This document shows, piece after piece, positions 1-64,000 of a stretch of DNA of 64,000 bases. Both the position numbers and the translations under genes were made by a program. The stretch comes from Clostridium sp. 12(A) (GTDB taxonomy: Bacteria > Bacillota > Clostridia > Lachnospirales > Lachnospiraceae). Under the pieces are notes generated by a model that did not search any database, was not told the DNA's origin, and saw nothing but the letters and a program-made list of their open reading frames with translations. The stretch is taken from the NCBI GenBank assembly GCA_000526575.1, contig JAGI01000002.1, forward strand, positions 2,899,501 to 2,963,500, given 5' to 3'. Every line of letters begins with the position of its first letter. Positions within the stretch are counted from its first letter, which is position 1.

Positions 1-1078
1 CTGCCACCAGTTTTGCCACATAGACTCCAATGGCAGGAGCGCTGGTAAGCCCTGGGGATTCAATGCCAGCGGCATCAAAAAATCCATGAGCATCTTTTAC
101 TTCTCCAATAACGAAATCATTGCCTGCCTCATGAGCTCTTAAGCCGGAAAAGGAGATGATGACCTGGCGAAATGGGATGTTCTTAACGCCGAATGCTGCC
201 TTTGTTAAAATATCAGAAAGCTCCCCTGCCGTAGTGCTTACATCTTCCTTGCTTTCCACATCAGAAGCTGTAGGCCCGGCAAGAAGGTTTCCGTGAACCG
301 TAGGAGTGACAAGGACTCCTTTTCCCATCTTTCCGGGAAGCTGGAAAATCGTGTGGGATACATGGGTTCCTGCTTCTTTATCAAGAAGAAGGTAATCTCC
401 CTTTCTAGGGATAATGGTGAGCTTTTCTTCACTGACCATGTTGTGGAACTCATCTGCATATACGCCAGCCGCATTGATGACGTATGTGGCATGGATGATT
501 CCTTCATTTGTCGTTAGATCATAGCCCTCAGAGGTCTTTTCAATGCCAGTTACCTCTGTGTTTAAAAGAAATTCCACTCCGTTGTCACAGGCATTTTCAG
601 CCAGGGCAATGGTAAGACCAAACGGACAGACGATGCCGCCAGTCGGCGCATAGAGTGCCCCTACCACCTGTTCTGTAACATTAGGCTCCATCTTACGGAC
701 TTCATCTCCCGACAGGATAGAAAGCCCTTCTACACCGTTTTTAACCCCTTTTTCGTAGAGTTCCTGTAAGCCCTTCCTATCCTCTTCTGAAAAACAGAGA
801 ACAAGGGAACCATTCTTAATAAAGGAAAAATCAAGCTCCTTAGAAAGTTCTTCCATCATGCGATTGCCTTCCAGGTTAAACTTTGCTTTTAAGGACCCTG
901 GGTATGCGTCAAATCCCGCATGGACGATGGCACTGTTTGCCTTTGACGTACCGGAACAGACATCCTCCTCCCGATCCGCCACACAGATTTTCATGTCATA
1001 ACGGGCCAGCTCTCTTGCGATTGCCGATCCGATGACACCGCCGCCGATAATTGCCGCATCGTAATGCATTTCCTTCAT
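1..1078 (-). CDS. FAD-dependent oxidoreductase, glycerol-3-phosphate dehydrogenase-like (partial at left edge)
   Basis: Probable FAD-dependent dehydrogenase oxidising glycerol-3-phosphate made by the adjacent glycerol kinase. The N-terminus shows a dinucleotide-binding Gly motif (AAIIGGGVIGSAIAREL), followed by the DxxSGTSKANSAIVHAGFD region typical of the GlpA/LhgO (DAO) family. About 359 codons are visible and the frame is open through base 1, so the C-terminus lies outside the window. The ATG is preceded by a strong GGAGGAG ribosome site. Within the family, the anaerobic GlpA type and the 2-hydroxyglutarate oxidase type are hard to separate; the glpK neighbour favours the glycerol role. 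Confidence 0.8.
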   Translation of the reverse strand, partial: MKEMHYDAAIIGGGVIGSAIARELARYDMKICVADREEDVCSGTSKANSAIVHAGFDAYPGSLKAKFNLEGNRMMEELSKELDFSFIKNGSLVLCFSEEDRKGLQELYEKGVKNGVEGLSILSGDEVRKMEPNVTEQVVGALYAPTGGIVCPFGLTIALAENACDNGVEFLLNTEVTGIEKTSEGYDLTTNEGIIHATYVINAAGVYADEFHNMVSEEKLTIIPRKGDYLLLDKEAGTHVSHTIFQLPGKMGKGVLVTPTVHGNLLAGPTASDVESKEDVSTTAGELSDILTKAAFGVKNIPFRQVIISFSGLRAHEAGNDFVIGEVKDAHGFFDAAGIESPGLTSAPAIGVYVAKLVA

Positions 1079-1121
1079 GTTTTCTCCTCCATATGCCCAA
1101 TGAATATTCATTTTAGAATGT

Positions 1122-1172
1122 AAAAAAGAGCAAGGAAAATAAACGGATTAATCCGTGTTATCTCCTTACTCT
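1122..1172 (-). terminator. Hairpin plus U-tract between glpK and the downstream dehydrogenase; terminator or antitermination leader
   Basis: Read on the minus strand, a 10-bp stem (one G-U pair) encloses the perfect palindrome ACGGATTAATCCGT and is followed by six T. It lies after glpK and about 45 bases before the next start. It can act as the glpK terminator. In Bacillus, GlpP controls glpD by antitermination at such a leader hairpin, so a glycerol-responsive role is possible (inference). Confidence 0.65.
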
Positions 1173-1240
1173 CTCGTCTCAAAGGTTTGTTATTTAATTA
1201 ATTTCATGCTATCACAGGTAAGACCAGGTGTCAAGTGTTT

Positions 1241-2740
1241 CTAATCCTCATCCTGGGACCAGATAAGAGCGCATTTAATGGCCTTTTTCCAGCCTTTGAT
1301 CCGTTTTTTCCGGCACTCTTCCTCCATCTGGGTTTCAAAGACCTTTGACACCTTCCAGTTCTTTTTAATTTCCTCTTTGTCCTTCCAGTAGCCCACTGCA
1401 AGACCTGCTAAGTAGGCGGCTCCAAGGGCTGTAGTCTCAATGCACTCCGGCCTTAAAATCTGAGTGTTTAATAAGTCAGACTGGAACTGCATCAAAAAGT
1501 TATTGGCACAGGCTCCTCCATCTACCTTTAACTGCTTTAAGTGAATCTCAGAATCCTGCTCCATGGCTTCGATTACGTCGGATACCTGATAAGCCATGGA
1601 TTCCACGGTGGCGCGGATGAACTGTTCCTTGCTGGTACCTCTGGTGACCCCTACAATGGTTCCTCTGGCGTACTGGTCCCAGTATGGGGCGCCAAGGCCT
1701 GCAAAGGCAGGGACCATGTAAACGCCGCCAGTATCCTCTACCGCCCGGCAGTATTCCTCTGTCTGAGCCGCAGAGCGGACCATTCTCATCTCATCCCTGA
1801 GCCACTGGACAGCGGCTCCAGCTACAAAGACACTGCCTTCCAGAGCGTACTGAATCTGTTCCTGGTCGCTGGCTGCAATGGTGGTAAGGAGTCCGTGTTC
1901 GGAACGAACGGCCTTTTCTCCCGTGTTCATAAGCAGGAAACAACCGGTTCCATAGGTATTCTTAACTTCTCCGGCTTCAAAGCAGCACTGGCCAAAAAGG
2001 GCGGCCTGCTGATCTCCGGCTGCTCCGGCGATGGGAATCTTTCCGCCCATGACATCGGAAGAGGTATAGCCATACACGCAGCTTGATGGTTTGACATCCG
2101 GCAGCATGGATTTTGGTATTCTGAAATAATTTAATATGTCTTCGTCCCAGCATTTTTTATGAATATCATAAAGCATGGTTCTGGAGGCATTGGTATAATC
2201 GGTAACGTGAATGCAGCCCTTCGTCAGATTCCAGATCAGCCATGTATCCACGGTACCAAACAGAAGCTCCCCACGTTCTGCCCGTTCCCTGGCCCCCTCT
2301 ACATGGTCCAGAATCCATTCAATCTTGCTTCCGGAGAAATAAGCATCCGGAATCAGTCCGGTACGGTCAATGATAAGACTCTCCAGGCCATCCTCCTTTA
2401 GACGTTCAATTCTGTCCGAGGTTCTTCTGCACTGCCAGACAATGGCATGGTAGACCGGCTCCCCTGTCTCTTTATCCCATACGATGGTAGTCTCTCTCTG
2501 ATTGGTGATACCAATGGCAGCAATATCGCTGTTATGGGCACCAATCTTTCCCATGGCCTCCATGGTTACAGAAAGCTGTGAGGACCAGATTTCCATGGGG
2601 TCGTGCTCGACCCAGCCCGGCTTTGGAAAAATCTGTGTAAACTCCTTTTGTGCTACACTGCAGATGTTTCCCTGTTCATCGAACAGAATACACCTGGAGC
2701 TTGTGGTACCCTGATCCAGGGCAATAACGTAACTTCCCAT
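1241..2740 (-). CDS. glpK: Glycerol kinase
   Basis: Phosphorylates glycerol to sn-glycerol-3-phosphate with ATP in the cytoplasm. It is a FGGY-family kinase of about 499 residues, the usual length. Visible are the N-terminal phosphate motif ([15 protein letters not shown]), the central [13 protein letters not shown] segment and the C-terminal adenosine motif ([12 protein letters not shown]). The frame is open six codons further to a TTG at 2758, but those codons are the ribosome site itself (GGAAGGGGAAG), so the ATG at 2740 is chosen. It has its own promoter and a structured leader. The product feeds the downstream dehydrogenase. Confidence 0.96.
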
Positions 2741-2804
2741 ATTAACTTCCCCTTCCAATTACACCTTTTTTTGCCTGTCTGTTAAAATTTTCTCAAGCAG
2801 CAAA

Positions 2805-2855
2805 GAAAGAGCCTCGGAAATGAACGGTTCCCCGCACTCATCACCTGGCTCTTTC
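2805..2855 (-). promoter_or_regulatory. Structured 5' leader of glpK
   Basis: A perfect 9-bp stem GAAAGAGCC/GGCTCTTTC with a 33-base loop lies in the glpK leader between promoter and ribosome site. It resembles glycerol-operon leaders controlled by GlpP-type antiterminators. No GlpP gene is in the window, so the regulator is inferred. Confidence 0.45.
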
Positions 2856-2886
2856 ATCTCTTAGGCTATTTATTAATATATTTTTA

Positions 2887-2915
2887 ATAGTAACATGCCC
2901 CGTATATGATGTCAA
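2887..2915 (-). promoter_or_regulatory. Sigma-A promoter of glpK
   Basis: TTGACA (2915-2910) and TACTAT (2892-2887) are separated by exactly 17 bases, close to the vegetative consensus. Transcription would start about 130 bases before glpK. Confidence 0.8.
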
Positions 2916-2935
2916 GTTTTAAGAGCGTTATTTTA

Positions 2936-5542
2936 TCAATAAAGGCTTTCCCTTATGGTCTTTAATGCCTGGATAATAAGGGTGGGAATAAAAGCAAATA
3001 TTAAAATCGTGAGAAACTGTCTTCCCGTTAAATCTGCCACATAAAAAAGGGTGTGAAGGCCGGGAATAAACAGTACGGCTGCAAGAAGCACAGCTCCTGC
3101 TTCAAAGGCCATAATACTCCATAGATTGCTCCTTAAGCCGATTTTAAAAATGGAATGGCTGCTTCGGCAGTTAAACCCATGGAAAAGTCTTGCCAGGGTT
3201 AAGGTAGAAAATGCCATGGTGCTGGCTGCGGCTTCACTTCCGGTGACCAGGCCGGTTGCGTAAGCTCCCATGGTAAAGATGGCTATTAAGGCTCCCTGAA
3301 AGAGAAGCTGAAGGACAAACCTCATGGTTAAGATCCCTTCCTTTGGATTCCTGGGCTTTTGGGCCAGAAGATCCGCCTCAGCCCGTTCCATGCCAATGGC
3401 TATGGCAGGCAGAGAGTCGGTCAGCAGGTTAATGAATAACAAGTGCACCGGAGCAAAGGGAAGGGGCAGACCCCTAAGGGAGGTATATAGAACACAAAGG
3501 ATTCCCGCCATGTTTCCGGATAAGAGAAACTTAATGGCATTTCTTATGTTCCGGTACACATTCCGTCCATTGGCAACAGCTTTTATAATGGTTGCAAAGT
3601 TATCATCGGTCAGAATCATGGCTGAGGCATCCTTAGAAACCTCGGTTCCCATTTTACCCATGGCAACGCCAATGTCTGCCTGCTTTAGGGCGGGAGCATC
3701 GTTGACTCCGTCCCCGGTCATGGCTACAATATGGCCCTTTTTCTGCCAGGCGCGGACAATTCTTATCTTGTGCTCCGGAGAGACTCTGGCATAAACACTG
3801 ATCCGTTCCAGTCGTCCGTCAAGCTCCTCATCCGTCATATCATCAAGCTCCGGGCCGCTGAGTGCCACATCCCCGTCACTCATAATGCCGATTTTTTCTG
3901 CTATGGAGGAGGCCGTTACTTTATGGTCTCCGGTAATCATCACCGGGCGGATGCCAGCTTTCTTTGCATTTAAAACGGCATTCTTTGTCTCAGGTCTTGG
4001 AGGGTCCATCATGGCTGCCATGCCTAAGAAGATGTATCCGTTTTCGGATTTCTCCGTCAGTGACTCATTGTCATCGATTTCCCGGCATACAAAAGTGAGG
4101 ACTCTTAAGCCCTGGGCAGAAAAATCCATGTTCTGCTCTTTGAGGGCATGAAGGTCTCCTTCCCGGACCGGGCGGATGCCTTCACTGGTCCAGATGCTTT
4201 TGATCCTGGGAAGAAGGACTTCCTGGGCACCTTTGGTAAACAGCATTTTCTTACCCTCAATGGGGTGAAGGGTGCTCATCAGCTTTCGATCTGAATCAAA
4301 GGGAATTTCTCCGATTCTTGGATAATGAGACTTAATGACGGCTTCCTCTGCCCCGGCCCGCTCTGCCATCTGAAGGAGGGCTGCTTCCGTAGGATCCCCC
4401 AGAAGCTTTCCGTCATGGTATGCGGAATCATTGTTTAAAACGGCATCGTAGAGCAGATATTTATGTACTGGAACTTCCGGGTTTAACATCTCCGGGGGAT
4501 ACAGGCGGTTGTTGACATAGACCTGCTGGACTGTCATTCGGTTCTGGGTCAGGGTTCCTGTTTTATCGGAACAGATGACAGAGACGCAGCCAAGACTTTC
4601 CACTGCCTTTAAGTCCTTGATAATGGCATTTTCACGGGCCATTTTCTGGGTTCCCATAGCCTGAACGATGGTGACAATGGAGCTTAATGCCTCAGGAATG
4701 GCGGCTACTGCCAGAGCCACGGCAAACATGAGGGAATCGAGAACCGGCATCTTCCGGTATATACTCAAGCCGAAGACGAGGACGCAGATCAATAATATCC
4801 CTGCTGCCAGCCTGCTGCCAAACTGATCTAAGCTTACCTGAAGAGGTGTCTTTTTCTCTCCTGTGTCGTTCATTAAGGAAGCAATTCTGCCGATTTCTGT
4901 ATTCATTCCGGTTCCGGTGACCAGAACCTTTGCCCTGCCTGCCGCTACCAGAGAGCCGGAAAAGACCATATTGCTCTGTTCGGCAAGGGGTACCTTTTCT
5001 TCCCGGATTCTTCCTGTTTTTTTCTCTACATTGATGGATTCTCCTGTTAAGGAGCTTTCATTGACCAAAAGTGAGTAATTTTCAAGCATTCTTCCGTCGG
5101 CGGCCACCATATCTCCTGCTTCCAGAAGAAGAATATCTCCAGGCACCAGCTCTGCGGACAGCACCTGCTGTATGGTGCCCTCCCGAATGACTACGGCTAC
5201 CGGTGCGGATAAGGCCATCAGGCTGTCTAAGGATTTCTCTGCCTTTTGATTTTCTACGGTCCCTAGCACCGCATTCAGCAAAAGAACTGCAAAAATGACT
5301 CCGGTGCTCTCCACATCCCCGGATATCATAGAAATAACCGCCGCTATAATCAGGATAATGACCAGCAAATCTTTAAACTGGTCCAAAAAGACCTGGAATG
5401 CACTTTTTCGTTCTGCCTTTAACAGTGCGTTCTCCCCATACTTCTCTCTGCGCTTTATAATTTCAGCGGAATCCAGACCTGACCACTTTGCCTGAAGCTG
5501 AGACAGGGCTTCATCCTCCGATAATCGAAACCATTCTTCCAT
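2936..5542 (-). CDS. Calcium-translocating P-type ATPase (P2 type)
   Basis: A membrane cation pump of 868 residues, most like bacterial SERCA/PMCA-type Ca2+ ATPases. In order: N-terminal cation-ATPase domain, actuator domain with SLTGES near residue 165, M4 motif AAIPEALSS near 281-288, phosphorylation loop DKTGTLTQN (Asp about 326), hinge MTGDGVNDAPALKQADIG, and M6 NLLTDSLPAIAIG, where the Asn, Thr and Asp match Ca2+-site residues. It has a good ribosome site (GGAAGGAGC). It lies 68 bases after the iron importer; a small dyad sits in that gap. A Ca2+ substrate follows from family motifs; Mn2+ or other ions are not excluded. Confidence 0.9.
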   Translation of the reverse strand: MEEWFRLSEDEALSQLQAKWSGLDSAEIIKRREKYGENALLKAERKSAFQVFLDQFKDLLVIILIIAAVISMISGDVESTGVIFAVLLLNAVLGTVENQKAEKSLDSLMALSAPVAVVIREGTIQQVLSAELVPGDILLLEAGDMVAADGRMLENYSLLVNESSLTGESINVEKKTGRIREEKVPLAEQSNMVFSGSLVAAGRAKVLVTGTGMNTEIGRIASLMNDTGEKKTPLQVSLDQFGSRLAAGILLICVLVFGLSIYRKMPVLDSLMFAVALAVAAIPEALSSIVTIVQAMGTQKMARENAIIKDLKAVESLGCVSVICSDKTGTLTQNRMTVQQVYVNNRLYPPEMLNPEVPVHKYLLYDAVLNNDSAYHDGKLLGDPTEAALLQMAERAGAEEAVIKSHYPRIGEIPFDSDRKLMSTLHPIEGKKMLFTKGAQEVLLPRIKSIWTSEGIRPVREGDLHALKEQNMDFSAQGLRVLTFVCREIDDNESLTEKSENGYIFLGMAAMMDPPRPETKNAVLNAKKAGIRPVMITGDHKVTASSIAEKIGIMSDGDVALSGPELDDMTDEELDGRLERISVYARVSPEHKIRIVRAWQKKGHIVAMTGDGVNDAPALKQADIGVAMGKMGTEVSKDASAMILTDDNFATIIKAVANGRNVYRNIRNAIKFLLSGNMAGILCVLYTSLRGLPLPFAPVHLLFINLLTDSLPAIAIGMERAEADLLAQKPRNPKEGILTMRFVLQLLFQGALIAIFTMGAYATGLVTGSEAAASTMAFSTLTLARLFHGFNCRSSHSIFKIGLRSNLWSIMAFEAGAVLLAAVLFIPGLHTLFYVADLTGRQFLTILIFAFIPTLIIQALKTIRESLY

Positions 5543-5563
5543 TCATGACGCTCCTTCCCACTA

Positions 5564-5581
5564 CTCATACTATGGTATGAG
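5564..5581. repeat. Inverted repeat before the P-type ATPase gene
   Basis: CTCATAC-TATG-GTATGAG is a perfect 7-bp dyad with a 4-base centre, between the end of the siderophore importer and the ATPase start. It could be an operator or a short mRNA hairpin. No T-run follows, so it is not a classic terminator. Confidence 0.45.
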
Positions 5582-5610
5582 CCTCCCCCTTAATTTCATG
5601 AATGATAGAA

Positions 5611-6363
5611 TCAATAAATTGCGATTGGCCCGCGAGGACCTTCTATAATATTTATGTCCGTTTCAAAGATATCCGTCAGAAGCTCCGGCTTCATAATATC
5701 TTCCACCGCTCCAAAAGCGGCAATTTGTCCGTTTTTCATGGCACAGATCCGATCCGAATATTGGGCTGCAAAATTGATGTCGTGGATCACGGTCAGGATG
5801 GTTCGTCCAAATTCATTGGCGGCATGCCTTAAATGCTTCATCATCTGCACGGAACGGGCAACATCTAAATTGTTCAAAGGCTCATCAAGAAGCACATATT
5901 CCGTCTCCTGACATAAAACCATTGCCACATAAGCTCTTTGCCTTTGACCTCCGGAAAGCTCGTCTAAATACCGGTTCTCCAAATCACCCAGATCTAAAAA
6001 ATCAATATATTTGGAGATAATCATTTCATCTTCCTTTGTTAATCTCCCCTTGGAATAAGGAAAACGTCCAAAGCCCGCCAACTGTCTTACCGTCAGTCTG
6101 GTCACAAAATGATTTTCTTGTCGTAAAATCGTGAGAATTTTTGCCAGGTCCTCTGATTTGGATTGTGAAACATTCAGATTGGCTACCTTGATCTGGCCTT
6201 CATCCAGATTCAAAAGTCTACCAATCATTAACAGCGCCGTAGATTTTCCAGCGCCGTTTGGCCCGATTAAGGAGGTAAGACCGGCTTTTGGAATTTGAAT
6301 ATTTAAAGGTCCTATTTTTACTTCATCTGAATACTTTTTTTCAACATTAAGAATCTCAATCAT
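5611..6363 (-). CDS. Iron-siderophore ABC transporter, ATP-binding protein (YclP/FhuC type)
   Basis: ATPase that powers uptake of ferric siderophores through the two permeases encoded just upstream. The 250-residue protein shows Walker A GPNGAGKST (34-42), signature ELSGGQRQRAYVA, Walker B YVLLDEPLNNLD and the H-loop VIHDINFAAQYSD. The start overlaps the permease stop by four bases (ATGA), a sign of translational coupling. The order binding protein - permease - permease - ATPase fits the YclNOPQ petrobactin/catecholate importer family. Substrate identity is inferred. Confidence 0.92.
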   Translation of the reverse strand: MIEILNVEKKYSDEVKIGPLNIQIPKAGLTSLIGPNGAGKSTALLMIGRLLNLDEGQIKVANLNVSQSKSEDLAKILTILRQENHFVTRLTVRQLAGFGRFPYSKGRLTKEDEMIISKYIDFLDLGDLENRYLDELSGGQRQRAYVAMVLCQETEYVLLDEPLNNLDVARSVQMMKHLRHAANEFGRTILTVIHDINFAAQYSDRICAMKNGQIAAFGAVEDIMKPELLTDIFETDINIIEGPRGPIAIY

Positions 6364-7421
6364 AACGTTCCCTTTCTTAGCATGACGACTAAAAATGTAA
6401 TTCCACCAAACAATTCGATGATGATAGATACAACCCCCTGGGCTCTGAATACATGATACATGAAAAAGTATGAGCCAGTTAAAACCAAAAAGCCTATGGC
6501 AAGAGCCATTGGAAACACATATCGATGATCATAGGTCGGCACTGCCTGATATGTCATGGTAGCGACTAAAAATCCGAAGAACGTAAGGGGGCCTACCAAT
6601 GAGGTTGAAATAGACATCAGAACAGATACTAATACAAGAGTATAAATGACTCCTGACTTATGATGAACCCCAAGGGAAGTGCTGGTACCTTTTCCAAGGG
6701 ACAGTACATTTAATTTTTTTGAATAAGCAAGAAGCAATATGGCAGTAATGATGACGATGGGTATGGCTACCGGAAAATACTCCGCATCCGCATTATTCAC
6801 AGAACCAAACAATCTTGCCTGCAGCACATCAAACTCAGAAGGTGCCAGAAGCTTTCTCATAAAGGAGGATACCGACTTAAGCCCGGTTCCAATAATAATT
6901 CCCACCAAAAGCATAAGCTGCAAATTGCCATACTTTCCGGATAGCAGCCAGCCATAAAGGATTAAGCACATGAGTACCATAATCGCTACCTGAAACAGAA
7001 ACGGTCCAGTCCCTTTGAATTTTATAAATACACCGGCACCAAAAAAGAACATGGTACTGGTATGTATGGTGGAGTAAAGTGCCTCAAACCCTAAAAGCGA
7101 GGGCGTGAGAATCCGGTTATTGGTACTGGACTGGAATGCAACGGTCGCTAAGCTCTGACAAACAGCAGCGATGACCATCGCAACAATGGCGGTCAGCCTC
7201 CGTTTCACAATGGGAACAAAAGAGGGAGAACCCATGGGAACCGGATTGTTATAAACCAAAAGTCCATAGGTGGCAAGAGAACCTAAAACAAAAAGTGTTA
7301 TCAGCAAGATCCAATAACGCGTCTCCTCTTTCCTGGAACGAAACGCTTTGGCCGATCTGTTTCTATTATCAACTCCGGGATTCAGCCCGGTATTTTTATT
7401 CTTATCTATAAATTCGCTCAT
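6360..7421 (-). CDS. Iron-siderophore ABC transporter permease (FecCD family, second subunit)
   Basis: A FecCD/BtuC-family membrane protein of 353 residues with about nine to ten hydrophobic helices after a charged N-terminal stretch of about 30 residues. It forms a heterodimeric channel with the permease encoded just upstream; the genes overlap by four bases. Family features include the LTPSLLGFEALYS region and the late GPLTFFGFLVATM segment that contacts the ATPase. It most resembles YclO. Confidence 0.9.
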   Translation of the reverse strand: MSEFIDKNKNTGLNPGVDNRNRSAKAFRSRKEETRYWILLITLFVLGSLATYGLLVYNNPVPMGSPSFVPIVKRRLTAIVAMVIAAVCQSLATVAFQSSTNNRILTPSLLGFEALYSTIHTSTMFFFGAGVFIKFKGTGPFLFQVAIMVLMCLILYGWLLSGKYGNLQLMLLVGIIIGTGLKSVSSFMRKLLAPSEFDVLQARLFGSVNNADAEYFPVAIPIVIITAILLLAYSKKLNVLSLGKGTSTSLGVHHKSGVIYTLVLVSVLMSISTSLVGPLTFFGFLVATMTYQAVPTYDHRYVFPMALAIGFLVLTGSYFFMYHVFRAQGVVSIIIELFGGITFLVVMLRKGTL

Positions 7422-8440
7422 CTTAACTTCCTTTGTTTCAATAAAATCACGATAAAGATTACCGCACCCACAGTTCCAAGGATTAAAGAGACAGGGACTT
7501 CAAAAGGCATGATAAGTGTACGGGAAATAATGTCACATAGAGTAATTGCTCCCATTCCAAGCACGCATACCCAGGGCAGATTGCTCTTTAGATCATCCCC
7601 TCGATACATGGAAACAATATTTGGAACAATTAAGCCTAAAAACGGAAGATTTCCGATTACAGCCGCAACAATACCAACGGCAGCCGAAATAAGACCCGTG
7701 CCAAGTATTACAATCTTATTGTAATTTACCCCAAGGCTTGTTGCCACATCTTCTCCTAATCCGGCTAAGGTCAACCGATCCGCATAGAAAAAGATGATGA
7801 TATTAATAATGACAATGAGCCATAAATACTCATAGCGTCCGATTTGGACCGGGGCAAAGGAACCTACGAACCAGGTTTGAATGCTTTGTGTCATTTGAAA
7901 AAGGAGACCAATAAAGGTGGAAATTGAGGATATGACGGCTCCCAGCATCATTCCTATGATAGGAACGATTAAAGACGAGCGAAGCTTGACCTTTCTTAAG
8001 AAAAGAAAGAAGATCATGGTACCTACAAAGGAAAAAAGGATCGCACCCGCCATTCTCTGCATCAGAGTCGGTGCCGGTATTACCAGATAAACAAAAACAA
8101 GCCCAAGGCCTGCCCATTCAATGGTGCCCGTTGTGGTAGGCTCCACCATACGATTCTGTGTAATCAGCTGTGTTACCAGTCCAGCCATGGACATGGCTGC
8201 TCCCGTGAGCATGAGCGCTGCCGTTCTTGGAACGCGTGTAATAAAAAACATCTGAAGTCCGTCCTCTTGCCCCTTGATGTCATATACCCCTGTAAAAAGT
8301 GATATGATTCCTAACATGAGGACACAGATGACTGCCAATGTAAAAGATTTTGTCCATGTCTTATTAGAACAATTCTGGGGCTGAGAATTCTCAGCCCCTG
8401 TCATTTTATTGATTTGATTTTTCCGCATTTTGGTATACAT
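7418..8440 (-). CDS. Iron-siderophore ABC transporter permease (FecCD family, first subunit)
   Basis: The partner permease of 340 residues, again FecCD type, with the coupling segment NLPFLGLIVPNIV near residue 265. An N-terminal cytoplasmic stretch precedes the first helix, and MYTKMRK gives a plausible but not certain start. It lies eight bases after the binding-protein gene, so it belongs to the same transcript. It most resembles YclN. Confidence 0.9.
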   Translation of the reverse strand: MYTKMRKNQINKMTGAENSQPQNCSNKTWTKSFTLAVICVLMLGIISLFTGVYDIKGQEDGLQMFFITRVPRTAALMLTGAAMSMAGLVTQLITQNRMVEPTTTGTIEWAGLGLVFVYLVIPAPTLMQRMAGAILFSFVGTMIFFLFLRKVKLRSSLIVPIIGMMLGAVISSISTFIGLLFQMTQSIQTWFVGSFAPVQIGRYEYLWLIVIINIIIFFYADRLTLAGLGEDVATSLGVNYNKIVILGTGLISAAVGIVAAVIGNLPFLGLIVPNIVSMYRGDDLKSNLPWVCVLGMGAITLCDIISRTLIMPFEVPVSLILGTVGAVIFIVILLKQRKLR

Positions 8441-8448
8441 CCTTTATC

Positions 8449-9495
8449 CTACTTGGTTAAAGATTTGGCAAGGTTATCAAATAACTCTATAAAAGTCTGT
8501 ATGGATTCGTTGGTATATGTATCATTTGGTGCATATACTACCTGTCCCTTGGTAATAGCTGTTGTGTTTTGAAGCGCTGGAGAATTGTTTATTACATCCT
8601 GAGCGGGAACTGCATCCTTTGTAGAAGAGATTGCTGCATCACGGTCCAGTACAAAGATCCAGTCAGGATTGCTCTGTGCAATTGCTTCCACAGATATATC
8701 ATCTCCCTGATGGTCAGATGTGGCACCGCTCACTTCTAAGGCTGATGTCCAGCCAAAGACCTCATACAAAGGACCCCATACACGACCGGAAACAGGTGCT
8801 GAAAAACCAATGTCTCCACCGGAAACTACAACACTCATAATTTTGTCGGTTCCATTATAGGCAGATTTTGCCTTCTCAATTGCCTGGTCAAAATCAGCAT
8901 TCAATTTTTCCGCTTCTTCATTCTTATTAAAAATCTTACCTAATGTGATGGTGGAATCTTTCAGACCATTTGTAAAACTTTCGCCAGACTTACCGGCTTC
9001 TTTTGAAATCTGGAAGCTAAGATCAACTACCGCAGCATTTGGTACCAATTTCTTTATCTCTTCATAATAACTGGAAAATCTTTGACCCACGATTACAAGC
9101 TCAGGATCTGCTGCTGCTATGATTTCAAGATTAGGCTCACTGTGGTTTCCAATATCCTGAACCTCACTGTCTGCTACATAGGAGGAATCTGCAGGCATAA
9201 CTCCTTTTGGAACTGCTGCTAACTTAATTCCCCAATCGGATAAGGTTTCAAAGGTTCTGTTATCCAATGCTACCACTGTCTTTGGATTGACTGGAACAGT
9301 AACCGTTCCATGAATATCAGTAACTTCCACCGTTTTCGCTTCTGCTGCTGTGGTTTCTGCTGCTGTTGTTTCAGCGGATTCACTTGCGCTGGTTTCCGTA
9401 GAAGTTGTGTTATTACTCTTGCTTTGACAACCCGTAAGTGCTAAAGCAAATACTGCTGCTAAGACAGTTAACTTGGGTAAAAATGATTTTCTCAT
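8449..9495 (-). CDS. Iron-siderophore substrate-binding lipoprotein (YclQ-like)
   Basis: Extracellular lipid-anchored receptor that captures ferric siderophore. The signal peptide ends in the lipobox ALTGC (Cys about 23), followed by a Ser/Thr/Glu-rich linker and a type III periplasmic-binding fold (VVALDNRTFETLSDWG, DPELVIVGQRFSSYYEEI, NPDWIFVLDRDAA). The length of 348 residues is normal. The start has an AGGAGG ribosome site. It is first in the operon, so closest to the promoter, as expected for the subunit needed in excess. Confidence 0.92.
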   Translation of the reverse strand: MRKSFLPKLTVLAAVFALALTGCQSKSNNTTSTETSASESAETTAAETTAAEAKTVEVTDIHGTVTVPVNPKTVVALDNRTFETLSDWGIKLAAVPKGVMPADSSYVADSEVQDIGNHSEPNLEIIAAADPELVIVGQRFSSYYEEIKKLVPNAAVVDLSFQISKEAGKSGESFTNGLKDSTITLGKIFNKNEEAEKLNADFDQAIEKAKSAYNGTDKIMSVVVSGGDIGFSAPVSGRVWGPLYEVFGWTSALEVSGATSDHQGDDISVEAIAQSNPDWIFVLDRDAAISSTKDAVPAQDVINNSPALQNTTAITKGQVVYAPNDTYTNESIQTFIELFDNLAKSLTK

Positions 9496-9546
9496 AATAT
9501 CCTCCTAATTATGTTATCATGGGTAAATTACGACTTGCAGTTTTAT

Positions 9547-9566
9547 AGACTAATTTATATTAGTCT
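9547..9566. promoter_or_regulatory. Iron-type operator of the siderophore importer
   Basis: A perfect dyad AGACTAAT-TTAT-ATTAGTCT just downstream of the promoter, overlapped by a further half site, so that TTAGT and ACTAA occur three times within about 30 bases. TTAGT/ACTAA dyads suit a DtxR/IdeR-type iron repressor, which would block transcription when iron is plentiful. The repressor is inferred. Confidence 0.6.
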
Positions 9567-9583
9567 CAACTAACTCATTCCGC

Positions 9584-9612
9584 AGTTTACCATATCAGAC
9601 CATAATTGTCAA
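9584..9612 (-). promoter_or_regulatory. Sigma-A promoter of the siderophore importer operon
   Basis: TTGACA (9612-9607), 17-base spacer, TAAACT (9589-9584). The dyad operator lies about 20 bases downstream, across the likely start of transcription. Confidence 0.75.
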
Positions 9613-9631
9613 CCGCCCGCTTTTCTTCCCC

Positions 9632-10108
9632 TTATTTTATTGCTCCACCATGGAAATAGCATTCATATACAGGCTGATTTTTATAACTGATTTCTTCGTG
9701 GCCCTGAAACCAATCCATATCACCAGTCAGCTTGCAACAATAGATATAATCATTTTCCTGATAAAAGGCTGGCCCGCGAAATGGCTTATCTTCCGGAACC
9801 AGAAGGAGAGCTGCTTTTGCCGCATAGGTTTCCTTTTTTGCCTGAATCATGAATTTGACTACTTCTTCTTTTTCATAAGGGACCTGAGTGACCAACGCGG
9901 TGGTGCAGTTGTTGTTATCCTTCACCAGATGGTCAATGGTCACCCTGAAAAATTCTGAAATTGCTATGATATTTGAGATATCAGGATATGCCTGCCCGCT
10001 TTCCCATTTTGCTATGGCCTGCCTGGATACATTTAGATGCTCTGCCAGATCCTCCTGAGTGAGTCCCTTACTGTTTCTTAATACAAATAATTTTTCTGAA
10101 AAAATCAC
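9632..10108 (-). CDS. XRE-family transcriptional regulator with C-terminal DUF5680-like domain
   Basis: DNA-binding regulator of 158 residues. Residues 5-60 form a classic XRE helix-turn-helix (LTQEDLAEHLNVSRQAIAKWESG). The rest (about 75-158) resembles the DUF5680 domain (VVKFMIQAKKETYAAKAA, ending ECYFHGGAIK); it seems to stop slightly early compared with relatives I recall, which may mean a short C-terminal loss. The start is GTG at 10108 with AGGAGGT seven bases upstream. It is divergent from luxS across a shared 230-bp region with two matching 11-bp motifs, so it may regulate itself or luxS. Confidence 0.8.
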   Translation of the reverse strand: MIFSEKLFVLRNSKGLTQEDLAEHLNVSRQAIAKWESGQAYPDISNIIAISEFFRVTIDHLVKDNNNCTTALVTQVPYEKEEVVKFMIQAKKETYAAKAALLLVPEDKPFRGPAFYQENDYIYCCKLTGDMDWFQGHEEISYKNQPVYECYFHGGAIK

Positions 10109-10170
10109 TGGAACTTACCTCCTCGCTTTTTTAATATATTATCATAGAGCGGTGCCGTTCTTACATGACC

Positions 10171-10251
10171 TAACCGTTGCATTTTTGCTACGCTTTGTTG
10201 CTTTTATCTAAAAATCACTTTATTTTATATGTATTTGCATTAACGGTTGCA
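10171..10251 (+). repeat. Pair of direct repeats TAAC(C/G)GTTGCA in the luxS-XRE intergenic region
   Basis: TAACCGTTGCA at 10171-10181 and TAACGGTTGCA at 10241-10251 are exactly 70 bases apart, about seven helical turns. The second overlaps the luxS -35 box. They are candidate binding sites for the divergent XRE regulator. Confidence 0.4.
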
Positions 10252-10275
10252 GAAAATCGGAATTTTTATTATAAT
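10247..10275 (+). promoter_or_regulatory. Sigma-A promoter of luxS
   Basis: TTGCAG (10247-10252), 17-base spacer, perfect TATAAT (10270-10275). Confidence 0.75.
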
Positions 10276-10341
10276 TTCACCATAAGAAACCATAAATGAA
10301 ACCAATGGAACCCATCACCATATAAGAAAGGATATGACAAT

Positions 10342-10824
10342 ATGGAAAAGATCACAAGCTTTACCATTAACCATTTAAAGCTTCTTCCTGGCATCTACGT
10401 CTCCAGAAAAGACCAGGCTGGGGACGCGCTTATTACTACATTTGATATCCGCATGACCCGCCCTAATTTTGAACCGGTGATGAATACCGCAGAGATTCAC
10501 ACCATTGAGCACCTGGGTGCTACCTTTTTAAGAAATCATGAAACCTACAGCGAAAAAGTAATCTATTTTGGACCAATGGGATGCCGCACCGGCTTTTATC
10601 TTCTTCTTAGCGGAGATTATAAATCAAGAGATATTGTGCCTCTTATCACAGAGATGTATGAATTTATCCGTGATTTTGAAGGAGAGGTTCCGGGAGCTTC
10701 TGCAAGAGACTGTGGAAACTATTACGATATGAACCTTAACATGGCGAAATACTTAGCCAGAAAGTTCCTTGATACTGTCCTTTATGGGATTGAAGATGAA
10801 CATCTTCTTTATCCGGAATCATAA
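10342..10824 (+). CDS. luxS: S-ribosylhomocysteine lyase
   Basis: Cleaves S-ribosylhomocysteine to homocysteine and DPD, the precursor of the AI-2 signal, in the activated methyl cycle. The 160-residue protein has the metal motif HTIEHLGATFLRNH (HxxEH near 53-57) and the later GPMGCRTGFYLLL segment with the conserved Cys and Arg. It is monocistronic, with its own promoter, an AAAGGA ribosome site and a strong terminator. Confidence 0.97.
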   Translation: MEKITSFTINHLKLLPGIYVSRKDQAGDALITTFDIRMTRPNFEPVMNTAEIHTIEHLGATFLRNHETYSEKVIYFGPMGCRTGFYLLLSGDYKSRDIVPLITEMYEFIRDFEGEVPGASARDCGNYYDMNLNMAKYLARKFLDTVLYGIEDEHLLYPES

Positions 10825-10832
10825 TCCATTCT

Positions 10833-10856
10833 CCCCGCTTCGGCGGGGTAATTTTT
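10833..10856 (+). terminator. Rho-independent terminator of luxS
   Basis: CCCCGC-TTCG-GCGGGG, a 6-bp GC stem with a stable TTCG tetraloop, then TAATTTTT. Confidence 0.9.
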
Positions 10857-10870
10857 GTAACTGATAAAAC

Positions 10871-10899
10871 TTGACCATTTAGGTACAGTATGTTAATCT
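10871..10899 (+). promoter_or_regulatory. Likely promoter of the Rrf2-CooS cluster
   Basis: TTGACC (10871-10876), 17-base spacer, TAATCT (10894-10899), 20 bases before the Rrf2 start codon. Confidence 0.5.
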
Positions 10900-10918
10900 T
10901 ATAACGTGGAGGTGTTAC

Positions 10919-11320
10919 ATGCTGATAACGAAAGAATGTGACTACGCAATACGCATTATCCGGGCACTGTCAAATGGGGAGACAGACAGCATTCCATCCA
11001 TCAGTGAGAGGGAACAGATTACTCCTGCCAATGCCTACAAGATTGCCAGAAAGCTTGAAAAATCAGGTTACATTAAAAGCTTTCGCGGAAGTGCAGGGGG
11101 ATATGCCTTAAATTGCGATTTGGAAACAACAACTTTATACGATATTATCACGGTGATTGACCCAAAGATGGTGCTGATTGAATGCATGCAGGCCGGTTAC
11201 GATTGCCCTGTCCATTCCCATAAACGCCCATGTCACGTCCATCGGGAATTCGCAAGAATCCAAAAGAATTTAAACCAGGATTTAAAGAAATTTTCCCTGG
11301 CTAAAATTTTGGCTGAATAA
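10919..11320 (+). CDS. Rrf2-family transcriptional regulator
   Basis: A winged-helix regulator of 133 residues (LITKECDYAIRIIRALS; recognition region NAYKIARKLEKSGYIKSFRG). The C-terminal half contains three Cys in the order CX6CX8C plus several His, in the region where IscR/NsrR-type proteins hold an iron-sulfur cluster, so redox, NO or gas sensing is plausible. It has a GGAGGTG ribosome site. It ends 52 bases before cooS, and a small dyad in that gap could be its operator. Rrf2 regulators next to CooS/CooF/oxidoreductase clusters are a known arrangement. Confidence 0.88.
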   Translation: MLITKECDYAIRIIRALSNGETDSIPSISEREQITPANAYKIARKLEKSGYIKSFRGSAGGYALNCDLETTTLYDIITVIDPKMVLIECMQAGYDCPVHSHKRPCHVHREFARIQKNLNQDLKKFSLAKILAE

Positions 11321-11337
11321 TTTTTTGGCCGAATCTA

Positions 11338-11350
11338 TACTAAAATAGTA
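11338..11350. promoter_or_regulatory. Candidate operator before cooS
   Basis: TACTA-AAA-TAGTA, a perfect dyad immediately upstream of the cooS ribosome site (AAGGAGG). Its position suits autogenous control by the Rrf2 protein. The site is short, so this is tentative. Confidence 0.35.
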
Positions 11351-11372
11351 AAGTTTCACAAGGAGGAAGAAA

Positions 11373-13256
11373 ATGAATCAATGTTATGGATGCAACACGT
11401 GTGAAAGCGCTGACAAGCCACTGGAAAAATTTATTTCCGCACTGCCGATGGAAACATCCCATCACCGTGTGGAAAAACAGAGTACGAAATGCGGTTTCGG
11501 ACTCCAGGGTGTATGCTGCCGCCTTTGTGCCAACGGCCCATGCCGGATTACTCCAAATGCTCCTAGAGGAATCTGCGGTGCTGATGCGGACACCATCGTG
11601 GCAAGAAACTTTTTAAGAGCGGTTGCCTCAGGAAGCGGCTGCTACATACATGTAGTGGAAAACACTGCACTCAATTTAAAGAAGACAGCTCAGGCAAAAG
11701 GCGAACTAAAGGGAATGGAATCCTTAGAGCATTTGGCGGAGCTTTTTGGCGTTGATGAGGCAGATGTTTACAAGAAGGCAGAAAAGATTGCCGATGCGGT
11801 TCTCTCTGATCTCTACAAGCCGGAATATGTGGAAATGGAGCTGACCGAAAAGGTTGCCTATGCTCCCCGCGTAGCACGCTGGAAAGAGCTTGGCATTATG
11901 CCAGGAGGTGCTAAAAGTGAGGTGTTTAAAGGAGTTGTTAAGTGCTCCACCAACTTAAACTCCGATCCTCTTGATATGCTGGTTGATTGTTTACGCCTTG
12001 GTATTTCCACTGGTATTTATGGACTTACACTGACAAACCTGTTAAATGACGTTTTACTGGGACAGCCACAGCTTCGTATGGCTCATGTTGGTCTTCGTGT
12101 CATTAATCCGGATTACATAAACATCATGATTACCGGCCATCAGCATACCATTTTTGTGGATTTACAGGAAAAGCTCATCTCTCCTGAGGCTGTGGCTAAG
12201 GCAAAGGCGGTTGGTGCCAAGGGCTTTAAGCTGGTTGGCTGTACCTGTGTGGGTCAGGATCTCCAGTTAAGAGGCGCGCTTTATCCAGAAGTATTTGACG
12301 GCCATGCAGGCAATAACTACACCAGCGAAGCCGTTCTTGCCACTGGTGCCATTGATGCAGTCCTCTCTGAATTCAACTGTACCCTTCCTGGCATTGAGCC
12401 GATTTGTGATGAATTAAAGATCAAGCAGATCTGTCTTGATGATGTGGCTAAGAAATCAAATGCAGAGCTGATGAAATTTGATTTCGAGCACAGGGAAGAA
12501 CAGAGCGAAAAGATCATTGATAAGGTCATTGAAGCTTATACGGAAAGACGTGGTATCGTTCCTCTTAATTTATTACCGGAACACGGAAACGACAATACCT
12601 TAACCGGTGTCAGCGAGGGTTCCCTTCGAAACTTCTTAGGCGGAAACTGGAAGCCGCTCATCGACCTTATTGTGGCTGGTAAGATCAAAGGAATTGCAGG
12701 CATTGTAGGCTGCTCTAACTTAACCGCTGGCGGCCATGATGTGCTGACGGTGGAGCTGACAAAGGAACTGATCAAAAGAGATATCATTGTCCTGACTGCC
12801 GGCTGTTCTTCCGGCGGTATTGAAAACTGCGGTCTTATGACTCCGGAAGCGGCTGAGCTTGCAGGTCCTAATTTAAGAGAGGTATGTAAAGCTCTTGGAA
12901 TTCCGCCTGTACTGAACTTCGGCCCTTGTCTTGCCATCGGACGTCTGGAAATCGTGGCGACGGAAATTGCGGCTGAGCTTGGCGTGGATCTTCCGAAGCT
13001 TCCTCTGGTTCTTTCTGCTGCCCAGTGGCTGGAAGAGCAGGCAATTGCAGACGGCTGCTTTGGCCTTGCCCTTGGACTTCCTCTTCACTTAGGCTTACCG
13101 CCATTTGTAACCGGAAGCGACGTAGCTGTTAAGGTACTGACAGAAGGCATGAAGAGCCTGACTGGCGGACAGGTGATCATTAATCCGGATGCAAAGGAAA
13201 GTGCTGATATCCTGGAAACAATCATCATGGAGAAGCGTGAGGGTCTTAATATATAG
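11373..13256 (+). CDS. cooS: Anaerobic carbon-monoxide dehydrogenase catalytic subunit, divergent active site
   Basis: Ni-Fe CO dehydrogenase family, 627 residues. Cys40 and Cys48 match the intersubunit D-cluster; Cys49, 52, 57 and 68 the B-cluster; His256, Cys292, 336, 447, 478 and 519 match all six C-cluster ligands. Aligned by eye to the remembered C. hydrogenoformans CODH-II sequence, the four relay histidines (93, 96, 99, 102 there) are Tyr91, Val94, Asn97 and Leu100, and the catalytic Lys563 is Gln556. An extra CYGCNTC motif sits at residues 4-10. CO oxidation is therefore doubtful; the cluster may reduce or sense something else. It lies 12 bases from the ferredoxin gene in one operon. 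Confidence 0.9.
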   Translation: MNQCYGCNTCESADKPLEKFISALPMETSHHRVEKQSTKCGFGLQGVCCRLCANGPCRITPNAPRGICGADADTIVARNFLRAVASGSGCYIHVVENTALNLKKTAQAKGELKGMESLEHLAELFGVDEADVYKKAEKIADAVLSDLYKPEYVEMELTEKVAYAPRVARWKELGIMPGGAKSEVFKGVVKCSTNLNSDPLDMLVDCLRLGISTGIYGLTLTNLLNDVLLGQPQLRMAHVGLRVINPDYINIMITGHQHTIFVDLQEKLISPEAVAKAKAVGAKGFKLVGCTCVGQDLQLRGALYPEVFDGHAGNNYTSEAVLATGAIDAVLSEFNCTLPGIEPICDELKIKQICLDDVAKKSNAELMKFDFEHREEQSEKIIDKVIEAYTERRGIVPLNLLPEHGNDNTLTGVSEGSLRNFLGGNWKPLIDLIVAGKIKGIAGIVGCSNLTAGGHDVLTVELTKELIKRDIIVLTAGCSSGGIENCGLMTPEAAELAGPNLREVCKALGIPPVLNFGPCLAIGRLEIVATEIAAELGVDLPKLPLVLSAAQWLEEQAIADGCFGLALGLPLHLGLPPFVTGSDVAVKVLTEGMKSLTGGQVIINPDAKESADILETIIMEKREGLNI

Positions 13257-13267
13257 GAGGTTGGCTT

Positions 13268-13720
13268 ATGAAACGGATATTCATTGATGCAGCCAAATGC
13301 GACGGCTGCAAGAATTGTTTTATAGCTTGCATGCAGGCACACCGGACGGATGGGGGTTCCGTCTACGACTTAAAGCTTTCCGATCCTCATAATGAATCCC
13401 GCAATCACATCGAAAAAGGCAGAAACGGGGGCTACACCCCAATCTTTTGCCGTCATTGTGACCAGCCGGAATGCGTGATGTCCTGTATGAGCGGGGCACT
13501 TACAAAGGATAGGGAAACAGGACTGGTGCTTTATGATGAATCCGCATGCGGTTCCTGCTTTATGTGCGTGATGAACTGCCCTTACGGAGTGTTAAAGGCG
13601 GACACCAGCACAAAGACTAAGGTAATTAAATGCGATTTCTGTGCAGACAAGGGATTTTCTCCCAGCTGCGTAAAATCATGCCCAACGGGTGCGATCTATG
13701 TAGAGGAGGTGCAGGGATGA
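13268..13720 (+). CDS. CooF-like 4Fe-4S ferredoxin
   Basis: Electron-transfer protein of 150 residues with four cysteine-rich segments (CDGCKNCFIAC, CRHCDQPECVMSC, CGSCFMCVMNC, CDFCADKGFSPSCVKSC), enough for four [4Fe-4S] clusters, as in CooF and the HycB/DmsB family. It would carry electrons between CooS and the flavoprotein encoded next. The ribosome site is TAGGAGG. Its stop overlaps the next start by four bases (ATGA). Confidence 0.93.
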   Translation: MKRIFIDAAKCDGCKNCFIACMQAHRTDGGSVYDLKLSDPHNESRNHIEKGRNGGYTPIFCRHCDQPECVMSCMSGALTKDRETGLVLYDESACGSCFMCVMNCPYGVLKADTSTKTKVIKCDFCADKGFSPSCVKSCPTGAIYVEEVQG

Positions 13721-14946
13721 CTCATGTAATTATCGGTGTAGGGGCTGCCGGAATCACCGCAGCAAAGACCATCAGAGAGCTGGAGCCTGATGCCAGGATC
13801 ATTATGATATCTCCAGATGAATATGTGCACTCCCGGTGTATGCTTCATAAATATTTAAGCCATGAACGGGATGAAAAAACTCTTTCATTTATACCGGAAA
13901 ACTTTTTTGATGCTTCCCGCATCAACTGGATTCAGAAAAAGGCAGTATCCATTGATACGGCCCGTCAGGAGGTGATACTTGAGGATGAATCAAGAACTGC
14001 ATACGACCGTCTCCTCATCGCCACTGGTGCTGATAGCGTGATCCCTCCTATTATGAATTTCAGGGAGGCTAAAAATGTATTTGGACTTCGTAATCTTTCC
14101 GATGCACAGAACATCAGAGCCTGTTCCAAAAAAGCCAGCAAAATCCTGATTGTGGGTTCCGGGCTTGTTGGTATGGATGCGGCTTATGCCTTCCTGGAAC
14201 AGGGAAAGGACGTGACCGTGCTTGAAATGGCAGACAGGATTCTTCCAAAGCAGCTTGATGAGACGGCTGGAAAAGCCTATCAGAAGCTGTTTGAAGAGCA
14301 TGGGTGCAAATTCATCCTTGGCAGGAAAACCGTATTAAGCACCATGCCGGAAACCGATGAGATCACCTCTGTCATGCTTGATGACGGATCTCTCATTGAA
14401 TGCGATATGGTTGTGGTGGCTGCTGGTGTCAGTCCTTCGGTTTCCTGTGCTAAGGGAAGCGACATTACAATCGACCGGTTTATTCAGGTGGATGATTATT
14501 TAAGGACTTCCTGTGACCATGTGTATGCTGCGGGAGATGTGAACGGAATCGCCGGAATCTGGCCGAATGCCATGAAACAGGGTAAGACTGCTGCTTATAA
14601 TATGTGCGGTCAGAGCATGATTTACGAAGACAAATACGGTATGAAAAACACCATGAATTTTTATGGACTCACCACTCTTTCTCTTGGAGACGGCATTGCG
14701 AAAGAGGGAGATCAGGTTATTGTTCGGGAAGATTCTGAAAGCTATAAGAAGGCCATTCTTAGGGATGGCTGCTTAACGAGTATTCTCATTCAAGGCCCTA
14801 TTGATTACTCCGGGATATATCAGTACCTGATTAAGAATCGTATTTGCCTGGATTCTGTAAAGACCGATATCTTCCATCTTTCCTTTGCGGATTTTTATGG
14901 GATTGATGGGACCGGGCAGTTTACGTATCAGGCGGCAGGGATTTAA
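13717..14946 (+). CDS. NAD(P)/FAD-dependent oxidoreductase of the CooS cluster
   Basis: A flavoprotein of the pyridine nucleotide-disulfide oxidoreductase fold, 409 residues. It has an N-terminal FAD Gly motif (VIIGVGAAGITAAKTI), a central NAD(P) motif (ILIVGSGLVGMDAAYAF), the ATG-type RLLIATGAD and YAAGDVNGI motifs. It likely exchanges electrons between the CooF-like ferredoxin and NAD(P). The start is the ATG that overlaps the ferredoxin stop, with GAGGAGG upstream; a longer open frame from 13630 only shadows the ferredoxin gene. CooS-CooF-oxidoreductase triplets are known in other anaerobes. Confidence 0.9.
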   Translation: MTHVIIGVGAAGITAAKTIRELEPDARIIMISPDEYVHSRCMLHKYLSHERDEKTLSFIPENFFDASRINWIQKKAVSIDTARQEVILEDESRTAYDRLLIATGADSVIPPIMNFREAKNVFGLRNLSDAQNIRACSKKASKILIVGSGLVGMDAAYAFLEQGKDVTVLEMADRILPKQLDETAGKAYQKLFEEHGCKFILGRKTVLSTMPETDEITSVMLDDGSLIECDMVVVAAGVSPSVSCAKGSDITIDRFIQVDDYLRTSCDHVYAAGDVNGIAGIWPNAMKQGKTAAYNMCGQSMIYEDKYGMKNTMNFYGLTTLSLGDGIAKEGDQVIVREDSESYKKAILRDGCLTSILIQGPIDYSGIYQYLIKNRICLDSVKTDIFHLSFADFYGIDGTGQFTYQAAGI

Positions 14947-14955
14947 AGAAAATCC

Positions 14956-14999
14956 GCCCCTATAGAGGACAATATAAAAAATCCTCTATAGGGGCATTT
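14956..14999 (+). terminator. Terminator of the CooS cluster
   Basis: A perfect 14-bp stem GCCCCTATAGAGGA/TCCTCTATAGGGGC with a 12-base loop, then ATTTTG. It sits between convergent genes and may work in both directions. Confidence 0.85.
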
Positions 15000-15020
15000 T
15001 GTTATCATTAACCTTATCCC

Positions 15021-15482
15021 TTAAAGCCCGAACTCTGCCTTTAACTTCTCATATCTGGCTTTTTCTTTCTCAGCCACCTCGAAAAGAGGATTGTAAAAGC
15101 AATGCTGCATCACATCCCCATCAATCAATACTTCAGAAAAAGAATCATGGGTCTTTCCTTTGCTGCTGTGATGATAGATAGCATTGCATATCAAGTCCAT
15201 TTCCTGTGGTTCAAACGCGGAAAAAGACTCCAAAATCTCCCTTGCCATGACTGAGCCTTTATGGGCGTGGTCCCTGGTATCCATGGTGGTATAGGAATAG
15301 ATATCATGAAGCATACCTGCAATTGCTGCCAGCTCTGCATTTTCTTTCCGTTTCATGGCAATTAGGGTACAGGCCTGAGAGACTCCGTATAAATGCATGT
15401 AACCGCACCTTCTGTATTCTGGGTCCGGTATCTTAAGCAGCATTTCATCTACGTATTCTCTGACTTTTTCTATTCTGTTCAT
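15021..15482 (-). CDS. HD-domain phosphohydrolase family protein
   Basis: A cytoplasmic protein of 153 residues with a metal-dependent HD fold: an early His, MLHDIYSYTT (HD pair), DHAHKGSVMAREIL and the late IDGDVMQHC Asp. The usual activity is nucleotide or phosphate-ester hydrolysis; the substrate is unknown. The start MNRIEKVREY follows AAGGAGAAAAAGC; in-frame codons further upstream have no ribosome site. It is a single gene, convergent with the CooS cluster. Confidence 0.8.
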   Translation of the reverse strand: MNRIEKVREYVDEMLLKIPDPEYRRCGYMHLYGVSQACTLIAMKRKENAELAAIAGMLHDIYSYTTMDTRDHAHKGSVMAREILESFSAFEPQEMDLICNAIYHHSSKGKTHDSFSEVLIDGDVMQHCFYNPLFEVAEKEKARYEKLKAEFGL

Positions 15483-15650
15483 GCTTTTTCTCCTTGTATT
15501 CCTCTTTTGTAAGATTTCAAAGAGTATACCATTTTTTCGTAACGCATGCAAGGTAAGGCCTCCCCCCATCACAGTCACTCTCAGAAAATACCAGTGTACT
15601 TGCCCCCTGTGGTGAGGTACAATAAACTAAAAAAATAAGGGGTACATACA

Positions 15651-15818
15651 ATGTCAAATTTCTATCGGAATAAAGATGATTCTTATCAGTATGGCTTAGC
15701 TACAGGCCTTTGCATTGGTCTGATTATTGGGGCAGTGATTAATAATCTTGGAATAGGGTTGATATTCGGTCTTTCCCTGGGATTACTCTATGACAAGGGG
15801 TTCTTTAAGAAACGGTAA
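15651..15818 (+). CDS. Small glycine-rich membrane protein, 55 residues
   Basis: A short ORF with an AAGGGG ribosome site and its own terminator. A polar N-terminus (MSNFYRNKDDSYQYG) is followed by one or two hydrophobic stretches rich in small residues (GLIIGAVINNLGIGLIFGLSLG) and a basic tail FFKKR, giving a likely small membrane protein with a glycine-zipper look. I recognise no family. The terminator, codon pattern and RBS support a real gene. Confidence 0.7.
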   Translation: MSNFYRNKDDSYQYGLATGLCIGLIIGAVINNLGIGLIFGLSLGLLYDKGFFKKR

Positions 15819-15824
15819 CAGGAT

Positions 15825-15866
15825 AATACGGCAGGCATGAAACCATTCATGCCTGCCGTATTTTTT
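15825..15866 (+). terminator. Terminator after the 55-residue membrane protein
   Basis: A perfect 17-bp stem (AATACGGCAGGCATGAA and complement), ACCA loop and a run of T. It isolates the downstream operon from read-through. Confidence 0.92.
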
Positions 15867-15915
15867 CGTTATGTTATGCTTAAATAGCCAGAACACAGGC
15901 CTTGGACTGCCTAGT

Positions 15916-15943
15916 CACTCTATTTCATAAAAGACATACTATA
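15916..15943 (+). promoter_or_regulatory. Candidate sigma-K (mother-cell) promoter of the legionaminic acid operon
   Basis: CATACTATA at 15935-15943 fits the sigma-K -10 consensus CATAnnnTA. CAC at 15916-15918, about 16 bases upstream, supplies the AC core of the -35. No good sigma-A pair is visible between the preceding terminator and the first gene. The -10 also matches sigma-E fairly well, so either mother-cell factor is possible. The match is short and could be chance. Confidence 0.5.
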
Positions 15944-15946
15944 ACA

Positions 15947-15964
15947 TAGAAATACGTATTTCTA
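15947..15964. repeat. 18-bp perfect palindrome in the operon leader
   Basis: TAGAAATACGTATTTCTA lies just after the candidate -10 and before the first ribosome site. It could be an operator or a hairpin at the mRNA 5' end that stabilises the transcript. Confidence 0.5.
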
Positions 15965-15988
15965 ATGAGAATGTGAGGGGGCGTTTTT

Positions 15989-16273
15989 ATGGCTAACTAT
16001 AAACCGATTGCGAAAACTATTTTGGCCTCTGTTGCAGATTCCGGACAAGTGATTGTTGCAAAACTTTCCACAACCAGCTGGGGTCTTTTGTTGCTTAGAG
16101 GTACTGCTGTCTTTAGCAATACCATTTTAAGGAGCGGTGCTGTTGCGATTTGGGAGAGCACAAAACCAACCACAGAAGAGCCAGATCTTGTAACATTTAC
16201 AGATGCTAACGCAAACTATGGTATCACAACCAGAGCCGGCGTCATACTTCGGTTGAAATTTTACAGTAAGTAA
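15989..16273 (+). CDS. Uncharacterised 94-residue protein, first gene of the glycosylation operon
   Basis: I do not recognise the family. There is no signal peptide and no transmembrane helix; the sequence is rich in Ser, Thr and Ala with short alternating hydrophobic stretches (SWGLLLLRGTAVFSNTILRSGAVAIW; GVILRLKFYSK), suggesting a compact beta protein. It has a GAGGGGG ribosome site seven bases from ATG. As the promoter-proximal gene followed by an mRNA hairpin it may be the most abundant product, which would suit a structural subunit. It carries many Ser/Thr that could accept glycans (inference). Confidence 0.75.
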   Translation: MANYKPIAKTILASVADSGQVIVAKLSTTSWGLLLLRGTAVFSNTILRSGAVAIWESTKPTTEEPDLVTFTDANANYGITTRAGVILRLKFYSK

Positions 16274-16278
16274 TCACT

Positions 16279-16313
16279 TAGGGGTGTCCAGTCACGGTGT
16301 AAGGACACCCCTA
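16279..16313 (+). promoter_or_regulatory. Intercistronic hairpin without U-tract
   Basis: A perfect 11-bp stem TAGGGGTGTCC/GGACACCCCTA between the first and second genes. The absence of a T-run argues against a full terminator; it more likely protects the upstream mRNA 3' end or attenuates, raising expression of the first gene over the rest. Confidence 0.6.
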
Positions 16314-16331
16314 TTAAGGAGGTAGAGAACG

Positions 16332-16619
16332 TTGTCAAACTTATGTTTTACAGGCGGTCAGCTCATCTGTTCCGGAGTTGTGACCGCTGATGCAGTGGCT
16401 CCCGGCAGTTCTTTACTGCTTCTTACGGGAACCGTTTACAGTCCATCAGGAATCCCTCTTTCCGGAGCCGCAGTTGAAATTCTATCCTACCATCCTGACA
16501 ATCCTGATGAAGTGGTCCGGTTGGGACTCTCCTTTACCCTTTCAGACGGAACCTATGCACTCTCTCTTCCCAGAATTCCCGGCAGACAATATGAACTTCG
16601 GGCATTTTCGTCCATATGA
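16332..16619 (+). CDS. Small carboxypeptidase-regulatory-like (CRD) protein, paralog 1
   Basis: A signal-less protein of 95 residues. Residues about 30-92 form a CarboxypepD_reg-like beta sandwich: LTGTVYSPSGIPLSGAAVEI, then SFTLSDGTYALSL and YELRAF. Three paralogs follow in the same operon. It starts at TTG with AAGGAGG nine bases upstream; no ATG fits the domain. The absence of a secretion signal fits assembly inside the mother cell or export by a dedicated route. It could be structural and an acceptor of legionaminic acid (inference). Confidence 0.75.
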   Translation: MSNLCFTGGQLICSGVVTADAVAPGSSLLLLTGTVYSPSGIPLSGAAVEILSYHPDNPDEVVRLGLSFTLSDGTYALSLPRIPGRQYELRAFSSI

Positions 16620-16655
16620 AAAAAGCCAAAAGGGCGACATTTTATGGAGGATACT

Positions 16656-18386
16656 ATGAAAAAAGTCAAAACTTCAGATGGATACTTCGTCTACCGTATA
16701 AAAAAAGACCGGCAGTATCATTTACTGGCAGACAGTGCCAGCTACAGAAACAGCATTAGGGATCTTTTAAATACACTAAGTGATTTAAAATTTGATTCCC
16801 TGATTTTTTTATTTGGAATTGATACAGGCGATTATCTGACGGAATTAAAAAAGGTGCTATGCCCAAAGAATCAAGTCATTATATTTGAACCGAATCTCAC
16901 CATATACCGCAGCTTTTCCAATGATCCGGGGGACAACATAAAGCTGGTGTACTATAAGGAAGATGTGGTAAAAAAGATATTTGAAGAAAGCATTAACTTA
17001 AAGAACATTAACAATATTTATTTCTTTTCCTTTGGTAATTACAGTACCGTATATAAAAAGGAGCATGACAGGCTTATTGAGCATCTGGACTGGACGATTA
17101 TAAAATCCGCTTCCCAGGTATCCTTAGCCAGGCGCTTTAAGAAAGTATTTATTAAAAATATGATTGCCAACATGAAGATAATTGACCAGTCCACTCCCAT
17201 TCACCACTACCTGTTTTCCAATGCAGGGGTACCGGCCATCGTGGTATCGGGAGGGCCTTCTCTTGATCAGAACATAGAGGTCATGAAAAAACACAAAGAC
17301 AGGTTAAAGGATTGCTTTATTATTACAGGAAGCAGAACCGTAGATGCCCTGATTAAAAATGGAATTACCCCTGATCTCATCGTATCGGTGGATCCGGTGG
17401 ATGCCAACTTTGATATGATGAAGGAGCATTTGGATCTTACGGTGCCTCTTGCCTTTTATGAGTACAGCAACCGGTATCTTATGAAACATTATAAGGGAGA
17501 AAAAATCTTTATCTCCCTGCTGCTTTCCCACACCGTAAAAGGAATGGAGCACTTAAAGGCCGTCTACTGCGGCGGCTCTGTTTCACATGCCTGCATTGAC
17601 ATCGCTGCTATGCTTGGCTGCTCTCCCATTTTGCTGATTGGCCAGGACCTGGCTTATACGGACCAGAAGCATCATGCGGACAGTGCCACATTTCTCTATG
17701 ACAGCACCATAAACTATGCACCTCAGACCCTTACAAAGGACATAAACGGTCAATGGGTCGGTTCCACGGTGACTCTTGATTATTTCAGAAAAAACTTAGA
17801 GCTTTATATCAATCAATACAAGGACCATCCCTTTATACGCTTCATTAACTGCTCCTACGGTGCTGAAATAAATGGGGCCCCTCACAAGGAGCTTGATGAG
17901 ATGCTAGGTCACGGTGATTTCTCAAAGAAAAAGGTGCCTTTTCTTCCCAGTCATGAACTGACCCTGGATTCAGAGGATATTATTAAGTCCCTGTTGGAGT
18001 TTTTAGAGGATTCTATCATTAAGACAGAACAGGGTCTGGAGCTATGTGAGACCATACGTCTGGAGAATGAGACCAAATCTCTTGTTGAAGTTGAGGAGGA
18101 TGACATTGACCTTCAGCGTATTCTCTATATCCTGCATCTGGTAAACAGCTTTGAGAACCATCCCTACACCAGTTACCTGGGGGGATATTACAGTGAATTT
18201 CTCTATGAAATAAAGGAAGAGCACAATTCCATGCTGGCAAAGGATTTTGAACATCTGACCTCTGACCTTCAATATCAGGCCAACTTCTTCTATGAGTACT
18301 TTTCAAAGCTCCATGAGATTTTAACAGAGATCAGGGATACTGCCCGTTCTACGGTATCAGAATTTTATGAATCGCATATAGTTTAA
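16656..18386 (+). CDS. Maf/DUF115-family glycosyltransferase
   Basis: Motility-accessory-factor type protein of 576 residues. The central DUF115 (6-hydroxymethylpterin pyrophosphokinase MptE-like) domain is clear: AIVVSGGPSLDQNIEVMKKH, IITGSRTVDALIKNGITPDLIVSVDP, and AMLGCSPILLIGQDLAYTDQKHHA. Maf enzymes transfer nonulosonic acids (pseudaminic or legionaminic) onto Ser/Thr of flagellin in other bacteria. Here no flagellin is nearby, but the donor pathway and small candidate acceptors are. The ATG at 16656 is chosen because the upstream ATG lies in the GGAGG ribosome site. Confidence 0.88.
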   Translation: MKKVKTSDGYFVYRIKKDRQYHLLADSASYRNSIRDLLNTLSDLKFDSLIFLFGIDTGDYLTELKKVLCPKNQVIIFEPNLTIYRSFSNDPGDNIKLVYYKEDVVKKIFEESINLKNINNIYFFSFGNYSTVYKKEHDRLIEHLDWTIIKSASQVSLARRFKKVFIKNMIANMKIIDQSTPIHHYLFSNAGVPAIVVSGGPSLDQNIEVMKKHKDRLKDCFIITGSRTVDALIKNGITPDLIVSVDPVDANFDMMKEHLDLTVPLAFYEYSNRYLMKHYKGEKIFISLLLSHTVKGMEHLKAVYCGGSVSHACIDIAAMLGCSPILLIGQDLAYTDQKHHADSATFLYDSTINYAPQTLTKDINGQWVGSTVTLDYFRKNLELYINQYKDHPFIRFINCSYGAEINGAPHKELDEMLGHGDFSKKKVPFLPSHELTLDSEDIIKSLLEFLEDSIIKTEQGLELCETIRLENETKSLVEVEEDDIDLQRILYILHLVNSFENHPYTSYLGGYYSEFLYEIKEEHNSMLAKDFEHLTSDLQYQANFFYEYFSKLHEILTEIRDTARSTVSEFYESHIV

Positions 18387-18415
18387 TAAATCTGCCGGAA
18401 GGAAAGAGGATTTGT

Positions 18416-18580
18416 ATGGAACAGGAAAATAAGAACGAGATCATCGATGGTAAATACAAAGAAATAAAGATCAATAAAATGATTGTAAACGGCAAAGAGC
18501 AGGAAGGCAATATCATTCGTGGGGAGGACACCAAAAACCTGCAGGAATTAAATGTAACGGTTTATACCCAAAACGAGTAA
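18416..18580 (+). CDS. Small hydrophilic protein, 54 residues
   Basis: A short ORF with an AAAGAGGA ribosome site between the Maf gene and CRD paralog 2. It is highly charged (MEQENKNEIIDGKYKEIKI) with a possible beta-strand end (NLQELNVTVYTQNE). No family recognised. Its position inside a tightly packed operon, and the spacing to both neighbours, support it as a real gene. Confidence 0.65.
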   Translation: MEQENKNEIIDGKYKEIKINKMIVNGKEQEGNIIRGEDTKNLQELNVTVYTQNE

Positions 18581-18604
18581 GGGTGTAAGGAGGGGGGAGT
18601 TTCA

Positions 18605-18931
18605 ATGGACGGTCCCAGAAGGAACACATTTATGATCCGGGGCTCCAAGCTTCTGCCATGGAGGGAAAATCACTATAATTTTCATCTAAGCCGGGATCAT
18701 CACCAGATCATAAAAGGAACGGTATATTCAGAGGAGGGGACCCCCTGCGCCGGTGCTTCCATCATGCTTACTCAAATCGATGAAGCGAACCAGGAACGTC
18801 TTGTCCTTGGCTATGCCGTAACCGATGAGGCCGGACAGTATCTTTTTTCCCTTGAAGCAAAGCCGCAGATGAAGTATGAGTTGACGGTCTATGCTCCCCT
18901 CATAACAAACCAGAAGGAGGACTCTTCTTGA
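18605..18931 (+). CDS. Small CRD protein, paralog 2
   Basis: A signal-less protein of 108 residues. After a basic N-terminal stretch of about 38 residues comes the beta domain IIKGTVYSEEGTPCAGASIML, GYAVTDEAGQYLFSL, YELTVYAP, matching the other three paralogs. The ribosome site is GGAGGGGG. Its stop overlaps the next start by four bases, so the CRD proteins are translated in a coupled chain. Structural or glycan-acceptor role is inferred from context. Confidence 0.75.
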   Translation: MDGPRRNTFMIRGSKLLPWRENHYNFHLSRDHHQIIKGTVYSEEGTPCAGASIMLTQIDEANQERLVLGYAVTDEAGQYLFSLEAKPQMKYELTVYAPLITNQKEDSS

Positions 18932-19227
18932 GCGGTTATACTGAACTGATTATTCCACCGGACAAATTTAATAATCGTAACGTGGCTCAGGCGGTAATCA
19001 CCATGGAAGCCTCCTGTGAAGTATTATTAACGGGTACTGTATTAAACCCACAATGTCAGGCCATTGAAGGTGCCGTGGTCCGCATCACTGCGGTCAGCAT
19101 CTTAAAGCAGAAAACGCTTCTCGGTTATGTCTTAACCAACCAGTTCGGCGAATTTGCGGTTGCTGTTTTAAGAAATCCCCAGATTGATTATCAGCTTGAT
19201 ATGTTTGAGCCGGTCCAGAGCATTTGA
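18928..19227 (+). CDS. Small CRD protein, paralog 3
   Basis: A protein of 99 residues without signal peptide. The beta domain runs from about residue 32: VLLTGTVLNPQCQAIEGAVVRI, GYVLTNQFGEFAVAV, YQLDMFEP. The start is TTG overlapping the preceding stop (TTGA), with AAGGAGG seven bases upstream. The N-terminal 30 residues (MSGYTELIIPPDKFNN) are unique to this paralog and may set its partner or location. Confidence 0.75.
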   Translation: MSGYTELIIPPDKFNNRNVAQAVITMEASCEVLLTGTVLNPQCQAIEGAVVRITAVSILKQKTLLGYVLTNQFGEFAVAVLRNPQIDYQLDMFEPVQSI

Positions 19228-19241
19228 GAAAGGGGAGTCTT

Positions 19242-19493
19242 ATGGCACATGCAATCATTCGAGGCCTGGTCCGGCACACCGACCGCGCCCCTGTTGTGGG
19301 AGCCGTAGTGATCCTGGAACGGCTGGTCCCTGTGTTTAACGAGGAACGAAAGGAAGAAGACTTATCAAGCGTTTACTTAGGCCATACCCTGACCAACCGG
19401 CATGGAGAATTCTGCTTTGCCGTTTCTGACAGAACAATCACGTATCGTGTCAAGGTATTTGATAACAGCCACGGAGAAGGGAGAAATCCATGA
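19242..19493 (+). CDS. Small CRD protein, paralog 4
   Basis: A protein of 83 residues, essentially only the beta domain: AIIRGLVRHTDRAPVVGAVVIL, a longer charged loop (FNEERKEEDLSS), GHTLTNRHGEFCFAV and YRVKVFD. The ATG after AAAGGGGAG is chosen over an in-frame TTG that overlaps the previous stop. The end overlaps LegB by four bases, which couples the acceptor-like proteins directly to the sugar pathway genes. Confidence 0.75.
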   Translation: MAHAIIRGLVRHTDRAPVVGAVVILERLVPVFNEERKEEDLSSVYLGHTLTNRHGEFCFAVSDRTITYRVKVFDNSHGEGRNP

Positions 19494-20470
19494 AGAAGGT
19501 GCTGGTGACCGGAGCCGATGGTTTTATCGGAAGCCATCTTACCGAAGAGCTGGTTCTAAAGGGGTATGAAGTCAGGGCACTTGCTTATTACAACTCCTTT
19601 AACAGCTATGGCTGGCTGGATACCCTGCCGGCTCCTATAAGAAATGAAATTGAGATTGTAAGCGGAGACATCAGAGACCCCAATGGGGTAAGGGCCTGTC
19701 TTTCCAGTATTGACTCTGTCTTTCATCTGGCAGCCCTCATTGCCATTCCCTACAGCTATCAGTCTCCCGATTCCTATGTAGATACCAATGTAAAAGGGAC
19801 CTTAAACGTCCTTCAGGCAGCCAAAAGCCTGGGGACCGGTAAGGTGCTCATCACCTCAACCTCAGAGGTCTACGGAAGTGCGGATTACGTTCCTATTGAT
19901 GAAGCTCACCCCAAAAAAGCCCAATCCCCCTATGCCGCCACGAAAATAGGGGCAGACCAGCTCGCTCTGTCCTTTTACCGCAGCTTTTCCCTGCCGGTGA
20001 CCATCGTCCGTCCCTTTAATACCTACGGACCAAGACAATCAGCCAGAGCGGTGATACCAACCATTATCAGCCAGCTTCTGGCTGGAAAAAAGGAGATTCG
20101 GCTGGGCAGTCTTACGCCTACCAGAGACTTTAATTATGTAAAGGATACGGTAAACGGCTTCATAGAGATAGAACGCGCACCCGAAACCATGGGAGAAGAA
20201 ATAAACATAGCAAGCGGCAAAGAAATCTCCATCGGGGATCTGGCAGAGGAACTCATACGCCAGATCAATCCGGAAGCCAGAATCCTTTGCGAGGACCAAA
20301 GGCTCCGCCCGGAAAAGAGTGAGGTAACAAGGCTTCTTGGCTCCAATGAAAAACTGACCCGCCTCACTAAATGGAAGCAGGAATACCCTCTCTCCGTTGG
20401 GCTTCAAAATACCATTCAGTGGATAAAAGAGAATGGGGACCGTTTCCGGACAGACCAATACATTGTTTAG
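19490..20470 (+). CDS. legB: NAD-dependent sugar-nucleotide 4,6-dehydratase, LegB type
   Basis: Extended short-chain dehydrogenase of 326 residues acting on GDP- or UDP-GlcNAc, giving the 4-keto-6-deoxy sugar that starts legionaminic acid synthesis. It has the NAD motif GADGFIGSH (8-16), STSEVYG, catalytic YAATK and RPFNTYGPRQ. It belongs to the LegB-like dehydratases found next to LegC aminotransferases. The start overlaps the CRD paralog 4 stop. A GDP substrate is favoured because a PtmE-like guanylyltransferase is in the operon. Confidence 0.85.
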   Translation: MKKVLVTGADGFIGSHLTEELVLKGYEVRALAYYNSFNSYGWLDTLPAPIRNEIEIVSGDIRDPNGVRACLSSIDSVFHLAALIAIPYSYQSPDSYVDTNVKGTLNVLQAAKSLGTGKVLITSTSEVYGSADYVPIDEAHPKKAQSPYAATKIGADQLALSFYRSFSLPVTIVRPFNTYGPRQSARAVIPTIISQLLAGKKEIRLGSLTPTRDFNYVKDTVNGFIEIERAPETMGEEINIASGKEISIGDLAEELIRQINPEARILCEDQRLRPEKSEVTRLLGSNEKLTRLTKWKQEYPLSVGLQNTIQWIKENGDRFRTDQYIV

Positions 20471-20490
20471 ACCAATCGGAAGGGAGTCAT

Positions 20491-21639
20491 ATGATACCGT
20501 TATCCGTTCCTGTTTTAAAAGGAAATGAAAAGAAATATATAGACGATGCCATCACAAGCGGCTGGATCTCCACCGCCGGCAGCTACGTGACCCGCTTTGA
20601 AAGGGAAATGGCAGACTACTTAAAGGTTCCAAACACTGCCGCAGTACAAAGCGGTACGGCGGCCCTCCACCTGGCTATGCTTCTTTCCGGCATTAAAAGG
20701 GATGAGGAGGTCATCGTACCTACTCTCACCTTTATTGCCGCAGTCAATCCAGTGACATACTTAGGCGCTCATCCCATCTTTATGGACTGCGACCATACCC
20801 TGAATATGGACTCAGAAAAGCTGGAGAGATTTCTAAAAACAGAGTGTACCAAAACTCAGGAAGGCCTTTTAAACCGTACTACAGGGCGGATCATAAAAGC
20901 TGTTGTCATTGTTCATGTCTTTGGCAGCATGGCTGATATGGAAACCCTTCTAAGCCTATGTAAGGAGTACCATCTAAAACTGATTGAAGATGCAACGGAA
21001 GCACTTGGAACCAAGTACACCGAAGGGAGCTTAAAAGGCAGGTTTGCAGGCACCATAGGAGATTTTGGTGCTTATTCCTTTAATGGCAATAAGATAATCA
21101 CTACTGGCGGAGGCGGTATGATCACTGCCAGAAATGAGGAGGATTTAAAAAAGGCCGTATACTTATCCGCACAGGCTAAGGATGATCCATTTTACTACGT
21201 TCATCATGAAGTCGGTTATAACTACCGTATGACCAACCTCCAGGCAGCCTTAGGCGTGGGACAGCTGGAATGTCTGGAAGAGTACATTGAAAAAAAGAGA
21301 GAGAACTACGGTTATTACAAAAGCTTATTAAAGGACAGAGACGATGTCTCACTTCTTTCATTTTGCGAAAAGGCCAGAAATAACCATTGGTTTTATTCCC
21401 TGCTCTTAAATAACCACAAATCTGGGCGGGATGAACTTATGACCAGGTTAAGGGAATCCGGCATTGAAACAAGACCCATCTGGAAGCTTATTCACACCCA
21501 GACCATGTATAAGGACTGTCAGGCGTATTATATTGAGAAAGCACCCTTTTACCAGAGCAATGTGATCAATCTTCCTTGCAGCGTAAACCTTAAGGAAGCT
21601 GACATGAATTTTATTGTTAAGACCCTGAATGAAGGGTGA
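20491..21639 (+). CDS. legC: PLP-dependent sugar aminotransferase, LegC type
   Basis: DegT/DnrJ/EryC1-family aminotransferase of 382 residues, adding the 4-amino group to the keto sugar from LegB. Features: VQSGTAALHLAM cofactor loop, IEDATEALGT aspartate, and SFNGNKIITTGGGG with the PLP lysine. The ATG follows GGAAGGGAG; an in-frame extension into the legB reading is rejected. It is translationally close to legB (20-base gap). Confidence 0.88.
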   Translation: MIPLSVPVLKGNEKKYIDDAITSGWISTAGSYVTRFEREMADYLKVPNTAAVQSGTAALHLAMLLSGIKRDEEVIVPTLTFIAAVNPVTYLGAHPIFMDCDHTLNMDSEKLERFLKTECTKTQEGLLNRTTGRIIKAVVIVHVFGSMADMETLLSLCKEYHLKLIEDATEALGTKYTEGSLKGRFAGTIGDFGAYSFNGNKIITTGGGGMITARNEEDLKKAVYLSAQAKDDPFYYVHHEVGYNYRMTNLQAALGVGQLECLEEYIEKKRENYGYYKSLLKDRDDVSLLSFCEKARNNHWFYSLLLNNHKSGRDELMTRLRESGIETRPIWKLIHTQTMYKDCQAYYIEKAPFYQSNVINLPCSVNLKEADMNFIVKTLNEG

Positions 21640-21662
21640 TTACCGGAAGGAGGATGGCTTAC

Positions 21663-22709
21663 ATGGACGTAAAGAAATTCTCAATTTCACCAGATGATTC
21701 CATCAAAACAGCAATCCGGCAGTTAGATAAAACGGCGAAGAAACTCCTGGTGGTAGTTCGAAATGACAAGCTGGTGGGGGTAATTACGGATGGAGACATC
21801 CGGCGCTGGATCCTAAAAAACGAAAATCTATCCATGGCCGTAAGCCGCATTATGAACACCTCTCCTATCGTAATTACACGGTCAGAAACTCCCCTGGCTC
21901 TTGATATCATGAGAGAGAAAAAGATTGAAGGACTTCCACTTGTAAATGAACACATGGAGGTTGTGGATATTTTATTCTGGAACGAACTGAATTCCTCCAA
22001 GGAAAGGATAACAGAGGGCAAAAAGGTTCCTGTAGTCATCATGGCAGGAGGAAAGGGCTCCAGACTCTATCCTTATACTAAAATCATACCAAAACCCTTA
22101 ATTCCCATTGGGGATACCCCCATCGTGGAACGAATCATGAATCAGATGATGTCTTACGGTTTTACGGAATTCTATCTCACGGTGAACTACCGAAAAGAAC
22201 TGATTAAAGCGTATTTTAACGATGATGACCGCTATCATCTTAACTTTATAGAAGAAAAGGAGCCACTTGGCACCGCTGGCTCTCTCTCACTTTTAAAAGA
22301 TAAAATTACAGACAGCTTCTTTGTCAGCAACTGTGATATTTTAGTGGACGTAAATTACGAAAAGCTCCTTGACCATCATATCAAAAATGAAAATCAGATC
22401 ACCGTAGTCACTGCAATGAAAAATTATGAGGTTCCTTATGGTGTAGTTTCACTGGATGAAGAAGGCCGCATACAGGCCTTAAATGAAAAGCCCAGCTATG
22501 AATTTCTCGTCAGCACCGGTCTGTACGTTCTGGAAAAAGGTGTTTTAAACAATCTCCCGGAAGGAGCCCCATTTGATATGCCGGATCTGATCCGCCTCTG
22601 TCTGCAAAACGGGAAGAAAGCAGGTGCGTATCCGGTAATGGACAGCACCTGGCTTGACATGGGGGAATTCAGTGAAATGAGAAAAATGGCGGAGCGTATG
22701 AAGCTATGA
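21663..22709 (+). CDS. CBS-domain nucleotidyltransferase, PtmE-like (glucosamine-1-phosphate guanylyltransferase)
   Basis: 348 residues. The N-terminal 120 residues are a CBS pair (DKLVGVITDGDIRRW; IEGLPLVNEHMEVVDI), followed by a sugar-phosphate nucleotidyltransferase domain with MAGGKGSRLYPYTKIIPKPLIPIGDTP. This architecture matches Campylobacter PtmE, which makes the GDP-amino sugar for legionaminic acid; the CBS pair may give feedback control. The start ATG is nine bases after AAGGAGG. The end overlaps the next gene by four bases. Confidence 0.85.
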   Translation: MDVKKFSISPDDSIKTAIRQLDKTAKKLLVVVRNDKLVGVITDGDIRRWILKNENLSMAVSRIMNTSPIVITRSETPLALDIMREKKIEGLPLVNEHMEVVDILFWNELNSSKERITEGKKVPVVIMAGGKGSRLYPYTKIIPKPLIPIGDTPIVERIMNQMMSYGFTEFYLTVNYRKELIKAYFNDDDRYHLNFIEEKEPLGTAGSLSLLKDKITDSFFVSNCDILVDVNYEKLLDHHIKNENQITVVTAMKNYEVPYGVVSLDEEGRIQALNEKPSYEFLVSTGLYVLEKGVLNNLPEGAPFDMPDLIRLCLQNGKKAGAYPVMDSTWLDMGEFSEMRKMAERMKL

Positions 22710-23371
22710 AAAAAAAGCTGATACTGATTGGTGGAGGCGGCCATGGAGAAAGCGTCATTGATTCCATTCGTTCTGCCAATGAATACGATATCATTGGTAT
22801 TCTGGACCAAAAGCTTGAGGCAGGCACATCCATTTGTGGTATTCCGGTTCTGGGAACCGATGAACTCCTGTCTGACCTTTGCCATCAAGGAATTTCTTAC
22901 GGTGTCATAGCCGTAGGTAGTCTGGGAGACCCCCGTCCAAGAATCCGAATTTATGAGACCTTAAAGCAAAATGGGTTAGTGTTGCCTAACATCATAGATA
23001 AAAGTGCAGTCCTATCTCAGAATGTATCAATGGGGGAAGGCAGCTTTATTGGCAAGGGTGTTATCATTGGGGCCAGGGCGGTTCTTGGTAAAGGCTGTAT
23101 CATTAATACAGGAGCAATTATAGAGCATGGTGCAAGCATCGGGGATTTTGTTCACATCGCCCCAGGCTGCGTTCTGTGCGGCAATGTGTCCGTGGGGGAA
23201 CATACTCACATTGGAGCCGGAACCACAGTCATTCAAAATATCACCATAGGAGACAATACCATGATCGGAGCCGGAAGTCTCGTATTAAGGAATATTTCTT
23301 CCCATACTCTGGCTTTTGGAAAGCCTGCAAAGGAGGTCGGTGTTTATGAACAGAGTTATGATTATCGCTGA
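22706..23371 (+). CDS. NeuD/PglD-family sugar N-acetyltransferase (LegH-like)
   Basis: 221 residues. The N-terminal Rossmann-like part (LILIGGGGHGESVIDSI) is followed by a left-handed beta-helix of hexapeptide repeats (about 95-205), as in PglD and NeuD. In legionaminic acid synthesis LegH acetylates the 4-amino sugar made by LegC; alternatively it O-acetylates the final acid. Overlaps PtmE-like (ATGA) and the following synthase gene by 26 bases. Confidence 0.82.
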   Translation: MKKKLILIGGGGHGESVIDSIRSANEYDIIGILDQKLEAGTSICGIPVLGTDELLSDLCHQGISYGVIAVGSLGDPRPRIRIYETLKQNGLVLPNIIDKSAVLSQNVSMGEGSFIGKGVIIGARAVLGKGCIINTGAIIEHGASIGDFVHIAPGCVLCGNVSVGEHTHIGAGTTVIQNITIGDNTMIGAGSLVLRNISSHTLAFGKPAKEVGVYEQSYDYR

Positions 23372-24341
23372 AGCAGGGGTAAACCATAATGGAGATTTGG
23401 ATACAGCCAAAGGGCTGGTGGATGCAGCAAGGGAAGCGGGAGCAGATGCAGTGAAATTTCAGACCTACCTCACCGAGCTTTTGGCTGTCAGGGACGCAAT
23501 AAAGGCAGAGTATCAGTACCGGAACACAGGGAAAAGTCTCTCCCAATATGAAATGCTGAAAGAACTGGAACTATCCTATGACAGCTTCAGAGAACTTTCT
23601 CTTTATTGTACTTCCCGCAATATCATGTTCTTATCTTCCCCATTTGACGAAACAAGCATGGAATATCTGAATCAGCTAGGAGTTAAAATCATAAAAATCC
23701 CCTCCGGAGAAATTACGAATTATGGGTACTTAAAGAAAGCTGCTTCCTTACAAAAACCAATCATTCTCTCCACTGGCATGTCTACCATGGAAGAGATTGG
23801 GGAGGCACTGAATCTTCTTGATGAGAGCGGTCAGGATATCACTCTGCTCCACTGCACCAGCGCTTATCCCACTCCAATGGAGGAAGTGAACTTAAATGCC
23901 ATGTCCCATATGAGGCAAGTATTTTCAAGAAGCATTGGCTACTCCGACCATAGCATGGGAATTGAGGTTGCCATTGCCGCTGCTGCCCTGGGTGCCTGCG
24001 TCATTGAAAAGCATATGACCCTTGATAAGACCATGCCCGGACCAGACCACAGGCTAAGCCTGGAGCCAGCTGAATTCAGACTTATGACCGACAGCATAAG
24101 AAACATTGAACTAGCTTTGGGAAACGGATATAAGGAACCATCGAAGGAAGAATGTAAAAACCGGGACCGTGTGAGAAAGTTTCTGGTGGCTTCCAGGGAC
24201 ATAAAAAAAGGGGAGCCGTTTACCATGGATAATCTATGCGCCAAACGCTGTTCCCCTGGAATCTCTCCCATGAGGCTTAAAGCCCTCCTTGGGACGCCTT
24301 CTGACAGGGATTATAAAATGGATGAAAGGATTATTAAATGA
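23346..24341 (+). CDS. legI: N,N'-diacetyllegionaminic acid synthase (NeuB family, LegI)
   Basis: Condenses phosphoenolpyruvate with the 6-deoxy di-N-acetyl-mannosamine-type sugar. 331 residues: NeuB TIM barrel (IIAEAGVNHNGD, AVKFQTY, IKIPSGEI, LHCTSAYPTP, GYSDHS, EKHMTLDKTMPGPDH) and a C-terminal SAF antifreeze-like domain (ASRDIKKGEPFTMDNL). The start has AAGGAGG nine bases upstream and lies inside the acetyltransferase gene. A second, distinct NeuB occurs near the right edge of the window. Confidence 0.92.
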   Translation: MNRVMIIAEAGVNHNGDLDTAKGLVDAAREAGADAVKFQTYLTELLAVRDAIKAEYQYRNTGKSLSQYEMLKELELSYDSFRELSLYCTSRNIMFLSSPFDETSMEYLNQLGVKIIKIPSGEITNYGYLKKAASLQKPIILSTGMSTMEEIGEALNLLDESGQDITLLHCTSAYPTPMEEVNLNAMSHMRQVFSRSIGYSDHSMGIEVAIAAAALGACVIEKHMTLDKTMPGPDHRLSLEPAEFRLMTDSIRNIELALGNGYKEPSKEECKNRDRVRKFLVASRDIKKGEPFTMDNLCAKRCSPGISPMRLKALLGTPSDRDYKMDERIIK

Positions 24342-25501
24342 TGCGGTTATGCGTGGTAACAGGCAGCCGGGCGGAGTACGGTCTATTAACTCCAGTCATT
24401 CGTAAAGCCATGGCCGATCCTGATATAAAGCTTCAAATGGTAGTAACAGGTGCTCACATGGATTCCAGATTTGGTTCCCCTTACCGGGACATGGAGCCGG
24501 ACGGGATAACCATAGATGAAACCGTGGAAATGAATCTGGCCAGCGACACTTCCTATGGAATCTGTAAGTCCATGGGCCTTGAGCTCATTGGTATTTCTAA
24601 GGCGTATGAGAGGTTAAAGCCGGATATGATACTGCTTTTAGGCGACCGCTATGAGATCTTTACCGCTGCAAGCGCTGCTACCATTTGCCGGATTCCCATT
24701 GCCCATATTCATGGCGGGGAGCTGACAAGGGGCGCTTTTGATGACTGCATGAGGCATGGAATTACCAAAATGAGCTACCTTCATTTCACCAGTACAATGG
24801 AATATAGAAAACGGGTGATACAACTGGGGGAAGCGCCGGAGAGAGTCTTTTACGTTGGAGCTCTGGGTGTGGAAAGGCTTAAGGAGCTGTCTTTCCTCTC
24901 CAAAAAGGAACTGGAGGAATCCTTAAACCTTTCCCTGGGATTTAAACTTGCCCTGATCACATTTCATCCTGCCACACTGGAAACAAAGAGTGTCGAAGAG
25001 CAAATTAAGCCACTGTTTCAAGCCCTGGATTCCCTGCCCTCTTTGTTTGCCATATTTACTGGAAGCAATTCAGATACAGGTGGAAGCCGTATCAATGAAT
25101 TGGCTGCCGATTATGCAAAATGCCACCCGGAACGGGCTGCTTTTTTTACGTCTCTTGGCTCACTTCGATATTTAAGTCTTATGAGCCACTGTCAGGTGGT
25201 CATCGGAAACTCCTCCAGCGGAATTATCGAGGCTCCCAGCCTTAAGGTCCCGACCGTGAACATCGGTACCAGACAAATGGGGCGGGTGATGGCAGATTCT
25301 GTGATCAATTGTGATGATACTTATGACAGTATTCTATCAGCCATTCACAAAGCAATGGAAGTTGACTGGGTAAATCCCTCCCTCCATAATCCTTATGAAT
25401 GTCCGAGTACCAGCGGAAGAATAATTTCTGAAATAAAGAAGGCGTTTCAAAATGGGATTCAACTGGAGAAGGAATTTTTTGATATCGATTGGAGTTTGTA
25501 A
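24338..25501 (+). CDS. legG: UDP/GDP-sugar hydrolysing 2-epimerase (NeuC/LegG family)
   Basis: 387 residues, WecB/NeuC fold. It removes the nucleotide and inverts C2 to give the mannosamine-type substrate for LegI. Features: CVVTGSRAEYGLLTPVI at the N-terminus, LLGDRYEIF, HIHGGELTRGAFDD and IGNSSSGIIEAP. It overlaps LegI by four bases and LegF by one, so all three are coupled. Confidence 0.9.
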   Translation: MMRLCVVTGSRAEYGLLTPVIRKAMADPDIKLQMVVTGAHMDSRFGSPYRDMEPDGITIDETVEMNLASDTSYGICKSMGLELIGISKAYERLKPDMILLLGDRYEIFTAASAATICRIPIAHIHGGELTRGAFDDCMRHGITKMSYLHFTSTMEYRKRVIQLGEAPERVFYVGALGVERLKELSFLSKKELEESLNLSLGFKLALITFHPATLETKSVEEQIKPLFQALDSLPSLFAIFTGSNSDTGGSRINELAADYAKCHPERAAFFTSLGSLRYLSLMSHCQVVIGNSSSGIIEAPSLKVPTVNIGTRQMGRVMADSVINCDDTYDSILSAIHKAMEVDWVNPSLHNPYECPSTSGRIISEIKKAFQNGIQLEKEFFDIDWSL

Positions 25502-26220
25502 TGTATGAGAACAAACGGTTTTTAGCATTTATACCAGCCAGAAGCGGTTCCAAGGGACTGACCAATAAGAACATTCTGGAGCTAAATCATAAGCCACTCA
25601 TGGCATATACCATAGAGGCCTGTAAAAAAGCCGGAATTTTTGACGATATTGTTGTCTCTACAGACTCGGAGCAGTATAGGGATATCGCGAATCAATGGGG
25701 CGCATCTGCCCCATTTTTAAGGCCTGCATGGCTTTCAGGGGATAAAGCTGCCACAAAGAACGTAATCATTCATGGAATCAAAGAGATGGAACGGCTTGGA
25801 AAGACGTATGATTATATCATGCTGCTTCAGCCTACGTCTCCATTGAGAAATGAAATGCATATAAGAGAGAGCGTGAAACGTTACTTTGAGACAGGAGCAG
25901 ACACCATAGTCAGCGTATGTCCCTTTGACTGTAACTGTTATTTGGCTGTGACCCTTAAGGAATCTGGTGAGATTGGGATTCCATCTCTTCATGATAAACA
26001 GATAAGAAGGCAGGATGTCTCATCAGGATATCGGTTGAATGGGGCTGTCTATCTTACCTCTGTGCCATTTTACTTAAAGCACGAAAACTTTTATGCGGGG
26101 ACCACCTATCCTTATTTTATGGATCCACTACATTCCATTGATATTGACGATGAGTATGAATTTTATATGGCGGAGCTGCTTTTAAAAAATGGGGTGCCTG
26201 CACATTTACATGAAACATAA
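25501..26220 (+). CDS. legF: CMP-legionaminic acid synthetase (NeuA/LegF family)
   Basis: 239 residues. It activates the nonulosonic acid with CTP, making the donor for the Maf transferase. The cytidylyltransferase motif FIPARSGSKGLTNKNI, LQPTSPLRNEMHI and SIDIDDEYEF are visible. The ATG overlaps the legG stop (TAATG). It is the last gene of the operon; no clear terminator with a T-run follows. Confidence 0.92.
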   Translation: MYENKRFLAFIPARSGSKGLTNKNILELNHKPLMAYTIEACKKAGIFDDIVVSTDSEQYRDIANQWGASAPFLRPAWLSGDKAATKNVIIHGIKEMERLGKTYDYIMLLQPTSPLRNEMHIRESVKRYFETGADTIVSVCPFDCNCYLAVTLKESGEIGIPSLHDKQIRRQDVSSGYRLNGAVYLTSVPFYLKHENFYAGTTYPYFMDPLHSIDIDDEYEFYMAELLLKNGVPAHLHET

Positions 26221-26332
26221 GATTATAAGAAATTGAAATAGATATGGTTGTATTTTCAGCTGTAGCTACAGCTACATCTGCATTGGCACTTATTTTTACT
26301 GGCTCTTCACAGATTGCAAGGTAATGCTGCCT

Positions 26333-26737
26333 TTACTTTATCGAATTAGGATCGGGATACCAAGTGCTACTAATATCTTTTCCACTAAAACACCGTCTTT
26401 CCCCATTGGATTTATGCATATACATATCTTCCTCCGGGTAGTAACAGGTATCTTCCGGTTCATTGGTACCGACATCCAAAATCTCCAACACCTCATTGCC
26501 TGAATTATAAAAGGTATGGGCGATATTCTCTCCAGCTGGCTTCCCAATAAAATCTCCGGTACTGACTTCCTTTTCTTCCCCATTTAACTTAAGGGTCACC
26601 GTTCCGGAAAGAATAAGGAAGAATTCCTCCTGTTGGGAATGGCTATGATACCTGGTGCTGTAAGCACCAGGCGGGACATAATCTATGTTTACATAAATCT
26701 TACGGCTTCCACAAGCTTCACCTAAAGATTTGGTCAT
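26333..26737 (-). CDS. Cupin-domain protein, start codon apparently altered
   Basis: A small cupin (GAYSTRYHSHSQQEEFFLILSGTVTLKLNGEE; AGENIAHTFYNSGNEVLEILDVG) that may bind a metal or sugar. The first in-frame ATG (26737) has a weak ribosome site. The frame is open upstream and reads as a credible N-terminus (EIKNVNQLSEQFIWQDK) behind a strong AGGAGGGG, but at the expected place (26800-26798) the codon is ATA. So the natural start may have mutated from ATG, leaving weak or shortened expression. It is last in the exonuclease - ABC-F - GH13 gene series. Confidence 0.65.
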   Translation of the reverse strand: MTKSLGEACGSRKIYVNIDYVPPGAYSTRYHSHSQQEEFFLILSGTVTLKLNGEEKEVSTGDFIGKPAGENIAHTFYNSGNEVLEILDVGTNEPEDTCYYPEEDMYMHKSNGERRCFSGKDISSTWYPDPNSIK

Positions 26738-26850
26738 CAGGCCAACTTTGTCCTGCCAGATAAATTGTTCTGATAGCTGGTTTACATTTTTAATCTCTAT
26801 ACGATACCCCTCCTGTTTAAGATCGATAATTCCCGCTTAAACCAGACACC

Positions 26851-28683
26851 TTATTTCCCCATGAACACAACGATTGTCCTTGGTGGAACCATAAATTGTC
26901 TTCCATCTGCTTTTGGTTCTTCCCCAGAGTCATACATCCCATTCATCTCTTTTTCATCGGTATGAAATACCACGTGCCAGGACTTTCCTTCCTTCAGACT
27001 TGGCAGATCAAACTGATGAGGCTCCCAGTGCATGTTAAAGACCACATAGAAACTCTCATCCTTTGTCCCGTCCGCCTTCTTCCCGTATTCACCCCAATAT
27101 AAAACCCCAAGCTGCCGCCTGAAATTCTCAAACTCCGGGCACCATGCTCTCACACCATGATAAGACATATCTGGCAGACCGCAGACCAGATAATCCATCA
27201 ACTTAGGTTCCTTTTCCATATGAAACACAGGATGAGACTTCCGAAACGCAATCAGCGCTTTCACAAACTCAAAAATATCCTGATTCTTCTTTAGAAGATT
27301 CCAGTTAAGCCATGATATCTCGTTATCCTGACAATATGCATTGTTATTGCCTGACTGAGTATGGCCAAACTCATCTCCCGCCATGATAAGAGGGGTTCCC
27401 TGACTTAAGAATAGAAGTAAAAATGCATTCCGCAGCTGCTTTTTTCTAAGCTCCACCACAGCCTTTTTCCTCGTTGGCCCTTCCGTTCCGCAATTCCAGG
27501 AGTAGTTATAAGGAGTTCCATCCTGATTGTTCTCCCCATTCCCTTCATTGTGCTTGGTATCATAGGAAACCATATCCATCATGGTAAACCCATTGGTAGA
27601 TGCCATGAAGTTAATCACACCCCGGTCAGGCGGATTGTTCCTTAAGCGAAATGCCAGGTTCTTCATCTGGTCTTCATCCCCCTTAAGTACCCGTCGCATG
27701 TCAATAAGAAATCCATCATTGCACTCAGCCAGATGTTTTCTTCCGCCTTCCTTCTTTTCCTCCCAGGAATGAGCCAAAAGCTTTAACCGGCTTAAATAAG
27801 GGTCATTTCTCAACAGTTCCAGAGGCAGAAAGCCTGACAAATGGATTCCGTCTAAATGAAATTCCTCCGCCCAGAAACGAACCACATCAAGAACAAAGGA
27901 GGCAGGCTCCTTACCAGTAAAGTAAAGCTCAGCAATTAACTCCATACCCTCTTTATGAAGAGCCTTGACCAGACTTTTTAATTCCGTCCCTGGATCCGTC
28001 TCCCCGGAAGCATAAGATGCCTTCGGAGAAAAGTAAAATCCAGGTCCATATCCCCAATAATTAATTTTTCCGGTAGGTTTATCCACACCAAAGGGGTTTC
28101 CGGGCACTCGTTCCGGCAGAATCACCTCCTGAAATTCATTGATCGGCATAAGCTCCACCGTTGTAATACCCAGTTCCTTTAAGTAGGGAATCCTTTCGCA
28201 GATTCCCTGAAATGTCCCTTTTCCCTTTACACCAGAGGAGCTATGGTTTGTAAACCCACGGCAATGCATGCGGTAGATGATGGTATCTTCATAAGGGATA
28301 AAAGGCAGACTATCTCCCTGCCAGTCAAAGTCTACGGATTCTACTGGTGAGAGTAAGACATCCTGGACACGTTCCAAATCCCCCCAGGTATCCCGGTTTA
28401 AGAACCGTTTCCCATAAGGGTCAGAAAAACGCTTGCCGTCCACTTCAAAACAGTAGGAGAGACCGGAAAAATCAGTTCCAAGCACAGTCATGGAAAAGAC
28501 ATTTCCTCTTCTCGTCTCCTGGGGAAAGGGAAGGCTAAATATCGGCTCCTTCTCTCCCTCTTTAAATAGCAAAAGGCTTACGTTATCTCCTTCTGCGGCT
28601 GTGCAAAGATGAATCCCGCCGGGCACCATATGAAGCCCCATGGGATAGTTATCATTTCCGGCCTTAATCCTGTACTGTTCCAT
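26851..28683 (-). CDS. GH13 glycogen-debranching-like protein lacking catalytic residues
   Basis: 610 residues, isoamylase/GlgX-like. The N-terminal beta domain (about 10-105) and TIM barrel are clear: INYWGYGPGFYFSPKASYASG, MVSYDTKHNEGNGENNQDG and SWNCGTEGPT, LIMAGDEFGHTQSGNNNAYCQD. But the key positions are changed: region I DVVxNH reads AELYFT; the nucleophile Asp of DGFRFD is Ser283 (DGIHLS); the acid Glu of AEPW is His305 (AHSW); the HD pair is Thr363-Asn364. It should be a non-hydrolytic glycan-binding or regulatory protein. The rest of the frame is intact, so it is not a simple pseudogene. Confidence 0.85.
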   Translation of the reverse strand: MEQYRIKAGNDNYPMGLHMVPGGIHLCTAAEGDNVSLLLFKEGEKEPIFSLPFPQETRRGNVFSMTVLGTDFSGLSYCFEVDGKRFSDPYGKRFLNRDTWGDLERVQDVLLSPVESVDFDWQGDSLPFIPYEDTIIYRMHCRGFTNHSSSGVKGKGTFQGICERIPYLKELGITTVELMPINEFQEVILPERVPGNPFGVDKPTGKINYWGYGPGFYFSPKASYASGETDPGTELKSLVKALHKEGMELIAELYFTGKEPASFVLDVVRFWAEEFHLDGIHLSGFLPLELLRNDPYLSRLKLLAHSWEEKKEGGRKHLAECNDGFLIDMRRVLKGDEDQMKNLAFRLRNNPPDRGVINFMASTNGFTMMDMVSYDTKHNEGNGENNQDGTPYNYSWNCGTEGPTRKKAVVELRKKQLRNAFLLLFLSQGTPLIMAGDEFGHTQSGNNNAYCQDNEISWLNWNLLKKNQDIFEFVKALIAFRKSHPVFHMEKEPKLMDYLVCGLPDMSYHGVRAWCPEFENFRRQLGVLYWGEYGKKADGTKDESFYVVFNMHWEPHQFDLPSLKEGKSWHVVFHTDEKEMNGMYDSGEEPKADGRQFMVPPRTIVVFMGK

Positions 28684-28712
28684 ACATCTTCTCCTCTGCC
28701 ACTTCGTCCCTT

Positions 28713-30524
28713 TTACTGGTTCTTGATTTGCTCCGCCAGTTCATTTAAGTACATCCAGCGTTCCATTTTCTCTTCCAGAAGCTGTTCTTTTTCCGTCTTT
28801 TCCTTCATCAGGGCATTTAACTTGCTGTAATCTCTGGCTGCCTCAGCCATCTCGACCTCCAGCCCTTCCAAAGCCTCTTCCAAGGCCCCGATTTCATCTT
28901 CGATGGTATCCCATTCCTTTTGTTCCTTAAAGGAGAATTTAAGCTTTCGCTCTGATTTTGGCTTTTCCTGTTTCTTTTTCTCGCCGCTTTCAGCCTTCTT
29001 TAAGGCTCCGTCCTTTGATTCCGTTCCCTCTGGGTTTTTCGCTTCATAAGCAGCCTGATAATCGGTAAAGCCGCCCTCATACTGAGTCACCCTGCCATCG
29101 CCTTCAAAGGCAAAGATACGACGCACCACACGGTCCAGGAAATACCGGTCATGGGAAACGGTAATTACAATTCCTAAAAAGCTGTCCAGATAGTCCTCTA
29201 AGATGGTCAGGGTCTGGATATCAAGGTCATTGGTCGGCTCATCAAGAAGCAGTACATTGGGCGCTTCCATAAGAATCCGTAAGAGATAAAGTCGTCGTTT
29301 TTCTCCACCTGAGAGCTTTTCTACGGTGGTATACTGAACGCTTGACGGGAACAGGAAACGCTCCAGCATCTGAGAAGCGCTGATGCTTCCGTCCTTTGTC
29401 TTTACATACTCAGCTACATTTCGAATGTAATCGATGACCTTAACGCTGCCATCCATATCTTCGCTCTCCTGGGAGAAATACCCCATTTTAACCGTCTGTC
29501 CCACGGTAACGGTGCCGGAATCCGCTTCCTGCCATCCAGCGATAATCTTCATCAGGGTAGATTTTCCACTTCCGTTTGGCCCAATGATGCCGATCCGGTC
29601 ATTCTTTAAAAAGATATAGGTAAAGTCCTTCATAAGAACCTTATCTCCATAAGCCTTACAAATATTTTCAAGCTCTACCGTAGTCCGTCCCAGACGGCTG
29701 GAAATGGAATCCAGTTCCACGGTCTGATCAAACTCCAGGCCTTTTTGGTCACGGAGTGTCTCAAACCGTTCAATATGCGCCTTCTGCTTGGTGGAACGGG
29801 CTCTTGCTCCACGCTGCATCCATTCAAGCTCCACTCGAAGTATGGACTGGCGCTTTCGTTCACTGGCAACGGCCATATCCATACGCTCTGCCTTAAGCTT
29901 TAAATAGCCTTCGTAATTGGCCTGATAGCTGTATAGCTTTCCCTTATCCAGCTCAACGATCCGGTTGGTCACACTGTCAAGAAAATACCGGTCATGGGTT
30001 ACCATAAGAAGCGCCCCTTTAAAGCGGCGCAGATAATCCTCCAGCCAGTCTGCCATGCTGCTGTCCAAGTGGTTGGTCGGCTCGTCAAGAACTAAAATAT
30101 CCACTGTAGACAGAAGAACGCTTACTAAAGCGACCCTTTTTCTCTGTCCCCCGGATAATGTCTCCACTTTAGAATCAAAGTCAGTAAAACCCAGTCTGGT
30201 CAGCATCGCCTTTGCCTGGCTCTCTAAATCCCACACGTGGTCATGCCCTTCATTTTCCCGGACAATGCTTTCTATGATGGTATCCCCTTCGTGAAAAATA
30301 GGATTCTGGGATAAAAACCGAATGTCCAAGTTCCTTCCCTTTACCACATTTCCCTCATCCGGCACCTCAAGTCCGGCAACAATTTTAAGAAGCGTGGATT
30401 TTCCCGTGCCATTGATGCCGATGAGACCAATCTTTTCTCCTTCGTTGATACTGAAGCTGGTGTCATCAAACAACAGCCGTTCTGTATATGATTTTGTTAA
30501 ATGCTCAATCGTCAGTAAATTCAT
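28713..30524 (-). CDS. ABC-F family ATPase (Uup-like)
   Basis: 603 residues without membrane segments: two ATPase domains (GINGTGKSTLLKI near 36; GPNGSGKSTLMKI in the second half), each with LSGGxRxR signature and DEPTNHLD/DEPTNDLD Walker B, joined by a basic linker, plus a C-terminal charged coiled coil (about 500-603). ABC-F proteins act on the ribosome; the Uup group, with this tail, is also linked to branched-DNA tolerance. It lies 27 bases after the exonuclease III gene in the same direction. Confidence 0.92.
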   Translation of the reverse strand: MNLLTIEHLTKSYTERLLFDDTSFSINEGEKIGLIGINGTGKSTLLKIVAGLEVPDEGNVVKGRNLDIRFLSQNPIFHEGDTIIESIVRENEGHDHVWDLESQAKAMLTRLGFTDFDSKVETLSGGQRKRVALVSVLLSTVDILVLDEPTNHLDSSMADWLEDYLRRFKGALLMVTHDRYFLDSVTNRIVELDKGKLYSYQANYEGYLKLKAERMDMAVASERKRQSILRVELEWMQRGARARSTKQKAHIERFETLRDQKGLEFDQTVELDSISSRLGRTTVELENICKAYGDKVLMKDFTYIFLKNDRIGIIGPNGSGKSTLMKIIAGWQEADSGTVTVGQTVKMGYFSQESEDMDGSVKVIDYIRNVAEYVKTKDGSISASQMLERFLFPSSVQYTTVEKLSGGEKRRLYLLRILMEAPNVLLLDEPTNDLDIQTLTILEDYLDSFLGIVITVSHDRYFLDRVVRRIFAFEGDGRVTQYEGGFTDYQAAYEAKNPEGTESKDGALKKAESGEKKKQEKPKSERKLKFSFKEQKEWDTIEDEIGALEEALEGLEVEMAEAARDYSKLNALMKEKTEKEQLLEEKMERWMYLNELAEQIKNQ

Positions 30525-30551
30525 TCCTTATCCTTTTCTCCTGTCTGTCCT

Positions 30552-31307
30552 TTAGCGGATCACAAGCTCCACCGGGCAGTGGTCTGAACCAAGTACCTCT
30601 GTATGGATGGCCGCACTTACAAGCCTGTCCTCTAAGCTTTCTGAAACGCAGAAATAGTCAATGCGCCACCCTGCATTCTTTTGTCTGGCACTGAACCGAT
30701 AAGACCACCAGGAATACACTTCCTCCTGATCCGGATAAAAATAGCGGTACGTATCAATAAAGCCTGCACCAATGAGATTAGAAAACTTCTCTCTCTCCTC
30801 ATCGGTAAAGCCTGCATTTTTCCGGTTGGTCTTTGGGTTTTTTAAGTCAATCTCTTTATGGGCCACATTTAAGTCCCCGCAGAAGATTACCGGCTTTTTC
30901 TCCTCCAGCTTTTTCAAATAGGCAAGAAATGCTTCCTCCCAGGTCATGCGGTAAGGAAGACGTGCCAGCTCATTCTGGGAATTAGGAGTATAGCAGGTAA
31001 CCACATAATAATCTTCAAATTCTGCCGCAATAACTCTGCCCTCTTTGTCATGCTCCTCTTCCCCAATTCCGTAGGCAACGGAAATAGGCTCTTCCTTTGT
31101 ATAAATGGCAGTTCCAGAATAGCCTTTTTTCTCTGCATAATTCCAGTACTGATAATAACCTGGAGTCGGAAGGTCGATCTGTCCTTCCTGCAGCTTACTT
31201 TCCTGAATACAAAATACATCTGCATCCACTTCATTAAAATAATCCAAAAATCCCTTCTCCACGCAGGCACGAAGGCCATTTACATTCCAGGAAATCATTT
31301 TTTTCAT
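30552..31307 (-). CDS. Exodeoxyribonuclease III
   Basis: AP endonuclease/3'-5' exonuclease of the ExoA/XthA family, about 251 residues, for base-excision repair. Motifs: [57 protein letters not shown] and GSDHCPVEL. Several ATG codons cluster at the start; MKKMISWN is chosen by spacing to GAGGTGATG. It heads a minus-strand series with the ABC-F and GH13-like genes. Confidence 0.93.
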
Positions 31308-31337
31308 CATTCATCACCTCAAATTAAAGATAGGAAT

Positions 31338-31365
31338 AGTATACCATTTTCCTGTAGTTTCGAAA
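31338..31365 (-). promoter_or_regulatory. Possible promoter of the exonuclease III gene
   Basis: TATACT -10 (31343-31338) with TTTCGA (31365-31360) 16 bases upstream. The -10 is good, the -35 weak. Confidence 0.4.
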
Positions 31366-31397
31366 AGGGGGCACCGCATAAACTGCGATAACCCCCC
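31363..31397 (-). terminator. Terminator after cbiN
   Basis: On the minus strand a GGGGG/CCCCC stem with an inner CGCA/TGCG pairing is followed by TTTT. It separates the cobalt transporter from the exonuclease gene. Confidence 0.75.
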
Positions 31398-31420
31398 TGA
31401 TTTATAAATATTTTTATTCT

Positions 31421-31738
31421 TTAGCTCTGCTTTTCCTGCCATTTTTTTCGTTCCACAAACCGACCCATGAAAAATGCCAGTACGCCTACTCCGATTCCTG
31501 TCTGAAGACAGAAAATAAGGCTCTCCACTTCTCCCGGAAGCTCTCCACCAATCATGGTCTCAAGCACTGGAGTAAACCAAGGCTCATATTCTGTTCCCCG
31601 AATCTCAGAAATCATCTGGCTTCCTGCATCATCAGAACCACCAAACTCCGCTCCCTTTACTGCAAAGAGAGGAATAACTGCAATGAGACACACGAGAAGT
31701 AACAGAACGGCCATAATCAATTTATTCTTCTTTGTCAT
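31421..31738 (-). CDS. cbiN: Cobalt ECF transporter subunit CbiN
   Basis: A 105-residue membrane protein with two helices flanking an extracellular loop (FAVKGAEFGGSDDAGSQMISEI and EYEPWFTPVLE), the CbiN pattern; it assists CbiM in Co2+ capture. The ATG follows AAGGAGGTGG and is one base past the cbiM stop, so it is translationally coupled; an upstream in-frame start is rejected. Confidence 0.92.
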   Translation of the reverse strand: MTKKNKLIMAVLLLLVCLIAVIPLFAVKGAEFGGSDDAGSQMISEIRGTEYEPWFTPVLETMIGGELPGEVESLIFCLQTGIGVGVLAFFMGRFVERKKWQEKQS

Positions 31739-31739
31739 C

Positions 31740-32489
31740 TCAACCCACCTCCTTGGAAAATCCAATGGATTTTAACTCTGGAAGGGCATAAGTCTCAAGA
31801 GTCATAACAATGACTGCCGTCAGGATTCCCTCAATGATTGCAAGAGGAAGCTGAGTCGGTGCAAATACCCCTAAGAACTTAATGGCAGAAGCCCCTACAC
31901 CCCCAACCTCTGATGGGTAGGCAAGGGCAAGTTGAATGCTGGTCACACAGTATGTAAAGAGATCGCCCAGCATGGCAGCCAGGAACACGCTGACAAGCTT
32001 ATTGACCTTTAAGCCTCTGCATAATTTATATATTCCAAAAGACACGAACGGTCCTGCAATCGCCATGGAAAAGGTATTGGCCCCAAGGGTGGTAAGTCCT
32101 CCGTGTGCCAGCAAAATGGCCTGGAAGATCAAAACGATGATTCCAAGTATGCTGACCGCCGACGGCCCAAACAGGATAGCTCCAAGTCCGGTCCCTGTCA
32201 TATGAGAGCAGCTCCCTGTAACAGACGGAATCTTTAAGGAGGAAATGACAAAGACAAAGGCACCTGACATGGCTAGAATCGTCATCGCTTTCCTATTTTC
32301 CCGAAGGGTCTTCTTTATGGAGAAAAATCCCGCTGCCAGAAATGGTACACAGATTGCTCCCCAGGCAATACAGTATTTTACCGGCAGATACCCCTCCATA
32401 ATATGCATGGCAAAGGCGCTTGGAACAATTCCAAAAGCCAGTGCAAATGCGGTTGCAAGCTTCATGATACTTTTTTCTTTCTTACTCAT
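31740..32489 (-). CDS. cbiM: Cobalt ECF transporter substrate-specific subunit CbiM
   Basis: A 249-residue integral membrane protein. After an N-terminal signal-like helix ending PSAFA comes the metal-coordinating N-terminus MHIMEGYLP, in which the processed Met-His contributes Co2+ ligands, then [17 protein letters not shown] and further helices. It is the first gene after the cobalamin riboswitch, so cobalt uptake is shut off when B12 is plentiful. Confidence 0.94.
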
Positions 32490-32580
32490 TTGTTATTCTC
32501 CTTCCAATAAAATAAGCACCTTACATCCGACGATTCCCACTCATCAGACAGGCGCTCTCTAAGGGAATCCTTTGTACCAC

Positions 32581-32619
32581 AAAAAATCCCCCGCACCGGT
32601 CATCGCTCGTAACCGGCGC
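32581..32619 (-). terminator. Expression-platform terminator of the cobalamin riboswitch
   Basis: A 10-bp stem (TAACCGGCGC with GCACCGGTCA on the plus strand, two wobble pairs) followed on the minus strand by GGGGGATTTTTT. It lies directly after the aptamer and before cbiM. Confidence 0.85.
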
Positions 32620-32628
32620 GCAGCGAAA

Positions 32629-32789
32629 TGAAAGGCAGGTCTTCTGACTCATGCATCCTCACAACAGCTCCTCTTCCCAGTTTCCCAGTGATGTATGGAA
32701 CTGTGCTCCACATTTACAGCGGCGGGACCGTAAGGGATTCTCACCCTTTTCCCTATTATCCTGCGGAGAATTTTCACAGGCACCTTTCA
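32629..32789 (-). promoter_or_regulatory. Cobalamin riboswitch
   Basis: On the minus strand the conserved parts appear in order: GGTGCCTGTGAA, GGTGAGAATCCC, GGTCCCGCCGCTGTAA, the CACTGGG segment and CAGAAGACCTGCC. The closing helix P1 is TGAAAGG/CCTTTCA (32789-32783 with 32635-32629). ORFs drawn across it are not genes. It controls cbiM-cbiN by terminating transcription when cobalamin binds. Confidence 0.95.
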
Positions 32790-32803
32790 CAAAATACTCT
32801 CTT

Positions 32804-32832
32804 ATTTTAGCCTTAATACCATATTCTGTCAA
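32804..32832 (-). promoter_or_regulatory. Promoter in front of the cobalamin riboswitch
   Basis: TTGACA (32832-32827), 17-base spacer, TAAAAT (32809-32804). It begins inside the 3' end region of cbiO, so cbiMN has its own start in addition to read-through from cbiQO. Confidence 0.75.
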
Positions 32833-32839
32833 ATTATTT

Positions 32840-33679
32840 TCATTTGCCAGATCCTGCTGCCAACATCGCCTCAAGCTCCTTTGGATGCCTGGGACAGATG
32901 GCATCCCTTTGTAAGACTCCATGCCTTACCAGACTTTCAAATACCTCTAAAATCACTGGCTTTCTTAAATTTGCTTCCTCCAATACCGCGGGAGAATTAA
33001 ATACTTCTCTTATAGGACCATCAGCGATTAATCTGCCTCCGGAAAAAACCAGGGCCCGCTCTGCCCACTGAAAGGCAAAATCCACATCATGGGTGGAAAT
33101 CAGAAGAGTTTTCCCCAAATCGGTTAACTCATCCAGAACTTCCTTTAACATCACCACATTGACCGGGTCAAGAGAAGCCGTCGGTTCATCAAACAGAATC
33201 ACCTCAGGTTCCATGGCAATGATATCCGCGATACTCACCCGCTTTTTCTCCCCTCCGCTTAGATAGTGGGGAGGCCTCTCCTCCATTCCAGTTAAATTCA
33301 TAGCCGCCAGTGCAGTATGAACCCGCTTTTTAACTTCCTCTTTTGAAAGTCTTAAATTCATAGGTCCAAAGGAAACCTCTGAAAAAACTGTTGATGCTAT
33401 GATCTGGTTATCTGCATCCTGAAATACGATTCCAACATTTTTACGAAGCTCCTGAACGTTCTTCCTCCCGATTTCCTTTCCCTGGTAAGTGATCTTTCCT
33501 CCATCCGGGGTCAGAACGCCGTTGAGGGTCAAAAATAAGGTGGATTTTCCAGCTCCATTGGAACCAAGTACCGCAACCTTTTCTCCTCTTTTCACAGTCA
33601 GGTCAATCCCCTTTAAAGCCTCTTTTTCCTGACCGTAGGAATAGCGAATTCCCTCCGCCTTTAATAGTACATCTTCCAT
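32840..33679 (-). CDS. cbiO: Cobalt ECF transporter ATPase CbiO
   Basis: A 279-residue ATPase of the energy-coupling module. Walker A GSNGAGKSTL, Q-loop FQDADNQII, signature YLSGGEKKRVSIA, Walker B VILFDEPTASLDP and H-loop STHDVDFAFQWAE. The start MEDVLLKAEG is set by homology; a long in-frame N-terminal extension overlapping cbiQ is rejected. It sits 17 bases after cbiQ. Confidence 0.93.
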   Translation of the reverse strand: MEDVLLKAEGIRYSYGQEKEALKGIDLTVKRGEKVAVLGSNGAGKSTLFLTLNGVLTPDGGKITYQGKEIGRKNVQELRKNVGIVFQDADNQIIASTVFSEVSFGPMNLRLSKEEVKKRVHTALAAMNLTGMEERPPHYLSGGEKKRVSIADIIAMEPEVILFDEPTASLDPVNVVMLKEVLDELTDLGKTLLISTHDVDFAFQWAERALVFSGGRLIADGPIREVFNSPAVLEEANLRKPVILEVFESLVRHGVLQRDAICPRHPKELEAMLAAGSGK

Positions 33680-33696
33680 CGCATACCTGCTTTCTC

Positions 33697-34464
33697 TTAT
33701 GGCACCAGTATATAAATCAGAATTAGAATCATAAAATAACACAATGCGGCAAGGACCTGCCATGGCCTGACTCCTTTTTCCTCTGATAAAAATAAAAGCT
33801 CTCCATCGTAACACCTGGCTGTCAAGGCATCGTAATAAGTCCCTGCCCTCTTTAGGGAAACCACAAACAGGTTTCCTGCACTGCTTCCAAACGTCCGGCA
33901 TGAGGTCTTAAAATCCCGGTATCCAAGTCTTGATACAGCCGCCTGCTTCATAAGACGCTGGGTATCCGTCATGACAAAAATGAACCGATAGATCATGTGC
34001 ATCAGCTCTATGATTAACTTTGGTACACGAAGGTATTTTAAAACACCGATAATCTCACTGGCTGGAGTAGATAGAACCAGCATATACATGGCACTTAATG
34101 CCCCAACTGCCTTTAAGACCAGTTTAAGAGCCGTTATTCCCCCTTCTTCTGATATCCAAACATAATGTCCAAACCCATGAAACAGCACGTGACCATATGG
34201 CCTGGAAGAGATTTCAATTACAATGGCAACCGTTCCAAGAATCAGAAAACCAAGAGGTATTTTAAGAAGCTTTAAATATTTAAAAAGAGGCAAGCCGCCA
34301 AACCATACCGTAATTGACGACATGGTTAAAAGCACCGCTACGGAAATGCCCAGTTGGTTTGCTCCAATACAGAATATCAAAGCTCCTGCTGCCACTGCCG
34401 TCTTAAAACCAGGACTGATTCCCCTCATACGGGATTCATAGGCATAGGAATCAATTGTCTCCAT
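33697..34464 (-). CDS. cbiQ: Cobalt ECF transporter permease CbiQ
   Basis: A 255-residue membrane T-component with several helices and two Ala-Arg coupling motifs typical of EcfT (SRLGYRDFKTSCRTFG and DALTARCYDGEL). Strong AAAGGAGGTG ribosome site. It starts a separate transcription unit with cbiO, so the gene order is QO-riboswitch-MN rather than the common MNQO. Confidence 0.9.
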   Translation of the reverse strand: METIDSYAYESRMRGISPGFKTAVAAGALIFCIGANQLGISVAVLLTMSSITVWFGGLPLFKYLKLLKIPLGFLILGTVAIVIEISSRPYGHVLFHGFGHYVWISEEGGITALKLVLKAVGALSAMYMLVLSTPASEIIGVLKYLRVPKLIIELMHMIYRFIFVMTDTQRLMKQAAVSRLGYRDFKTSCRTFGSSAGNLFVVSLKRAGTYYDALTARCYDGELLFLSEEKGVRPWQVLAALCYFMILILIYILVP

Positions 34465-34487
34465 CCTTTCACCTCCTTTCCAAACTG

Positions 34488-34517
34488 ATTATAAGCCGAG
34501 AGAACCTTATTACGCAA
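34488..34517 (-). promoter_or_regulatory. Promoter of cbiQO
   Basis: TTGCGT (34517-34512), 18-base spacer, perfect TATAAT (34493-34488). An ATTAAG-CA-CTTAAT dyad sits just upstream at 34535-34548 and may be an operator. Confidence 0.6.
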
Positions 34518-34595
34518 CAAGGAAAACAATCCTCATTAAGCACTTAATGCGCTTTTGATGTAATCCCGATGAGTCGGCTCCTGGCTTTGTAACAT

Positions 34596-34675
34596 AAAAA
34601 AGACAAAGGGAACGGCCGGCTAGGCACCGGCTGCTCGTGCCAGCCGGAACTGAATCGGCTGACCTCCCTTTGTCT
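34596..34675 (-). terminator. Large terminator after the YbiT/YkpA-type ABC-F gene
   Basis: An 11-bp perfect outer stem (AGACAAAGGGA/TCCCTTTGTCT) encloses a second GC-rich hairpin and is followed on the minus strand by TTTTT. Confidence 0.85.
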
Positions 34676-34697
34676 CTAATTTTAATTTGTCTTTATA

Positions 34698-36338
34698 TTA
34701 TTGATTCTCTTGTGACTGTTCTTCTGTCAAAGTAAATACCTGTCTCTTACGAGCCATCTCATCACTTTCAAGATATTCGTCATAGGTAGTGATCTTATCA
34801 ATCAGCTGACCGTTTACGATTTCCATAATGCGGTTGGCTGTTGTCTGTACAATCTGGTGGTCACGGGATGAGAAAAGAATCACTCCCGGGAATTTGATAA
34901 GGCTGTTGTTTAAAGCAGTAATGGATTCCATGTCCAAATGGTCCGTCGGCTCGTCCAACAGAAGTACATTGGAAGCAGAAATCATGAGCTTAGAAAGCAT
35001 ACAACGAACCTTCTCACCTCCGGATAATACCTTGACCTTCTTTACGCCATCTTCTCCTGCAAAAAGCATACGTCCAAGGAAGCCTCGAACATAGGTAGCA
35101 TCCTTTTCTGGAGAGTACTGGGTCAGCCAGTCAGCAATGGTATCATCGTTATCAAATTCTGCTGAGTTATCCTTAGGGAAATAACTTTGACTCGTCGTAA
35201 TTCCCCACTTATACTCACCCTCATCAGGCTCCATCTCACCTGCAAGAATCTTAAATAAAACGGTTTTTGCAAGTTCATTTGGTCCTACAAGAGCCACTTT
35301 ATCCTCACGGTTAATGGTAAAGGAAAGATTATCAAGAATCTTAACTCCATCAATGGTCTTAGAAAGATTGGTTACAGATAAAACCTCATTACCAATCTCA
35401 CGGGCAGGACGGAAATCAATGTATGGATATTTACGGCTGGATGGCTTAATGTCATCTAACTCGATCTTTTCAAGGGCACGCTTTCTGGAAGTCGCCTGCT
35501 TTGATTTGGAAGCATTGGCGGAGAATCGCTGAACGAATTCCTGAAGTTCTTTGATCTTCTCTTCCTTCTTGCGGTTTGACTCCTTCATCTGCTTAACCAT
35601 AAGCTGACTGGACTCATACCAGAAATCATAGTTTCCAGCGTAAAGCTGAATCTTGCTGTAATCAATATCAGCGATATGAGTACAAACCTTATTTAAGAAA
35701 TAACGGTCATGGGATACTACGATTACGGTATTCTCAAAGTTAATAAGGAACTCCTCCAGCCAGGCAATGGCATCTAAGTCCAAATGGTTGGTCGGCTCGT
35801 CCAAAAGAAGAATATCAGGATTGCCAAAGAGTGCCTGGGCAAGAAGAACTTTAACCTTCTCCGCACCATTTAACTCTCTCATGTATTTATAATGTAAATC
35901 AGTCTCAATTCCAAGTCCATTTAAAAGGTTGGCAGCGTCAGACTCTGCTTCCCAGCCGTTCATGGCAGCGAATTCACCTTCTAAATCTGCTGCTTTAATG
36001 CCGTCTTCATCCGTGAAGTCTTCCTTCATGTAGATGGCATCCTTTTCCTTCATGATCTCATAAAGTCTGGTATTACCCATAATAACGGTATCAAGTACCT
36101 GGAATTCATCATATTTAAAATGATCCTGCTTTAAGAAGGATAGTCTTTGTCCTGGTGTTATAACAATATCTCCGACCGTAGTCTCCAGTTCACCGGAAAG
36201 AATCTTAAGGAATGTGGATTTACCGGCTCCATTGGCGCCGATTAAGCCGTAGCAGTTTCCTTCTGTAAACTTAATGTTTACATCCTCAAACAAAGCCTTC
36301 TTCCCGATTCTTAATGTTACGTTATGTGCACTAATCAT
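34698..36338 (-). CDS. ABC-F family ATPase (YbiT/YkpA-like)
   Basis: 546 residues, two ABC domains without membrane segments: Walker A GANGAGKSTFLKI near 38, ELNGAEKVKVLLAQ in place of the first signature, DEPTNHLDLDAIAWLEEFL, a basic linker (KKEEKIKELQEF), then a second domain where Walker A is degenerate (GPNELAKTVLFKI, lacking the GxGKS glycine-lysine-serine order), with LSGGEKVRCML and DEPTDHLD. It probably acts on translating ribosomes. The start MISAHNV follows AAAGGAAATTAAAG. A leader hairpin with a U-tract precedes it. Confidence 0.9.
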   Translation of the reverse strand: MISAHNVTLRIGKKALFEDVNIKFTEGNCYGLIGANGAGKSTFLKILSGELETTVGDIVITPGQRLSFLKQDHFKYDEFQVLDTVIMGNTRLYEIMKEKDAIYMKEDFTDEDGIKAADLEGEFAAMNGWEAESDAANLLNGLGIETDLHYKYMRELNGAEKVKVLLAQALFGNPDILLLDEPTNHLDLDAIAWLEEFLINFENTVIVVSHDRYFLNKVCTHIADIDYSKIQLYAGNYDFWYESSQLMVKQMKESNRKKEEKIKELQEFVQRFSANASKSKQATSRKRALEKIELDDIKPSSRKYPYIDFRPAREIGNEVLSVTNLSKTIDGVKILDNLSFTINREDKVALVGPNELAKTVLFKILAGEMEPDEGEYKWGITTSQSYFPKDNSAEFDNDDTIADWLTQYSPEKDATYVRGFLGRMLFAGEDGVKKVKVLSGGEKVRCMLSKLMISASNVLLLDEPTDHLDMESITALNNSLIKFPGVILFSSRDHQIVQTTANRIMEIVNGQLIDKITTYDEYLESDEMARKRQVFTLTEEQSQENQ

Positions 36339-36383
36339 CTTTAATTTCCTTTCTGTGATCTGCGTATTAATTAAAAAAACCAT

Positions 36384-36406
36384 AAAAAAAGGGGCATTGG
36401 ACCCCC
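36384..36406 (-). terminator. Attenuator-like hairpin in the ABC-F leader
   Basis: Minus strand: GGGG - short loop - CCCC followed by seven T, located between the promoter and the ABC-F start. Such leader terminators regulate several antibiotic-resistance ABC-F genes by ribosome stalling; here that is an inference. Confidence 0.6.
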
Positions 36407-36425
36407 TCACTTTGTCATCTCTCTT

Positions 36426-36453
36426 ATTTTACATGAAAATCCCGAATTTGCAA
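36426..36453 (-). promoter_or_regulatory. Promoter of the ABC-F gene
   Basis: TTGCAA (36453-36448), 16-base spacer, TAAAAT (36431-36426). It overlaps a 9-bp inverted repeat AAAATCCCG/CGGGATTTT (36436-36444 and 36482-36490) that may end the upstream lipoprotein transcript. Confidence 0.55.
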
Positions 36454-36506
36454 GCCTTTTATCAAAAAAGCCATGCCCATCCGGGATTTTCCTGGAATCT
36501 TCATTC

Positions 36507-37145
36507 TTACTTGGCAGCTTCTACCTTTAATGGGTAATTGGATATGCTTCCAGCGTCATAAGTAACCGATACATAGGTGACCTTCACCTTTGCCTTACTT
36601 CCGTTGCTGTCATCATCTGCCTTTCCTAAAACATCAGAATCAAGACCTTCTGCATTATTCTTCATAAAGCTAAGCTCTTTGCCGTCCTCTGTCTGAATGG
36701 TAAAGGTGCTCATTGCCTGGTCAGCAACCGTTCCGGTCGCCTCCAAGGTCTTCATGTTCTCCTGTGCATCTAATACAAGAAGGATCTTGGCATTCTTTGC
36801 ATCTGCCCCTGAAATCTCTCCCTTATAGACTACGGATACCTCGACTCCCTGGTCTAAGGCATAGGATGTTTCAACCGCCGCGTCGTTTAAATCAAGAACG
36901 GTCTGGGCACTGCCGTTTGCTATGGTAATGCCTTTCATGTTATCGGTAACACTTACTACCTTGCCAGTCAATATCTTAAATTCTCCGGTACTTCCCGGAG
37001 CCTCTGTGCTTACCTGGGCCGTTGTCTCCGTGCTTTTGGTCTCAGCAGTCGTTCCGGTATTTTGAGTCTGACTTGCTTTTTTCCCACAGGCCGTAAATAC
37101 AAGGGCAGCACAGAGAACCAATGCTGCAATCAAAGTTTTCTTCAT
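36507..37145 (-). CDS. Lipoprotein of unknown function, 212 residues
   Basis: The signal peptide ends in the lipobox VFTAC (Cys about 19), then a Thr/Ser/Glu-rich linker and a folded part with regular beta-strand pattern (FKILTGKVVSVTDNMKGITIANGSAQTV). The remainder reads like OB-type or similar beta domains (EVSVVYKGEISGADAKNAKILLVL). No family recognised. Start MKKTLIAAL is preceded by AGAGG nine bases upstream. Confidence 0.75.
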   Translation of the reverse strand: MKKTLIAALVLCAALVFTACGKKASQTQNTGTTAETKSTETTAQVSTEAPGSTGEFKILTGKVVSVTDNMKGITIANGSAQTVLDLNDAAVETSYALDQGVEVSVVYKGEISGADAKNAKILLVLDAQENMKTLEATGTVADQAMSTFTIQTEDGKELSFMKNNAEGLDSDVLGKADDDSNGSKAKVKVTYVSVTYDAGSISNYPLKVEAAK

Positions 37146-37273
37146 AAGCATCCTCTTCTTTCTTTTTTCAATCACCTATGATTTCGCTTTTAGTATAACA
37201 TCTGATTGTGAAAAATCTTTTTCTTTTTTCTTAAGTAATTATAATGATTGCCTAAAAATGGTAGTTTTCCGCT

Positions 37274-37289
37274 TAAAACCATGGTTTTA
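37274..37289. repeat. 16-bp palindrome in an intergenic region
   Basis: TAAAACCATGGTTTTA, perfect, between the lipoprotein gene and the adhesin-like gene. Function unknown; possible operator. Confidence 0.4.
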
Positions 37290-37371
37290 GGGACTTTTAA
37301 TCTCACCATCTTTCACCATCTAAAGCAGTCAAAATACAGTCAGAAAATGATATAATCTCCTCTATATAAAT

Positions 37372-37401
37372 GGGCAGGACCGGAAAACCGGATACCTGCC
37401 C
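37372..37401 (-). terminator. Hairpin terminator after the adhesin-like gene
   Basis: GGGCAGG/CCTGCCC with an inner CCGG-TTTT-CCGG, directly after the stop codon; the tail ATTTATATA is only partly T-rich. Confidence 0.6.
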
Positions 37402-37410
37402 TAAATGAAG

Positions 37411-38832
37411 TTATTCTCTTACTCTTACGTAGATACGGCCAATGATATTTCCATCTGCATCCTTTGCACTAACTAAAACCAATCCTTTACTCAGTGCTGT
37501 AACTTTTCCTTTACTGGTTACGTTCGCTATTGATGAATCCATAGGAGCCCATGTCACATTTGCTGTGTTAGTAAAATCATCTACAGTCAATCTGGCCGTC
37601 TCTCCTATTTTTAAATCAATTGCAAGCCTGTAATCGTCTGCATTTTCTACAACTAATACATTTATGTAATCTGTATACGATCCGTCCGTACTTTTAACTG
37701 TTATAACCGTATTACCAGGCACCAAAGCTGTCACTATACCTTTTTCATTTACTGTAGCAACTGTTGGTTCTGAAGAAGACCACATCATTTGTGTATTAAT
37801 ATTTAAGTCATCATCTACACTCAATTGGAGAGTTTCAGATACTTCTAAAACTACTTTTAATTTAGCTTCGGTTGCGGGAGGTGTTTGAGATGCCTCTGGA
37901 GTAGCTAAGGCTTCATTCGAATTACCACTTTCCCTGCCAGCAACTATCGCAGTTACAATATAATAGTATGTAGTTCCATTAGTAACATCTGTATCTGTAT
38001 ATGTAGTATCTTTTACATCTGTTGCTATTGGTGTATATGGACCTCCTGGGGTTGTGGAACGTTTAACGATATAGCTTGTAGCATCGGTTAATGCGTCCCA
38101 TGTTAAATTCACTTTAGAATCGCCGCCAATGGTTTTTAAAGCTGATGGTAATTCTTCCATTGTAAAACCACTATAATTAACCATACTCTGAGAAAAATTA
38201 TAAAATCCAAATTTACCTGATGTATACGTGCTATCATTAATTGTTATATTAGCTAAAATTTTATCTCCCTCTTTTACAACGATATTAAAACTTCCCTCAC
38301 CTGTAAAATTCAAATTAAAATTATATACCGTATTTGCTTTATATCCAATATTATTATTATACAAAGAAGTAACTTTATTTTCACTTCCCGTTGTTATCCA
38401 CAAATCACCGGCACTAACTGAATCATCTGTATTTATAAGTTTAACGCTCATTCCTTGTTTTGCAGCGTCTTGACTTATTTTTTTCCAATCAAACAAATAA
38501 TAATGGCCTACATCTTTGTATCCAAAAACAAAGCCTATGAAATCATCATCTGAATTAGTATTAACACTAAAATTACCTTTTATTTTAGCATTATTGCACT
38601 CGATATCACTTAGAAAAGCTGACGCTTTAGCATTTACCGTTTGTGTTACTGTAGTTTTAGAAGAGTCTAATTTCCAATTAGGTTGTGGATCGTTAGAATT
38701 TGCTAATATGACACTTTTCCAATTAGATAAATCTAATTGTTTAGTAACTGCGGCAAAACCAATAGAAGAATAGGATGTTATTACTGCCATTAATACAATT
38801 GCGAAACTTAATAATTTGCTTATTTTTTTCAT
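37411..38832 (-). CDS. Secreted multidomain protein: lectin-like domain, fibronectin III, two Ig-like (BIG2) domains
   Basis: 473 residues with a signal peptide (MKKISKLLSFAIVLMAVITSYSSIGFAA). Residues about 30-230 resemble thrombospondin-C/concanavalin-like domains (DDFIGFVFGYKDVGHYYLFDWKK). About 235-320 is fibronectin type III (KVNLTWDALTDATSYIVKRS), and about 330-473 holds two bacterial Ig-like BIG2 repeats (MWSSSEPTVATVNEKGIVTALVPG; VTWAPMDSSIANVTSKGKVTALS). No LPXTG or S-layer motif is visible, so attachment is unclear. GGAGGGG ribosome site. The gene is more AT-rich than its neighbours. Confidence 0.85.
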   Translation of the reverse strand: MKKISKLLSFAIVLMAVITSYSSIGFAAVTKQLDLSNWKSVILANSNDPQPNWKLDSSKTTVTQTVNAKASAFLSDIECNNAKIKGNFSVNTNSDDDFIGFVFGYKDVGHYYLFDWKKISQDAAKQGMSVKLINTDDSVSAGDLWITTGSENKVTSLYNNNIGYKANTVYNFNLNFTGEGSFNIVVKEGDKILANITINDSTYTSGKFGFYNFSQSMVNYSGFTMEELPSALKTIGGDSKVNLTWDALTDATSYIVKRSTTPGGPYTPIATDVKDTTYTDTDVTNGTTYYYIVTAIVAGRESGNSNEALATPEASQTPPATEAKLKVVLEVSETLQLSVDDDLNINTQMMWSSSEPTVATVNEKGIVTALVPGNTVITVKSTDGSYTDYINVLVVENADDYRLAIDLKIGETARLTVDDFTNTANVTWAPMDSSIANVTSKGKVTALSKGLVLVSAKDADGNIIGRIYVRVRE

Positions 38833-39059
38833 ACAATGCCCCTCCAAAATTTTTTTATTGTAATTATTGCTGTTATACTTAATCCAAATCAATAAATAAA
38901 GTGCAGAAAAAAAGCCCTCTGAGAGTAACAAATGACCTGTAAATTTTTCAATATAATCGATTATAGTATTCTGGGATTTCAGCACTTGATTTATGTTTTA
39001 GAATGCATTTATATTATCATCTTATATCAACCTGGGCAATTGGTATACTTTCCAAACAA

Positions 39060-39535
39060 ATTTAGCACTATTTCACTAATTTCGATACTCTCCAATGAGC
39101 GGCACCCCTTCCTGATCGGATACATACAGCGCACACTCCAGGTCATGGCCAGCTCTAGGCTCGAAATAATACGACAGTCTGTCATTAATAATGCCAGTGT
39201 TATTTATAATCACCTCATATACTTTAATGGTATATCCAGCCCTACAGATTGCTACCAGACTGCGTATTTATATCCTGCAAGCAAAAGAAGCCTCGGATCA
39301 GTCGAACAGTTTTTAACGAAATCAAAAGAAATGTGATGTCTTTATTTGGTGTTGGCTACGTGTGGATCGTTTTTGACTCTAACGCTGATTTACAAATTAT
39401 CACAACTCCCAACAAGAGTTCTCTCATAGCAGATGATTTATGTGTACTCGCAGTCATTGATCTTGGCTGAACGCTTTTGAGATTAAAATTATTTGTTTTG
39501 CTTCAATATAAAGAATGAGAACGCAATACCCCCGA
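39060..39535 (+). pseudogene. Decayed iron/manganese superoxide dismutase gene
   Basis: Read in shifting plus-strand frames, the region retains recognisable SOD pieces: LEIIRQSVINNASVIYNHLIYFNG (compare the SOD NNAAQxWNHTFYW segment, positions from 39160), SLGSVEQFLTKSKE (compare FGSFEKFKEEF), then after a frameshift near 39331 LFGVGYVWIVFDSNADLQIITTPN (compare FGSGWxWLVxxxDGKLxIxSTxN) and, after a further shift near 39465, a W-x-x-A-F remnant of the WEHAYY motif. The N-terminal part is unclear. It is broken and should not make a working enzyme. Confidence 0.65.
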
Positions 39536-39605
39536 AAATGCATAAGCCATCATCTCCAGGGGTATGTGAAAAATCTTCAGTTATTTTATTGTAAATTCCT
39601 AATAC

Positions 39606-40370
39606 CTATATATTCTCTCCGTACCTTCCAAGAAAACTCTGAGTCCGAACATTAGAAGAAGAAAACACTTCCTCCGGTGTCCCTTCCTCCACAATAACAC
39701 CATCAGCCATGAAAATAACCCGGTCCGAGATATCTCTGGCAAACGCCATTTCATGAGTAACAATGACCATGGTTATCTGTAAATCCGCCAGAGAACGAAT
39801 CACCTTTAACACCTCACTAGTAAGCTCCGGATCCAGAGCAGAGGTGGGTTCGTCAAAAAAGAGAATCTTAGGATTTAACGCCAATGCTCTTGCAATGGCA
39901 ACTCTCTGGCACTGACCGCCGGAAAGCTGGCACGGATACGCTTTAGCCTTATCCTCAAGCCCCATCTTTTTTAAAAGCTTCACCGCTTCTCCATGAACCT
40001 CTTCCTTGTTTCGTTTCTGGACATGAAGAGGTGCGTCCATAATATTTTGAAGAACTGACATGTGAGGGAATAAGTGAAAGTTCTGAAATACAAGTCCGTA
40101 GTTCTTTTGAATCTTCTTTAACTTATCCTTATCTGCATAAACGCTTGTTCCGCCGTCCTCATTCCAGGCCGCCTTTTCTCCCAGATAAACAAGCTCTCCC
40201 CCGTCCATTTGTTCCAGCATGGTAGCACAGCGAAGCAATGTTGATTTCCCCGAACCGGAGGGACCGATGATGGAGACGATTTCACCTTCTTTTACGGACA
40301 GGGAGATATCTTTTAAAACCTCCTGGCCGTTAAATGATTTTCGCACGTGGTTCATTTCCAGTAAATACAT
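39606..40370 (-). CDS. Polar amino acid ABC transporter, ATP-binding protein
   Basis: A GlnQ/TcyC-type ATPase of about 254 residues with Walker [15 protein letters not shown]-loop [12 protein letters not shown], signature [16 protein letters not shown] and Walker [16 protein letters not shown]. Two adjacent ATG codons exist; the second gives better spacing to AGGAGG. It is the last gene of a binding protein - permease - ATPase operon. Cystine or glutamine-type substrate is likely from the family. Confidence 0.92.
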
Positions 40371-40380
40371 CATAATCCTC

Positions 40381-41031
40381 CTATTCGTAGTAATTCATTC
40401 GTTTTTCTATGTATTCCATCCCAACAGCTACAACCAGGTTGAACACATAGTAAAAAAGTCCTGCTGCCACAAAGGGGATTAAGCTTGTCTGGGAAGACGC
40501 CATGGCCTTTGCCACTGCAAACATCTCCAGAACGCTGATGGTAAATGCAAGGGAGGTATCCTTTACCAGGGTAATTACCTCATTGGTCACAGAAGGTAAA
40601 ATTCGTTTTACCACCTGAGGGAAAATGATTCGTACAAAGGTCTGTGCCTTGGAATATCCAAGAAGTTTTGAAGCCTCATATTGACCAGCTGGCATCGACT
40701 GTATTCCGCTTCTGTAGATCTCTGCAAAATAGGCTGCATAATTGATCACAAAGCCAATGAACGCAGCAATCAGACGGTAATCATTACTCACCTTAATCCC
40801 AAGCAGGTAATAAGGACCGAAATAAACTACCATCAGCTGCAGCATCAGGGGAGTTCCCCTCATGACTGAAATATAGAATTTTACAATGGCCTGTATGACG
40901 CGGTTCTTGGACATTCGCCCAAAGGAAACCAAAAGCCCCAGGGGCAGGGAAAAGACCAGCGTCACCACAAATATCTGGATGCTGACCCACATCCCGCCTG
41001 CCAGCTGTGAAAGTATCTGTATAAAAGTCAT
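40381..41031 (-). CDS. Polar amino acid ABC transporter permease
   Basis: A HisM/GlnP-family permease of 216 residues with about five helices ([25 protein letters not shown]) and the coupling segment [23 protein letters not shown] single permease gene, so it probably works as a homodimer. Ribosome site GGAGGAG. It lies between the binding-protein and ATPase genes. Confidence 0.92.
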
Positions 41032-41055
41032 GATTACTCCTCCAATTACATCCTC

Positions 41056-41910
41056 TTATTTTCCAACAGTGGTAACATCTTTTCCAAACCACTGCTCTGA
41101 AATCTTCTTACATGTGCCATCGGCTGCCATGGCTTCTAACTGTTCCTGAACCTGATCTCTTAAGGCTTCATTGCCTTTCTTAAATCCAACGCCGTACTCT
41201 TCGGCGGATAGGGATTCCTCTAAAATAACAAAATCCGCTTTTCTCTGCTCAATCTGGTAAGCCGCCACAATGACGTCCATTGCCACAGCATCTACAGCTC
41301 CCATTTCAAGATCCATAAATGCAGTGTTATAATCCGGTGTGGTCTGTAACGTCTTAAAGGTCTTTAATAACGCATCATCTTCTTTAATGGCCTTTTCCGC
41401 AGAAGAATCTGCCTGAACCTCAACTACCTTTCCTGAAAGGTCAGAAAGTGTTTTAATGCCCGAATCCTTACCCACTACAAATACCTGACTGTTTTTCATA
41501 TAAGGCTTGGACCAGGTATAACCGTCTTCCCTGCCCGTTATGGTGAAACCATTCCAGATACAATCAATATTTCCAGACTGAAGCTCCATGTCCTTGGCAT
41601 CCCAGGCAATTGGCTGTGCCACGAATTTCTTTCCTAAACGTTTCGCTACTTCCTTAGCCAGGTCTAAATCAAACCCAGTGTATTCTCCGTTATCTGCCTT
41701 AAAGCCCATGGGAGGAAAATCCTGATCAAATCCTACAGTAAACGTATCCTCTCCATCTGCGGTCTTTCCTGCCTCTGTTGCCTGAGCCGATTCCGTTGTC
41801 TTGCCTGCCTCTGCTGCACTGGTGGGAGCTGCCTCTTTTTTGCCAGAACATCCGGTAAGCATTGCCAGTGTCCCTAATACCAGCGCTGCTTTTATCATTA
41901 TTTTTTTCAT
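41056..41910 (-). CDS. Polar amino acid-binding lipoprotein
   Basis: 284 residues: lipobox AMLTGC, Ala/Thr/Glu linker, then an SBP_bac_3 domain (FTVGFDQDFPPMGFKADNGEYTGFDLDLAKEVAKRLG; IWNGFTITGREDGYTWSKPYMKN). FliY/GlnH-like; cystine is a common ligand, but the sequence alone does not settle it. Start MKKIMIKAAL follows GAGGAGG; an upstream in-frame GTG/ATG extension is rejected. Confidence 0.92.
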   Translation of the reverse strand: MKKIMIKAALVLGTLAMLTGCSGKKEAAPTSAAEAGKTTESAQATEAGKTADGEDTFTVGFDQDFPPMGFKADNGEYTGFDLDLAKEVAKRLGKKFVAQPIAWDAKDMELQSGNIDCIWNGFTITGREDGYTWSKPYMKNSQVFVVGKDSGIKTLSDLSGKVVEVQADSSAEKAIKEDDALLKTFKTLQTTPDYNTAFMDLEMGAVDAVAMDVIVAAYQIEQRKADFVILEESLSAEEYGVGFKKGNEALRDQVQEQLEAMAADGTCKKISEQWFGKDVTTVGK

Positions 41911-41944
41911 CCTTGTATCCTCCTCTTTAATTTCATGTGTTACC

Positions 41945-41973
41945 ATGGTAGCATAGTAAAGTATTTCTGTAAA
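41945..41973 (-). promoter_or_regulatory. Promoter of the amino acid ABC transporter operon
   Basis: TTTACA (41973-41968), 17-base spacer, TACCAT (41950-41945). The -10 lies in a TACCATGGTA palindrome, which could serve as an operator. Confidence 0.55.
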
Positions 41974-41994
41974 GAAGAAAATGACTGGTAAGAA

Positions 41995-43629
41995 TTATCT
42001 TATTGAAATAATAAGGCTTAAAATAAATACAAAAAGGATAAGACCCAGGCCCCAAATAAGGTGGGGCGGGGCCAAACCTTTCTCTTTATTATCAGAGGGT
42101 TCCGGCTCTAAAAACATCCCCCAAGGACTTAACTCCAATACACCAATGGGCAGCATATTTTCTCCAGACTCATTTAAAAGGGCTGTAAATTCCTTAAAAT
42201 CCTGCTCTACATACCGCTTGCCAGCCTTCCAGTCTTCTCTTGTATCCTTTTTCTCCCCGGAAAAAAAGCAAAAAGATTCCTCCGATGCCTTTATCCCTTC
42301 CTGTTTCTTTAAGAACTGGCGGTATGCCTGGCGAATGCCCTTATTGAAGCTTTCACTAAGGTCTCCATTGGTATGATAGAGTCCCATAATATAATAAAAG
42401 ATCTTATAGGCGTCCTTTGGCTGAAAGAATGGTTTTTGTCCCTGGCTTTGCCTTCCATTTTCCGAAGATCTTCTATACTCTTCCTGTATGTAAAAATCAA
42501 TGAGCCGGTCTACCGCCTCTCTCAGTTCTGAGGCCAGGCCTTTATCCAGCCCAGAGCGAATACAGTATACTTGAGTCTTTATCGTCATCAGGGCAGCAAG
42601 GAAGCCGTATAGCTCTTCGCTGCTTCCAGACAGAGCGGCAGCACCAAATAAGTTTCCAGAATGATTGATGTATTCTGAGAACCGTTCTGCCAGAGCAAGG
42701 TCTTGGATCGTGTATACATTTTTTTCTGCCATGGGAGAAATAGAAACCTGGGCTCCAGAAATGTTTTTGACTTCCAGCGCCATTTCTTTAGTCCAATGAG
42801 GCTGGGGAAGATAAGCTTCCTTTGCAATCCGTCCAGCATATCCTGGTTCATTTTTTATCCTGCCGCTTCCATCCGGCTGGTAAATCATTCCCTGTCGTTC
42901 CTGACCCTGTGAATATTTTTGAGAGGAACTTAACGAATCTTTCCCATCTTTTAATCCCATATCAGCATTGAACAGATCTTTAAATATAATAAGAAGTTCT
43001 TTTCTATCAATGGCCTTTCCGGTGACATTGTAATACAGGGCCTTTCTTACAGCTTCCTTCGCTTCTGGCGAGCCATAAGTGTCAAGGAGGGCCTTTAGCT
43101 CCCCCAGACGGCTGTTAAGCAGCTTTAACAAAAGCTCTGAAAGCTTTTCATTTAAGGTGGAAATCTGTGCCTCTCTGCTGCCAACCGGGATGTGTTCCAG
43201 AATAGACCGAAGAAGTTCCTGGTACATGGCTGTAAGATCATTGATTTCATCTTCAACCATCTTATTAAAAGATGGCATCCAATCCTTTAAAGCTTTCAGT
43301 GCTTCTTTTAACTTCTCTTCTTCCCGTATCCGGTCAAGCTCTTCATTGCCATCCCTTCGGTCCCTATAAGGATCCCCCTCCTCAGAAATGGCCGCCCGGT
43401 CCGTTGATTTTTCCGGCTCCCTGGTTTCTTCTTTTGGAGCATTGCTGGCATCTGTCTGAGAAGCCTTTACATTCTCTCCAACCTCTTCAATAAAGCTGGC
43501 CTCTGCTGCAATGGTCTCTCTAAGCATTGCCTGTTCCACTGCTTTTCGGATCTCACCGGTAGAAGGATCATTTTCCTTTGCCAGAAGAGGCTGATCCTTT
43601 CCCTTGATCTCCATTTCATTTATTCTCAC
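41995..43629 (-). CDS. Uncharacterised tail-anchored protein, 544 residues
   Basis: I do not recognise the family. Residues 1-95 are charged and disordered-looking. About 95-215 are helical with coiled-coil character (LKEALKALKDWMPSFNKMVEDEINDL; LNEKLSELLLKLLNSRLGELKALL). A globular region follows (about 290-500), and a single hydrophobic segment ends the protein (HLIWGLGLILFVFILSL, about 522-538) with a short basic tail, so it is anchored by its C-terminus and faces the cytoplasm. GTG start at 43629 behind GGGGGAA; an ATG five codons later is the alternative. Confidence 0.7.
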   Translation of the reverse strand: MRINEMEIKGKDQPLLAKENDPSTGEIRKAVEQAMLRETIAAEASFIEEVGENVKASQTDASNAPKEETREPEKSTDRAAISEEGDPYRDRRDGNEELDRIREEEKLKEALKALKDWMPSFNKMVEDEINDLTAMYQELLRSILEHIPVGSREAQISTLNEKLSELLLKLLNSRLGELKALLDTYGSPEAKEAVRKALYYNVTGKAIDRKELLIIFKDLFNADMGLKDGKDSLSSSQKYSQGQERQGMIYQPDGSGRIKNEPGYAGRIAKEAYLPQPHWTKEMALEVKNISGAQVSISPMAEKNVYTIQDLALAERFSEYINHSGNLFGAAALSGSSEELYGFLAALMTIKTQVYCIRSGLDKGLASELREAVDRLIDFYIQEEYRRSSENGRQSQGQKPFFQPKDAYKIFYYIMGLYHTNGDLSESFNKGIRQAYRQFLKKQEGIKASEESFCFFSGEKKDTREDWKAGKRYVEQDFKEFTALLNESGENMLPIGVLELSPWGMFLEPEPSDNKEKGLAPPHLIWGLGLILFVFILSLIISIR

Positions 43630-43663
43630 TGAATTCCCCCAAATGCTTTCTTCTGCTTATTGG

Positions 43664-44944
43664 TCAGTCTTTTTCATCCTGATATACGATTTTACCCTTA
43701 CAAATAGTGTATTTGACCCTTCCATACAAAGATTCACCGGTAAACGGGGAATTGACGGACTTTGATACGTATTCTCCCACCGTCCATGTTTCATCCGGGT
43801 CAAAAATCACCAGATCTGCCGGGCTATCCATTTGAATTCCTGAAAATGGTATCCGGTAAAGCTTTGAAGGATTAAGGCTCATTTTTTCCATCAGCTCCAT
43901 CATGGTCAAATGACCGGGGCGTACCAGATTGGTCACACCCAGAGAAAGGGCGGTTTCCAGGCCGATAATTCCGCTTGGCGCTTCCTTAAGCCCCTTCGCC
44001 TTTTCCTCGGTGCTGTGAGGCGCATGGTCCGTAGCAATGATATCTATGCTTCCGTCCTTAAGTCCCTGAATGAGAGCTTGTCTGTCCTCTTCGGTCCGAA
44101 GCGGGGGATTCATCTTCGCCAGAGTCCCATGCTTTAACACCGCCTCCTCTGTCAAAGAGAAATGGTGAGGCGTCACTTCCGCATACACCTCTGCTCCCAG
44201 CTCCTTTGCAAACTTCACTGCCTTCACAGAATTCTTTGAGCTGATATGCTGAATATTTACGGGCGCTTTTGTATGAAGGGCAATCATTAAATCTCTGGCC
44301 ACCAGACTGTCTTCTGCAAGTGCTGGAGAACCATAGATTCCAAGCTGCTCTGAAACGCTTCCATGGTTAATGCCGTTATTTACAATAAATGCTGGATCCT
44401 CTTCGTGAAAGCTTAAAGGCAGATTCAGCTTTGCCGCCATTTCCATGGCGTCTTTCACAAGGGTTTCGTTTAGAAGAGGAATTCCATCATCGGTAAATCC
44501 TGCCGCACCATTGGCCTTTAATGCCTCCATATCCGTTAATTCAGCGCCCATAAGCCCCTTGGATACGGTTGCGGCTGAAAGAACCCGTATTCCGGTCTTC
44601 TCGCCCTCTTTCAGCACGTATTTTAAGGTTTCTACATTATCAATGGGCGGTTTTGTATTTGCCATGCAGACAACCGTCGTAAAGCCTCCCTTGGCAGCGG
44701 CCCTGGCTCCTGTTTGTATATCTTCTTTATAGGTAAGTCCGGGATCACGGAAATGAACATGTACATCCATAAGGCCAGGCGCTACCACGTAGCCAGAAGC
44801 ATCGATGACAACATCTTCTTTTGCTACGGTAAATTCCAGGTGCTCGCCAATGGCAGTTATTTTCCCGTCACTGATGCAGATATCCACATTTTTTTCTGTT
44901 TTGTCTGTAGGATCTATGACATGAGCATTTCTAATCCAAATCAT
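43664..44944 (-). CDS. pyrC: Dihydroorotase
   Basis: Pyrimidine synthesis enzyme (carbamoyl-aspartate to dihydroorotate), 426 residues, type I. It has the metal motif MDVHVHFRDPGLTYKEDI, GGFTTVVCMANTKPP, IQHISSKNSV and ATDHAPHSTEEKAKG. It follows the split ThrE exporter genes with a 14-base overlap; no other pyr genes are in the window. Confidence 0.95.
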   Translation of the reverse strand: MIWIRNAHVIDPTDKTEKNVDICISDGKITAIGEHLEFTVAKEDVVIDASGYVVAPGLMDVHVHFRDPGLTYKEDIQTGARAAAKGGFTTVVCMANTKPPIDNVETLKYVLKEGEKTGIRVLSAATVSKGLMGAELTDMEALKANGAAGFTDDGIPLLNETLVKDAMEMAAKLNLPLSFHEEDPAFIVNNGINHGSVSEQLGIYGSPALAEDSLVARDLMIALHTKAPVNIQHISSKNSVKAVKFAKELGAEVYAEVTPHHFSLTEEAVLKHGTLAKMNPPLRTEEDRQALIQGLKDGSIDIIATDHAPHSTEEKAKGLKEAPSGIIGLETALSLGVTNLVRPGHLTMMELMEKMSLNPSKLYRIPFSGIQMDSPADLVIFDPDETWTVGEYVSKSVNSPFTGESLYGRVKYTICKGKIVYQDEKD

Positions 44945-45416
44945 CTTTATTCTCCCTTTCTTTTCTCTCCTCTGTCTTTATCGGCTTTTTTGCCGCAAAC
45001 TTAAAAATACCCTGAGGAAGTTCGAAAACAAATACGATTCCAAGTACAATGGCAACTGCCACCTTAAGCGCTAAAAATCCAGTACGAGCCGCTAAATTAA
45101 GCTCATCCATTACAATATAGTAAGCCGTCCAATACACCCCTGCCCCTGGAACCAGAGGGAAAATGCCGGATATTAAAAATATGGTAACAGGGCATCGCTC
45201 TCTCACCGCAAACATTCTGGAAAAAAGTATCACAACAATGGTAGCAATCATGGCTGACATAGGAGTCGACACAAATTTAAGCAGTGCTGCATAAACAATC
45301 CAGCCAGCCCCACCGATAAATCCGCAGTACGGATAAAACCTCCTTGGAACTCCAAACAGCAGGGAAAATGAAATTGTGCCAAGGATGGCAGCCAAAGTCT
45401 CAAACAACAGACTCAT
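44931..45416 (-). CDS. Threonine/serine exporter family, small subunit (ThrE_2/DUF3815)
   Basis: 161 residues with four to five helices (LFGVPRRFYPYCGFIGGAGWIVYAALL; GIFPLVPGAGVYWTAYYIV) and a charged tail. Together with the large subunit encoded just upstream (four-base ATGA overlap) it makes up a split ThrE-type transporter. Ribosome site AGGAGGTG. Confidence 0.85.
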   Translation of the reverse strand: MSLLFETLAAILGTISFSLLFGVPRRFYPYCGFIGGAGWIVYAALLKFVSTPMSAMIATIVVILFSRMFAVRERCPVTIFLISGIFPLVPGAGVYWTAYYIVMDELNLAARTGFLALKVAVAIVLGIVFVFELPQGIFKFAAKKPIKTEERKERENKDDLD

Positions 45417-46528
45417 AAGAGCGCACCTCCTGTCAAACGGTGAAACACCCCAAATACAAGACCAACTCCCATGGCAATGCTAAAGAACACCAACAGGGCA
45501 TCCATCATCCGCACAGAGCCGGAGATATAATCTCCGTCAGCAATATCACGAATGGCGTTGGTAAATGGCACTCCCGGAATCAGAGGCATAATGGAACCAA
45601 TGATCATAAAATTAAGATGTTCGCCGATTCCAAGGAGATACAGCATGGTACAAATAAACGTGACCAGGGCACCACCACCAATATTTCCTACGATTTTTGA
45701 AAGTCTTGGGGCACTGATAAATAAAACGTAAAAGTACAAAAGAATCCCTGTCCCAAAAGCGCACACACCGTCTCTTACATTGCCGCCAAAGAGATAACAG
45801 AAGCAGGCGCTACCTACTCCGGAAGCAAGTATCTGCATGACCTTTGATTTCCCCGGCATGACCCTGATTTCGTCTAAGCGCCGTTTTACCTCTGAGATGC
45901 TAACCTGACCTGCCTCAATTTCTCTGGACAACTGATTGACGGCAGCTACCCGGTCCAAATGTGTTCCGCTCACGGGGATATGCTGTACCTTTGCAAATAT
46001 TTCCTCCCTCTCATTGCCGGAGGTGGTGAAAATTCCATTGCTTAAAACAAAAGAGTTCCCGGATTCAATCCCAAAATGGCGGCAGATTCTGTCCATGGTT
46101 TCCTCGACCCGAAAGATTTCTGCTCCATTTTCCAAAAGAATGTGTCCTGCCTGCATGGCGGCATTGAGGACTTCTCTTTGATTGGTCTGATGAGATAAAG
46201 GTGGTTCTGGTTGGGAATTGGATTTTGATTCATAGTCTATTTCCTGGTCTGTCTCATAATCTGTTTCTTGCTTTTCTTTTTGGTGAGCTTTGGGGTCTGC
46301 TTTGGGGCCTGCTTTGAGGCCTGTTTGGGGGCCTGCTTTGAGGCCTGTTTGGGGGCCTGTTTGGGGGCCTGTTTTGGGGCCTGCTTTGGAGCCTGCTTTG
46401 GAGCCTGCTTTGGGGCCTGCTTTGGAGCCTGTTTTGGGGCCTGCTTTCATATCTGCTTTTTGGTCTGATTTCTTATCGGCTTTTTTATCTGCTTTTTTAT
46501 CTGCTTTCTGATCTGTTTCGCGTTCCAT
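45413..46528 (-). CDS. Threonine/serine exporter family, large subunit (ThrE/DUF1212) with repetitive N-terminal tail
   Basis: 371 residues. The C-terminal 250 hold the ThrE cytoplasmic part (LLENGAEIFRVEETMDRICRHFGIE) and five or so helices (IIGSIMPLIPGVPFTNAIRDIADGDY). Residues about 7-85 are an unusual tail of Lys-Ala-Asp-Lys and Lys-Ala-Gly-Pro-like tetrads encoded by a 12-bp minisatellite. The ATG at 46528 with AGGAG puts the whole repeat in the protein; an internal start after the repeat cannot be excluded. Confidence 0.85.
   Translation of the reverse strand: MERETDQKADKKADKKADKKSDQKADMKAGPKTGSKAGPKAGSKAGSKAGPKTGPQTGPQTGLKAGPQTGLKAGPKADPKAHQKEKQETDYETDQEIDYESKSNSQPEPPLSHQTNQREVLNAAMQAGHILLENGAEIFRVEETMDRICRHFGIESGNSFVLSNGIFTTSGNEREEIFAKVQHIPVSGTHLDRVAAVNQLSREIEAGQVSISEVKRRLDEIRVMPGKSKVMQILASGVGSACFCYLFGGNVRDGVCAFGTGILLYFYVLFISAPRLSKIVGNIGGGALVTFICTMLYLLGIGEHLNFMIIGSIMPLIPGVPFTNAIRDIADGDYISGSVRMMDALLVFFSIAMGVGLVFGVFHRLTGGALL
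46288..46519 (-). repeat. 12-bp minisatellite inside the ThrE gene
   Basis: About 19 tandem copies of a 12-base unit (plus-strand form close to CTTTGGGGCCTG, degenerating to CTTTTTTATCTG toward the gene start). Each encodes a tetrad such as KAGP, KTGS, QTGL or KADK. Copy number could change by slippage without shifting the frame. Confidence 0.85.
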
Positions 46529-46539
46529 ATTCCGGTCTC

Positions 46540-47310
46540 CTACTTAATAATAAAGCTTTGGCCATCTTCCTGAATGTTCATGATTCGGTCCTTATAAGGT
46601 TTTGATACTTCCATACTTTTTAATTTGTTAATTACAGAAAAATCTCCCCAGCAATGCATGGGGAATACCAGATTTACCTGAACCTTTTTCATAAACTCGT
46701 CAAATCCAAGGTGGAAAGCATTTTCTTGTCTGGGATCAAGAGGCAGAAATGCAACATCAATTCTTATACCTTTCATCTTGTCCACTTCTTCAGAGTACTG
46801 TTTTGCCATAGCAAGGTTCCAGTCTTCCGGTTCTCCTTCCCAGCGCCAGTTATTTAGGTCCCCGGCATGGTAAAGGACCTTTCCTTCTGTTTTTATGATG
46901 AAAGCGACTCCTTCATCCGTAGAACGAAATGTTTGAATTTCTATATCTGCAATGCCATCTTCCAATTCCAGATCGGAGATGCTTCCCTGTATAATTCCAA
47001 ATTTTATTTTGGCACCTGGTTTCATAAACGTGATATGATTTCCGGTTTGTTCGCCAGTTTGTTTTCCGGTTTGTTCCAGCATTTGTTTGATTGAAATGTC
47101 ATCGGATAAAATATATCTGATCGCTTTGAAATCATCAAAGCGCTCCAGTATCTTAGGGGAATAATGATCTCCATGTCTATGGCTTGCAAACACAAAAAGG
47201 GGCTTATCCTTTTTGATTTCAGGTATGACACCTTCCGTATAATCAAACAACAGAGTCATAGTCTCAAGCTCCACAAGAAACGAGCTGTGATGGATATATG
47301 TGATCTTCAT
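46540..47310 (-). CDS. MBL-fold metallo-hydrolase (UlaG/RomA-like)
   Basis: 256 residues. A metallo-beta-lactamase fold: ITYIHHSSFLVELETMTLLFDY, FASHRHGDHYSPKI (HxHxDH-like motif as HRHGDH), LYHAGDLNNW and VFPMHCWGDF. Substrate unknown. An insert QTGKQTGEQTGNH (about 80-92) is encoded by another 12-bp repeat, next door to the ThrE minisatellite. AAGGAGG ribosome site; 12 bases upstream of the ThrE gene in the same direction. Confidence 0.85.
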   Translation of the reverse strand: MKITYIHHSSFLVELETMTLLFDYTEGVIPEIKKDKPLFVFASHRHGDHYSPKILERFDDFKAIRYILSDDISIKQMLEQTGKQTGEQTGNHITFMKPGAKIKFGIIQGSISDLELEDGIADIEIQTFRSTDEGVAFIIKTEGKVLYHAGDLNNWRWEGEPEDWNLAMAKQYSEEVDKMKGIRIDVAFLPLDPRQENAFHLGFDEFMKKVQVNLVFPMHCWGDFSVINKLKSMEVSKPYKDRIMNIQEDGQSFIIK

Positions 47311-47387
47311 AAGAATGGACCTCCTTGATTTTGCTAATTGGGAAAATTATAACACAAGAGGCCCCTCTCTGCATAGCATAGGAGCGC

Positions 47388-47414
47388 AAAAAAGACGGGG
47401 ACAAAATGTCCCCG
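47388..47414 (-). terminator. Terminator of the low-complexity lipoprotein gene
   Basis: Minus strand: CGGGGACA - TTT - TGTCCCCG followed by TCTTTTTT. Confidence 0.9.
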
Positions 47415-47459
47415 CCTCATAAAAAACATATTCTAGATTAATTCGGTATAAATACTGAA

Positions 47460-47756
47460 TTAGTTAGCTGCCTTTGTAGTTTCAGCTTCTACGGAAGATG
47501 CTTCTGTTGCGGACTCAGACTCAGCTGCTTCTGCAGATGTCTCTTCTGTGCTAGCTTCTTCAGAAGACTCTAAAGTTGTCTCTTCTGTTGTTGTTGCTTC
47601 TTCTGTTGTAACTGCTTCTGTTGTAGCTGCTTCTGTTGTTACTTCAGCCTCAGTAGCTGCTGTTGTCTCTGTTGTCTTGCTTCCACATGCAGAGATTGCT
47701 GCCATTGTTAATACAGCTACGCCTGTAAGTACGAGTTTCTTTGTTGTTAATTTCAT
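47460..47756 (-). CDS. Low-complexity Thr/Glu/Ala/Ser-rich lipoprotein, 98 residues
   Basis: The signal peptide ends in the lipobox AISAC (Cys about 24). The entire mature part is repetitive (TTEAATTEAVTTEEATTTEETT... ending VEAETTKAAN) with no folded domain. It could be a surface spacer or a heavily O-glycosylated brush; Thr and Ser make up much of it. Strong promoter, structured leader, AAGGAGG ribosome site and terminator all argue for a real, well-expressed gene. Start MKLTTKKL is set by spacing to the ribosome site. Confidence 0.8.
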   Translation of the reverse strand: MKLTTKKLVLTGVAVLTMAAISACGSKTTETTAATEAEVTTEAATTEAVTTEEATTTEETTLESSEEASTEETSAEAAESESATEASSVEAETTKAAN

Positions 47757-47846
47757 AATAATTCTCCTCCTTGCGACCACATAGATTTTTATTTTTTTAT
47801 GTAATATGTTGCCGCGGTTCCATGTTGTCCTACGACCCTGAAACCG
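47757..47846 (-). promoter_or_regulatory. Structured 5' untranslated region of the low-complexity lipoprotein
   Basis: The leader transcript can fold into CGGTTTC/GGAACCG enclosing GTC-GTAG-GAC, followed by an ACATA/TATGT hairpin near the ribosome site. It matches no riboswitch class that I recognise. Confidence 0.4.
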
Positions 47847-47852
47847 ATTCCA

Positions 47853-47881
47853 AGTTTAACACCTTAGAATTACAAAGTCAA
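47853..47881 (-). promoter_or_regulatory. Sigma-A promoter of the low-complexity lipoprotein
   Basis: TTGACT (47881-47876), 17-base spacer, TAAACT (47858-47853). Confidence 0.75.
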
Positions 47882-48390
47882 TGACCTTTTCATGATTTTT
47901 TTCTTAATTAAAATCGGGTATTTCTTAAAAATTATTACAATGAAAGATGGATGGGCGCTTAATATAATTATAAAATTGTGCACTTGAAATTAATTTAATT
48001 AAGTGAGTTTTCATTTGTCCATTCACATAATGTATGATTTTTGTATTGTTTTTGTAAAATCTTTGTAATATTTTTACATGCATTTAGAGCTGTAAGGTAG
48101 CTACATGCTGATTTCAATTTTATTTTTCATTGGTTTTTGGCTCATAATATCTGGATTTTTGTAGATTTTTATGTAGCTATTGGAATTTACAAAAGAAATA
48201 TAATTAGTCTGAAATGACATCGGGTGATATATATGTGGTGATTCGATGGTGTTTATGTGCTAATTTGACGTTAGAGTTCTTTTAAATACCACGTCTAATA
48301 GGAATTTCACTTTATAGAATACAGGCCATTCCTTTTTTGCATTAGGGATTCTAAAGAGGAATATCTTAAAACATATTATCCTTGGTCTGT
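47882..48390. other. AT-rich intergenic region without detectable genes
   Basis: About 500 bases between two divergent promoters, very AT-rich with long T runs. I see no credible ORF, RNA gene or large repeat in it. Confidence 0.5.
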
Positions 48391-48528
48391 TAGTACACTT
48401 TACCTTGTACTATTAATAATTCCTTATCTTCATTTTAATGTATTTACGGTGCTTCGTAGTACCATTGTACTTTACATGTGCATGAGCATGGGCGGCATAC
48501 GTACTTGCATACTATGTATGCCTAGTAC
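48391..48528. repeat. Cluster of TAGTAC/GTACTA motifs upstream of the nitroreductase promoter
   Basis: TAGTACA (48391) and TGTACTA (48406) form a perfect dyad; TAGTAC occurs again at 48458 and 48523, with GTAC at 48467 and 48501. A separate GCATAC-TAT-GTATGC dyad lies at 48507-48521. The density just before the -35 box suggests operator sites. Confidence 0.45.
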
Positions 48529-48536
48529 ATCTCCCA

Positions 48537-48565
48537 TTGCAGACCCAATCATTTCCTGCTATACT
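48537..48565 (+). promoter_or_regulatory. Sigma-A promoter of the nitroreductase gene
   Basis: TTGCAG (48537-48542), 17-base spacer, TATACT (48560-48565). Confidence 0.65.
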
Positions 48566-48623
48566 TCAACTAATTAATTTTATAAAATCACAATGTGAAT
48601 TATATGGAACAGGAGGTACTGTT

Positions 48624-49193
48624 ATGTTTAAAGATCTTGTCACTAAATCCCGTACATACCGCAGATTTTATGAGGAGGTACAAATCCCGACAGCAGAATT
48701 AAAAGAACTGGTGGACCTTGCCAGGCTCACACCTTCCACGTCAAATTCCCAGGCTCTTAAATTCCGGTTGTGCAATACACCGGAAGAAACGGAAAAGGTG
48801 TTTGAGACTCTTGGCTGGGCTGGAGCACTGCCTGAATGGGATGGTCCCAAAAAAGGAGAACGCCCGTCTGCCTATATTATTATATTATGCGATCTGTCCC
48901 TTGGTAAAAATAAATTGTATGATGATGGCATTGCTGCACAGACCATGATGCTGGGGGCGGTTGAAAAAGGGTATGGTGGATGCATACTGGGTAACGTGCA
49001 GAGAAGCCGCCTGGCAGAGGCATTAGGCATTGACACTGCCCTTTATTCCATTGACTTGGTTATTGCACTTGGGAAGCCTAAGGAAGAAGTGGTTATTGTA
49101 CCAGTGAAGGAAAATGGGGATATTCGGTACTATAGGGATGATAGTCAGGTTCATTATGTTCCTAAGAGGGAAATTGAGGATTTGATTCTATAG
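48624..49193 (+). CDS. Nitroreductase family protein
   Basis: An FMN-dependent NAD(P)H oxidoreductase of 189 residues. The N-terminal FMN-phosphate site is TKSRTYRRFYEE; LTPSTSNSQALKFRL and AAQTMMLGAVEKGYGGCILGNVQ follow, and LVIALGKPKEEVVIVP is typical of the family. The physiological substrate is unknown. The ATG is seven bases after AGGAGG; the longer in-frame reading overlaps the promoter and is rejected. Single-gene unit. Confidence 0.9.
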   Translation: MFKDLVTKSRTYRRFYEEVQIPTAELKELVDLARLTPSTSNSQALKFRLCNTPEETEKVFETLGWAGALPEWDGPKKGERPSAYIIILCDLSLGKNKLYDDGIAAQTMMLGAVEKGYGGCILGNVQRSRLAEALGIDTALYSIDLVIALGKPKEEVVIVPVKENGDIRYYRDDSQVHYVPKREIEDLIL

Positions 49194-49272
49194 AATATCT
49201 GCATAAATGCAGTTACGACTTTAGCTGATTAAAAAAATGCTATATAAAAGTATTTAATATGGAACATAACGC

Positions 49273-49312
49273 AAACAGCCGGTCTATGATATCTATGACC
49301 GGCTGTTTCTAT
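49273..49312 (+). terminator. Terminator between the nitroreductase and zinc-ribbon genes
   Basis: A 12-bp perfect stem AAACAGCCGGTC/GACCGGCTGTTT followed by CTATTCTT; likely bidirectional between convergent genes. Confidence 0.8.
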
Positions 49313-49336
49313 TCTTATTACATTTGTCATTCGAGT

Positions 49337-49717
49337 CTAGAATCTTTGCCCACATTTCGGGCAATATTCAAAATCCTCTGATGTTTCAAATCCACAGTTT
49401 GTGCAGGCCTTTTGATTCCACCCTGTAGTCCTTTTACCAGTCTCAATGATAGTTAAATCCTGATCAGTAATGTCTACCGACTCTCCTCTGCTTATTTGCT
49501 TGCCCTTTTCTGCATTCAACTCATAGATCGTATTGCAGCAAGACATCTGGACGTAATATCGACGGTCCCATTTAATGATAGGAATGAAAAATACACTGAA
49601 ATAGCTATAGGTCATATAAACCTGATATCTGCCGTAGCCACCACACAGGCCACAGATTATTGTCTTTGTATAATCAAGCAGTTTTCTGCCTTGGCTTATA
49701 CCACATATAAAGAACAT
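49337..49717 (-). CDS. Zinc-ribbon protein, 126 residues
   Basis: An N-terminal zinc_ribbon_15-like part (IICGLCGGYGRYQVYMTYSYFSVFFIPIIKWDRRYYVQMSCC; two Cys pairs) and a C-terminal second ribbon (CTNCGFETSEDFEYCPKCGQRF). Probably cytoplasmic; role unknown. Start MFFICGIS is seven bases after AGGAGG, and the longer open frame has no ribosome site. Confidence 0.75.
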   Translation of the reverse strand: MFFICGISQGRKLLDYTKTIICGLCGGYGRYQVYMTYSYFSVFFIPIIKWDRRYYVQMSCCNTIYELNAEKGKQISRGESVDITDQDLTIIETGKRTTGWNQKACTNCGFETSEDFEYCPKCGQRF

Positions 49718-49873
49718 AATATGCCTCCTGTTGTTTAAATTAATATATAACATTAATTTAGAATACACTGCTACCTGTTACGAAATACTACTACAAATTG
49801 CATTTTTCATATAATTACAAAAAAATTTAGTAGGTAAAAGCAAAAAATCGAATAAATTCAAGCTCCTAATAAG

Positions 49874-50812
49874 CTACACTTCAATTTCACCCGCAAAATA
49901 TTGACCTATTTTTGCAATAAATCCTAACGTATCTTGTTTCATTAACTCTGGAAACGTGGATATTACAGGTGCTGTCTCAAAACTAAGTACCCTATTAAAT
50001 TTTATATTTCTCAATCCCCTGATAAACCCTTCCCAATCCGTAGAAGACAAATTCTCTCTGTTTTTTGCAAATGTAAACGGTATCTGGTGAAGATCAGCTG
50101 CTCCATCATTATCATGTATATGCAAGACCTTCAATCTGTCTCCCAGTCCAGTTATAAAGCCTTCAAAATCAATTCCTACCAGATTAGCATGCCCAGTATC
50201 AAAGCAAAATCCTAAAACTTCCGCCTGGTATTTTTCATTTATTCGGTCAATCCGTTCCACTGCCTTTTTTACATCACAACAAGGACCTTCTACTAGATGT
50301 CCACCTATGCTATCATATAAATTCTCAATACATATGGTAATACCAAGCTCCTTGGCTAAGGGAGCCATTGCTTTAATAAACTGCTCGGTATACTTCCATT
50401 CTTCTTCCTCAGATCCCAAATATCTTGCCAGCTTACAACCGTGAATAACAATGTATTTACAGCCGAAAAAGGCACATACCATCATACTTTTTGGTGCAAC
50501 TTCCTGCCAAAGATATTGATTCAGTTCCTTACTGGCCATTGGGACATAGACCGGATAGGGCATATGCATTTGATTAATAGTAATTCCTGCTGCATATGCA
50601 CCAAGTTTATGTGGTAAAAAAAAGTTCTCAAGTTCCTGTATTGACTGGTCAAAAAAATTATTTAATTCTAACTGATATAAGGATGCATTCATCAGATACG
50701 AATTTAAGCTGAAATCCGCACAGGTAAATCCAGCTTTTTTTAATATAGAAAAACCTTCCTCCGGGTGATTATCATATACGACATTCTTGGTCTGTACTCC
50801 AATCTGCATCAT
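49874..50812 (-). CDS. Sugar phosphate isomerase/epimerase-like TIM-barrel protein (AP endonuclease 2 family)
   Basis: 312 residues, xylose-isomerase-like TIM barrel. The metal ligands expected of IolE/IolI relatives are present: Glu in ICIENLYD, Asp/His in CFDTGHANL, His/Asp in HIHDNDG and Glu in LSFETAP. It is therefore likely an active isomerase, epimerase or dehydratase on a sugar or polyol. It starts at the stop of the paralog upstream and lies at the end of the surface-glycan cluster, so it may make a special sugar for it. Confidence 0.78.
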   Translation of the reverse strand: MMQIGVQTKNVVYDNHPEEGFSILKKAGFTCADFSLNSYLMNASLYQLELNNFFDQSIQELENFFLPHKLGAYAAGITINQMHMPYPVYVPMASKELNQYLWQEVAPKSMMVCAFFGCKYIVIHGCKLARYLGSEEEEWKYTEQFIKAMAPLAKELGITICIENLYDSIGGHLVEGPCCDVKKAVERIDRINEKYQAEVLGFCFDTGHANLVGIDFEGFITGLGDRLKVLHIHDNDGAADLHQIPFTFAKNRENLSSTDWEGFIRGLRNIKFNRVLSFETAPVISTFPELMKQDTLGFIAKIGQYFAGEIEV

Positions 50813-52074
50813 TATTTATCCCCCAGTCTGTCAAAAAAATAGGAAGGCATATATTCGTCATTAAAAAATTCAATATTTTGAATGCCCATATCAAGAAGCT
50901 GCTTTTCTATCTCCCGGTAATATATATTACAAATGAATACTCCGCAGTCATCTGGAAGCTCCAGCAGGCTGTCTGGGGATTTAACTTCTAATCCACAGAA
51001 TTCTGTCCCCCATATACCGGAATTATTATCGCAAGTAAATAACGGGGGATATTCCTCCCCATAGCATTTCATAAAATTCCGGCACATATTCCCTGCTCCG
51101 AAAAGAACAATAGATTGATATTTCTTTAAGAGGTTTTCAATTTCAATCTGCCACTTAAAATAATTTGCCACCGACATGGCAAGCTTCATCAGCTCTGGTC
51201 TAAGAATTGGTGAAAATGAACTAGCTGTATCAGAAAAATTCAAAATAAGACTTCCGTCAAACCCCGTCTCCCTTAATCCGCGGATCAAGCTAAGCCAATC
51301 AGTCACAGGCTGTGCTTTATTTACGCAGGTAAATGGCAGTAATGCATTTTCATAATTACCATCACAGTCCTTTAGGATAACTGCTTTTAAACGGTTTCCC
51401 AGGCTTAAAACAAAATCATACATATTCTGCCCACATAAATTGCAAACGCCTACATCCATACAAAATCCAAAGCGTTCTTCTCCAACTTCTTCATTTAGTC
51501 TATCAATCCACTGGGCTGCTATTTTTCCATCTGAGCAGATCCCCCTGACTAAATGACCATTTAAATCCCGGCACTGATTCTCTAAAAGAATCATTACATT
51601 ATTCTCTCTAGCAATCCTAGAAAGATGGAGATAATAGTTCTTATTTTCTAACCATTCATTTTCTTGCTTCACACCTGAAAATAATGGTCTTATAATAATA
51701 GCTTGGCTCCCCGCACTCTTGCAAGCTTTAATACTCTCCTCTGCAAGTCGGATCAAAAGTTGATTACACCATTCATCTTTTGAAGTTCTTTCCAAATAGG
51801 GCGCGTAAGCTATGGTTGTCTTTAGTTTCACCTGGCTGCACCGATCCAACATGGGAATCAAACTATTATGAAGTTCTGATGGATTATTAGAAACGCGTAC
51901 TTTTCTATTATTGTTATTTATATCAGTCTTACCGAAGATTTTTAGTTCATTAGGAGAACAGACCATTGACACATCAAGCATAACGTCATGAAATCCTGAT
52001 CTCACAATATCCATAATCCCCTGACCGGGCCGTTCTATATCAACGATTCCACTTGGAGCGCATATTATATTCAT
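50812..52074 (-). CDS. TIM-barrel paralog lacking metal ligands, fused to a Rossmann-like module
   Basis: 420 residues. The first 300 align with the neighbouring TIM-barrel protein, but the metal-site motifs differ: DTGH is DVGV, HIHDNDG is VILKDCDG, and the final Glu region is LNFSDTA. Only Glu in LLENQC and one Asp remain. The last 115 residues are the cluster's shared module (IVLFGAGNMCRNFMKCYG; DNNSGIWG; VFICNIYYREIEKQLLDMGI). Start MNIICAPSG follows AAGGAGTGAG. Probably a non-catalytic or altered partner of the downstream paralog. Confidence 0.75.
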   Translation of the reverse strand: MNIICAPSGIVDIERPGQGIMDIVRSGFHDVMLDVSMVCSPNELKIFGKTDINNNNRKVRVSNNPSELHNSLIPMLDRCSQVKLKTTIAYAPYLERTSKDEWCNQLLIRLAEESIKACKSAGSQAIIIRPLFSGVKQENEWLENKNYYLHLSRIARENNVMILLENQCRDLNGHLVRGICSDGKIAAQWIDRLNEEVGEERFGFCMDVGVCNLCGQNMYDFVLSLGNRLKAVILKDCDGNYENALLPFTCVNKAQPVTDWLSLIRGLRETGFDGSLILNFSDTASSFSPILRPELMKLAMSVANYFKWQIEIENLLKKYQSIVLFGAGNMCRNFMKCYGEEYPPLFTCDNNSGIWGTEFCGLEVKSPDSLLELPDDCGVFICNIYYREIEKQLLDMGIQNIEFFNDEYMPSYFFDRLGDK

Positions 52075-52103
52075 TTTATTTCTCACTCCTTTTCTAAGAA
52101 TTC

Positions 52104-54341
52104 TTAAACTAGCTTTTGTTCGATTAGTGACTTGATTTTTGTAGAGCTGGTACCTTCTGTATAGGGGAAGAACACCATTTCTGCACCATGCTTTTCTAAA
52201 AATTCTTTCTCTGCAAGCCAATCTGGATTATCCGTATAATCACTACCCGAAAACTGGCAGTCAAAATGGTACATTCTGTATGCATCTCTGGTTCCGCCAT
52301 AGTTTAGAGGTATTTCAACAGCCTCATCCACATATTTGCAGGAACGTACTAGCTCTATTCTCTCCTCAAACGGAATAAATGGGACCGTTTTTTTATATTT
52401 TCTTACCCCCTCGTCCGTAACTACACCAACAATTAAGTACTCACATTGTTCTTTCGCTCTTTTGAACATATTTAGATGTCCCATATGATACAAATCAAAT
52501 ACTCCTGCAATATAGCCAGTACGATATTTTTTAGGTGTTGAGTTACCATCTTTGGCTGATTGTGGTATTGCCTTCTGCTTTCTTGGATAGTCCGCATTAA
52601 TATCATAAACGCAATAATCTACTACTCCCATCTGCTTCAGCTGTTGAACAATTGCAATGTAATTTTTTATACATATGATAACTCTAATCTCTTCCTTTGG
52701 TAATTCATCAATAATCTGGGGTGGCATGATCTTAATTCCTTCCAGCATGCCTCCCCACTTTGATTCATTGTTGTCAATAATAGCGTAAATTTCATACTGA
52801 CTTTTAAACTGAGCAAGAAAGCGCTTGGTAAAATTGCCGGAACCAAAAAGTATGATTTTCTTTTTTTCTGCATTTTGGAATATGTCTACAAAAATTCTCT
52901 GATACTCCGAAGCAGAGTAATTAATTCTTTGCCTGTTGGTGTGAATATTGGCTAAACTCCTCTGATACTTTTCATGAAAGCTTCTTAATTTCCTCTGGTT
53001 TCTCAGCTTATCTATAAACTCCCAGGCCATACGATGCCACATTTCCATATTATACATCATGCCATACTTTGCATAAAAGTATTGTCTTGGAAGTATAGCA
53101 TCCATTTCAGGATCTCCAGAATAAATAAGTTCAATTGACCTAAGAATTATCACATTCGCAGGGTAATTCTCTTCATAAAATTCCTGGTCATAAAATACGA
53201 ACGATCCATTAACATAAAAACAATTAAGAGGAACCAAATCAATATATCCCTTTTTTAAAACCACTCCGAGATTACTCTGTTCCTCTCCTATTCCTATATG
53301 CTCTGATGATTGTAAAATAATCTCACGGAATCTATCCACTTCCTTTATAAACTTATCTAAATTTTCTTTAGCTAATCTTCTAAAATAAGAAATTGAAACT
53401 TCACTATCAACATATGGCATATTGTAAGAATTATTTTCGTACTTTCCTTCCAACACTATAATTCCATGAGTTCTTAAATCTTCCTCATTTTTCTTCAATT
53501 CAGTTAGTCTATGCCTACCTTCTTCATACAACGCACATTTCTCAACAATTTTATCATCTCTGATAATTGTTGCCATTGCCTTTTCTCTGCCCCGATCCAT
53601 AGAAACAGTCACATGTTTAACATTTTCATACGAATTATCATTAGATAGTTCTATTAAAAAAGAATTTGCCATTGTATGAAACATTCCATTGTTAATGATA
53701 TCATTATATAAAAACTCTTCCTCCATAAATACAGTATCTGGGTGGTTATACATAGGAAAATACCTGATATCCAGTGATTCTACTGGAAGGTAATCTTCGG
53801 AATAAATTAACTGTGGAAATTCAAAATTTGGTAAAACCGAATAAAACTTCCTCTTACTCCAGCCGGAGGAATCTAGAAAATCAACTATTTCTTCTTTGGA
53901 ATAATTACGTCCCTGAAGTTTTTTTCTATCTTCTTTGGGAACTCTTCGATAATTCTCGATTCCATCAAAACTTCTATTGGTAAAAGGGTCTCTGTCTCCA
54001 CAAAAGTACCGTAACCCCAACCGGTTATCCATGCCAAGAATCAGTCTTCCACTACCTTTCAGCAAGTCCCTCCATAGAGAAAAAGCCTTCACCGGGTCGG
54101 GAAGGCGCTCTACCGTACCTATTGCAATGATATAATTAAAGGTTCCTTTGTTTTGATTGATAAATGCCTCGTCCAAAGAAGCGGCTCCTTTGATACAGAT
54201 AACTATCTTGCATTTTTCCTGTAAAAGTTCCTTGATACTGCTTTCTTTATCGTCAATGTAAAGAACCTTTCCTTCCGAAGAAAAATTATACCAATTCAAA
54301 AGTCCTTTGGGCATATCCCAAATTATCTTATCCGCTTCCAT
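52104..54341 (-). CDS. Multidomain protein: methyltransferase-like, kinase-like, Rossmann module and cytidylyltransferase
   Basis: 745 residues. About 20-210: class I methyltransferase-like (FNYIIAIGTVERLPDPVKAFSLWRDLL, GSGRLILGMDN). About 235-440: a part with DLVPLNCFYVNGSFVFYDQE, which resembles the catalytic loop of aminoglycoside/sugar kinases (inference). About 520-605: the shared module (IILFGSGNFTKRFLAQ; IDNNESKWGG). About 615-745: a TagD-like cytidylyltransferase (GYIAGVFDLYHMGHLNMFKRA; EGTSSTKIKSLIE). Likely makes CDP-glycerol or a related CDP-linked donor. Start chosen at the ATG after GGAGG. Confidence 0.8.
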   Translation of the reverse strand: MEADKIIWDMPKGLLNWYNFSSEGKVLYIDDKESSIKELLQEKCKIVICIKGAASLDEAFINQNKGTFNYIIAIGTVERLPDPVKAFSLWRDLLKGSGRLILGMDNRLGLRYFCGDRDPFTNRSFDGIENYRRVPKEDRKKLQGRNYSKEEIVDFLDSSGWSKRKFYSVLPNFEFPQLIYSEDYLPVESLDIRYFPMYNHPDTVFMEEEFLYNDIINNGMFHTMANSFLIELSNDNSYENVKHVTVSMDRGREKAMATIIRDDKIVEKCALYEEGRHRLTELKKNEEDLRTHGIIVLEGKYENNSYNMPYVDSEVSISYFRRLAKENLDKFIKEVDRFREIILQSSEHIGIGEEQSNLGVVLKKGYIDLVPLNCFYVNGSFVFYDQEFYEENYPANVIILRSIELIYSGDPEMDAILPRQYFYAKYGMMYNMEMWHRMAWEFIDKLRNQRKLRSFHEKYQRSLANIHTNRQRINYSASEYQRIFVDIFQNAEKKKIILFGSGNFTKRFLAQFKSQYEIYAIIDNNESKWGGMLEGIKIMPPQIIDELPKEEIRVIICIKNYIAIVQQLKQMGVVDYCVYDINADYPRKQKAIPQSAKDGNSTPKKYRTGYIAGVFDLYHMGHLNMFKRAKEQCEYLIVGVVTDEGVRKYKKTVPFIPFEERIELVRSCKYVDEAVEIPLNYGGTRDAYRMYHFDCQFSGSDYTDNPDWLAEKEFLEKHGAEMVFFPYTEGTSSTKIKSLIEQKLV

Positions 54342-54365
54342 AACTGCCTCCATGCAAATTACTGA

Positions 54366-56915
54366 TTATTGGTTATTCACATTATCCAATACATTCATCA
54401 TATGTTCATGCACCTTGATTCCGCAGGTTCCATCTAGATTGGCAGCTAATGTAGATAGTTCTTTAAGCTGTCGTTCACGTACACCCGTTAATCTATTATG
54501 TACTAAATCGTCTATAAAACCTTCCAATGAGAATATTTTGCTTTCTCTTCGGAAGAAACCGGACTTTTTTTCCCTCTTCTCAAAACCGTCTTCCCCATCT
54601 ATCATTTTACTATAGTCTGCTTTATTAAGAGTCGGATAAAACATATCCCAGGTTTCATCATTCATATTTATAATTGCAACAGCTTCATCACAATTCCTCT
54701 GGACAATTAATTTATTCTCATCCCATCTGGTTCCAAATTCGCTGGATACAAACTGATGCGGGCTGTAACCATTCACTTCTTTTTCAGCATTATTCCAGAA
54801 GCTTTTAAGTAGAAGGGTGGTCTTTCCAGTAATCTTATCTAATTTTATCATACAATTAGAAAATCCCGGTATCGTAACGATCCATTTTCCCATGTCGATT
54901 AAAGATACATGAGGTAATCGTCTACCTAATATCGTACCAGGCCAGGTGCGAAACCCTTCCGGAACAGAATATATTTTGGTTTTACCTGAACGCCTATCCC
55001 ATCTAATAATATTTCCGCTATTTACTTCAGCCAACCAGATGTAGCGTTCCTCTGCGATAATTCCTGAATAACCATTTTCTTTTTCTCCTACCGGACAAAG
55101 GGCATAGGTACCATCTTCCATGTTTAGTCGTAATACATAATTGGTATAAGCAGCACTGACCCATATATCATTGCCACATACTGAACAGCGAAATGTGAGA
55201 CCTTGCTTCTCAGCATCTTCCTTCCCCACTTCTTTCCAAAGCATTTCCAAACATTCTGTATGGTACTTCCACTCTCCTGTTTTTATATGATATTCTGCAA
55301 TTGAATCACCTATAGACGGAAAATAAAATATCCGGTCTTTCCATGATACTATTTGGCTAAAGCCTGCTAATTTTTCAGTATCCTTCCATCTGATTAGTTT
55401 CTGCTCAAAAGTATTCAAGTCAAATATAGCAGGGCAGTCGGCAAAGGAGGGAGAAAGATACAGCTTATCTTCCACTTCTGTAAAAAAGGGATATGTACCA
55501 TACCATTTTGGCTGATTTTCTACACGACCTGCATAATGAACCTGTTTTGTATCAACGTCCATATAAAAAAGAGCATTAATGTGATTGGTTCCCAACCATA
55601 ACTTATCATCTTGTTTTAAGGCATCCGAAATACGTACTCTGCTTCTTTCCTCTTTTGTAAAACTATCTGTTATATAATTATTAAGTATGAAAATCGGTTT
55701 CCCAGTAGCTCCAAACAAGTTGACTATAGAGGTACTTTCTTCACCAATATAGCCATCAGATATTGCAACTGCCCTTGAGATATCTGATGTTTCATCTAAT
55801 ATGCCGATTTTATTCTCTGTAAAATAAGCTTTTAATTTATTGTAATCTTCCAGTAGATTAGGGCGCATGGATTTAATGGTTGCTTCCAAAAGAGGATGGG
55901 GCCTCCATATAATAGCCACTTGATCTTGATTTTTTATTACTTGACAAACATTTTTAATTTTCTGAAGACATTTGTCTCCTTCCTGTAAAAAGCATCCAAT
56001 ACTGGTATTAAGCATTAATACCTTTTTTCCATTTAACATTGGTTGCCACTCACCAGGCATTTTGCTTCCATTTCGGCAAAGGTTGATAACCCTATCAAAT
56101 TTAGGGGAACCTAACGTAAGGATTTTATTATAGTAAGGCATGCCCATACAAAAGCTTTTTGCGTATTCTGACTGTACTATCATATAATCCATGTTCTGAT
56201 AAACGGGTAATCCTAAATGTTCTTTAGCAATGAATCCTCCAGTGACATAATATGGTACATAAACTAATTTGCTTACGTACCGTTTCAACTCATCAGAAAA
56301 AAACCTCATATCCACTCTGGTAATTAAATTGCATGCATCATAGGGGTTGTGAACATAAGCTATATCAGGAAGATTCTGTTCTAAGGAATAATCCCGGTAA
56401 TGAACCACCGGAACATATTCAGGAAATTCATCTCCGTCATAATGTTCTGTCCATCGATTGCTCTTAGAATCAAACTCATAATATGGGATAGGAACTACAT
56501 AGCATTCACATCTCTTATCTTCTTTGGCAGCAAACCAAATACTTTCCAGACTGTCCCACATAGAAGCCTTATATGGAAGGAACACAACATGATAGACAGG
56601 AATAATCTCAGTGAGGAGGAGGTTTACCTTATCAGCAAGTTCATCTAATACGAAAAGCATTTTTTTACTAATCATTTCTTCCTGCATTTCTGAGAGGTGG
56701 AATGCTTCTTCACAGTAACTTTCAAGAATAGAGACTATTTGTTCATAATCCGACGTCTCACGCTCCAGTGTTTCTCCTATAGCAATTGCTGCCTCCTGAC
56801 AATCGGCAAGCAGCTGAATTATCTTTCCTTTTCCAATAATTGTAGGTAATTCATTTTGTAATTGTTTCATGGAATCCAACAATTCTATAAGCTGTTTCCT
56901 GATAAATGTACGCAT
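54366..56915 (-). CDS. CDP-glycerol glycerophosphotransferase-like protein with beta-propeller-like C-terminal half
   Basis: 849 residues. After a helical N-terminus (1-110), residues about 110-430 show TagB/TagF-type features (VYVPYYVTGGFIAKEHL, KILTLGSPKFDRV, IIWRPHPLLEATI, SDGYIGEESTSIVNLFGATGKPIFIL). Residues about 440-740 contain repeated strand pairs as in a Kelch or similar propeller (FFTEVEDKLYLSPSFADCPAIFDLN; SWKDRIFYFPSIGDSIAEY; AEERYIWLAEVNSGNIIRWD). It may transfer glycerol-phosphate or another CDP-linked group onto a glycan. It lies 24 bases before the cytidylyltransferase fusion gene. Confidence 0.75.
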   Translation of the reverse strand: MRTFIRKQLIELLDSMKQLQNELPTIIGKGKIIQLLADCQEAAIAIGETLERETSDYEQIVSILESYCEEAFHLSEMQEEMISKKMLFVLDELADKVNLLLTEIIPVYHVVFLPYKASMWDSLESIWFAAKEDKRCECYVVPIPYYEFDSKSNRWTEHYDGDEFPEYVPVVHYRDYSLEQNLPDIAYVHNPYDACNLITRVDMRFFSDELKRYVSKLVYVPYYVTGGFIAKEHLGLPVYQNMDYMIVQSEYAKSFCMGMPYYNKILTLGSPKFDRVINLCRNGSKMPGEWQPMLNGKKVLMLNTSIGCFLQEGDKCLQKIKNVCQVIKNQDQVAIIWRPHPLLEATIKSMRPNLLEDYNKLKAYFTENKIGILDETSDISRAVAISDGYIGEESTSIVNLFGATGKPIFILNNYITDSFTKEERSRVRISDALKQDDKLWLGTNHINALFYMDVDTKQVHYAGRVENQPKWYGTYPFFTEVEDKLYLSPSFADCPAIFDLNTFEQKLIRWKDTEKLAGFSQIVSWKDRIFYFPSIGDSIAEYHIKTGEWKYHTECLEMLWKEVGKEDAEKQGLTFRCSVCGNDIWVSAAYTNYVLRLNMEDGTYALCPVGEKENGYSGIIAEERYIWLAEVNSGNIIRWDRRSGKTKIYSVPEGFRTWPGTILGRRLPHVSLIDMGKWIVTIPGFSNCMIKLDKITGKTTLLLKSFWNNAEKEVNGYSPHQFVSSEFGTRWDENKLIVQRNCDEAVAIINMNDETWDMFYPTLNKADYSKMIDGEDGFEKREKKSGFFRRESKIFSLEGFIDDLVHNRLTGVRERQLKELSTLAANLDGTCGIKVHEHMMNVLDNVNNQ

Positions 56916-57250
56916 ACTTTTTATTCCCCTTTAATGTTTCAATATGTATCTTCTTGTTCTTTTATTTTTCATCTATCATTTATAACACAGTGTAATTTAA
57001 TATAAAGTGAATTATAAAAGTTAAATATATTATAAATAACAAGATTTAATTTGTTCTTGTGCATACTGTACTGTTTAAGCTATCAAAGTAGAATAACGAC
57101 GCAAGTAAAGCTTAAATCTAGAATTCGTTTCCTTCATATGGCAACTTAATATACTTATTACTATATCTTATCATGTCCAATGTGATTATACATATTTACA
57201 TTTGGAAACACTCTATATAGATCATAGTTATCTAACTGTTGATTAACATT
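56916..57250. other. AT-rich intergenic region with possible promoter for the downstream genes
   Basis: 335 bases, strongly AT-rich. On the minus strand a weak ACAAGA/TCTTGT hairpin (about 57041-57062) is followed by several TATAAT-like sequences, so a terminator for the glycosyltransferases and a promoter for the next four genes may both lie here. Nothing can be fixed with confidence and no ORF is seen. Confidence 0.4.
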
Positions 57251-58600
57251 TTATTCCGGTAGTTCTAACACCGCTTCTAATAACGCTGTCTTTCCTGCTA
57301 GTTTTTCAGAAATATAAATAGAATTATGAGATATGCCGTATTCCACTAGCTGCGATAAAATTTCTTTACCATTCCTTTTATTCGCAATTACGAAAAAAGC
57401 ATTTTTATGCTCTAAAACAGTTTCAAACGGGTTTTTTACCGCTAGATTACTTAATTTAAAGTTATGTTTACTTGTATCATTATCACATATAGAAACTATG
57501 TTGTTTTGATTCAATATATGATTTAACTCTATTAATACTTCTCCATATTTCCCTGCCCCAAATATAACTATTTCATCTTTCGTTTTAAATATTGCTGCTG
57601 TCTGTTGAATATTATTTTGTATGTCGAGACTATTTTGTTTAAATTTATTAATTGCCCTCTCATCACCATGTAAAATTTTCACCTCGTCTATTTGCTGTGG
57701 TGATAAACTTTTCATAAAAATATCATTATTAAAAAATTCTTCTACATCTTCATGGATTTCCTCTAAAAATTTTTTTTGATATTCCGGTGAAAGTCTTTGG
57801 TAATTCCAAAAGTAGGACATGAGTTTTTTATTATTATATAAATAGATATACTTTTCTTTATTGATATTTCTTAGCTGCATTTGTTCTTTTATCCAGGAAA
57901 ATTCATCTATTATACATCTATATTTATTCTGTGACTTTACCGAAGAATCGCTATTATCAATCCGATAACGATATAGTTGACAATCTATATAATATACTTT
58001 ATTAGATAACAAATTTACTAATATGGAAAATCCGGTGTCTTGATAAGACGCTCCCGGAGTTTCGTTCAGATATAAATTGTTGGAAATCAAAAATTCCTTT
58101 CGATAAAGTCCTGCCCATATACTGTATCCAGTATGGTTATTAATTTCTGGTACTTCCTGTATGTTTATAACACGATTATACAGTGATTGGTCCACTAGAT
58201 GTTTAACATCAGTCTCTATTCTTCTTCCATTGATATCAATAAACTTTTTATAATCAGCTTTTATAAAATCCACCTGACTTTTTTCTGCTACTTCAAATAA
58301 GATTTGCAACATATCACTTCTGATATAATCGTCAGATTCCACAATTGCAACATAAGTCCCTTGTGATAATGCTATTCCTTTATTAATTTTATAACCATAA
58401 CTTGAATTACTGTCATAGAGATATTGAATTCGTTTATCACTTTCAGCATACGAGTTAATAATGTCTGAAGTTCCATCAGATCCACTATCAATACATATGA
58501 TTTCGATTTCCTGCAAAGTTTGATTAATAATACTGTCTATACATTCTCTTATGTATTTCTCAGAGTTATGCAATGGTAAAATAACTGTGACTTTTTTCAT
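57251..58600 (-). CDS. Glycosyltransferase family 2 with C-terminal Rossmann-like module
   Basis: 449 residues. The N-terminal GT-A domain has TVILPLHNSEKYIRECIDSIINQTL and VESDDYI (nucleotide-sugar/metal site). A helical middle part follows, then the shared module from about residue 345 (EIVIFGAGKYGEVLIELNHIL; CDNDTSKHN; FVIANKRNGKEILSQLVEYGI). It acts in the cytoplasm on surface-glycan precursors; donor and acceptor are unknown. It overlaps closely with the preceding gene (one base apart) behind GGAGG. Confidence 0.85.
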   Translation of the reverse strand: MKKVTVILPLHNSEKYIRECIDSIINQTLQEIEIICIDSGSDGTSDIINSYAESDKRIQYLYDSNSSYGYKINKGIALSQGTYVAIVESDDYIRSDMLQILFEVAEKSQVDFIKADYKKFIDINGRRIETDVKHLVDQSLYNRVINIQEVPEINNHTGYSIWAGLYRKEFLISNNLYLNETPGASYQDTGFSILVNLLSNKVYYIDCQLYRYRIDNSDSSVKSQNKYRCIIDEFSWIKEQMQLRNINKEKYIYLYNNKKLMSYFWNYQRLSPEYQKKFLEEIHEDVEEFFNNDIFMKSLSPQQIDEVKILHGDERAINKFKQNSLDIQNNIQQTAAIFKTKDEIVIFGAGKYGEVLIELNHILNQNNIVSICDNDTSKHNFKLSNLAVKNPFETVLEHKNAFFVIANKRNGKEILSQLVEYGISHNSIYISEKLAGKTALLEAVLELPE

Positions 58601-58601
58601 C

Positions 58602-59978
58602 TTATTCCTCCAATATAACCTTAATATTCTGTTTTAACTTTAAGCAAGACATCACGTCGATAATCTTCGCTCCTGCAGAATGCGTATTCACATGGTCATA
58701 GTACCTTTGATTTGTAATTAAAATCACTTTATTTTTTCCATTTTGATTCTGAGGAGATTGTATTATATTACCATCCATTAACTTAGTATTGTATACTTTA
58801 CTGGAATTATCTACTGCAACAAGTTTAAACCCAAGACTAGTTATTGAATAATAAAGAGCTTTTCCAATAACTCCCATACCCCATAATGTAATTTCTTCAT
58901 ACCCCTTCTCCTTAAATGCAACCATCATATTTTTGATATAATCTTTATGTTCTTCAAAATATAATTCTATCTCATCAGTTTTGTTATGAACATATTTATG
59001 GTTGAATTCGTCGGACAATATTGTTTCTTTCAGCTTTTCTTCCATAATATCATTGAGGATTCTCCGTTCATAAGGAAAAAACACGTATGTTAATAAAGGA
59101 TTTGTTTTATATTCAGGAGCAAGTTTTATTATAGCATTCTTTATTTTTAAAATAGAAGCACATTCTAAGTAATCAAATTTGCGTGCGATTGAGATAATAG
59201 AATCAATTATTCTACTTAGTGCATATATTTCTATTTCACATTTAAATTTATCATTTATCTTAACTTTACTACAGTTATTATAAAAAATCTCTACTGCCTT
59301 TATCCTTTGTAAATCATTTGATTGGGAAGATTTTGATCTGGTAATCGAACTGCCACACCAGGAATATGTCCACAAGGCATTGTTTACTTTTGCATATGAT
59401 TGAGCCATCATTGTCCAGACTGGAGTTATTGCCGTATCTTCATAAAACATATTTTCTGGATAATATATATTATTACGTTTTAATAATTCATGGTGGAATA
59501 GCTTTCCACACGGCGAAGCATCTAAGATTAGTAGTTGCAAATACTCCTTCCTCATTTTCTCTTGAGAAAAGTTTATAATTTTACTTACAGTCTTGTCCGC
59601 CATTTCTGCATAATGATCACAAAACACCATATCTGAATTCGATTCAACAGCTTTTTTATACATACATTCACATAAATTAGCTTCCATGCAATCATCACTA
59701 TCCAAAAAGTAAAAATATTCTCCTTGCATAGTCTGTAATCCAAAATTTCTAGCCCCACCCGGGCATACACTTTCTTGTAAATATATACACTTTACTTTTT
59801 CAGGATATTTTATTTCATATTCCTGCATTATTATATAGCTTTTATCAGGCGAAGCATCATTAATTACTATAATTTCAATCTCATCCAGCGTTTGATTAAT
59901 ACAAGAATTCAAACATCTTCTTAAGTATATCTCTGTGTTATATACCGGAATAATAATGCTGACTTTAAACTTCTGCAT
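58602..59978 (-). CDS. Glycosyltransferase family 2 with C-terminal Rossmann-like module
   Basis: 458 residues. GT-A domain with SIIIPVYNTEIYLRRCLNSCINQTL, NDASPDKSY and LDSDDCMEANLC; helical middle; the shared module from about residue 350 (EEITLWGMGVIGKALYYSITSLGFKLVAVDNSSKVYN), here with WGMG in place of FGAG. Ribosome site GAGGAG. Sequential glycosyltransferases such as these usually add successive sugars of a repeat unit. Confidence 0.85.
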   Translation of the reverse strand: MQKFKVSIIIPVYNTEIYLRRCLNSCINQTLDEIEIIVINDASPDKSYIIMQEYEIKYPEKVKCIYLQESVCPGGARNFGLQTMQGEYFYFLDSDDCMEANLCECMYKKAVESNSDMVFCDHYAEMADKTVSKIINFSQEKMRKEYLQLLILDASPCGKLFHHELLKRNNIYYPENMFYEDTAITPVWTMMAQSYAKVNNALWTYSWCGSSITRSKSSQSNDLQRIKAVEIFYNNCSKVKINDKFKCEIEIYALSRIIDSIISIARKFDYLECASILKIKNAIIKLAPEYKTNPLLTYVFFPYERRILNDIMEEKLKETILSDEFNHKYVHNKTDEIELYFEEHKDYIKNMMVAFKEKGYEEITLWGMGVIGKALYYSITSLGFKLVAVDNSSKVYNTKLMDGNIIQSPQNQNGKNKVILITNQRYYDHVNTHSAGAKIIDVMSCLKLKQNIKVILEE

Positions 59979-60017
59979 CCAGCTTTCTCCTCATTCATCA
60001 TCTTGATTCCTTAATCT

Positions 60018-61127
60018 CTAATTAATACCTTTTTGAAAGAAATCAATGACATTCTCTTTTCTTTTTAGAGCATCTTCTTCCAGCCAAGAAGCTGCAAAAT
60101 GGTGAATGGAGTATGTCTGGCTAATATCTTTAATAAGTCTAAAACTATGTGGGCTTAATCCGCAAAAGACCTTTTCTGGATAGACTACCATACCTCCTGC
60201 TATCTGATATTCTCCATTACATTGCAATCCAAATTTTTGCAAAATTTTCGTTTGATAAACCGGACATGTTGTCTTGTTGTAAGTTCCATCAGATTGCACA
60301 AATTCCATTTGGTCATATAGAGCAAGAATCTCTCCAATAATTTTATTCTTTCTGGTAGCACCATAACCAAGTCCAAAATTAACAAAGTTTTGATTTTCAA
60401 ATCCACAAAAGGCATCTTGGTATAGAAAAGAGTCCAAAGGTTTTAATAATTCCACATCGGTATCCAGATATATTCCACCTTCATTATAAATAATATCCAA
60501 TCTTGCATAATCCGACACAAACGCCCATTCTTTTTTTTCATATGCCTGCTTCATATAGATTGACTTTGCTATATCATAATTATTTTCATTCCACTGTATA
60601 ATATCAAACTCCGGACAATGCCTTTTCCAGCTTTCCATCCACGCTTTGTTTCTATCAGGTATTTCTTTGCCACCGAACCAGCAGTAATGAATTTTCGAAG
60701 GAATTAGCCTTGATTTTGTAATTTTAATTTTCTCTGGAACAGAGATTCCAGATCTATGACGATCTTTCTTTTCTGCAATTAAAAAATATGAGACATAGCA
60801 TTCTTGTTCCATTAACTCAGGTAAAGTATCTAACTGATTTATAATATCATTATAATAGGCGGTGGTAATCAATATTACATCCTCTGAACTTATTTCTTTC
60901 AACATCATTTGAGGAGCCATAATCTCTAAATTCAGTAAGTTACACTTTTTTACCATTCCCCATTTAGCACTGTCATTATCAACAATCATCTTAATTCTAT
61001 TTTCTATACCAAGTTCTTTCATTTCAAATAGAAAATTATCAAAATATTTTCCTATGCCGATACAGATAATTCTACGATTTTTGTCTAGATTATTAATAAA
61101 CGCATCCAAATTGTATTTTATCTTCAT
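60018..61127 (-). CDS. Capsular/OCH1-type glycosyltransferase with N-terminal Rossmann-like module
   Basis: 369 residues. Here the shared module is at the N-terminus (1-115: RRIICIGIGKYFDNFLFEMKEL; VDNDSAKWGM; VILITTAYYNDIINQL). From about 135 a DXD-type glycosyltransferase follows (IPSKIHYCWFGGKEIPDRNKAWMESWKRHCPEF; ARLDIIYNEGGIYLDTDVELLKPLD), as in mannosyltransferase OCH1 and capsule enzymes. The module's change of end relative to the other proteins suggests a mobile, independently useful domain. Confidence 0.85.
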   Translation of the reverse strand: MKIKYNLDAFINNLDKNRRIICIGIGKYFDNFLFEMKELGIENRIKMIVDNDSAKWGMVKKCNLLNLEIMAPQMMLKEISSEDVILITTAYYNDIINQLDTLPELMEQECYVSYFLIAEKKDRHRSGISVPEKIKITKSRLIPSKIHYCWFGGKEIPDRNKAWMESWKRHCPEFDIIQWNENNYDIAKSIYMKQAYEKKEWAFVSDYARLDIIYNEGGIYLDTDVELLKPLDSFLYQDAFCGFENQNFVNFGLGYGATRKNKIIGEILALYDQMEFVQSDGTYNKTTCPVYQTKILQKFGLQCNGEYQIAGGMVVYPEKVFCGLSPHSFRLIKDISQTYSIHHFAASWLEEDALKRKENVIDFFQKGIN

Positions 61128-61302
61128 TTTTGCAAAAACCCTTTCTGATTATTTTAGCAACGTATTATAACTTTTGAGATAAATAACCATGTTAATAATT
61201 GATATAAACATTCACTGGTTATATTTCATGGAGTGGATGCAGAAAAAATAAAGTAAATAGAAAACCTAGACCTTTATATTACATGTTTCTATCACTCTTT
61301 TT

Positions 61303-62511
61303 TTAGTAAAACTTTTCTTCTTCCATAAACAAAACTCGTTGTGGCTTCTCCCAAACAATCTTTTCTTTATCTAAGGTACAAGCGAGACCTTCAACTATTT
61401 CTTTTGCAGCTATGTCATTATTGATTGCTATAAGTATATAGTCATATTTCATTTTCGCTAAGTTATCTATTGATTGCACTAGTTTACCATCACACTTTAT
61501 TGGATCACTATCTACCCAACCAACTAACTCAATATTTCTCAACCTTTTAAGCCATGCACAATATGACTTTCCTACATTGCCTGCACCATAAATAACAATT
61601 CTACTATTTCTTGGAAACATTGAGAAATCAAAGAAAAAAGTAGGTTGCTTATAATTATTTCCAAGTAAATACGGCAATCCATCAATTATTCTGCAAACAG
61701 CATACTCATCTAATTGTCTTTTCAGTATATCACTGTATCTATGAACATCAACAAATTTCTTTATGTTACTATACACCTTGCTAAATTGCTCATATACATT
61801 TGGAAGTCTTGAATATGTCGCAGAATCACTCCTTTCAACATGATGATATAACACTTCCTTCGATATATATATTTTTGAGGCATTTAATATACAAGGTACC
61901 ACAATTGCATTATCATCTGCATATCCGTGGATAGATTCATCCACTTGGTCTATAATTTCAGTAATTAATTCTCTATCAAATATTTTAAAACAGGCAGAAC
62001 CATTAACATAATACTGGTTTGAAATGGAAGATGAAAAAATATTATTAATAACTAAATTACTCTTATCTTTCATTTCATATAGTCCTTCTGGAACACCATC
62101 AATCAGGTTTATTCTTCCTCTGCCATCTGGATATTCTCTACAGCCACCTGACGTAACAATTTGAGCCTCATTTATTAGTGCTAATTCATACAATGTTTCA
62201 TACATTTTTGAATCAATCCAATCATCACCATCTACAAAACCAACAAATTTACCTTTTGAAGCGTGTATCCCTGCTTTTCTGGATACTGTTAATCCCTGAT
62301 TTGCTTGATGTATTACCTCTATCTTTGTTGGATTAGATTTTTTATAACAGTCGCAAATTCTTTCACTGCCATCCGTCGATCCATCATCTACTAAAATAAT
62401 TTCTATATCTTTCAATGATTGATTTAGACAGGAAGAAATACATTTTTCAAGGTAATCTTTAACATTGTATATTGGAATTATTATCGACACTAAAATATTT
62501 TGTTTTTCCAT
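61303..62511 (-). CDS. Glycosyltransferase family 2 with C-terminal Rossmann-like module
   Basis: 402 residues. GT-A domain: SIIIPIYNVKDYLEKCISSCLNQSL, DDGSTDGSERICD and VGFVDGDDWID. C-terminal module from about residue 300 (SRIVIYGAGNVGKSYCAWLKRL; GWVDSDPIKCDG; DYILIAINNDIAAKEIVEGL). It lies just after the second NeuB synthase, so it may use or neighbour a nonulosonic acid residue. GAGGATG ribosome site. Confidence 0.86.
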   Translation of the reverse strand: MEKQNILVSIIIPIYNVKDYLEKCISSCLNQSLKDIEIILVDDGSTDGSERICDCYKKSNPTKIEVIHQANQGLTVSRKAGIHASKGKFVGFVDGDDWIDSKMYETLYELALINEAQIVTSGGCREYPDGRGRINLIDGVPEGLYEMKDKSNLVINNIFSSSISNQYYVNGSACFKIFDRELITEIIDQVDESIHGYADDNAIVVPCILNASKIYISKEVLYHHVERSDSATYSRLPNVYEQFSKVYSNIKKFVDVHRYSDILKRQLDEYAVCRIIDGLPYLLGNNYKQPTFFFDFSMFPRNSRIVIYGAGNVGKSYCAWLKRLRNIELVGWVDSDPIKCDGKLVQSIDNLAKMKYDYILIAINNDIAAKEIVEGLACTLDKEKIVWEKPQRVLFMEEEKFY

Positions 62512-62534
62512 TTTTTCATCCTCATTTTAATACA

Positions 62535-63605
62535 TCATTGAAGCATTTCATAAGTAATAATCATACCTTGCGGTATAAATACGGAAGCTTTTTTTCCTAA
62601 TGTTTTGTTAAAGCAATTCACCGGTATCCCCGTTCCCGGCCTCTTCCATGTCAGCATTTCTCCTGAAATAACTGTTCCAGCAGGAATGTCTTTTGATGCT
62701 ACAAGTGATCTTCTCGCATTTTCTCTAGCTGTTTTTTCTGATACCAAGCAACATAAGGTTCCATCTCCCCTGATATAGTCCGCATAGTCGATTGCTTTAA
62801 TAATACCTCTCACATCATTAGGATCCATAGCATGGTAATGATCGTTACCCTTTAAGGTTTTATCTAATGTGAAATGTTTTTCGATAACCACTGCTCCAAG
62901 ATTATATGCTGTTTTTAGAACCTCAAACCCTTCATCAGGTTTTGTATGATCAGAATACCCTATAACCAAACCAGGAAACTTCTTTGATAAACTAACAATC
63001 TTATTTAAATTTGCATGTTCGTATGGTGTGGGATACTCTAATACACAGTGCATCAAGACCAAAAATTTGTCATTATATTTTTTGATTAGCTCCACTGTAC
63101 GCACGATCTCATCTTCAGAAGATGCACCTACAGATAAAATAATCGGTTTATTCTTCTTCGCCTGATATTCAACAAAAGGAAGGTTGTTCAAATCTGACGA
63201 AGAAACTTTATAGATATTCATCATTGGTTCTAGGTAATCTGCTGATTCAATATCAAATGCAGTTGAAAGAAATTCAACTCCCATTTCGTTTGAATACTCA
63301 GCTAATTCTGCATATTCCTTATTTCCAAAAGAATCAAACTTTTTAAAAAGTTTATATTGAGATTCTGTAGGTTCTTCCTTAATGTCCCAATAATAAGGCG
63401 AATCCTTAGCCGCCAAAGTCTCAGCTTTATAAGATTGAAATTTAACGGCATGAACCCCTGAAAGAGCAGCCTCTCTTATCATTAATTTAGCTGCCTCTAT
63501 GGGAGAGATATTCTCTTTCATTGCAATATCATAGTAATTAACACCAATCTCTGCAATTAAAACAAATTTATTATCCTTAATTCTATTTTCAATTATCTTC
63601 TTCAT
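62535..63605 (-). CDS. NeuB-family nonulosonic acid synthase (second copy)
   Basis: 356 residues. Condenses phosphoenolpyruvate with an N-acyl amino sugar. NeuB barrel: LIAEIGVNYYDI, HAVKFQSYKAETLA, IYKVSSSDLNN, LMHCVLEYPTPYEHANL, GYSDHT, EKHFTLDKTLKGNDHYHAMD; C-terminal SAF domain (ASKDIPAGTVISGEMLTWKRPGTGI). It is clearly different from the legI product at 23.3 kb. The start lies two bases beyond the previous stop, so the two genes are coupled. Confidence 0.9.
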   Translation of the reverse strand: MKKIIENRIKDNKFVLIAEIGVNYYDIAMKENISPIEAAKLMIREAALSGVHAVKFQSYKAETLAAKDSPYYWDIKEEPTESQYKLFKKFDSFGNKEYAELAEYSNEMGVEFLSTAFDIESADYLEPMMNIYKVSSSDLNNLPFVEYQAKKNKPIILSVGASSEDEIVRTVELIKKYNDKFLVLMHCVLEYPTPYEHANLNKIVSLSKKFPGLVIGYSDHTKPDEGFEVLKTAYNLGAVVIEKHFTLDKTLKGNDHYHAMDPNDVRGIIKAIDYADYIRGDGTLCCLVSEKTARENARRSLVASKDIPAGTVISGEMLTWKRPGTGIPVNCFNKTLGKKASVFIPQGMIITYEMLQ

Positions 63606-63607
63606 AT

Positions 63608-64000
63608 TTACAGCGAATCAATAAGATTCTTAATCCTTTCCCTGCCCTTTTTTAAATCGTGCTTTAACATAAGCCGTTGCATGCTTTTTCTTTCAATTAC
63701 ATTTGCTAAAATCAATTTGTCTAACTCTTTTTTTATAATATTCTCAGTTACTTCTCTACCTAAGTACATGAATCCATTTTCATTACTTGCAAATTGATGT
63801 CTTTCTTCTCGTTCGTTTTGAGACATTGCAATAGTAGGAATTCCCAATGACGCCAGTTCATAACACGTCCTTCCCCTTGAGGTAATTCCAATATCACTTT
63901 GCGACATCAACTCCGGCATATTTTTTACATCATATAAAATTTTAATATTGGTATTACTTATATTTTTCTGCAATTCTACATGATTAGATTTTGCTCTTCC
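63608..64000 (-). CDS. SpsG/PseG-like glycosyl hydrolase or transferase domain (partial at right edge)
   Basis: The C-terminal 130 or so residues of a protein whose frame remains open through base 64000; apparent start codons inside the window are internal. The segment NMPELMSQSDIGITSRGRTCYELASLGIPTIAMSQNEREERHQF is typical of the SpsG/PseG family (UDP-sugar hydrolases of nonulosonic acid synthesis), often fused to a NeuA cytidylyltransferase. That would make it the partner of the adjacent NeuB. The N-terminal half is outside the window. Confidence 0.75.
   Translation of the reverse strand, partial: GRAKSNHVELQKNISNTNIKILYDVKNMPELMSQSDIGITSRGRTCYELASLGIPTIAMSQNEREERHQFASNENGFMYLGREVTENIIKKELDKLILANVIERKSMQRLMLKHDLKKGRERIKNLIDSL

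What the first reader, a model, noticed from the sequence alone, without database searches (positions are those of the whole stretch)
15916..26220. Putative spore-surface glycosylation operon: legionaminic acid pathway, Maf transferase and small signal-less acceptor candidates under a sigma-K-like promoter
Seen: 14 tightly coupled plus-strand genes (many ATGA/TTGA overlaps) combine four small CRD proteins, a 94-residue leader protein, a Maf/DUF115 transferase and LegB, LegC, PtmE-like, NeuD-like, LegI, LegG and LegF. The only good promoter match is CATACTATA with an upstream AC, like sigma-K. None of the small proteins has a signal peptide. Known: Maf proteins glycosylate flagellin with nonulosonic acids; Bacillus spore crust uses sps genes related to legionaminic acid synthesis. 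Inference: this operon builds and sugar-coats a spore (or other non-flagellar) protein layer, with acceptors encoded in cis.
Basis: partly seen in the sequence, partly recalled or inferred. Interest (0 to 1): 0.85.

Follow-up and report, generated by a model that had tools for sequence, protein, structure and literature searches.

The report
Spore-type Maf operon with built-in acceptors
A conserved gene cluster in spore-forming bacteria appears to make a sialic-acid-like sugar and attach it, with an enzyme type known from flagella, to small proteins that probably coat the spore; the sugar-attaching step on spores was reported as unidentified in the model species.

Summary
In detail: 14 tandem plus-strand genes at 15989-26220 encode a 94-aa leader, four CRD-like proteins, a Maf (PF01973), a 54-aa protein and a legionaminic-type CMP-nonulosonate pathway. 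Relatives are Lacrimispora. Gene order is identical in 19 of 19 congeners with long enough contigs. All 22 aligned promoters read TCAC-N16-CATANNATA, the sigma-K type, followed by a 16-bp palindrome found once per genome in 22 of 25 genomes. In the same genome the motif also precedes a sporulation protein and Cys/Asn-rich coat-like proteins. A core of CRD-like proteins, Maf and 54-aa protein, usually with the leader, recurs in other families of Clostridia, partly with other sugar genes. These Mafs separate from flagellin-linked Mafs (100/98); flagellin lies in 0 of 57 module stretches against 15 of 17 others. The leader is probably a divergent CRD relative. Best reading: the mother cell makes the CMP-sugar and Maf O-glycosylates CRD-like proteins that assemble on the spore. 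Sporulation control, acceptor identity and location are inferred; there are no RNA, protein or glycan data. Outside the genus the motif was found before the leader in only 8 of 17 readable loci.

The parts
15825..15862 (+). strong intrinsic terminator of the upstream 55-aa gene; insulates the operon
   Evidence: 17-pair stem then T run
15915..15943 (+). sigma-K-type promoter, TCAC-N16-CATACTATA
   Evidence: 22 of 22 sequences fit TCAC-N16-CATANNATA; genome scan
15948..15963 (+). 16-bp perfect palindrome AGAAATACGTATTTCT at about the expected transcription start; candidate operator
   Evidence: one site per genome in 22 of 25 genomes
15989..16273 (+). 94-aa leader protein, probably a divergent CRD-like relative; top acceptor candidate (21% Ser+Thr)
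   Evidence: model of too low confidence
16332..16619 (+). CRD1, CRD-like small protein (20% Ser+Thr)
   Evidence: PF13620 E 5e-4, below cut-off
16656..18386 (+). Maf/PF01973 glycosyltransferase of the non-flagellar group
   Evidence: PF01973 153 bits, cut-off 34.6; tree
18416..18580 (+). 54-aa conserved protein (s54), no family matched over a cut-off
18605..18931 (+). CRD2, CRD-like small protein
   Evidence: PF13620 E 4e-7, 30.8 bits, below cut-off
18928..19227 (+). CRD3, CRD-like small protein
   Evidence: below cut-off; profile comparison
19242..19493 (+). CRD4, CRD-like small protein
   Evidence: below cut-off; start by comparison
19490..20470 (+). LegB 4,6-dehydratase
   Evidence: TIGR04180 497 bits, cut-off 475
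20491..21639 (+). LegC aminotransferase
   Evidence: TIGR04181 482 bits, cut-off 420
21663..22709 (+). PtmE-like CBS + nucleotidyltransferase (name and GDP-sugar branch from recall)
   Evidence: PF00571 + PF00483
22706..23371 (+). NeuD-like sugar acetyltransferase, probable LegH role
   Evidence: TIGR03570 222 bits, cut-off 161
23346..24341 (+). LegI/NeuB-type nonulosonate synthase
   Evidence: TIGR03569 461 bits, cut-off 400
24338..25501 (+). LegG/NeuC-type hydrolysing 2-epimerase
   Evidence: TIGR03568 440 bits, cut-off 236
25501..26220 (+). LegF CMP-nonulosonate cytidylyltransferase
   Evidence: PF02348; TIGR03584 174 bits, below cut-off 206

Best explanation
This is a self-contained spore-surface O-glycosylation operon. 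Late in sporulation sigma-K RNA polymerase in the mother cell starts from 15915-15943. PtmE, LegB, LegC, the NeuD-like acetyltransferase, LegG, LegI and LegF make a CMP-legionaminic-type sugar. The Maf transfers it in the mother-cell cytoplasm to Ser/Thr of the leader and CRD-like beta proteins made from the same mRNA; lacking signal peptides, these assemble from the mother-cell side onto the forespore as an outer glycoprotein layer. Shown by sequence: genes, order, promoter motif, conservation, separation from flagellar Mafs. Inferred: sigma-K control in vivo, enzyme activities, acceptor identity, location.
For: Whole-operon synteny in 19 of 19 congeners with adequate contigs and in the same-species genome; near-complete in three named records outside the genus. 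Promoter TCAC-N16-CATANNATA in 22 of 22; AC at -35 distinguishes sigma-K from sigma-E (ATA) in C. difficile (PMC3789822, section 8), and PMC5749712 (section 8) quotes the consensus a/cACa/c-N16-CATA-N3-TA. Own-genome motif scan: 25 hits against 9 for the reversed pattern; 9 have a gene 23-45 bases on, among them a YlmC/YmxH sporulation protein above cut-off and four Cys/Asn-rich coat-like proteins. spoIVA in 24 of 25 genus genomes, the miss being 67% complete. Of 37 Maf loci fetched outside the genus, the 20 with Maf scores of 262 bits or more (or, L202, found by its leader) all have at least two CRD-like genes and an s54 (weak in L137, E 7e-5), 18 a leader; the 17 at 253 bits or less have none. 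Flagellin in 0 of 57 module stretches, 15 of 17 others. Maf groups split at 100/98. Leader versus CRD1 profile E 1.4e-11.
Against: No expression, proteomic or glycan data. Outside the genus an exact AC-N14-17-CATANNNTA within 250 bp before the leader is found in 8 of 17 readable loci (L202 by eye) and in L087; L189, L190, L193, L197-L199 lack it, and L137, L194, L196 have it only before s54. G017 and G022, congeners with spoIVA, lack leader and palindrome. The scan is not pure: 12 of 25 hits were flagged inside longer frames, and an ABC ATPase and a 53-aa peptide also follow the motif. The yabG positive control could not be run: 0 of 25 genomes have it. Leader-CRD kinship from Lacrimispora sequences alone is weak (36%, E 4e-4). 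No family match for the leader. Legionaminic rather than another nonulosonate rests on LegB/LegC; LegI and LegG also pass NeuB and NeuC cut-offs.
Confidence: 0.62

Rival explanations
1. The operon is a sporulation operon, but the sugar goes to another acceptor (an unlinked coat or exosporium protein, or a polysaccharide), and the CRD-like proteins are scaffolds or partners of the transferase.
For: No sequon is known for Maf enzymes (PMC11339370, passage); s54 and CRD4 are poor in Ser/Thr; four Cys/Asn-rich proteins share the promoter type elsewhere in the genome.
Against: Maf, CRD-like genes and s54 stay together in 20 of 20 loci outside the genus even where sugar genes differ; leader and CRD1 are richest in Ser/Thr among the proteins compared.
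Confidence: 0.2
2. The operon builds a vegetative or stationary-phase protein layer, not a spore one; the CATANNATA promoter belongs to another sigma factor of similar specificity.
For: 9 of 17 readable leader loci outside the genus lack the motif there; motif-based sigma assignment is indirect; sigma-E and sigma-K share the -10.
Against: AC at -35 in 22 of 22 rather than ATA; the same motif precedes a sporulation protein and coat-like genes; probable lack of signal peptides fits mother-cell assembly.
Confidence: 0.13
3. Ordinary flagellin glycosylation cluster that has drifted away from the flagellar genes.
For: PF01973 Maf with Leg genes is the usual flagellar set, as in L143 and L203; the own flagellin lies about 48 kb past the operon.
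Against: That flagellar locus has its own PF01973 gene; 0 of 57 module stretches carry flagellin against 15 of 17; separate Maf group; CRD-like genes interleaved.
Confidence: 0.04

Closest known systems
Bacillus subtilis sps genes (CMP-legionaminic acid for the spore crust; PMC7439481, passages read)
   Same: Legionaminic pathway, late sporulation, spore surface; the paper states that the transferase and final acceptor remained to be identified.
   Different: Here a Maf transferase and a family of small candidate acceptors are encoded in the same operon; the PtmE-like gene suggests a GDP-sugar branch (recall), while the B. subtilis route is drawn with UDP-sugars.
Flagellar Maf systems, e.g. 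Clostridium botulinum CbMaf (PMC11339370, abstract and passages read) and Clostridium NulO clusters (PMC13317340, passages read)
   Same: Maf transferase using CMP-nonulosonates on Ser/Thr; CbMaf also modified mini-flagellin grafted on a beta-sandwich protein, though not that protein alone.
   Different: No flagellin here, separate Maf group, CRD-like partners, sigma-K-type promoter.
Clostridium taeniosporum appendage genes (PMC5749712, section 8 read)
   Same: Clustered spore-surface proteins, one a glycoprotein, with sigma-K-type promoters.
   Different: DUF11 and collagen-like proteins; 'CRD' there means repeat domains, not carboxypeptidase-like; no Maf in the section read.

Membership tests
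Maf/PF01973 glycosyltransferase | match to PF01973 over the cut-off | tested here: met
   153 bits, cut-off 34.6
Maf/PF01973 glycosyltransferase | transfers a CMP-nonulosonate to protein Ser/Thr | not testable with these tools
   needs enzyme assay
Flagellin-modifying Maf system | flagellin gene at the locus | tested here: not met
   0 of 57 module stretches (at least 42 genomes, with duplicates) against 15 of 17 comparison loci; two further own-genome PF01973 loci outside that count: L047 with flagellin, L049 without
Flagellin-modifying Maf system | groups with flagellin-linked Mafs in a tree | tested here: not met
   29 module Mafs on one side of a 100/98 branch, 18 others on the other side
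Legionaminic acid pathway | LegB and LegC over family cut-offs | tested here: met
Legionaminic acid pathway | product is CMP-legionaminic acid | not testable with these tools
   LegI and LegG score over NeuB/NeuC cut-offs; LegF under the PseF cut-off
Carboxypeptidase regulatory-like domain (PF13620) | score over the Pfam cut-off | tested here: not met
   20.8, 30.8, 18.9, 19.0 bits against 32.3; hence 'CRD-like' only
Sigma-K regulon | promoter with AC at -35 and CATANNNTA at -10 | tested here: met
   22 of 22 in the genus; 8 of 17 readable leader loci outside
Sigma-K regulon | loss of transcript in a sigK mutant | not testable with these tools
   needs experiment

The most novel reading that the evidence does not exclude
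A previously undescribed, old class of Maf system dedicated to the endospore: a mother-cell, cytoplasmic O-glycosylation module whose acceptors are a five-member family of CRD-like beta proteins that build an outer spore layer, conserved over at least three families of Clostridia while the attached sugar is swapped, and tuned in Lacrimispora by a regulator acting through a palindrome found once per genome.
Probability: 0.45. Interest if true: 0.85.

Novelty: new variant of a known kind. Interest (0 to 1): 0.72.

Why it matters
In B. subtilis legionaminic acid coats the spore, but its transferase and acceptor were reported in 2020 as unidentified (PMC7439481, passages). This operon offers both as testable candidates in one transcript, and suggests that Maf enzymes, studied as flagellin modifiers, have a second, sporulation branch. 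It gives markers for a spore glycoprotein layer in Lachnospiraceae and other Clostridia.

Tried and rejected
RNA hairpin reading of the palindrome: changed bases in L086 and L087 first looked like compensation, but folding energies were not below shuffles (0.096 to 0.88 of 500 shuffles as low for the four Lachnospiraceae sequences), and L202 keeps much of the sequence while breaking the pairing (by eye). A 6-bp stem near that place in L087 has a chance of about 0.02. I prefer a DNA operator, undecided.

Structure of the leader: the AlphaFold model had mean pLDDT 46.9, too low for a fold search, so none was run; a second job, for CRD2, was not accepted. No convincing PDB relative for the leader (best E 0.016, OspA, taken as chance) or for this Maf (0 at E 0.01).

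yabG as a positive control for sigma-K promoters: absent from all 25 genomes.

Limits of my counts: iterated profiles mix the CRD subfamilies, so CRD1-4 labels outside the genus are loose; the sets were chosen by best hit in those profiles, a possible bias. In one search the two further own-genome PF01973 loci were left out of the 17: L047 has flagellin, L049 (a polysaccharide cluster) has none and no CRD-like or leader match. Module stretches are at most about 22 kb, some 3 kb, so flagellin further off is not excluded. G017 and G022 were searched for leader and palindrome, not for the Maf.

Literature: searches (open-licence PMC only; listings capped) showed no title describing a spore Maf or this operon. 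Subscription journals are not covered.
Full report
Observation. The window is G000:C2:2899501-2963500; named relatives place it in Lacrimispora. The 14 genes read as described. LegB, LegC, NeuD-like, LegI (NeuB family) and LegG (NeuC family) pass curated cut-offs, LegF does not; PtmE has CBS and nucleotidyltransferase domains. The four CRD proteins match PF13620 only below its cut-off.

Conservation. The leader occurs in 22 of 24 genomes of the genus (own included) and in 0 of 37 others of a first sample. Of 21 other-genome loci fetched, 19 are long enough to hold the operon and all 19 have the 14 genes in the same order; L030 and L046 end early. The same-species genome G061 has all 14 too. 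One of the 19, L038, shows split matches in several genes, unresolved. In 397 genomes of the family, leader and close Maf (over 500 bits) occur in the same 4 of 334 genera. Close Mafs occur in three of 391 class genomes besides the own one, and in the family of G819 18 of 206 genomes pass E 1e-60.

Promoter. Twenty-two upstream regions (window and 21 congeners) all fit TCAC-N16-CATANNATA; AGAAATACGTATTTCT follows exactly in 21 of 22, while flanks diverge. The palindrome is found at one site in 22 of 25 genomes, always here; the misses are G017 and G022, without leader, and G001, with one change. In C. [quoted passage not shown] A pattern search of the own genome gave 25 sites against 9 for the reversed pattern. 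Twelve of the 25 were flagged inside longer frames. Nine have a gene 23-45 bases past the motif: this operon, four Cys/Asn-rich small proteins, a YlmC/YmxH sporulation protein (64 bits, cut-off 44; its site was among the 12 flagged), a rubrerythrin-like protein, an ABC ATPase and a 53-aa peptide. So the motif is enriched for sporulation-type genes but not pure. That the Cys/Asn-rich proteins are coat proteins is my judgement; no family named them so.

Module beyond the genus. Three named records, Candidatus Galacturonibacter soehngenii, [Clostridium] fimetarium and a Clostridia MAG, keep the operon (fimetarium without LegC; the MAG contig ends in PtmE) and the promoter. The Maf scores split without overlap, 262 bits and up with module, 253 and down without (L202 came by its leader). 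Sugar genes vary: L136 and L189 have a distant epimerase (28-29%), and by sight a PIG-L-type deacetylase and an acetyltransferase-like gene; of the pathway genes sought, L135 has only PtmE and L194 none in view. Exact AC-N14-17-CATANNNTA within 250 bases of the leader: 8 of 17 readable loci, where the pattern's density in these loci predicts about 0.03 each.

Not flagellar. With the own flagellin as query, 0 of 57 module stretches (window, 20 congeners, 16 named-record loci that partly duplicate them, 20 outside) but 15 of 17 other Maf loci carry flagellin; the two misses are L139, on a short contig, and L144. Left out of that count are the own L047 (flagellin present) and L049 (none). A maximum-likelihood tree of 47 Mafs puts the 29 module Mafs on one side of a 100/98 branch; its root is not known. 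The own flagellar cluster past the window has a separate PF01973 gene.

Small proteins. Profile comparison of disjoint leader and CRD1 sets (39 and 44 sequences) gives 97.4% and E 1.4e-11, with weaker links to CRD2-4; s54 is unrelated. Lacrimispora sequences alone gave 36%. Leader and CRD1 are richest in Ser+Thr (21% and 20%; Maf 13%), and seven leader Ser/Thr columns are at least 90% kept in 39 sequences.

Reading. A Maf that sits with small, probably signal-less beta proteins and not with flagellin, under a sigma-K-type promoter, beside a CMP-nonulosonate pathway, is best explained as a mother-cell glycosylation system for a spore-surface layer. Dubois et al. (PMC7439481, passages) write that in B. 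subtilis the acceptor and transferase of spore legionaminic acid remained to be identified; CbMaf modified mini-flagellin grafted on a beta-sandwich protein but not that protein alone (PMC11339370, passages). Weak points: no expression or glycan data, the motif missing before the leader at 9 of 17 loci outside the genus, leader and palindrome missing from two congeners that have spoIVA, and an acceptor role resting on linkage and composition.

Noticed in passing
L154, L156, L162, L166 (minus strand), own genome: Four Cys/Asn-rich small proteins behind the same sigma-K-type motif, three with a YxxG(Y/F)xDG-like stretch; possibly an undescribed coat or exosporium family.
   Followed up: partly
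window 15948-15963: Operon-specific 16-bp palindrome at the expected transcription start; binder unknown.
   Followed up: partly
L086 / L134: [Clostridium] fimetarium lacks LegC between LegB and PtmE, and its 54-aa homologue has a long QESEPQESDA-type repeat tail.
   Followed up: no
L076, L079: MAGs labelled Paenibacillaceae carry a Lacrimispora-type operon; the labels look wrong.
   Followed up: no
L038 / L089: Several operon genes appear split in a complete Lacrimispora xylanisolvens genome; sequencing indels or decay.
   Followed up: no
L049: A third PF01973 gene of the own genome lies in a polysaccharide-type cluster, with neither flagellin nor CRD-like genes in the stretch.
   Followed up: partly
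window 11373-14946: Carbon monoxide dehydrogenase-like gene (by sight) followed by a ferredoxin-like and an NAD(P)H oxidoreductase-like gene.
   Followed up: no
window 26258-26273: Inverted repeat AGCTGTAGCTACAGCT just past LegF without a T run; possible operon end.
   Followed up: no
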